Below are positions 1 to 22,465 of a DNA stretch of 22,465 bases, one piece after another (positions within the stretch are counted from its first letter, which is position 1; each line of letters opens with the position of its first letter). The notes beneath the pieces were generated by a model. That model searched no databases, had not been told where the DNA came from, and saw nothing but the letters and a program-made list of their open reading frames with translations. Position numbers and translations under genes: made by a program. The stretch is from a virus. The stretch spans positions 1 through 22,465 of the IMG/VR virus record IMGVR_UViG_3300047564_000284. One strand, given 5' to 3'.

Positions 1-389
1 GTTGCAGAACCTGCAGTTTGTGTTTTAGCACCACCAGCTAATGTTGCGTTGTTTCCTGTGTAACCAGAACCACCGCCACCGCATCCGCCAGATGCACCCA
101 CACCTGCTGATCCACCATAACCACCACCATTAGCGGTAAAAGTTGAAGCAAATGAACTGTTAGTTCCATTGGTATTAAGGGCTCCGCCTCCACCAATATT
201 AATACTATATGAAGTACCAGCAGATGGAGCAAAACTAGCATGATATACAAGTCCACCAGCACCACCACCACCTGATGCGGTTCCACCACCGCCACCGCCA
301 GCAAGTAAAATAAATTCTGTAGTTGGTGTTACACCTGCAATTGCTGTATTAAACTTTACTGTAGAACTTTTTAATCTATTAGCAGCCAT
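1..389 (-). CDS. Glycine-rich tail/adhesin-like protein (partial, 3' end beyond window)
   Basis: The gene starts at ATG 389-387 and reads open for 129 codons to the left edge with no stop, so its C-terminus is missing. The product begins MAANRLKSSTVKF and becomes glycine-rich (LLAGGGGGGTASGGGGAGG, then repeated GGG runs separated by Ser/Thr/Asn). The stop TAA of the preceding gene shares one base with this ATG (TAATG), so translation is probably coupled. It resembles its upstream neighbour (both open with a short RLKS segment, then a beta stretch, then AGGGxGG), suggesting tandem duplication. Glycine-rich domains of this kind occur in phage tail-tip and adhesin proteins; in T4-like phages, glycine-rich gp38 adhesins bind the receptor. 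A role in host recognition is inferred from composition and position next to the fibre gene. Confidence 0.75.
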   Translation of the reverse strand, partial: MAANRLKSSTVKFNTAIAGVTPTTEFILLAGGGGGGTASGGGGAGGLVYHASFAPSAGTSYSINIGGGGALNTNGTNSSFASTFTANGGGYGGSAGVGASGGCGGGGSGYTGNNATLAGGAKTQTAGSA

Positions 390-1285
390 TAGATTGTTAT
401 ACTCCCACTTCCAGTAAATTTATAATAACGATAACCGCCTGATGTAACGGTACTTGGTGAACCTGTTGTGCTTGTAGCAGCAGCAAATGTAGATGGATAA
501 CGAATTAATACAATTCCACTTGCGCCATTAGCACCGTTAGCACCACCGCCACCAGTGTTAGCACTACCTGCACTGCCACCTGCAGCACCACCATTACCAC
601 CACCGCCTTGACCGCCAGCACCAGCGAAGCTGTTAGCTCCGCCTCCACCACCACCAGCTAAAAATAAATTATCTCCTGATGATGTAGCACTACACCAATC
701 TGCATAAAGAATTGTTCCAATTCCACCTTGACCACCTTGACCAGCAGATACTCCATACAATCCATGTCCGCCAGCACCTCCACCGCCACCGCCAGCTTGT
801 GGTTCTGTTTGCCAGATTCCAGCACCGTGACCACCCATGAAACCTTGACCAAGGATTCCAGAGCCACCAATGCCTCCGCCAACATTTATGTTGACAGCGT
901 GAGTAGATTGACCTCCACCACCGCAGCCACCGTTTTTACCGTTGACTTGAGTAGCATCGTTGTCGCCTCCTCCACCTCCACCGCCACCGCCAGTGGCGGT
1001 TACGGAGCCAATAGTTGAGTTGCTTCCATTGTTACCTTGTTTGCTTCCAGATACAAAAGTTCCACCAGCACCAACCGTTACAGTAACTGCTGAACCTTTT
1101 GCTAATGGAACGGACGATGAATACCTTACTCCACCTGCTCCACCACCTGCGCCATAGTAACCAGCAGAAGCTGATGTTCCACCTGCTCCACCACCTGCAA
1201 CTACAACGACTTCAGCAACAACACCGTTTATAGAGGACTGGTCCCAAAACTTAGGCTTGTTGGATTTTAGTCTTGTAACCGACAT
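389..1285 (-). CDS. Glycine-rich domain tail protein, putative receptor-binding adhesin
   Basis: 298-aa protein. After about 28 ordinary residues (MSVTRLKSNKPKFWDQSSIN) it becomes a long glycine-rich domain: VVVVAGGGAGGT, a run of nine glycines near residue 100, then many GGxGG blocks. It closes with GIVLIRYPS and a C-terminal YRYYKFTGSGSITI, the usual end of the glycine-rich domain family in phage tails. The opening VVVVAGGGAGG and the IRYP end are the diagnostic pair. A strong Shine-Dalgarno (TAGGGGGAAACA) lies just before ATG 1285. It sits between a small structural protein and a second glycine-rich gene, downstream of the tail fibre. Likely a surface-exposed tail component that sets host range, but no receptor can be deduced. 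Proline-rich frames on the opposite strand are only the complement of its glycine codons. Confidence 0.85.
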   Translation of the reverse strand: MSVTRLKSNKPKFWDQSSINGVVAEVVVVAGGGAGGTSASAGYYGAGGGAGGVRYSSSVPLAKGSAVTVTVGAGGTFVSGSKQGNNGSNSTIGSVTATGGGGGGGGGDNDATQVNGKNGGCGGGGQSTHAVNINVGGGIGGSGILGQGFMGGHGAGIWQTEPQAGGGGGGAGGHGLYGVSAGQGGQGGIGTILYADWCSATSSGDNLFLAGGGGGGANSFAGAGGQGGGGNGGAAGGSAGSANTGGGGANGANGASGIVLIRYPSTFAAATSTTGSPSTVTSGGYRYYKFTGSGSITI

Positions 1286-1304
1286 TGTTTCCCCCTATTA
1301 AAAA

Positions 1305-1634
1305 TTAAGAAAGTTCTGTGCCAAATAAGCTGAAAGAAAGGCTAGTCGAAGATGCGTAAACAGTTACAACATCTGTGTTAGCCAATGTAATACCAATTGT
1401 TAAAGCGACTGTATCGTTTGCAGCAATTGGTGTGTCATAGGCAATGTAATGTGTTGCTGCCAATGTTGCTCCTGCTGGACGAATTGCGATACGGTATGAA
1501 CCAGCAGATGATGCTTGGTTACATACAGTGATTGTTGAAACAACAGCACCGCTTGCAGAACCGCAAGTATATGCCGTTGTTGCAGTTGTTGCTGCTGGGT
1601 TTGATTGCGCCAATACCTTATATGTAGATGGCAT
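1305..1634 (-). CDS. Small beta-rich virion protein of unknown function
   Basis: 109-aa protein starting MPSTYKVLAQSNPAATT. Recognisable pieces are VVSTITVCNQ, YRIAIRPAGATL, HYIAYDTPIAANDT and DVVTVYASSTSLSFSLFG, a pattern I associate with small proteins in tail gene clusters of aquatic phages. It has alternating beta-type segments, no signal peptide and no enzyme motif. It contains two cysteines (in YTCGS and TVCNQ), unusual in this window. The start is fixed by a Shine-Dalgarno (AGGAG, 8 bases from ATG 1634) that lies inside the last codons of the preceding gene, so the two are probably translationally coupled. Position between an Mtd-like N-terminal domain protein and glycine-rich adhesins suggests a tail-fibre accessory or capping component; this is inference. 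Confidence 0.8.
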   Translation of the reverse strand: MPSTYKVLAQSNPAATTATTAYTCGSASGAVVSTITVCNQASSAGSYRIAIRPAGATLAATHYIAYDTPIAANDTVALTIGITLANTDVVTVYASSTSLSFSLFGTELS

Positions 1635-1637
1635 TAT

Positions 1638-1847
1638 TTATGCTCCTATCAATAGGAAAGGATTTATACTTTCCGTTGCTGTTGATGTTCCTGATTCTTT
1701 TGCTAGCGGTATTCCTCCAGCTGTTACGCCATCGTGTACGACGATAGTGTCTTTGTCGGTATCGACTGTAATCTCTCCGACTAAGCCTGTAAATGCCGAG
1801 TGTTGTGATGTAGTTCCTCGACGTAGTTGTAATGCAAATGCTGCCAT
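1638..1847 (-). CDS. Short protein with Mtd-like N-terminal fibre domain
   Basis: 69-aa protein. Residues 4-50 (LQLRRGTTSQHSAFTGLVGE, then ITVDTDKDTIVVHDG and GGIPLAKE) match the small fold at the N-terminus of phage receptor-binding proteins such as the major tropism determinant, in which it attaches the protein to the tail. Here almost nothing follows: the protein ends SINPFLLIGA. That ending is nearly the same as the end of the upstream fibre (DIFLLMGA). ATG 1847 lies one base after the fibre stop (TAA-G-ATG), with GGAG inside the fibre's final codons as ribosome site. It could be a stand-alone adaptor or trimerisation module, or the remnant of a longer receptor-binding protein. The domain match is by recognition of the RRGT...VGE...D..T.VVHDG pattern. 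Confidence 0.8.
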   Translation of the reverse strand: MAAFALQLRRGTTSQHSAFTGLVGEITVDTDKDTIVVHDGVTAGGIPLAKESGTSTATESINPFLLIGA

Positions 1848-1867
1848 CTTATGCTCCCATCAATAAG
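1638..1867 (-). repeat. Repeated gene-end / ribosome-site motif
   Basis: Two near-identical segments lie at 1638-1658 and 1849-1869 (19 of 21 positions match). Each encodes the last residues of a protein (FLLIGA and FLLMGA), its TAA stop, and the GGAG ribosome site for the next gene. Differences are mostly at third codon positions (CTA/TTA, ATA/ATG). Either a duplicated gene end or selection on the peptide and ribosome site would explain it. Confidence 0.7.
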
Positions 1868-3630
1868 AAGATATCTGCTTTAGGATCTGAGGCAACAGAT
1901 ATTGTTCCCCATGTTGCTGATGTTCCATTGGTTGTTAAATATTTTCCACCATTGCCAGTTTGTGAAGGCAGGGCATCAACTGTTGCCCATGATGCAGCAA
2001 TACCATTGGTAGTAGTTAGATACTTACCAGCATTGCCAGTCATTGATGGAATAAAACTAGCAGCAGTTGTTGCACTAGCTTCAGCCGATGATGCAGAGGT
2101 TGCTGCAGATGATGCAGAAGTAGCAGCGGAAGCAGCACTAGTTGCTGCTGCAGTTGCTGAAGTTGCTGCATTAGTTGCAGACGTATTTGCCTGGCTTGCA
2201 TAAACACCAGCAGAACCTGCAGATGTAGATGCGCTTGAAGCCGAGGTAGATGCTGCTGCAGCAGATGTGGCTGCAGCCTGTGCATGATACTTAGCAGAGA
2301 ACTCTCCGCCTGCTACTGCGCCAATTGTCTTGGTTGCCCAGTCGTTTGCTAATGTTGCGGATGCGGTTGCATCTGTCGAACTTGACGCTGCTGCCGTAGC
2401 ACTAGTTGCTGCACTTGCAGCACTAGTTGCTGCACTTGCAGCAGAAGTTATTGCTTGACCAGCGGAGGTGGTTGCTGTTGCTGCAGATGAAATAGCCGTA
2501 GCAGCAGAAGTACTTGCTGTCGCTGCGGATGCAGCAGCTGCACTAGCTGATGTTGCTGCGCTAGATGCGCTAGTGGCTGCAGATGTAGCAGACGATTGAG
2601 TATTTGTTTGTAGTGAAGATAATGAAATCCATGTACCTGTGCTTGTATCGGTATCTGTAATAGATCCCATATCTCGAACAAGACCAGAGGCAACCTGCCC
2701 TGCAACAGATGAAGCAGAACCAGCAGCAGATGATGCTGATGTTCCTGCAGATGTTGCGCTGGTTGCTGCTGCATTTTGTGATGCAAGAGCAGCAGATGCA
2801 GATGCTGCTGCGCTAGTAGCACTAGTAGCAGCAGAGGTAGCAGAGGTAGCAGCGGATGTAGCAAAAGTTGCTGCGCTTGACTGTGATGTATTGGCTGCTG
2901 TTGCCGATGCTGCAGATGATGTAGCACTGGTTGCTGCTGCCGTTGCACTGGCTGCTGCTGAAGTAGCAGAGGTCGCTGCAGAAGATGATGATGTTCCAGC
3001 ATTCGTTGCTGCAGTAGATGCACTTGAGGCAGAAGTAGCAGCCGAAGTTGCTGAGGTAGCAGCACTGGCTGCGCTTGTTGCTGCAGCAGTTGCACTGCTT
3101 GCAGCAGCGGTAGCAGATCCTGCAATCGCTGTTACGTATGCCAAGTTGGCTGCATCACCAGATGTTGTTGGTGTTGCTACGTTTGTAATCTTGTAGTTGT
3201 TAGCGTTGATTACACCAGCAGCGGTGATGATTGCTGCAGATAATGTCTTGGTTCCAGTAAGTGTTTGTGCTCCACCAGTACCGACGACATCACCACTAAT
3301 ACCGTGAATATCTGTGGTTGCAACTTCGTGTTGGCGAGACTCGGTAAAGTCTCGAGCCGATACACCGTGTTCAACGTTAGCACCGAAGGCGTGTGCCTTA
3401 GCACCTGATGAGTCAATGTTACGAGTGATCTGGTAGGCAGAACCTACCAGACTGGTGACTTCGACTACTTCTTCGTTTGCTGTATCCTTCTCAAGAATCA
3501 GAGTGTATGGATACTGTGCAGGAAGATTGCTTGCAGCAGCAAGCGTTAAGCTTGTTGCTGATGAACTGATCGATGCAGCAAGAGTTGTCTTGGCTGCGTT
3601 CGAACTATAGTAACGTGCTGGAGTTGGCAT
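1849..3630 (-). CDS. Tail fibre protein with long Ala/Ser/Thr coiled repeats
   Basis: 593-aa protein. Residues 1-110 form a beta-type N-terminal domain (TTLAASISSSATSLTLAAAS, EEVVEVTSL, ITRNIDSSGAKAHAFG, HGVSARDF) of the sort that joins fibres to the tail. Residues 125-150 carry LTGTKTLSAAIITA, common in phage fibres. Residues about 170-315, 344-425 and 450-525 are almost only Ala, Ser and Thr in seven-residue units (SAATSAT-like), as in lambda side-tail fibres and probably forming a trimeric coiled rod. Breaks occur at 316-343 (GSITDTDTSTGTWISL) and 427-450 (NDWATKTIGAVAGGEFSAKY). The end holds two copies of a TGNxGKYLTT...W motif (530-550 and 557-575). Upstream, the preceding gene's stop lies inside the ribosome site AGGTGA. 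No chaperone or enzyme domain is seen. Confidence 0.9.
   Translation of the reverse strand: MPTPARYYSSNAAKTTLAASISSSATSLTLAAASNLPAQYPYTLILEKDTANEEVVEVTSLVGSAYQITRNIDSSGAKAHAFGANVEHGVSARDFTESRQHEVATTDIHGISGDVVGTGGAQTLTGTKTLSAAIITAAGVINANNYKITNVATPTTSGDAANLAYVTAIAGSATAAASSATAAATSAASAATSATSAATSASSASTAATNAGTSSSSAATSATSAAASATAAATSATSSAASATAANTSQSSAATFATSAATSATSAATSATSAAASASAALASQNAAATSATSAGTSASSAAGSASSVAGQVASGLVRDMGSITDTDTSTGTWISLSSLQTNTQSSATSAATSASSAATSASAAAASAATASTSAATAISSAATATTSAGQAITSAASAATSAASAATSATAAASSSTDATASATLANDWATKTIGAVAGGEFSAKYHAQAAATSAAAASTSASSASTSAGSAGVYASQANTSATNAATSATAAATSAASAATSASSAATSASSAEASATTAASFIPSMTGNAGKYLTTTNGIAASWATVDALPSQTGNGGKYLTTNGTSATWGTISVASDPKADIFLLMGA
2055..3123 (-). 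repeat. Ala/Ser/Thr codon repeat tract in tail fibre
   Basis: Low-complexity DNA encoding the fibre rod, made of variants of a 21-base (seven-codon) unit rich in GCA/GCT/ACT/TCA codons. Most copies have diverged, but at least one pair is exact (2399-2440). The tract is interrupted twice by ordinary coding sequence. Such arrays are prone to gain or loss of units, which would change fibre length. Confidence 0.8.
2399..2440 (-). repeat. Perfect 21-bp tandem duplication
   Basis: The 21-base unit at 2399-2419 is repeated exactly at 2420-2440. It equals one seven-residue step (Ser-Ala-Ala-Ser-Ala-Ala-Thr type) of the fibre rod. Perfect identity within an otherwise diverged array suggests a recent duplication. 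Confidence 0.85.
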
Positions 3631-3633
3631 TCA

Positions 3634-4533
3634 TCACCTCTGGTACTGGATTATGTTGAGGAAGTTGGCTTGCTGCTTTGCAACCTCTTCCGCAAGGCGG
3701 ACGGAGTAAAGCTGGAAAAGATATTTAGCAGCAGTGGTAGATGCACCAGCAGATACTGGCTGATCTAATACGTCCGCTGAAACTGATGTGGCAATTACCT
3801 TGCCTGGGTCTACTGTTGAAAGTAGTCGATACATTGCACCAAGACGAACAACATCTTCACATGATTCTGGAAGACCGCTTGCTGTCAATTGCTGGTTAGC
3901 TGTAATAGTTGTTGGGAATGCTGTGTACTGCACGTTGACACGAGCACCAGCCATAGGTGCTTCGTTGAGAACGATAGCCTGACCATATGTATTTGTATCT
4001 TCGTCATAGTAGTTGGTATCAATACGCCATCTCTTAATAAGAGCCCATACTCCAGTTGCGTCTGGCAGTTCCCATGAGACACCAGTGATGTCTTCTAAAT
4101 CATCTGGCAATGAGTATGCGTATTGTGAACCAGTAAAGTCAAAGTTTGTTTCTTTAATAACTGGGAAGTTCATTCCTTTAATTGTTTCAAGCATTGCTCG
4201 CTTGACCTGAGTTCTTGGGAACAAAGGATTGTTTCTTACAACCGAACCAGATACATGGCTGGTTGCTGAAGTTCCACGCCATCCACGTCCTACTGGATTC
4301 TGCGCTGTTCCAAGGATTGAAAGAGTACCGCTTGATGCAATAGACTTCTTTACATACAGAAGCTCATCGTCAATCTCAATGATTCCCTTGCTGATAGCAG
4401 AAGCATCATCAACTGCGATAGATAGATCATCAGCGTCAACAACGTTTAGTGCAATCGTTACCGACTCTTGGTTGCGGACATAGCCATTGATCTCGCCAAG
4501 CGTTTGTTCTGTTAATTCGTTTAACGTAGCCAT
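3634..4533 (-). CDS. Putative head-tail adaptor / tail tubular-like structural protein
   Basis: 299-aa protein. Residues about 23-103 form a beta domain with the pattern GIIEIDDELLYV ... GTLSI ... GRGWRGTSATSHVSGSVV, widespread in tail proteins of aquatic phages. The middle (NFPVIKETNFDF, YSLPDDLEDITGVSWELPD, NVQYTAFPTT) is beta-rich, and the C-terminus is helical (CEDVVRLGAMYRLL, then YLFQLYSVRLAEEVAKQQ). This mix, and the position after the capsid cluster and before the fibre, fits an adaptor joining portal and tail, comparable in place to T7 gp11. I do not see a decisive signature, so 'structural protein' is safe and 'adaptor' is inference. The ATG overlaps the previous stop by one base (TAATG). 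One cysteine (residue 225) is present. Confidence 0.7.
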   Translation of the reverse strand: MATLNELTEQTLGEINGYVRNQESVTIALNVVDADDLSIAVDDASAISKGIIEIDDELLYVKKSIASSGTLSILGTAQNPVGRGWRGTSATSHVSGSVVRNNPLFPRTQVKRAMLETIKGMNFPVIKETNFDFTGSQYAYSLPDDLEDITGVSWELPDATGVWALIKRWRIDTNYYDEDTNTYGQAIVLNEAPMAGARVNVQYTAFPTTITANQQLTASGLPESCEDVVRLGAMYRLLSTVDPGKVIATSVSADVLDQPVSAGASTTAAKYLFQLYSVRLAEEVAKQQANFLNIIQYQR

Positions 4534-4775
4534 TATGCTTGTAACGCCTTTCCTGCCTTGTCAGACATGCGGACAGCTTTATTAATATCCTTCATCTGAG
4601 TTGATGCTGGTTGAATACCGTTTTTCCTTGCGTTTCTATACGCATCAAGTTCTTTGTTAGCAAGCTTGTTTGCTGCGTTAGCTAAAGGATCTGTAATACT
4701 AAAATTGGCAGCCTTGGCACACTCACCCCAGTTAGCGTGGTCTTGTGTCTTGCAACCTGATCTACAGTTACTCAT
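4533..4775 (-). CDS. Small Cys/His protein (NCRSGC family), unknown function
   Basis: 80-aa protein read from ATG 4775. An ATG at 4793 is also in frame, but MSNCRSGC is the start I recognise from similar actinobacteriophage proteins, and it gives the 8-base overlap with the preceding gene seen at other junctions. The N-terminus holds C4, C8, H13 and C19 (C-x3-C-x4-H-x5-C), which could bind a metal ion. The rest is charged and helical (KELDAYRNARKNGIQP, KAVRMSDKAGKA). Cysteine is nearly absent from neighbouring virion proteins, so this cluster stands out. The function is unknown; packing between capsid and adaptor genes suggests a minor virion or assembly protein. The stop overlaps the next ATG by one base. 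Confidence 0.75.
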   Translation of the reverse strand: MSNCRSGCKTQDHANWGECAKAANFSITDPLANAANKLANKELDAYRNARKNGIQPASTQMKDINKAVRMSDKAGKALQA

Positions 4776-5022
4776 CGAAAATGTAATCTCCATATCCTGC
4801 TGCCGTAAGTTCTACCGCTTCTGCATCTGTTATGACGTTGTCATAACCACCACGCAATACGCGGTCATATGTTGCTAAATCTGGATCATATGGAACAACC
4901 ATTGTTTTCCAAGTACCGTTGACTTTGGCAACGGTCTTACCAATAGGATAAGAAACAAACCAAAGGTCGTACTCACGACCAGGTCTGTACTTGTATGTTG
5001 GTCCTCTAAATATCTTTGTCAT
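4768..5022 (-). CDS. Small conserved phage protein, unknown function
   Basis: 84-aa protein from ATG 5022 (MTKIFRGPTYKYRPG). An in-frame start exists at 5046, but ATG 5022 overlaps the previous stop by one base (TAATG) and has AGGTG 8 bases upstream, so it is preferred. The sequence contains REYDLWFVSYPIG, VNGTWKTMVVPYDPDLATYD and a C-terminal GGYDNVITDAEAVELTAAG, resembling the pattern of a peptide ending in a beta turn plus a short helix. It ends with an acidic FDE. Such short proteins are often head-completion or decoration factors when next to capsid genes, but nothing in the sequence proves this. I know of no assigned function. Confidence 0.75.
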   Translation of the reverse strand: MTKIFRGPTYKYRPGREYDLWFVSYPIGKTVAKVNGTWKTMVVPYDPDLATYDRVLRGGYDNVITDAEAVELTAAGYGDYIFDE

Positions 5023-5297
5023 TACCACTTCACCTTGTCTGCCCAATAGGCTGCTGACATAACACCTTTGTTTATGTTCTTGGCATGACGTGCTTTGAAA
5101 CTTTGTCTACGCTGTTTATACTTCTTAGTCTCACCAGATTTTTGTGGTGAACCAGAGACTCCTTGTTGACCAAAGCGGATAGTCTTTACTTGTGAGCCAG
5201 ATTTGGCTACAACAACGTGAGACTTCTTAGGATGTGAAGGCGTTGCCTTCGGCTTGTTAAAGCCAGATACACCTGCTCGCTTTAGTCTTGGGTCCAT
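5022..5297 (-). CDS. Small basic phage protein (KARH...KNI...AAYWADKVKW type)
   Basis: 91-aa, lysine/arginine-rich protein starting MDPRLKRAGVSGFNKPK and ending AAYWADKVKW. The central part has HVVVAKSGSQVKTIRFGQQG followed by the basic stretch KKYKQRRQSFKARHAKNINK. I recognise this layout from many uncharacterised proteins of aquatic phages, where it usually lies near the major capsid gene. Its ATG follows the stop of the 40-aa gene directly (TAAATG), so it is probably translated by coupling. The charge suggests contact with nucleic acid or with the inner capsid surface; this is inference. No signal peptide or membrane segment. Confidence 0.8.
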   Translation of the reverse strand: MDPRLKRAGVSGFNKPKATPSHPKKSHVVVAKSGSQVKTIRFGQQGVSGSPQKSGETKKYKQRRQSFKARHAKNINKGVMSAAYWADKVKW

Positions 5298-5420
5298 TTA
5301 CTTCTTCTTAACAGTAGGCTTCTTAACAGCCATTTTCTTGCCAGTCTTCTTTGCTTCCATCTTTGCCATCGCCATACCCTTTGGAGTGTATGCGAATTCT
5401 TTCTTTCCAACTTTAGGCAT
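5298..5420 (-). CDS. 40-aa lysine-rich small protein
   Basis: Short gene starting at ATG 5420 (MPKVGKKEFAYTPKGMAMAK) and ending in a lysine-rich tail (KKPTVKKK) at TAA 5298-5300. About one third of residues are Lys. The PKVGKKxFxYTxKG opening is typical of tiny proteins next to phage capsid genes. It overlaps the end of the acidic 68-aa gene by 8 bases (ATGCCTAA) and its stop abuts the next ATG, so it fills an otherwise unexplained 115-base gap exactly. Translation is probably coupled to the gene before it. Function unknown; a DNA- or capsid-binding peptide is possible. Confidence 0.8.
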   Translation of the reverse strand: MPKVGKKEFAYTPKGMAMAKMEAKKTGKKMAVKKPTVKKK

Positions 5421-5619
5421 CTTCGTCCTCTTCTTCTTCGTAATCATCCATGTCATTCATTGACATTGGTGCAGGAAATTCCCATTCTGGTAGTTGGCGT
5501 AGCAATAAATCCCAAGCTTCACCATCTGTAAAACCAGCGTCAATAAACGCCTTGTACATTTCATGTGCTTCGAAAGCGTATGCTTGAAGCGGTGTGATTA
5601 GGTTTAGTTCTTCGCTCAT
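5413..5619 (-). CDS. Small acidic phage protein, unknown function
   Basis: 68-aa protein, MSEELNLITPLQAYAFEAHE at the start and a strongly acidic end (DDYEEEEDEDA). The middle (EMYKAFIDAGFTDGEAWDLL) looks like a short helical pair, a pattern common in small proteins beside capsid genes. The Shine-Dalgarno AAGGAAACC precedes ATG 5619. It is the first gene after the capsid hairpin and is followed, with an 8-base overlap, by a very basic 40-aa protein. An acidic/basic pair made side by side could interact, but that is only inference. Confidence 0.78.
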   Translation of the reverse strand: MSEELNLITPLQAYAFEAHEMYKAFIDAGFTDGEAWDLLLRQLPEWEFPAPMSMNDMDDYEEEEDEDA

Positions 5620-5634
5620 GGTTTCCTTAAAGTA

Positions 5635-5660
5635 GGAAGGGGTGGTTGCCCACCCCTTCC
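5635..5660 (-). terminator. Perfect hairpin after capsid gene (terminator/attenuator or mRNA stabiliser)
   Basis: A perfect 11-bp GC-rich stem (5635-5645 with 5650-5660) closes a 4-base loop immediately downstream of the capsid stop codon. On the minus-strand transcript the stem is followed by TACTTTAAGG, only a weak U-run, so partial termination or protection of the capsid mRNA from 3' decay seems more likely than full termination. This is a usual place for such hairpins in phage late operons, because capsid protein is needed in excess. Confidence 0.7.
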
Positions 5661-5667
5661 CGCCAAA

Positions 5668-6642
5668 TTAAGATGCGATGCTTGACTTGGTCTTGATAAC
5701 GTAACGTGCTTCTGTACGGAAGACGTTCCATCCAAGAAGACCCTTCCAACCCGCTGGGCGGAAGCGCATCAACTTATCTGTAACTGGACCGATAACAGTC
5801 TTTGGCTCATATGAGACAGCCTCGATAAGAGCCTGCTTTCCAAGAAGAACTGTTGCGTATACCTTTGATGTACCAGAACCTGAGATAGATTCTGCACGAG
5901 GTGTTTCGATATAACGAACCTGATCGAAAATACCGATCTCGCCAGACCATAGGTTACCTACACCTGCGTCGGTGTATGTGTGAGGAAGCTGCCATACAGC
6001 AGATCCTGATGTCTGTGCTTCAGAACGTAGATCGTATGAAACATCTGGGTGGATTAGTGCAGTGTATAGACCGCCTTCGCGTGTCTGTACGTTTGCTCCA
6101 CGTAGCTTTGCTACACCACGGCGAGCAAGTGCTGCTGTGAAGTTAGCTGCTGAAGTTGAAGAAGAAACATCTTGTCCATTGACTGTTGATTCGTCAGCAG
6201 AAGATGTTCCTGTGAAACGACCTGTTGCTAGACCAGTGAGCTTAGCCCATACAAGTGAGTCTAGTGAGTCGCGCATGTTGAATGACAACATGTCTGCAAC
6301 TGCTGGGTCGATTGCTGAAAGAGACTCAAGAGCAAGACGCTCAGTTGTGATTACAGCGTTACCGTATTCGTTAACAGTAACGTTAACCTTGTTGGTGTTA
6401 CTGAGCTCTACTGCATCTGGATCTTGTGTCTGTGTTAGTGCTGATGTAGCACGTGATAGGTCTGTGTAGACCTGGAATACGACAGTGTTACCTGGGTTTG
6501 TTACATCGACAGGACGCTTGTCCGCAAACTTGCGGAACATTGGTTCTGAACGAAGGTTAAACTCAATGTACTTGTCATACGCCGTCTGAATCAAGTTCGA
6601 CATTGTTGATGTCGTCGTTGACGTAGCTGGTGTTGTTGGCAC
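5668..6642 (-). CDS. Major capsid protein, N4-gp56 type (HK97 fold)
   Basis: 324-aa protein that forms the capsid shell. The N-terminal arm is followed by AYDKYIEFNLRSEPMFRKFA and GNTVVFQVYTDLSRAT, then NVTVNEYGNAVITTERLAL, a run characteristic of the N4-gp56 family of capsid proteins. Later signatures are YTALIHPDVSYDLRSEA, NLWSGEIGIFDQVRYIETPR and VYATVLLGKQALIEA. Length is normal for the family. The start is GTG 6642, chosen because AAGGAA lies 6-7 bases upstream; the in-frame ATG at 6603 has no ribosome site. The scaffold-like gene lies just upstream and a stable hairpin just downstream. No cysteine is present. I am confident of the family; the exact N-terminal boundary of the mature protein cannot be seen. 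Confidence 0.92.
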   Translation of the reverse strand: MPTTPATSTTTSTMSNLIQTAYDKYIEFNLRSEPMFRKFADKRPVDVTNPGNTVVFQVYTDLSRATSALTQTQDPDAVELSNTNKVNVTVNEYGNAVITTERLALESLSAIDPAVADMLSFNMRDSLDSLVWAKLTGLATGRFTGTSSADESTVNGQDVSSSTSAANFTAALARRGVAKLRGANVQTREGGLYTALIHPDVSYDLRSEAQTSGSAVWQLPHTYTDAGVGNLWSGEIGIFDQVRYIETPRAESISGSGTSKVYATVLLGKQALIEAVSYEPKTVIGPVTDKLMRFRPAGWKGLLGWNVFRTEARYVIKTKSSIAS

Positions 6643-6675
6643 GTTTAATTCCTTCTATTAGGGTTGATTGGGTTG

Positions 6676-7137
6676 TTATCGTCTTAAGAAGTTGGTGAGT
6701 TCTTCAACCGAACTAGCATTGCTAATTAACGAATGAATGTCACGACCCACTGTTGGGTCGATATCGCCATCTTCAAAGCTCGACATTTGCTCAAACGATT
6801 GAGCGTCAGGGTCTTCTTGTGAAGACTCTGATTCATCAACGGCAGTAATGCCAAAAGCATCGCCGTATTCATTTAACCATTCAGCTACTGCTTCCTCGTC
6901 GGCTTCAATATCCGATGGAATAAATGCTGCGATTCTTGGATTGAGACCGAAACCTTCTAGTACTTCTCCGACTGCTGCTTCGTGACTGTATGTCTGATAC
7001 TCCTCAAGCACTGCATCTCTTTCCTTAAGTTGCTTAGAAAGTTGATCCACTTGCTTGCGTAGTTTTTTGACAAGATCAGTCCCGCTGCTGAAGTCTTCGT
7101 CGTCTTCGTATGTTTCGTACTCGTTGTATTCTGCCAT
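6676..7137 (-). CDS. Putative capsid scaffold protein
   Basis: 153-aa, very acidic protein directly before the major capsid gene, the usual place of the scaffold. It starts MAEYNEYETYEDDEDF, followed by a coiled-coil-like helix at about 21-51 (LVKKLRKQVDQLSKQLKERD), a short conserved-looking segment (VLEGFGLNPRIAAFIPSDIE) and an acidic linker, ending in a helix SSVEELTNFLRR. Acidic, helical, low-complexity proteins in this position typically guide shell assembly and leave the capsid before or during packaging. Ribosome site GGGAGAA before ATG 7137. There is no protease gene nearby and no sequence proof of function, so the call rests on position and composition. Confidence 0.75.
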   Translation of the reverse strand: MAEYNEYETYEDDEDFSSGTDLVKKLRKQVDQLSKQLKERDAVLEEYQTYSHEAAVGEVLEGFGLNPRIAAFIPSDIEADEEAVAEWLNEYGDAFGITAVDESESSQEDPDAQSFEQMSSFEDGDIDPTVGRDIHSLISNASSVEELTNFLRR

Positions 7138-7278
7138 TGCTTTTTCTCCCTATTAGTTGTTGGACCCTCATCGGGCTTGCACCACACGTACTCCTCACAA
7201 GGGGAAGTGATTCATAGACGTGATGACTACCAGACTTATACACATCACCAGGGCTGGTCGATCTGGGATGGAACCTAG
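7138..7278 (-). promoter_or_regulatory. 141-base leader ahead of scaffold/capsid genes
   Basis: This is one of the few non-coding gaps. On the minus strand it holds TATAAG (near 7240) as a possible -10 box but no convincing -35, an inverted repeat (7220-7225 with 7243-7248, 6 bp) around that box, a second short palindrome at 7248-7259 (ACCAGGGCTGGT), and the scaffold ribosome site. A late promoter or structured leader boosting capsid expression is plausible; neither is proven. Confidence 0.3.
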
Positions 7279-8862
7279 TTATACGTCAGCTTTTTTAGCA
7301 CGACGTCCGAGAGACGTCGTATCAATTGCTGACTTTTGTGCAAACATTGCACGTTCTTTAGAAGCAAGCTGTTTCTTCTTTATAGTGACATCTGAGCCAC
7401 CAGCAAGAGCAAGTCCTTCACGAGCAAGATCTTGTTCTCCAGCTTGTTCACCGTATAGACCCATGAGTCTGCGGTAATCTGCTTGATCTGTTGCTGCCTT
7501 CTGGAATACACCTTCTGCTTGAGCACCTTTGCCTGCTTTGTAAATCTCTTCAGAAAATGCTTTGTCTGATAGCTGGTTAGCACGTAGTGCAGCACCACCA
7601 ATTTCAGCAGCACCATACATCTCTTGGGCTTCTGCTGTTGTATACTTAAACTTAGAGTTAATAATATCAAATGCTTTTTCGCTATCAAGAAGATAGGCAG
7701 CCATTTCGCCTTCGCTCATACCGTAGTAATTTTTAAGCGCATCCTTGGTTGCTTTGTCTGCATTCTGTAATGCATTACGAGCAATGTTGACACGGTCTGT
7801 CAATTCAGCTGCGCTGACAGAGTTTTCGATAAGACGACGGAAGTCGTCTTGTGTATCGTAGAAACCACTTGGTAGTCCAGCCTCAGCCATAATCTTTCTA
7901 TAGCCAGCCTCTGCCTGAATGTATTCAAATGGTGAAAGAAGTTTGTCACCAGGGCGACCTTTGCCATCCTTCATACGTGCAGCGATTGTTTCGTTTGCAG
8001 CAAAGCGAGTCTTGTACGCATCGCTATCATAAATACTATTCATGATCTGAGCATCAGTAGGCATGATGTTATCTTCATATACCTTATCAATGGATTTCAT
8101 TAATGAATCCATAAAGTCTGCACCAAGACCAGTGTTCTCAAACATCTTGAGAACTGAATCACGAGCACCATAATCCTTGTATGTGTCAACCATGTTACCC
8201 ATGGTTCCGTCTGACATAACTTGCCAGACTTCTACAACTCCACCAGTTTTACGAATAGTCTTTTCGTATGCAACTGTCTTTTCTACTGGCTTATCAAAAG
8301 TTGCTTTCATTGCATTAATTTGATTAAGAAGATCTGCAATTTGTGTATCAACTGCAGCTGTTGCTGCGGTTACTGGGTTAATAGGAGTGCTTGTATTGTA
8401 AGATGTGCTAAATGTAGATGTAGCAGTGCTAGTAGAAGTACTGGTAGAAGTAGCAGTACTGGTAGCAGTAGAAGTTGCAGTGCTAGTAGCAGTAGATGTA
8501 GCAGTACTTGTTGTAGTAGATGTAACTGGCTCTGAGGTAGTTGGAGCAGAGGTAGTAGGTTTTGTACCTTTTACCCCCTGACCAGGATCAATAACAATTT
8601 TTGTTCCTGACCAAATCATATTACCGTCGTTGTATTTAGGATTGTTCATGATTGCAGGATTGATTGCTCTAATCTCTGCAAGCGTCATATTGTTATCTTT
8701 AGCAATTTGAGAAAGAGTATCGCCAGGTTTAACTGTAACCTTAGTTGGTGCTACATAAGGAATAGCTGCTGCTGCTTCTCTAGCAGCTGCTGCTTTTGTT
8801 TGTTCATCAACTACTGAATTTACCAGTGTTGAAAAAGAACTTGACCATTCGTCGCGTGGCAT
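7279..8862 (-). CDS. LysM-domain internal/virion protein (527 aa)
   Basis: Residues 41-92 are a LysM peptidoglycan-binding module (VTVKPGDTLSQIAKDN, then NPAIMNNPKYNDGNMIWSGT). Residues 100-160 are a Thr/Ser linker with repeated TSTA units. The remaining ~360 residues are mostly helical and unlike any enzyme I know (VAYEKTIRKTGGVVEVWQV, then many Ala/Glu/Lys helices, GEQDLAREGLALAGG near the end). No hydrolase motif is visible, so it should not be called an endolysin. It follows another LysM gene after a 4-base gap and precedes the scaffold leader. The family context suggests an internal protein delivered with DNA, or a tail-associated cell-wall anchor. No cysteines. ATG 8862 has GGGG about 9 bases upstream. 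Confidence 0.8.
   Translation of the reverse strand: MPRDEWSSSFSTLVNSVVDEQTKAAAAREAAAAIPYVAPTKVTVKPGDTLSQIAKDNNMTLAEIRAINPAIMNNPKYNDGNMIWSGTKIVIDPGQGVKGTKPTTSAPTTSEPVTSTTTSTATSTATSTATSTATSTATSTSTSTSTATSTFSTSYNTSTPINPVTAATAAVDTQIADLLNQINAMKATFDKPVEKTVAYEKTIRKTGGVVEVWQVMSDGTMGNMVDTYKDYGARDSVLKMFENTGLGADFMDSLMKSIDKVYEDNIMPTDAQIMNSIYDSDAYKTRFAANETIAARMKDGKGRPGDKLLSPFEYIQAEAGYRKIMAEAGLPSGFYDTQDDFRRLIENSVSAAELTDRVNIARNALQNADKATKDALKNYYGMSEGEMAAYLLDSEKAFDIINSKFKYTTAEAQEMYGAAEIGGAALRANQLSDKAFSEEIYKAGKGAQAEGVFQKAATDQADYRRLMGLYGEQAGEQDLAREGLALAGGSDVTIKKKQLASKERAMFAQKSAIDTTSLGRRAKKADV
8385..8532 (-). repeat. TST/A minisatellite encoding Thr/Ser linker
   Basis: Short tandem variants of 6-, 12- and 18-base units (gta/gca/gtg/gaa triplets on the plus strand) encode the repeated TSTATST linker behind the LysM module. 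Copies are imperfect. Copy-number change would alter the spacing between the wall-binding module and the rest of the protein without shifting frame. Confidence 0.7.
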
Positions 8863-8866
8863 CTAT

Positions 8867-10090
8867 TTACCCCAAGAATCCGAAGTCGCGGAGAATAGTA
8901 TTTGCGATACCTGTCTTCTCCTCTTTTGCCCAACTTGTGAAATCAGAGTTGGGAGAACGGCGAGCCATCTTCTTTGTGTCATAAAGGTTCATCGTTGTTA
9001 CATTTCCCTTTTCATCTGTGTAGTTAAGTGCTCGCTGTACGAATGGGTTATTAAGATCCAAGGTAGTTGGATCTACTTCCCATACTCCAGCAATGGAGTT
9101 AAGCCATGGATCTGCTGCTTGGCGCAGTGTTTGTCCTTGTGATAACTGGTTAGTTAATCCAGGGAACATAGACATTGCTTGCTTTTGAAGTTCATTATCA
9201 ATATCTTCTGCATTAGTTGTACCAGCGATAAGACCTTTCATGCTGTTCTCAAACCATCCAGCAAATCGTTCATTGGACATGCTTGAATCAAATCCATATT
9301 CAGCTGCCCGCTTATAAAGTTCTTGAGCTACAGTCTCTAGTTTTCCAGTTAAGTTGTAGATCTGCTTGCCACCGATTGTGCTCTTCTTGCTAAAGTCAAT
9401 TGAGTTAGCCATAATCTTATTAAGAAACTCTTGGTCGTAACGAACAACCTTTCCAGATGCATCAATAATTACTGACTGCATTAATTGCTGTGCGTAGTCA
9501 ATAGCTTGCGCTGCTGTAATCTGAATGCCGTTACCCATAAACTGCTTAACAATATTGCTTGCATTTAATTGTAAGTCTGCAGCAAATTGACCTGGGTTAG
9601 TTTCTTTAGCATAAACAAACTGACGTTGTTTATCTGTCTGATTCTTATACCAAAGTGTTCCTTGAATCATCTGAGTCATCAATGCCTCAGATGTAATTCC
9701 TTGGCTTAGGATCTGGTCAAGAACATTTTTAAGACTTGAGTCTGCCCCAATAATACCAGCAGCAATTCCAAACTTTGCTTGCAATGTAGCCATGTCAAGC
9801 TTATCAACATTAGTAAGAGCTTGTGTTGATGTAGATGTACTGGTTACAGTACTAGTCCCAGTACTACCAGTATTAGTTGCGCTGTTTACTGCTGTACTTA
9901 AACCAGTTGTTGCACCAGTTCCTGTTGGAAGCTTAATGGTTGTTCCACTAAAGAGAGTGCTTCCACCGTTGTACTTTGGATCGTTTTTTAATACTGGGTT
10001 AACAGCAAGAATTTTTGCTACAGTTGTTCCGTTGGCAGCAGCAATCTTGCTAAGCGTATCGCCAGTTTTAACCGTTACCTTATCTGCCAT
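8867..10090 (-). CDS. LysM-domain internal/virion protein (407 aa)
   Basis: LysM occupies residues 4-55 (KVTVKTGDTLSKIAAANGTT, NPVLKNDPKYNGG, FSGTTIKLP), followed by a Gly/Thr/Ser linker (56-95) and a helical C-terminal part of ~310 residues of unknown function (QGTLWYKNQTDKQRQFVYAK, QITAAQAIDYAQQLMQ, FAGWFENSMKGLIAG, LRQAADPWLNSIAGVWEVDP). The last pattern (helical, with W/F residues) resembles internal proteins of other phages but is not diagnostic. The start ATG 10090 overlaps the upstream gene by 11 bases, with AGGT 9 bases upstream. No cysteines and no catalytic motif. Its LysM is clearly related to those of the next gene and of the gene at 16461-17990, so these are paralogous modules. 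Confidence 0.8.
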   Translation of the reverse strand: MADKVTVKTGDTLSKIAAANGTTVAKILAVNPVLKNDPKYNGGSTLFSGTTIKLPTGTGATTGLSTAVNSATNTGSTGTSTVTSTSTSTQALTNVDKLDMATLQAKFGIAAGIIGADSSLKNVLDQILSQGITSEALMTQMIQGTLWYKNQTDKQRQFVYAKETNPGQFAADLQLNASNIVKQFMGNGIQITAAQAIDYAQQLMQSVIIDASGKVVRYDQEFLNKIMANSIDFSKKSTIGGKQIYNLTGKLETVAQELYKRAAEYGFDSSMSNERFAGWFENSMKGLIAGTTNAEDIDNELQKQAMSMFPGLTNQLSQGQTLRQAADPWLNSIAGVWEVDPTTLDLNNPFVQRALNYTDEKGNVTTMNLYDTKKMARRSPNSDFTSWAKEEKTGIANTILRDFGFLG

Positions 10091-10907
10091 CGCCGATTAC
10101 CTGTCCAATCGCATTAGGATCTTTTAATAACTTCTCAACAAGACCTAAAAATGTATTGGCTGCAAATGATTCTGCGTAGTCTGGTCGAGACATTGCAAAG
10201 TTACGAGCAAACATTGTTGGATCAAATCCAGTTTTTGATGTTTGATTTGTTGTAGATGTTCCTAATGTATTTTTTCCTTTAGGAGCAGTCGTTGTTGTTG
10301 ACCCTTCAGTTACTGATGGATCTTTCTTTGCTGCAGCATTGACGCCCTTTTTATATGCATCAATTTCAGCTTGTGTCGCTCTGCGACCAAGTCTGCGCTC
10401 CATCTCATCACTGATCTGCTGAGCAGCAGCAGATCCGCTGTACTCAGTTATCTGTGTATTCTTGAATCCTTGTGTGCCATATCGTGGTCCGCTTGAACTT
10501 GATTCAAGATCTCCAGGACGCAATAGGTTAAAGTAATCAACTGGGTTTCCGTTACCAGTTCCTGGTGACTGAGTCCAGTCGACCGCTCTTTTCCAGAGAC
10601 CATCTACTTCTTTATCTGTTACCTTGCGACCAAGGTTATATTCAATACCAGCCTTAAGGATGCCGTACTTCTTGCGATCATTTACTCGAAGCGCAGCAAG
10701 TGCTCTAAGTGCTTGTGTAGAACCACCTGGCACTGGCATTGGCTGACCGCTTGCATCTGTTATCCAAGGAAGATAGATAGGGGCGATGTCTGTTTCAACA
10801 TTAGTGTAAGGATTAGGACCTGAAAAAGTTTTACCATTATTGAAATCGTATGGGTACTTATCTTCACTATCTGGAATGCCATCGTAATCGCTGTCTTTTT
10901 TAGCCAT
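10080..10907 (-). CDS. Virion-associated protein with N-terminal Ca-binding repeat (275 aa)
   Basis: The first 16 residues include DSDYDGIPDSED (residues 5-16), which matches the calcium-binding DxDxDGxxDxxD of thrombospondin type-3-like repeats. The next parts have no recognised fold: PIYLPWITDASGQPMPVPGG, a helix (ALRALAALRVNDRKKYG), NLGRKVTDKEVDGLWKRAVD, and near-repeat RLGRRATQAEIDAYKKGV (both 'LGRxxTxxEvd' helices). A Ser/Thr/Lys linker follows, then a helical tail (FARNFAMSRPDYAESFAANT). ATG 10907 overlaps the 1660-aa gene by 8 bases (ATGGCTAA). Position inside the internal-protein cluster suggests an ejected or tail protein. No cysteines. The calcium site is by pattern only. Confidence 0.75.
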   Translation of the reverse strand: MAKKDSDYDGIPDSEDKYPYDFNNGKTFSGPNPYTNVETDIAPIYLPWITDASGQPMPVPGGSTQALRALAALRVNDRKKYGILKAGIEYNLGRKVTDKEVDGLWKRAVDWTQSPGTGNGNPVDYFNLLRPGDLESSSSGPRYGTQGFKNTQITEYSGSAAAQQISDEMERRLGRRATQAEIDAYKKGVNAAAKKDPSVTEGSTTTTAPKGKNTLGTSTTNQTSKTGFDPTMFARNFAMSRPDYAESFAANTFLGLVEKLLKDPNAIGQVIGDGR

Positions 10908-13900
10908 TAGGGACTGCCACCTTTTCTATATCTAGTTCTGGCATTGATTCAAGCCAACGCGCAGCAAACGCTGCGAATCCATCGCTTGCGCCTTGTACGA
11001 ACTTGTAATGAAAGTTATTCAAAGAAGAAGAGAACCCTTGGTCTCTTGCTGTTGTTGAGCCAAGCTTTCCGTAACCTGATCGGAACTGTTCTACTTGACC
11101 AATCCAGAATGAAATCTCAGCCCACTTGCCACCATCAATTGGATCAACATACTTGCGCCAAGTTGGATCGTTAGCAATCTTCTTTAGTATTGGGAATGTT
11201 TGATCCCAGAACTTTCCTTGCTGCACGGTACGGTCATTAACCCATCCTGGGTAGTTAGCCTTAATCTCAGCAACTCTTTCATCAAACTTTCTTTTGATTC
11301 CAGTGTATGTATAAGCATTGCTCTGAGTTGAGCCAACTCCGTACTGAGCCATTTCGCCGTTACGTGCATCAACTGCCATGTTGTAAGAGACCCAACCAAG
11401 ACGAGCATCTGTCTCGTTTCGAATTTCTTCTTCAGTCTTCTGACGTGAAAGCTTTGTCATTGTTCCAGGAAAGTTTAGGTTCTTGTATATCTCAGCAACT
11501 TCTGTTGAGTAATCAACAGCAAGGTCGCCGTAACCGCTTGACATCATACGTGCGTACATTGGGTCAACGTTTGCAAAAGATGCAAGAAGTTCACGGTTAC
11601 TACGAATCATCTTGATATCACTTATTGTGGATGCAACTCCAGCAATATTCTTTTGGTGTGAACCTAGGAATGCTAGTCCGTCGATTCCCCAGTCTTTCAT
11701 CATTGCTCTATCAGCAGCTGCATAATCGCTGTTGTTCTTTTCAAGTAAGTCTGCGTAGTATGCTTTAGCTGCTCTAGTTACTGGGTCAAATGTTGTAGAG
11801 ATTGGCATATTGAACTGAACAATTGCCTTAATTAAGTTAAGGTTTGAAGCAGCTTTTCCTGCTTGTTCAATTGTTGGAGCATTACCAATGCGACCGTCAC
11901 GATGCCATTCTGCATAAGCAACCTGCCAGTTGGTGAACACCTGATCCATGTATCGTTCACCTGTTGGGAACAACGACTCCATGTAGGCTGGCTTAATAGC
12001 ATTAACTGCTGTTGCTGCAAGGTTACTTCCTGATGTTACGTAACCACCGTAGAGAATACTATTTTCGTAGAAGTCGTCACCAAATGTATTACGTAGGTAG
12101 GACACAACCTTTTCACCATCTGGTGTCTTCCACAATGGTGTGTCAAGTTGACCCTTGATAAGAGATGAAACAAGAACACTGCCAAACCAAGCAACGCTTG
12201 GGTCTGCAATCATAAACTCCATCTGCTTTGGATTCCATTTAAGTCCACCACCACGAGTATCTGTGTATGGTTTTAAGGCTGCTGCTGCAGCCTTTCCAAT
12301 TCCTGGAATGTTTTCAATCTTTGTTGTAATGCTTGCTGGGATCGGGTATGTAACAGATACCACAGTTCCTGGAGGAACATCAATCATTGACTTGTATGTA
12401 TTTCCTTCTTGGTCAACATACGGTTCAAAGTTAGCAAGAGAATCAGATACACTGTTATACCAGTAAGCGTTCATTGGGTTCTTAGCCATAAGCTTGAGTG
12501 CTACTGCCTGGCTGTTGAAGAACGCCATTGGGAACGCCATTGCATAACGTGCTGCATACATTCCGTTAGTTAGACGACGTGATGAGTAAAGAGTCTCTTC
12601 AATTCTTGACACTGCATTACGCATTGCAATCTGACGGAACTGATGATTGACTACCACATCAGATGGATCTACACCAGTACGACGAGCGGACTTGATTAGG
12701 TATTCCATTTCTTCTTTTGCGTAGATCATAAACATTGGGTTACGAACTAACTTGTTTTCAGCAGCACCTAGTAGACGCCATGCTGTTCCCTGAACGTTGG
12801 CAACTCGTGATACGAGTCGCTCACCTTTGCTTAGATCTGACAGACTTACGTTAGGTCCATCAATTTCTGGAAGAAGATCTGCTCGAGACTTAAGGAAATT
12901 TTCTACTTCCTTAACTGTTACTGGTCGCTCTAAAGCGATTCTGCGTAATTCTTCACTTGGTACAAACTTTTGAAGATAAGCACTTGTCTCGCTTGTCCAT
13001 GACAAAAAGTCATCTTGCGTAAGAGTTCTTCCAGCATCAGATGACATACGGCGACGGTATTCTTTACCAGCCTCTGTCTTATAAAGAAAGTTCATGATTG
13101 CTTGATCTGATTCACCACGAAGCATCATGCCGAGAGGCATGTCAAGTTCCTGACGAATCTGACGGTTAAGCACGTGAGCGATAGCGTTGTAATACGCCTT
13201 GCCATCTTCGCGCTTTACTCTTACCCATTGCTGGCTACGAGCACGAACATTCATAGATGCTTCTGATTCAAATAGCTTTGAATACAAACTAGATGCTGAA
13301 TCAATCTCGTCTAGATATACAGCTGCACCGCGAACGTTAGGATCACCAAGACCCTTAATGTTGTAATCCTTACCATCAACTGTAATAACATCTGCTTCTT
13401 TACCAATGTACTTACGTTGCTTCATGTCGCCTTCACGGCGAATTGCGCCTGCGACTTTTGCTCGGTTCTTTTCAATAAGAATTGATAAGCCAGTTACTGC
13501 ATCAGATGCAAGCTTGGCTTCGTTAGAAACCTTTGTATATTCATTCTGAGCCAAATATAATTTATAGTCAGCGTCATGCTTAGCAGATGTAGCAGCTGCT
13601 TTCTTAGCTGGAGTTGCTGCCTTTAATGCAGCTTCTGCTGCATCAGAGTTGGCTTTAGCTGTTAACCATAATGCTTCAGCATCTGCTTCAACCTTGGCTG
13701 TTGATTCCATTTTTCTAATCATTGGATCTAACTTGCCATAGGCAATGTCAATGTCTTTAAGAATTGCCTGCTCTGCTTTGCGAGAAGCAAAGCTTGCTGT
13801 TCCTGGCACATATCGATTCATTAACTTGAATCTATTTGCAGAATTTTCTACCATATTGCCAAAGCCAGGGATCGCATTACGTGCTAACTCTGTGCTTTCA

Positions 13901-15882
13901 AGAGCCATAGAACCACGCATAAATGGATCGATGATTGCGTTCTTTGGGATATATGCAACACGCAATAGGTTCAAGTTGTTGAACACCATGTTAGCAATAT
14001 CTAGGAATTGACCTGCCTGCATGCCATACTTGCCCATGTATGTGCGAGCAACTGTTCCCTTACCGATACCAGAACGTACGCCTGCGCGTTCACGTGTTCC
14101 TAAGATAACTTCCATTTCAAGTTTGCGGAAGTCAAGCATTGGTACGTTGTTAACTTCAGTTGTTTGTGAACGAAGTTGAATAATGTTAAGGCTGCCATCT
14201 TCATCTGGGATAAGACCCTGCTTTTTGGCAAACTCTGCTGCCGTTGTACGACGAGAATCTGCTGCTTTGTGAAGTGTTTCAACCATCTTGATAAGTTCTG
14301 CATCATCACCAATGCCACCGATTGAGCGAACGTTGTATTGCTTCGCAAGGCGAAGCATAACTTCCTTCTCAATGGCAACTAATACACGAGCTTGTTCGCT
14401 ATTAGTTGTGGCAGAAAGAAATCTTTCAGCCATCTGACGCTTGAACATTTCGCCTTGCTTACCCTTAAGGAACTGAAGACGATTGAGTTCTGAAAGAACA
14501 TCGTTAACCGCTTCACCCTTACGTGGGTTAGAAAGATTGATGTAACCTTGTGGACGCGCATCTCCTGTCCATGTAATAACACGAACTATGCGGTCATATG
14601 GTGAAGATTGGTATACCTTTGTACGCCATCCATCTTTAGTTGGATCGCTACCAAAAATCTTTGCGCTGCCGTAGCGAGCACCTTCACGTACCTTGTTAAG
14701 AGACAGTGCTGCTGACTCAACCATTCCGAATCGCCCTGGTACATAACCAGTTCCGCGATCACCAATGTTTGCTTTGCTTGCCCAGTCGTCTAACTGTGCA
14801 GCAAATGCCTTGTCTTTAGACTTAAGGTCGTTAATAATTGCTTGGTATCGTGGTGCTAAGTTCTCTGTGAGAACTTCATCATGAATCTTGCTCCAGTCAC
14901 TGACTGGGCTGAAGTCTTTGAACCCATAGTTGTCAAGATGGTCAGCACTTAATGCTTGCTTCTGCATGAATCGGTCGAATGCTGCTGCATCACCACGTTC
15001 TGCCTTGAGATAATCAGCAAGATCTGCGTGGTTGTCGATACGAGAAACAATTGTTGCCGTACGTAGTGGGTTATTTGTCTCAGCAATAAGAGGGTTAGCC
15101 TGTAAACGCTGAACGTTACGCTCTTTAACCGCATCATCCATGTAAACAGCAAGACCGCTTGGGGCTGTGTCTAGTTTTCCACCAGCTGCCCACTGAACAG
15201 CCTCATCTGCCTTAGCAGAGAACTGTTGCATGTCCTTTTCGGTAACGATTCGTGAAGTTCCACGTACTTTTTTCATTGCTTCTTTTGTAGCAGCACCTGC
15301 AACCTTGCTCATTACGCCATTGATAGCAAGATCTGTAGCACCAGATGAAACAATTCCTATGAACTCATCACGGAATGCTTTATCTCGTTGCTCTTTATCA
15401 AAGATATTAAAGTCTTCTTTAGCAACTGTAGGTAAAATGCTTTGTGGTAACGGCAAGTTGCCCAATACGTTTCTTGAAACAGCCTGACCCATTGAGATAT
15501 TCTTGGATTCATCGACTGCCAACTGGAAAGCTTTAGGAATTGCAGATAACCCGCTACCTTTTTTCTGTGCTTCCAATGCTTCTGGTAGCAATGCTGTTGT
15601 AGCAACAACACGTTGTGCTGGTTGGATAACATTCTTGTATGCATATTCCATTGTGCGAAGTGCAGGGTTAACAATAAATCCTAGTGGACCTTTTTGCGCC
15701 TTCTCAATTTGCTTACCAACGAATGGAAGAATCTTTTCTTCTACGCCACCGACCTTAGTTCCGTCATCAAATGTACTCTTCTTAAAAGAATCTACCTTTG
15801 ACAAAGGTTTTTGTGGTACTGGCTGTCCGCCAACTGTTGCGCCTAGACCAGAAAAATCAAATGGTTGTCTGTTGTCCGCCAC
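10900..15882 (-). CDS. Large internal virion (putative ejection) protein, 1660 aa
   Basis: The largest gene in the window. It starts at GTG 15882 (MADNRQPFDFSGLG), supported by AAGGA 8 bases upstream. I see no enzyme motif; the protein is mostly alpha-helical with a Lys/Ala/Glu-rich coiled stretch at about 725-830 (AEAALKAATPAKKAAATSAK). Around residue 650 it has LLRVAYIPKNAIIDPFMRGS and near 1110 FNSQAVALKLMAKNPMNAYW, segments I associate with very large actinobacteriophage virion proteins. No cysteine occurs in all 1660 residues. Size, helicity and place between portal and capsid fit an internal protein that enters the host with DNA, like T7 gp16, but without its transglycosylase. A tape measure is less likely as no tail-tube genes are seen. 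Confidence 0.75.
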   Translation of the reverse strand: MADNRQPFDFSGLGATVGGQPVPQKPLSKVDSFKKSTFDDGTKVGGVEEKILPFVGKQIEKAQKGPLGFIVNPALRTMEYAYKNVIQPAQRVVATTALLPEALEAQKKGSGLSAIPKAFQLAVDESKNISMGQAVSRNVLGNLPLPQSILPTVAKEDFNIFDKEQRDKAFRDEFIGIVSSGATDLAINGVMSKVAGAATKEAMKKVRGTSRIVTEKDMQQFSAKADEAVQWAAGGKLDTAPSGLAVYMDDAVKERNVQRLQANPLIAETNNPLRTATIVSRIDNHADLADYLKAERGDAAAFDRFMQKQALSADHLDNYGFKDFSPVSDWSKIHDEVLTENLAPRYQAIINDLKSKDKAFAAQLDDWASKANIGDRGTGYVPGRFGMVESAALSLNKVREGARYGSAKIFGSDPTKDGWRTKVYQSSPYDRIVRVITWTGDARPQGYINLSNPRKGEAVNDVLSELNRLQFLKGKQGEMFKRQMAERFLSATTNSEQARVLVAIEKEVMLRLAKQYNVRSIGGIGDDAELIKMVETLHKAADSRRTTAAEFAKKQGLIPDEDGSLNIIQLRSQTTEVNNVPMLDFRKLEMEVILGTRERAGVRSGIGKGTVARTYMGKYGMQAGQFLDIANMVFNNLNLLRVAYIPKNAIIDPFMRGSMALESTELARNAIPGFGNMVENSANRFKLMNRYVPGTASFASRKAEQAILKDIDIAYGKLDPMIRKMESTAKVEADAEALWLTAKANSDAAEAALKAATPAKKAAATSAKHDADYKLYLAQNEYTKVSNEAKLASDAVTGLSILIEKNRAKVAGAIRREGDMKQRKYIGKEADVITVDGKDYNIKGLGDPNVRGAAVYLDEIDSASSLYSKLFESEASMNVRARSQQWVRVKREDGKAYYNAIAHVLNRQIRQELDMPLGMMLRGESDQAIMNFLYKTEAGKEYRRRMSSDAGRTLTQDDFLSWTSETSAYLQKFVPSEELRRIALERPVTVKEVENFLKSRADLLPEIDGPNVSLSDLSKGERLVSRVANVQGTAWRLLGAAENKLVRNPMFMIYAKEEMEYLIKSARRTGVDPSDVVVNHQFRQIAMRNAVSRIEETLYSSRRLTNGMYAARYAMAFPMAFFNSQAVALKLMAKNPMNAYWYNSVSDSLANFEPYVDQEGNTYKSMIDVPPGTVVSVTYPIPASITTKIENIPGIGKAAAAALKPYTDTRGGGLKWNPKQMEFMIADPSVAWFGSVLVSSLIKGQLDTPLWKTPDGEKVVSYLRNTFGDDFYENSILYGGYVTSGSNLAATAVNAIKPAYMESLFPTGERYMDQVFTNWQVAYAEWHRDGRIGNAPTIEQAGKAASNLNLIKAIVQFNMPISTTFDPVTRAAKAYYADLLEKNNSDYAAADRAMMKDWGIDGLAFLGSHQKNIAGVASTISDIKMIRSNRELLASFANVDPMYARMMSSGYGDLAVDYSTEVAEIYKNLNFPGTMTKLSRQKTEEEIRNETDARLGWVSYNMAVDARNGEMAQYGVGSTQSNAYTYTGIKRKFDERVAEIKANYPGWVNDRTVQQGKFWDQTFPILKKIANDPTWRKYVDPIDGGKWAEISFWIGQVEQFRSGYGKLGSTTARDQGFSSSLNNFHYKFVQGASDGFAAFAARWLESMPELDIEKVAVPNG

Positions 15883-16036
15883 TTACTGGTCCTTCCGTCT
15901 TATCCGTTAATTCGTTTAGCAAAGCAATACGATCTTCATCGGATTCGAAAGGGAAACGAGCTAAATCCCAGGCAACTGGAGCCATGTCAAATCCAAGATA
16001 CTCAAGGTTTTCTTCAAATTTGCGAAAAACCTTCAT
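15857..16036 (-). CDS. 59-aa small protein
   Basis: Starts at ATG 16036, which overlaps the upstream stop (ATGA). The product begins MKVFRKFEENLEYLGFDMAP, continues VAWDLARFPFESDEDRI and ALLNELTDKTEGP, and ends QQTTI at TGA 15857. Its last 26 bases overlap the start of the 1660-aa gene, in another frame, and contain that gene's ribosome site. It fills a 150-base gap completely. The sequence looks like an amphipathic helix pair; I know similar tiny proteins in actinobacteriophages but no function. Cysteine-free, like its neighbours. Confidence 0.78.
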   Translation of the reverse strand: MKVFRKFEENLEYLGFDMAPVAWDLARFPFESDEDRIALLNELTDKTEGPVSGGQQTTI

Positions 16037-16452
16037 TGAGCATTACCTCTTAGATAGCGTATAAACGCTTTCATGGTTCCAGTTGACTCGGTTGTATCAG
16101 CGTAAGCTGCCATCAATGGCATGTACTTAGCTAATACACTTAAATCTTCCTGCATAGTTTCTGCAGCACCTTTTAATCCTAGAATTTCACTTCCTGGTCC
16201 TGGACCAGCGTCAATTCCTGCAGTAACAGGTTCGCTTGGTCGGTTAGTTGGCGCACTAAATGGCACAACATTAGCCATTGGGTTAGGAGCTTTTGCCATT
16301 GGTGCGCTACCTTGCATTGCCTGAAACTCTTTTTGCTCGCCATAGGCTGCATTAGGAAGTCTTTTAGCACCTTGTGATGGAGGAAGGTCGGTGCGCTTAG
16401 AAAGCTTTCCAGGACCTGACACTACACCAGGGTTAGGTTGCATCATTGACAT
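16033..16452 (-). CDS. Conserved actinobacteriophage-type structural-cluster protein (139 aa)
   Basis: 139 aa. The N-terminal half is flexible and proline/glycine-rich with a recognisable order of blocks: NPGVVSGPGKLSKRTDLPP, KRLPNAAYGEQKEFQAMQ, GSAPM, PTNRPSEPVTAGIDAGPGPG. The C-terminal ~45 residues are helical (ETMQEDLSVLAKYMPLMAAY, MKAFIRYLRG). I recognise this order from proteins near portal and internal-protein genes in actinobacteriophages; their function is not known to me. ATG 16452 has AAGG 7 bases upstream. The stop overlaps the next ATG (ATGA). A linker-type head protein is possible, with low certainty. Confidence 0.78.
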   Translation of the reverse strand: MSMMQPNPGVVSGPGKLSKRTDLPPSQGAKRLPNAAYGEQKEFQAMQGSAPMAKAPNPMANVVPFSAPTNRPSEPVTAGIDAGPGPGSEILGLKGAAETMQEDLSVLAKYMPLMAAYADTTESTGTMKAFIRYLRGNAQ

Positions 16453-16460
16453 TAGTTACC

Positions 16461-17990
16461 TTATTTCTTTGGAAGTTTTACCTTTGTACCAGCCCAGATC
16501 ATATTTCCACCCTTGTACTTAGGGTTTGTCTTGAACTTGGTATTAGCTGCTAGAAGCTCGGAGAGCTTCACGCCTGAATTTTTTGCGATAGCAGAGAGAG
16601 TATCTCCGCGCTTTACAGTATAAGAAGATGTTGTAGATCCTCCTGGACCTGGTGTTACACCAGCAGCTCCGCCTTTTGCTCCACCTTTTGCAGAACCCGC
16701 AGAGCCAGCAGAACCTGCTCCTCCAGCTGCACCCGCTGCTGGGCGTGTCTTAGAACCACCCTTGTATGCAGCAGTTCCTGGAACAAGGCTTTCACCTCTA
16801 GGACCATAACGCAATCCCTTATTAGCTTTAGCAGTTTTCTGTTGCTTATACTTAGCAAGTTTCTTTTCTGCTCTATCTGCAGCTGTGCCGACATCTTCGC
16901 CAGCAAGACCCATAGTTACATATCTAGCAAGTTGCTTTGCTGAAGTTGGAAGTGATCCAACTGCTGCTCCAGCTTTTTCTATTGGGTTACGGTTACGACC
17001 CTTTTGTTCGTAGAACAAATCTGCTTCAGCCTGAGCCTTACGCTTAGATCCTTCAACCATATTCTTGGCATCAAATGTTGCAGCAAGTGCTCCACCAATA
17101 AGACCAAACTTTCCTGCCTTCTTAAGTTTGCTTCCTTTTTTAACAACAGTATCGCTGCCAGGGATTGGCTTTGCCTTTACATCAATAGTACCTGTTCTTT
17201 GGCTTGCGACTTCACCCTTTGGACGAATTGCAATTTCCTTGGAACCTGAAAGCTTGCCTTGCTTAATTAGTTTTTCTTGTGTCTTCTTTAAGTAGTCATC
17301 TTCCATCTGTGTAAGTGATGCATCAGTTGGACGTGCCATCTTTGGCGAACTAGACTTCTTAGTTTTTGGTGCAGTATCTGTCTTAGCTTTTGGTGATTCA
17401 GTTTTCTTAGCTTCTTTTTCTTGTGCAAATAAAGCTTTGTTCATTGCCTTCTTAGGTGCAACGCCTTCTTTAACAAGAGCATCGTAGCGAGCCTGACCAG
17501 TTGCGTTAAGAGTCTTACCAGCTGAATAACCTTTAGTTGCAGGCTTCTTTGCAGATGACTTCTTCGCAGACTTCTTCTTTAATCCTGGCTTATTAACCTT
17601 TGGCTTTGTCTCAGTAGGTGCTTCTACAGCAGCAGGAGTAGACGCTTTTGCAGCGGACTTCTTTGCTGGCTTTTCATTCTTAGCATCTTCTGCTTCATAC
17701 ATACGATCAACTGCTGCCTTAGCCTCACGGCGATCACGGAGCATACGCTCTTGAGCAGTCTCTGTAGGCTTTTGGAAAACCTTATTGCCTTTATCATCGG
17801 TAATGTAATTACCGCGAGCTTCTTTCTTTACTTCTGAAAGAACCGCTCTATCTTCAGCAGACACCTTTGCCATAGGGTCACGGCGTACTGCCTTTGTCTT
17901 TCCACTTGTGAAAGCTCCCCTGGCGTCGGCAACGGCAGCTTTACGCGCCTGCTTAAACTTCTTAGGAGCTTTCGGTTTCTTCGCTGCCAT
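16461..17990 (-). CDS. Histone-H1-like basic protein with C-terminal LysM domain (509 aa)
   Basis: Residues 1-230 are Lys/Ala/Pro-rich, like histone H1 tails (AKKPKAPKKFKQARKAAVAD, KPAKKSAAKAS, KKKSAKKSSAKKPATKG). The middle has basic helices and one short hydrophobic stretch (GKFGLIGGALAATF, near 295). A Gly/Ala/Ser linker (about 415-455) leads to a LysM module at 455-509 (YTVKRGDTLSAIAKNSGVKL, NPKYKGGNMIWAGTKVKLPK), which binds peptidoglycan-type sugars in known proteins. The module is the C-terminal end here, but the N-terminal end in the two LysM genes downstream. A basic DNA-binding part plus wall-binding end suggests a protein packed with DNA and acting at entry; this is inference. ATG 17990 has GAGGATAA upstream. 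No cysteines. Confidence 0.82.
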   Translation of the reverse strand: MAAKKPKAPKKFKQARKAAVADARGAFTSGKTKAVRRDPMAKVSAEDRAVLSEVKKEARGNYITDDKGNKVFQKPTETAQERMLRDRREAKAAVDRMYEAEDAKNEKPAKKSAAKASTPAAVEAPTETKPKVNKPGLKKKSAKKSSAKKPATKGYSAGKTLNATGQARYDALVKEGVAPKKAMNKALFAQEKEAKKTESPKAKTDTAPKTKKSSSPKMARPTDASLTQMEDDYLKKTQEKLIKQGKLSGSKEIAIRPKGEVASQRTGTIDVKAKPIPGSDTVVKKGSKLKKAGKFGLIGGALAATFDAKNMVEGSKRKAQAEADLFYEQKGRNRNPIEKAGAAVGSLPTSAKQLARYVTMGLAGEDVGTAADRAEKKLAKYKQQKTAKANKGLRYGPRGESLVPGTAAYKGGSKTRPAAGAAGGAGSAGSAGSAKGGAKGGAAGVTPGPGGSTTSSYTVKRGDTLSAIAKNSGVKLSELLAANTKFKTNPKYKGGNMIWAGTKVKLPKK

Positions 17991-18013
17991 AGTTATCCTC
18001 TACTTAATTAAAA

Positions 18014-18412
18014 TTACTTGTTGAAGCCTTGCTTGAAGTTCTTGACAGCTCCTGCAGCATTGCGCTTTGCAATTCCTGCAACCTTGCCTGGAAGTTGAAC
18101 GTTTGCCTTTACTGCTCCGCCAACAAACTTAGCTGCTTCTTTAGCTGGATTAACTGCTCCAAGAACTGGCTTAGCTTCCTTGATTGTCTTAACAATCTGT
18201 GCAGCTTCTTTTGCAGTTACACGGTATTGATTTGTAATAGCCTGAACTAATCCATCGCCAGACTTAGGACGTGAACCAGCAGTCTTGTCTAGGTTAGTCT
18301 TCTTTAGTCCCATTGATTCTGCCTTCTTTACTGCGCGATTCTTTGCTGCATTGCGGGCAGTAGTTCTGGCTTTGCTTTCCTTCTCGTACTCAAAAAAATA
18401 CTTTTCTGCCAT
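18014..18412 (-). CDS. Small basic protein (132 aa)
   Basis: 132-aa Lys/Ala-rich protein starting MAEKYFFEYEKESKARTTAR. It has two basic segments (AAKNRAVKKAESMGLKKTN and KVAGIAKRNAAGAVKNFKQG) around a helical middle (NQYRVTAKEAAQIVKTIKEA). No known domain is recognised. The ribosome site AAGGAGATATTAAA before ATG 18412 is one of the strongest in the window, so high expression is likely. It lies between portal-linked small gene and the H1-like LysM protein, forming a block of three basic proteins. DNA binding in the capsid is plausible but not shown. Cysteine-free. Confidence 0.78.
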   Translation of the reverse strand: MAEKYFFEYEKESKARTTARNAAKNRAVKKAESMGLKKTNLDKTAGSRPKSGDGLVQAITNQYRVTAKEAAQIVKTIKEAKPVLGAVNPAKEAAKFVGGAVKANVQLPGKVAGIAKRNAAGAVKNFKQGFNK

Positions 18413-18434
18413 TTTAATATCTCCTTGTCGTGGC

Positions 18435-18584
18435 TTACTTCAGCTTGTTGTTGTTGCCTTTGATACCCTTTGGGGTAACGCCTTGCTTTACCATTCCGCC
18501 ACCAACGACTTTTCCGCCGTTCTTCTTTGCTGACATAGCTGTTGAAGTTGGAGCCTTTGCTGCTTTTCCTTGCTTTCCGAACAT
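18435..18584 (-). CDS. 49-aa basic small protein
   Basis: ATG 18584 (MFGKQGKAAKAPTSTAMSAK) to TAA 18435. It is Lys/Gly-rich, with KVVGGGMVKQGVTPKGIKG and an NNNKLK end. A near-ideal ribosome site (AAGGAGAAACA) precedes the start, which argues that it is a real gene. It fills the gap between portal stop and the next basic gene. Nothing identifies its role. It resembles in style the 40-aa lysine-rich protein after the capsid gene. Confidence 0.8.
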   Translation of the reverse strand: MFGKQGKAAKAPTSTAMSAKKNGGKVVGGGMVKQGVTPKGIKGNNNKLK

Positions 18585-18598
18585 TTGTTTCTCCTTAG

Positions 18599-20374
18599 TT
18601 ATGCTGGGATCTGACGAGTTACTCTCGCTGCTAGATTTGGATTTCCTCCACCTGTTAAACCTGCAAGCAGTTCTTGCATTGCTGGTCTACCTTGAGGAAG
18701 TTGTGGTGCTTGTCCTCCACCCATTCCAGGTTCAGGAACTGCTGGTTGTTCAGGCATTCCTGGTTGTCCTGCTGGTGGTTCTGGTGCTGGCTCTGGCTTA
18801 AAAGCATTTGCTACTGCATCCTCAAGAGGGATACCCTTTTTGCGATCTGTAATAACGCTTGCCATCTTTTCTACAATCTTCATCGGGTCTTGACCTTGCA
18901 TTACCATTTGTGGAATTGCTGCAGCCATTTGCGATACGGACGCCTTAAGGGAATCACGCATTTCTTCGATGTCAATTGCTCGCTCTTCTTCGCCAGCATT
19001 AAGCGAGATAGGAAGGTTGCGACGCAACATTCCTCGAGAGATTAACTTATCTCCACGAGCTTGTAGACCCCATACCAATGCGCGGTTAGGATCTAAACCT
19101 GCCATAAGACCGTACTCAACGGTCACGCCAAAGTTTCCGTTAATGTCGGAAGATGGCTTGTACTTTAACTTGTAAGGAACTCCGTTAGCAGTTGCAGATA
19201 CTTCACGAGTAATATCTGTAAAGTATGCTTCATCAGTTGCGAATGCAAATGAAATTGCTTGTCCGATTGCCTCACCAAGAATTGATTGGTAAATCTTAAC
19301 TTGTGAATCGTAGCCTGCCATCAAAGCCTTTACGCCTTGACCAGTAACTACTGAACCTTCTGCTTGTCCTGCACGTGCTTGAGGGAAACGTGTTCCCAAC
19401 TTCATTTCATCTGCTAGAACATTGTTCTCCGCAAATGCGTACTGAGGTACGTCCAGATTAACACGACGAATCTTTTCAGGGGAATTAGAACGAATGACTG
19501 AATCAGGACCAATGGATAGAGAAGTAACATCATTGGGAAGAGCAAGAGGAGCTTCAACAGACTTCTGAACAGCTTCCATGGTAAGAAGAGCAAGTCGCGC
19601 TTTCGCTGCGTAAACAGGTAGTACATCGTCGAATTGACCCCGAGTTTCTCCATCAAGAGAAGGACGTTGAGCAATCGCAATTGGGACGACGCCTGTTTTG
19701 TTCGGTGTTGTTGCAAGTACTAAACCTCCCCGATCTGGCAAGAAGAGAACAGTCTTTTGCTTATCTGTCCAACGTACAACTTGTAACAAGCTGTTGCCAT
19801 CGCCACGTGTATAAGTATTTGTTTGAAGAATTGCATCGGCATGCTCGGGGAAATGAGCAGCCAAATCTCCAGCTTTACGGTGATATAGACGAGCGTAGGT
19901 GTTTACAACACCGAAGCGATCCATATCGTAATAAGCACCCATTGAATTTTCCACATGGATGTGTGGTCGCTTGTCCTTAAAGTTTGGTTCAACTCGCAAA
20001 GGAACAAAGCCATAGGTTGCTAACTGATCTGCGCCACGCAGTAGTTCCGTTCCAAGCCGAGATGATGCAACATAATAATTTGCAATCTTGGTACGCTTGT
20101 CAGCCTTGGAACGCTGGTTATCATCTAGAGAAGAATCACCAGCAGCAGTAATGGTAGGAAGAACACCGACTTGTTCAGCAACATCTCGTGCAACGACATC
20201 AATGAGGTTTGCAATGATGGGACGTGACCACACGCCTTCTGGGAATAGCCCACGGAAGACTTGATCGGCATTACCCGCTCTAACCAAAGCAACCTCGCGC
20301 ATGCGCTTATCGCGCTCGGAGTTACGAGCTTTTAATTGCTCGAATGCATTTACAAGTTCTTTCATTAATGTCAC
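18599..20374 (-). CDS. Portal protein
   Basis: 591-aa protein placed right after the large terminase, where the dodecameric portal of tailed phages is normally encoded. It starts with a helical N-terminus (LVNAFEQLKARNSERDKRMR), continues with VWSRPIIANLIDVVARDVAE, GADQLATYGFVPLRVEPNF, NSMGAYYDMDRFGVVNTYAR, then RLALLTMEAVQKSVEAPLAL, LGTRFPQARAGQAEGSVVTG and ALMAGYDSQVKIYQSILGEA, a run I recognise from portal proteins of actinobacteriophages. The C-terminal 60 residues are Pro/Gly-rich and probably flexible. The start is GTG 20374, overlapping the terminase TGA by 4 bases; ATG 20365 is an alternative with no better ribosome site. No cysteine. No protease domain follows. Confidence 0.88.
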   Translation of the reverse strand: MTLMKELVNAFEQLKARNSERDKRMREVALVRAGNADQVFRGLFPEGVWSRPIIANLIDVVARDVAEQVGVLPTITAAGDSSLDDNQRSKADKRTKIANYYVASSRLGTELLRGADQLATYGFVPLRVEPNFKDKRPHIHVENSMGAYYDMDRFGVVNTYARLYHRKAGDLAAHFPEHADAILQTNTYTRGDGNSLLQVVRWTDKQKTVLFLPDRGGLVLATTPNKTGVVPIAIAQRPSLDGETRGQFDDVLPVYAAKARLALLTMEAVQKSVEAPLALPNDVTSLSIGPDSVIRSNSPEKIRRVNLDVPQYAFAENNVLADEMKLGTRFPQARAGQAEGSVVTGQGVKALMAGYDSQVKIYQSILGEAIGQAISFAFATDEAYFTDITREVSATANGVPYKLKYKPSSDINGNFGVTVEYGLMAGLDPNRALVWGLQARGDKLISRGMLRRNLPISLNAGEEERAIDIEEMRDSLKASVSQMAAAIPQMVMQGQDPMKIVEKMASVITDRKKGIPLEDAVANAFKPEPAPEPPAGQPGMPEQPAVPEPGMGGGQAPQLPQGRPAMQELLAGLTGGGNPNLAARVTRQIPA

Positions 20375-22323
20375 AATCTCACGGCTCGCTGTTGTGCAGC
20401 GAGGTCATCTAAGTTGATGATGTACCTTGACTCAATCTGTCCACGAGGTGTGAATTGATTGTTTAGAAAGTTAGGTACGTTAGTCGAGGTTAATAAAGTT
20501 TCTCTGGCTACGATCTCACAGAACCATAACGCCATAACGGCGTCCATCTTGAGCTTCTTGCCTTGTACTCCTGGTTGCCAGGTTACTAGTTGTTCTATTA
20601 ACTTTTTAACATGTTCATTCTTCGAGCTATCTGGCAACTCAATTAAGTTATCGTCAGCATGCTTGAAGTTGTTCATGACACCATCTCGCTTAGTGATGGT
20701 TCCGAACAGTGGAGCCAGAGAGGCTACGCCAAACTCTGGATCCTGTTTATTGTTTCCTGTGTAGTGAGGTCGGTATGCGACTCCACGTGTAGACAGGAAG
20801 TTACGAATCTCTTCGTCTTGTGTAAGGAAAAGCTGAAAAGCATTTGATTCCACAATGACCGTATGCGGTTTATACGCATCGGTCCACTCCCTAATAAGAG
20901 AACGAATTGCTGCAGGTGTAGGAGCTGTCATGATGTGAACATCCATGACGTAGCGTTTATGTGACCTGCGGTCAACCGCATAGGCGATAGCAGCGGTATC
21001 ACCAGACATTGCTGGGTCGATACCTATAACTCTGTAGAAGTTCTCACAGTTATTGGGATGTCCTGCTGCGCCTGCAACCAAAGCCCCCGACTTTCTCATT
21101 CCGTTTACTGCGCCTCTGACGCACATCGGGTCGAAGATTGCATTCTCCGCAATATCGAGGTTCTGGTAAACCAGTGACCACTTAGATGGTCCTGCCTCGT
21201 TACGGACCGCCGTTAGACGCGGTCCTGTCCATCGATCAAACAAACCATTCTCGTCGGGTACGTCAGTATCCGTAAGAGGTTGTTCAGTTTTCTCCCAAAG
21301 ACATTTCCAGTCTTCAGGCTTGTCTGCATATTCTAAGACTGCAGGCATGGACAAATATGACCAAGGCAATATGCCATCGGTGTAATGCTGTGGGTTGCGG
21401 AGCTCTTTATATAAGTCAACCGCTGAGACTCTAGTACCGACAACAAGAAGTTGCCCACCACCTGGTGGAAGGCGGGAAGCAACTTCCTGTCGAATCCACT
21501 CTTGTTGCTTAGCCCACTCTGAAGCATTACTCAGAGTGACTACGTCGTCTAGAACAATTAGGTCTGCACGGTTTCCGTAAACTTGCCCGCCCATACCGAT
21601 AGCTTCAACCGAAGGGTCTTTAGCATCGTTATCGCGGATGTCGCCACCAAGATAAATCTTGGTTGCTGACCACTGGTCTGCAGTAGCTTTGTACCCATCG
21701 ACTGGACCAAAAGCTGCCTGTAGGTCAGCGTACCTCGGATGCGTCAAGCGTTGCTTGATTGCATACAAAAACTTCTTTGCCTGCTCCTGGGTTTTAGAAA
21801 TAACCATGATGGAGATATTAGGATTTTTAACCAGACGGTAGGTCACATAGTTAATCGTGATCGTCATCGTCTTGGCGTGGTTAGGGGGTACGTTTACCAA
21901 GAGGCGGGATAAGCCCGCCGACCCTTTTTCGTAGACCATGCTGTCGTGTAACCAAGAAGGATCATTGCCTTCCAACATGTCCACCACATTCATCATGTGG
22001 GGTGGAACCTTGGTTCCCAAGTAATTCTCAGAGAACTCCGCAAATCCAGATAGTTCAGACCGAGCGTTATCAGCGAGGTCTGATGTTCTAAACCGAGCAT
22101 TATCTACATAAGCTGAGAAGCCCTCGGCTTCTCGGCGTTGGGTATCATACCAAGAGCGAGACCTACCAATAACCTTTAGGGCATCGGCGATGGTGCGCCC
22201 TTGGCGTACCAAGTCGATTAGTTCTTTACGAGCTTCTTCTGGTGATAAATTTCTTTCCAATGTGGACTCCAGGGTCTGTAGTAGTACAGAGGGGTCTGGG
22301 CAGAAGTATCCCCACTCTTGCAT
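20371..22323 (-). CDS. terL: Terminase large subunit with N-terminal HTH-like region
   Basis: 650-aa packaging motor. The ATPase part has a Walker A variant PPNHAKT (residues 146-152, Ala in place of the usual Gly), Walker B LIVLDD (255-260) and a coupling-type LLVVGTRVS (292-300). The nuclease part has GIDPAMSGD (434-442; D436), VESN (E492) and KMDAV (D594), the three acidic positions expected of the RNase-H-like fold. Residues about 25-65 (SPEEARKELIDLVRQGRTIA, DALKVIGRSRSWYD) look like a helix-turn-helix, as in small terminase subunits, so DNA recognition may be partly built into this protein. No separate small subunit is visible; it may lie beyond the right edge. Five cysteines. ATG 22323 has only a weak ribosome site. 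Confidence 0.93.
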   Translation of the reverse strand: MQEWGYFCPDPSVLLQTLESTLERNLSPEEARKELIDLVRQGRTIADALKVIGRSRSWYDTQRREAEGFSAYVDNARFRTSDLADNARSELSGFAEFSENYLGTKVPPHMMNVVDMLEGNDPSWLHDSMVYEKGSAGLSRLLVNVPPNHAKTMTITINYVTYRLVKNPNISIMVISKTQEQAKKFLYAIKQRLTHPRYADLQAAFGPVDGYKATADQWSATKIYLGGDIRDNDAKDPSVEAIGMGGQVYGNRADLIVLDDVVTLSNASEWAKQQEWIRQEVASRLPPGGGQLLVVGTRVSAVDLYKELRNPQHYTDGILPWSYLSMPAVLEYADKPEDWKCLWEKTEQPLTDTDVPDENGLFDRWTGPRLTAVRNEAGPSKWSLVYQNLDIAENAIFDPMCVRGAVNGMRKSGALVAGAAGHPNNCENFYRVIGIDPAMSGDTAAIAYAVDRRSHKRYVMDVHIMTAPTPAAIRSLIREWTDAYKPHTVIVESNAFQLFLTQDEEIRNFLSTRGVAYRPHYTGNNKQDPEFGVASLAPLFGTITKRDGVMNNFKHADDNLIELPDSSKNEHVKKLIEQLVTWQPGVQGKKLKMDAVMALWFCEIVARETLLTSTNVPNFLNNQFTPRGQIESRYIINLDDLAAQQRAVRL

Positions 22324-22465
22324 ATATAATCTTTTAGGCTGGCATTAAGCCAGCCACAGAAGGCTCAATAAGTATTTCGCCTTATACTTATATAGGGGTC
22401 TAGAGCGTCGGCGTGTTTCAAGGGCTTTGGTAAATTATTTTTATTTATTTATATAAGTGCTGGTC
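22324..22465 (-). promoter_or_regulatory. Non-coding region upstream of terminase; possible late promoter
   Basis: I see no gene in these 142 bases. On the minus strand they contain an AT-rich stretch (22429-22461), then TTGAAA (near 22420) and, 21 bases on, TATATAAGTATAAGG (about 22382-22396), followed by a hairpin and the terminase ATG. The 21-base spacing is too long for a standard -35/-10 pair, so a promoter with an upstream AT-rich element or a phage-specific one is possible. It could equally be the end of a previous gene block. Confidence 0.3.
22337..22355 (-). other. 7-bp perfect hairpin before terminase start
   Basis: GGCTGGC (22337-22343) pairs exactly with GCCAGCC (22349-22355) around a 5-base loop, ending 13 bases before the terminase ATG. 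On the minus-strand transcript it is followed by TAAAAGATT, so it lacks a terminator U-run. It could shape the 5' leader of the terminase mRNA, which has no clear Shine-Dalgarno. Confidence 0.55.

Follow-up and report, generated by a model that had tools for sequence, protein, structure and literature searches.

The window analysed here, a whole linear virus record of 22,465 bp, encodes on its minus strand, in this order, a terminase (PHROG 38), a portal (PHROG 104), internal proteins, a capsid protein, an adaptor, a 593-aa fibre, an Mtd_N protein, YKV109 and two glycine-rich proteins, GlyA and GlyB. The adaptor-like protein (3634-4533; phrog_7578, E 1.7e-97; SU10_adaptor, E 3e-5, just below cut-off), which also served as a query for gathering relatives, and the Ala/Ser-rich tail fibre of 593 aa (1849-3630; phrog_38058 tail fiber, E 1.5e-65) form a constant left border of the region. 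They are followed by a stand-alone Mtd_N protein of 69 aa (1638-1847; PF18454, E 8.7e-15), which has this domain in common with Mtd, and by the 109-aa YKV109 (1305-1634; phrog_1276, E 2.8e-8). YKV109 also matches the tail-fibre families phrog_11338 and phrog_693, and its homologue in Pontimonas phage phiPsal1 is annotated as a putative virion structural protein. The C-terminal peptides of the fibre (..FLLMGA) and of the small Mtd_N protein (..FLLIGA) are similar, and the same F(L/M)L(M/I)GA pattern was seen at L235:4566-6245; it is possible that these termini represent a common assembly or docking end.

GlyA (389-1285, minus strand; 298 aa, 32% Gly; phrog_2295, E 3e-35) and GlyB (3-389, minus strand; 129 aa) share one base between stop and start codon. 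Both match PHROG 2295 as well as Gly_rich_2 (PF21722; E 3.7e-11 for GlyA and 2e-8 for GlyB, both exceeding the curated cut-off). This is in agreement with the first-pass annotation, which had described two adjoining glycine-rich genes with RLKS-type starts and GGGxGG-rich bodies, the second of them running off the window; indeed, GlyB reads from 389 to 3 and is truncated by the contig end. The same annotation had placed the array at the end of the tail module, but what ends at that position is merely the contig. Another contig (fetched as L002, L130 and L155), which shares a 1768-bp overlap with the window at full identity, continues the array leftward with a complete GlyB of 290 aa (L002:1380-2252), a 126-aa gene, a third glycine-rich copy of 304 aa that we call GlyC (PF21722, E 5e-20), two 82-aa genes, a 168-aa gene and a 639-aa protein. 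The 126-aa protein belongs to PHROG 7759, and the 168-aa protein weakly resembles VanY (E 0.088, below the cut-off). A stretch of 6861 bp of this continuation is present without a mismatch in a contig from another sample. Counting copies leftward, as the annotation had suggested, thus extended the window's own array to three.

The three-copy order is also found in L062, L168, L181 and L003. Altogether, the 234 loci that we gathered contain 143 distinct glycine-rich groups, 91 of them away from locus ends, and 33 of these 91 have two or more copies (25 have two, 7 three and 1 five; the other 58 have one); these fractions are not population frequencies, because glycine-rich, adaptor, YKV109 and 126-aa queries were used to collect the loci. 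Further copies therefore exist both in the window's array and, as arrays of two to five, commonly among its relatives. At the edge of a 130-kb contig (L007:3426-7576), five glycine-rich heads stand in a row, the last of them cut, and several begin with M(N/E)IGxGIxxGxGI.

The RLKS-type start turned out to be part of a conserved N-terminal tag of ~16-24 residues. Its canonical form is MAISRFSNSxIxxGFPKYQxFWDQ in the first position of an array (slot 1) and MAIRKFSTSSIKxGSKSSKFWDQ in the second (slot 2). The window's own tags, residues 1-20 of GlyA (1226-1285, minus strand, starting MSVTRLKSNKPKFWDQ) and of GlyB (330-389, minus strand, starting MAANRLKSSTVKFN), are shorter than the canonical ones and have poorer profile scores: E 4.4e-5 with the slot-1 profile for the L002 copy of the GlyA gene and E 4.1e-9 with the slot-2 profile for GlyB, values that are not independent as both genes are in the training set.

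To score position specificity, we took the 24 arrays with two adjacent complete copies and omitted L041, L007 and L129, which represent other phage types or tag classes. In the remaining 21 arrays, the nearest neighbour of the first 24 residues was the same position of another array in 40/42 cases (swap permutation 0/2000), while for the bodies it was the same position in 23 cases and the other position in 18. When the near-duplicates and near relatives L163, L027, L165 and L003 were also omitted, the 17 non-redundant arrays gave the same result for the tags (32/34 same position), with 15/34 same and 18 other for the bodies (permutation 1885/2000), and 13/34 same and 17 other for the C-termini. 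Residues 9-24 alone still matched by position in 30/34 cases, and the signal is therefore not one of start-codon context. One might argue that the copies are redundant duplicates acting in one homo- or mixed oligomer whose N-termini have merely drifted, which would fit their common Pfam family and a body identity of ~50% (a value inflated by glycine). Drift, however, fails to explain why N-termini match by position across 17 divergent arrays while the bodies show no such signal, or why the same N-termini are found on laminin-G and LYGI heads (see below), and we consider this explanation very unlikely.

We then ran the tag profiles, which had been trained on glycine-rich genes only, on 3924 distinct ORF N-termini. 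At E<=0.01 this yielded 67 tagged ORFs, training members included, whereas 1085 internal segments and the 3924 reversed N-termini gave no match at E<=0.05. The body was not glycine-rich in 13 of the 67 tagged ORFs: two have Laminin_G_3 domains (Pfam E 7.5e-13 and 8.6e-12), one (L108) is laminin-G-like by eye only with no Pfam match, eight carry a C-terminal pattern for which we coined the name LYGI, and two are without assignment. Although 17 of the 22 arrays in which both tags reached E<=1e-6 were loaded Gly/Gly, we also observed laminin-G/Gly (L167), Gly/LYGI (L064), laminin-G/LYGI (L124) and LYGI/LYGI (L107, L127 and L065) combinations. One tagged gene, L127:12802, has a slot-1 score although its position is slot 2; it was treated as slot 2 in the junction and slot-crossing comparisons. 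LYGI heads also occur as triplets of one tagged gene and two untagged paralogues (L107:4134-7463, L127:11134-14434, L106:13863-15466, L124:13883-15526 and L235:8321-9917), followed by a 72-75-aa gene with the motif ..AEAKLAALGLT.., an arrangement that suggests asymmetric hetero-trimers.

At the DNA level, the change from one head type to another is abrupt and falls where the tag ends. Between L167 (laminin-G) and L169 (Gly), identity is 90% upstream of the gene and 95% over its first 75 nt, and then drops to 57% over the following 90 nt and 53% over the 150 nt after that; the corresponding values for L064 (Gly) and L065 (LYGI) are 95, 88, 51 and 55%, and random gene starts give a mean of 53% with a 95th percentile of 60%. 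No other of the 366 different-head pairs is as close as these; across all of them, identity averages 61% within the tag and 50% immediately behind it. Such high similarity across unrelated heads, which includes upstream bases, could mean that the conserved 5' end is only an anchor for DNA recombination or a translation signal rather than a docking peptide, and it may indeed also serve as a crossover region. Yet, synonymous sites in the tag diverge widely while its amino acids are kept. Taken over all pairs (limiting the calculation to tag pairs with at least 50% identity biases the estimate), pN/pS was 0.35/0.63 in slot-1 tag codons against 0.61/0.59 in slot-1 codons 26-43, and 0.43/0.57 in slot-2 tag codons against 0.57/0.59 in slot-2 codons 26-43; between the two tag classes it was 0.55/0.67. 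The low pN relative to pS in tag codons implies that the peptide itself is conserved. Together with the position specificity that lies beyond the start-codon context, this makes a role as a mere DNA or translation signal decidedly unlikely in our view.

Relatives with an adaptor 91-92% identical to that of the window bear different heads at the corresponding site, which agrees with the variation between relatives that the first-pass annotation had anticipated. These relatives have a left border (adaptor and fibre start) and a right border (82-aa-type genes, the 168-aa gene and the 639-aa gene) in common, and what lies between these varies: L054 has two-slot glycine-rich genes, L052 has one glycine-rich protein of 577 aa, and L057 has runs of genes for ~170-200 aa. 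Judged from these alignments, the stretch between adaptor/fibre and the 82-aa-type genes is an exchange site. Bodies also appear in either slot: among 57 glycine-rich bodies, blastn matches of at least 90 nt were about as frequent within slots (120) as across slots (115), with 72% identity over 610 nt between the slot-1 body of L040 and the slot-2 body of L171, and 69% over 828 nt between slot 2 of L062 and slot 1 of L159. Head types nevertheless tend to agree between the slots of one array (body r 0.88), which indicates that head loading is not fully free.

Entire cassettes are mobile as well. The 86% identity between L163 and L170 is confined to the stretch from YKV109 to the 126-aa gene, while the flanks of L163 are related to L003 (73-75%). 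In L003, the portal belongs to PF04860 and the terminase to PHROG 9, while the window has a PHROG 104 portal and a PHROG 38 terminase, combinations that we take to mark siphovirus-like and podovirus-like phages, respectively. L003 nonetheless carries a three-slot cassette of the window's type, and its similarity to the window's array starts at YKV109 and stops at GlyC. After trimming of over-long called starts (copy 2 of L168/L181 and copy 3 of L003), bodies of L003 and the window's array were 70, 61 and 68% identical on slot, in conserved A, B, C order, as opposed to 43-55% off slot. By these comparisons, cassette transfer has occurred between phages whose terminases and portals differ.

The movement of bodies between positions could also be expected if the array were a store of variants in which a single copy is displayed and the others act as recombination donors, one of two functions proposed in the first-pass annotation. 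The C-terminal 42 residues of copies B and C of L062, which are 90% alike, fit this idea too. On the other hand, every copy possesses a start codon and a position-specific tag of its own, the tags are under purifying selection, the slot order is kept between the window's array and L003, and slots are occupied by tagged non-glycine heads for which a donor store has no need. We therefore regard a store of variants as unlikely, and silent cassettes find no support in these data; variation comes rather from the movement of heads, both from slot to slot and from phage to phage. The alternative offered in the same annotation, a hetero-oligomeric tip, is favoured by the complete tag on each copy, the position-specific tags and the fact that different copies stay side by side. 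We separately considered concerted evolution of C-termini within arrays, an idea that came from L118, L054 and L062, where copies in one array have C-termini in common. The signal was modest: 0.533 within arrays and 0.476-0.493 between arrays (pairing permutation 95/5000), and the nearest neighbour was in the own array in only 3/42 cases. For this reason, we do not claim concerted evolution except for L062 B/C.

To gain insight into the bodies, we examined an AlphaFold2 model of GlyA (pLDDT 89.4, pTM 0.87). Residues 1-20, which comprise the tag, have no predicted secondary structure and a mean pLDDT of 54-55, whereas later blocks reach 74-98 and the first strand begins at residue 21. The best match among solved structures was the Pam3 tail fibre gp24 (7ypx_A; Z 12.3, rmsd 3.3, 167 aligned, 35% identity), followed by a Bxb1 tail-tip protein (Z 12.2, rmsd 3.3, 167 aligned) and by the TNF-like/glycine-rich domains of ALK and LTK (Z 5-5.7); Foldseek E-values were weak (5.4e-3 for Pam3 gp24 and 1.9e-3 for Bxb1). 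The model of the 126-aa protein (pLDDT 92.1) had Pam3 gp25 (7ypx_a) as top match in both structure searches, the match falling in its client-binding domain, with a Foldseek E of 0.52 and Z 5.7 (rmsd 1.8 over 54 residues), each of which is weak alone. Since client and chaperone match two chains of one complex and the gene order is preserved, the 126-aa protein is nevertheless likely to be a gp25-type folding chaperone, as far as can be judged from the predicted models. A glycine-rich gene ends within 300 bp upstream of 57 of the 75 testable 126-aa homologues; none was present there for the other 18.

The resemblance to Pam3, as described in the available portion of its report (7YPX; PMC9608196), would thus extend from a TNF-like plus glycine-rich body to the gene for a gp25-like protein directly downstream. 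Unlike in the system described there, which has a single fibre gene with an N-terminal helical docking domain, there are two to three copies here with tags of ~20 residues, and a Pam3-type N-terminal alpha-helical docking domain is absent from the GlyA model; likewise, the helical trimerisation domain of gp25 is not seen in the model of the 126-aa protein. Glycine-rich motifs also occur in the gp38 adhesins of the T-even phages S16 and PP01, which have variable segments at the fibre tip, but, according to the available part of PMC12892980, those proteins combine a beta-helix domain with a polyglycine-II sandwich, as opposed to the predicted TNF-like scaffold and tandem array of the window. S16 gp38 (6F45) was not among the matches listed for GlyA. 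Fold and genomic context suggest that the heads bind receptors. That they instead act on the surface of the infected cell or are secreted from it, for instance in superinfection exclusion, is most improbable, considering that the genes are located in the structural module, downstream of the tail fibre, that two virion tail proteins, those of Pam3 and Bxb1, rank first among the structural matches, and that no signal peptide is visible by eye.

Which protein might receive the tags can be approached from the genes upstream. Where a short Mtd_N gene directly precedes YKV109, the next gene was tagged in 28/28 loci, in contrast to 0/14 loci with a long Mtd_N protein (156-218 aa) and no YKV109; for YKV109 without a short Mtd_N match it was 5/30, and one of two cut loci was tagged. 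This association is confounded with phage lineage. At the corresponding upstream position, L003 has a 170-aa Mtd_N-collagen protein. Covariation did not single out a docking partner: in Mantel tests, tag 1 did not covary with YKV109 (r 0.08, 568/2000), tag similarity did not track the Mtd_N protein, and for tag 2 the correlation with YKV109 was 0.41 but that of the bodies was already 0.30. In a second scaffold type (L050, L052, L053, L057, L097 and L101), which has the Mtd_N protein of 156-218 aa and no YKV109, the next gene begins with other common peptides, for instance MPxIxTLAGGSA(K/R)GFG, whether the head is glycine-rich or LYGI; these starts are probably a further tag class.

Short attachment peptides are known from phages with several receptor-binding proteins per virion, such as KP32, K1-5, G7C and Menlow. 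According to the available portion of the review concerned (PMC6872550), second and further receptor-binding proteins of Klebsiella phages, K1-5 and G7C are attached through conserved N-terminal peptides of at least 7 residues, which differ per phage group and are followed by differing specificity modules, and the receptor-binding protein genes interrupt structural-gene synteny. The arrays described here appear alike in having a short N-terminal peptide before unrelated modules and in encoding several putative receptor-binding proteins together. In the branched systems of that account (PMC6872550), however, depolymerase spikes dock on a T4gp10-like domain of the first protein, whereas the present heads are small glycine-rich, laminin-G or LYGI bodies with one tag class per position, and no T4gp10-like domain was detected by Pfam and PHROGs profile searches of the 593-, 69- and 109-aa proteins. 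By analogy, we propose that the arrays work like the conserved-peptide branched systems of Klebsiella phages, with different head types and position-specific tags. The branched, conserved-peptide kind as such is already known; unusual are the slots that can be read from sequence, the mixed heads and the cassette transfer across phage types. In the open-access literature, we found no description of such arrays or tags.

Taken together, these sequence comparisons, predicted structures and analogies favour a receptor-binding cassette that has three slots, slot 1 being GlyA and slot 2 GlyB, with addressed, swappable heads, a reading to which we assign a probability of roughly 0.64. The cassette would comprise YKV109, GlyA, GlyB, the 126-aa candidate chaperone and GlyC. 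The sequences themselves show that each head carries a short conserved peptide tag that is specific to its position in the array and also precedes unrelated heads, that bodies pass between slots, and that whole cassettes pass between phage types. For the glycine-rich body, the prediction is a fold like that of the Pam3 gp24 head, which is TNF-like plus glycine-rich, probably in trimeric form, and the tag would remain unstructured until it docks at its own site at the tail-fibre tip, be it on YKV109 (the first gene of the transferred cassette and a candidate hub), the Mtd_N protein or the fibre end. One virion could then display two or three different heads simultaneously. Any head on the right tag would be displayable, and one recombination at the tag could shift host range while leaving the tail untouched. 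More tentatively, and at slightly less than even odds, this may amount to a plug-and-socket system: two to three distinct address tags of ~20 residues would define sockets on one tail tip, each of them loaded independently with unrelated folds (TNF-like/glycine-rich, laminin-G, or LYGI including asymmetric hetero-trimers), heads would be swapped at the tag, and cassettes would cross between podovirus-like and siphovirus-like phages of freshwater actinobacteria. If the three-slot reading holds, sequence alone could reveal the receptor-binding heads of uncultured phages, the number displayed and their interchangeability, and it would provide a concrete mechanism by which host-recognition genes turn over rapidly in relatives of the phages that infect the abundant freshwater Nanopelagicales.

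LanE43AprE7 and F5 are cultured phages of 'Ca. Planktophila' (PMC10202952), and the available portion of that report contains no account of their head genes. We found that both have the same architecture, with YKV108, two tagged glycine-rich heads, and one tagged LYGI head with two untagged LYGI partners, followed by a 74-aa AALGLT gene and a 128-aa chaperone homologue. They differ from the window in lacking a separate short Mtd_N gene and in their tag class (SLKTG...LLxGN), which the slot-1 and slot-2 profiles do not detect. This phage pair offers a system in which the proposed mechanism can be tested. Among phage records, the nearest terminases to that of the window are those of LanE43AprE7/F5 (46%) and then those of Streptomyces phages, and for this reason the host is probably an actinobacterium. 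An adaptor query of bacterial genome contigs returned no prophage relatives for host inference, and the slot-1 glycine-rich head of L054 matched no named phage by tblastn, where the low-complexity filter may hide matches. Elsewhere in the window, a 1660-aa protein (10900-15882) belongs to PHROG 10618 (E 4.1e-264) and had no tblastn match at E 1e-5 among 50,697 phage records. Finally, three proteins of the structural region (16461-17990, 8867-10090 and 7279-8862) each contain one LysM domain (E 6.2e-10 to 1.9e-8).

Follow-up and report, generated by a model that had tools for sequence, protein, structure and literature searches.

A conserved family of lysine-rich LysM proteins encoded in the portal neighbourhood of uncultured viruses, a candidate entry component of putative podovirus-type actinophages

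The 509-aa protein described here, which joins a long basic region to a C-terminal LysM domain, represents a real, conserved, and undescribed family; it probably belongs to the phage particle and helps to grip the wall during infection, and it is not a real histone. The gene lies on the minus strand (16461 to 17990) of a 22,465-base IMG/VR virus record, referred to throughout as the window, in which all genes of interest are on that strand. A probability of about 0.5 was assigned to the reading that the product is a structural DNA-delivery or entry protein of podovirus-type actinophages, with the LysM gripping the wall. The observations behind this reading are the domain layout, the synteny, the selection on both ends of the protein, the basic middle, and the confinement of LysM domains to the structural cassette. 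The 509-aa proteins form a sizeable family, and dozens of related viruses keep the gene in the portal neighbourhood. It is the family that is new; wall-active parts in phage delivery proteins and LysM domains in phage virions were known already.

Gene structure and domain layout

The open reading frame is intact from its ATG start at 17990 to its end at 16461, is preceded by a Shine-Dalgarno sequence (AGAGGA), and is separated from the adjoining genes by short gaps. The N-terminal conserved domain (residues 1-104; 17679 to 17990) is of mixed charge (net +12), and helices were predicted in it at residues 12-28, 45-60, and 79-104. The middle (residues 105-453; 16632 to 17678; net +44) is basic and mostly disordered, with low pLDDT over most of its length, and its charge is kept among orthologs whereas its sequence is not. 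It contains a Lys/Ala/Pro-rich patch (residues 105-160; 17511 to 17678; pLDDT about 35-48), a two-helix hairpin (residues 161-197; 17400 to 17510; pLDDT about 89 over residues 161-190), a Gly/Ala-rich segment that is the most hydrophobic stretch of the protein (residues 292-308; 17067 to 17117), and the motif RYGPxGxSLVPGTxAYxxGSxTRP (residues 393-417; 16740 to 16814). The hairpin or a related Ala/Trp module is present in 40 of the 45 full-length orthologs (window included), and all 45 have a mildly hydrophobic segment, at varying positions and mostly under the typical transmembrane score. The LysM occupies residues 454-509 (16461 to 16631, including the stop codon). The mean pLDDT of the protein model was 56, and structure matches landed on the LysM, not on the N-terminus or the middle.

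Orthologs, gene order, and selection

Scans of viral contigs produced 30 loci with the full query and 86 matching contigs with the N-terminal domain, 80 of which were kept; the two sets overlap. Comparisons were based on 45 distinct full-length proteins, including that of the window, all of which come from uncultured viruses. The full protein was found in none of 84,980 bacterial species scanned once, matches in annotated phages were only of LysM length, and beyond its LysM the family has no description in PHROGs, Pfam, or NCBIfam. The first-pass annotation had proposed that a strongly basic region and a genuine LysM are joined in one protein, and this was confirmed, both features being kept in 44 of 45 orthologs. 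The pairing is no one-off: the three-part layout runs through the ortholog set.

Where flanking sequence was present (about 80 loci, with overlaps), the genes were ordered terminase, portal, 509-aa gene, p139, p59, and a 1660-aa giant. In the window the terminase large subunit is encoded at 20371 to 22323 (phrog_38, E 1e-69; PF17289) and the portal protein at 18599 to 20374 (phrog_104, E 4e-33), both on the minus strand. Mean pairwise identity was 0.59 for the N-terminus, 0.34 for the middle, and 0.66 for the LysM, and the corresponding medians of pairwise dN/dS were 0.32, 0.72, and 0.22, values that serve as description rather than as a test because the pairs are non-independent. The N-terminus and the LysM are under purifying selection, and the middle drifts yet stays basic.

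Two loci carry breaks regarded as frameshifts or sequencing errors: the L061 gene falls into two ORFs, of 158 and 340 aa, and in L104 the N-terminal match is present with no ORF match. The contig of L022 (G004; 82,688 bases) is about twice the usual genome size, carries two LysM gene sets, and is probably two phage genomes joined.

The lysine-rich region

The protein has a net charge of +66 and contains 17.5% lysine, compared with 2-7% in the other large proteins of the window. Across orthologs the net charge of the middle ranges from +39 to +65, or +10.6 to +18.3 per 100 residues (a descriptive range), and its composition includes 18% lysine and 17% alanine, with Cys and His absent. Two further proteins of the window, of 407 aa (8867 to 10090, minus strand; PF01476 E 6e-10) and 527 aa (7279 to 8862, minus strand; PF01476 E 2e-8), carry N-terminal LysM domains followed by Ser/Thr-rich, neutral linkers, and in two tape measure proteins on other contigs the linkers preceding the LysM range from neutral to slightly acidic. 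Because the other LysM linkers are neutral, positive charge is a trait of the 509-aa protein and not of LysM linkers in these genomes.

The first half of the protein had been likened to a histone H1 tail. The short motifs quoted for this do occur, KKSAAKAS spanning residues 110-117 and KKKSAKKSSAKK spanning residues 138-149; the extent given was incorrect, as residues 1-104 form the conserved helical domain and the Lys/Ala/Pro-rich stretches appear only after it, in the disordered region. The likeness stands for the lysine/alanine-rich composition, which is shared with the H1-like proteins HC1 and HC2, and fails for homology. A search of the window and four relatives at E<=10 found no globular winged-helix domain of linker histone H1 (PF00538), chlamydial HC1 (PF07432) gave no match at E<=10 in a profile search, and the H1-like repeat of HC2 (PF07382) was absent from the window, with one relative scoring 8.5 bits where the cut-off is 40. 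Histone H1 homology was rejected on these three profile searches. The lysine clusters lie in a fast-changing disordered region; the lack of sequence conservation of the basic region between orthologs also sets the protein apart from HC1 and HC2. Weak Pfam matches to SASP and At2g29880_C were obtained for a few orthologs (E 0.002-0.008).

The LysM domain

The claim of a full LysM at the C-terminal end was upheld by the profile search, in which residues 457-507 matched PF01476 with 36.3 bits, above the cut-off of 20.9 (E 5.3e-9), and by the predicted fold, and PF01476 was matched by 45 of 46 aligned members. In the model, residues 453-508 superpose on solved LysMs (VIA Z 6-7, rmsd 1.2-2), the nearest of which are the peptidoglycan or chitin binders YkuD, MltD, P60, and SafA (Z 6-7); phage structural LysMs score lower (Z about 4.8-5.5; P2 gpX 4.8), with a small gap to the wall binders. 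The LysM family and the predicted fold together suggest contact with peptidoglycan. A purely structural LysM has been described in the virion of phage Mu (PMC11915804), and because the LysMs of phage virions include such purely structural ones (Mu gp43, P2 gpX), we can only infer wall binding for that of the 509-aa protein.

The 44 LysM domains found among the 45 orthologs comprise 27 of type A, marked by an insertion resembling KYKGGNMIW, and 17 of type B, which is short. Different types are attached to N-termini that are 82-89% identical in at least three groups: the window versus L012-L014, L018, and L022; L097, L099, and L109 versus L108; and L048, L050, L054, and others versus L060. Because types A and B are swapped on similar N-termini, a LysM is retained even though its type changes. 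The remaining ortholog, L078 (706-1950), is a natural LysM-less allele with the N-terminus of L079, in which 56 codons are gone in frame between two similar GC-GG-GG stretches; this loss, known from a single contig, may be an assembly artefact. The sequence RYGPxGESLVPGT from the middle motif recurs N-terminally in the p275 homologs of L012, L014, and L018, which together with the LysM exchange argues that parts are shuffled within the cassette.

Cultured relatives and probable host

The gene order of the window is shared with LanE43AprE7, a cultured Planktophila phage, and with FlowerPower and Manuel, cultured Streptomyces phages of the Beephvirinae, and identity to Beephvirinae-like phages, in the same order of genes, is 42-43% for the terminase, 38-39% for the portal, and 43-45% for the capsid protein. 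No LysM was found in LanE43AprE7, FlowerPower, or Manuel. A search of F5, cultured like LanE43AprE7 (E7) and paired with it, returned no match to the 509-aa gene. The 509-aa protein is therefore an addition in one lineage or a loss in others, and the absence of the gene from cultured phages of like gene order means that the machinery does not universally include it.

Nanopelagicales rank with the most abundant bacteria of fresh water, and we know of no account of the route by which their phages cross the thin actinobacterial wall. A freshwater member of this group is probably the host of the window phage, to judge from the synteny and from whiB, WhiB being encoded in 13 of 13 genomes tested (ten near-complete relatives and the three cultured phages) and having been taken as an actinophage mark by Kavagutti et al. 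(PMC10202952). Electron microscopy showed Abafar (Beephvirinae) to be a podovirus (PMC11536984), and Destructrice, a cluster-mate of FlowerPower, has been called a podovirus (PMC13097060). For the window phage, known from its genes, the synteny with Beephvirinae points to a podovirus-type virion.

Proposed role and alternatives

As an entry protein, the 509-aa product would be docked in the particle near the portal or the internal core by its conserved N-terminal domain; its disordered lysine-rich middle would pack against or ride with the packaged DNA, or hold anionic polymers; and its C-terminal LysM would engage host peptidoglycan when the entry apparatus meets the wall. It would thus be carried in the virion, might leave with the DNA, and could contact both DNA and peptidoglycan. 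An entry role for the LysM is plausible, and entry is favoured because the LysM is tethered at the free end, the cassette adjoins the portal, and the same LysM type is found on tape measures elsewhere. The clear domain layout and the natural LysM-minus allele make a wall-binding role in podovirus entry directly testable.

Podovirus ejection proteins include gp14, gp15, and gp16 of T7 and gp7, gp16, and gp20 of P22, and like their genes the 509-aa gene sits among structural genes. It differs from them in its position beside the portal, and its product in being mostly disordered and very lysine-rich and in carrying a LysM as putative binder rather than a hydrolase; outside the LysM, neither sequence nor structural homology to known ejection proteins was detected with a model that is mostly of low confidence. 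In T7 gp16, peptidoglycan hydrolase and DNA-binding activities occur together (PMC8954989), linking delivery of the genome both to processing of the wall and to binding of DNA, and in the TM4 tape measure protein a wall-active motif aids DNA injection (PMC1796659). Tape-measure-like proteins on three other contigs (L024:3322-6306, L028:3283-6288, and L029:2859-5852), in which WhiB gave no match, terminate in a LysM of this type, with 62-64% identity to that of the 509-aa protein. As with these and with mt3 of TM4 Tmp, a small wall-directed domain would have been added to a delivery protein; unlike tape measures, which are length rulers of long tails, the 509-aa protein is basic and is encoded in a short-tail gene cassette.

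The first-pass annotation had suggested that the protein packs DNA in the head and ties it to the wall, possibilities for which the evidence is its charge. A specific form, in which the protein is ejected with the genome, its lysine-rich region stays bound to phage DNA, and the LysM anchors that DNA at the host wall as a tether to peptidoglycan during entry, is conceivable but unlikely. We know of no described phage in which DNA is delivered in this way.

It is quite unlikely that the LysM serves virion assembly as a structural module and binds no peptidoglycan, with the basic region as a flexible tether. Structural LysM folds do occur in Mu gp43, Milano, A-1(L), R2 pyocin, P2 gpX, phiCD508, and contractile injection systems, and Mu gp43 and P2 gpX are virion proteins. 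Their LysMs are embedded, in these two cases in a baseplate assembly, whereas that of the 509-aa protein ends a long flexible linker; its best fold matches are carbohydrate-binding LysMs, and the swapping of subtypes and the single loss would be poorly tolerated by a tight assembly interface.

No greater credence was given to the whole protein being a wall adhesive that handles no DNA, its lysine-rich middle acting with the LysM to bind surface polysaccharide or anionic polymers of the wall. The LysM is itself basic (+10 in 56 residues) and the charge of the protein is not tied to DNA specifically, but the other two LysM proteins of the operon manage without a basic linker, and the 509-aa gene is portal-proximal and away from the fibre genes.

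Less probable again is an intracellular helper of assembly or packaging, such as a portal or terminase cofactor or a scaffold-like protein, that stays outside the virion and uses its LysM late if at all. The gene adjoins those of the portal and terminase, and its basic residues might keep hold of DNA as it is packaged; on the other hand, the LysM is the most constrained part of the protein, which is hard to explain without extracytoplasmic work, and a better candidate for a scaffold is the acidic 153-aa protein, whose gene adjoins that of the capsid protein. Finally, a role as an accessory of lysis or wall modification, produced late in infection, is very improbable, for although LysMs are typical of phage endolysins and the annotated phage matches to this one are mostly endolysins, neither a catalytic domain nor a clear transmembrane segment was found in the protein, its start is lysine-rich and not hydrophobic, and the gene lies in the structural operon rather than in a lysis cassette.

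Other genes of the cassette

In near-complete relatives, LysM matches occurred only in ORFs resembling the three structural LysM proteins. In FlowerPower and Manuel the 407-aa protein has LysM-free homologs, the 'minor tail proteins' of these phages. The linker of the 527-aa protein (7279-8862) differs between relatives, with TSTATSTA repeats versus TPSPTPSP repeats (compared with L027:7275-8942).

All remaining genes discussed are also on the minus strand. A small basic protein (132 aa, +18; 18014 to 18412) is encoded upstream of the 509-aa gene, and the conserved 139-aa neighbour (16033 to 16452; phrog_8200, E 6e-36) is also found in FlowerPower and Manuel. The 1660-aa protein (10900 to 15882; phrog_10618 of unknown function, E 4e-264) is a candidate internal or ejection protein; the model of its residues 461-1660 is almost all helix, at low confidence (mean pLDDT 46). 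It matched a Manuel locus by blastp (E 1e-4), and a tblastn search in 'phages' returned nothing. A likeness to type III needle proteins, seen as weak matches of its profile to the PDB, was dismissed as chance. The major capsid protein is encoded at 5668 to 6642 (PF13252, E 2e-14; phrog_1357), and the other genes comprise a 59-aa ORF and those of a 275-aa protein, the acidic 153-aa protein, and tail-fibre-like products.

A basic 91-aa protein (+19; 5022-5297), which has a counterpart of 78% identity in the cultured Planktophila phage, matches the PHROG 'minor head protein and DNA pilot' (E 6e-5) and, as a candidate for DNA binding, may surpass the 509-aa protein. Between the portal and 509-aa genes, some relatives encode low-complexity proteins with MADxRWYYDxKxKTWKPMSSLPKG followed by Pro/Lys/Thr repeats (L003:5624-5998, L005:804-1247, and L019:5429-5971).
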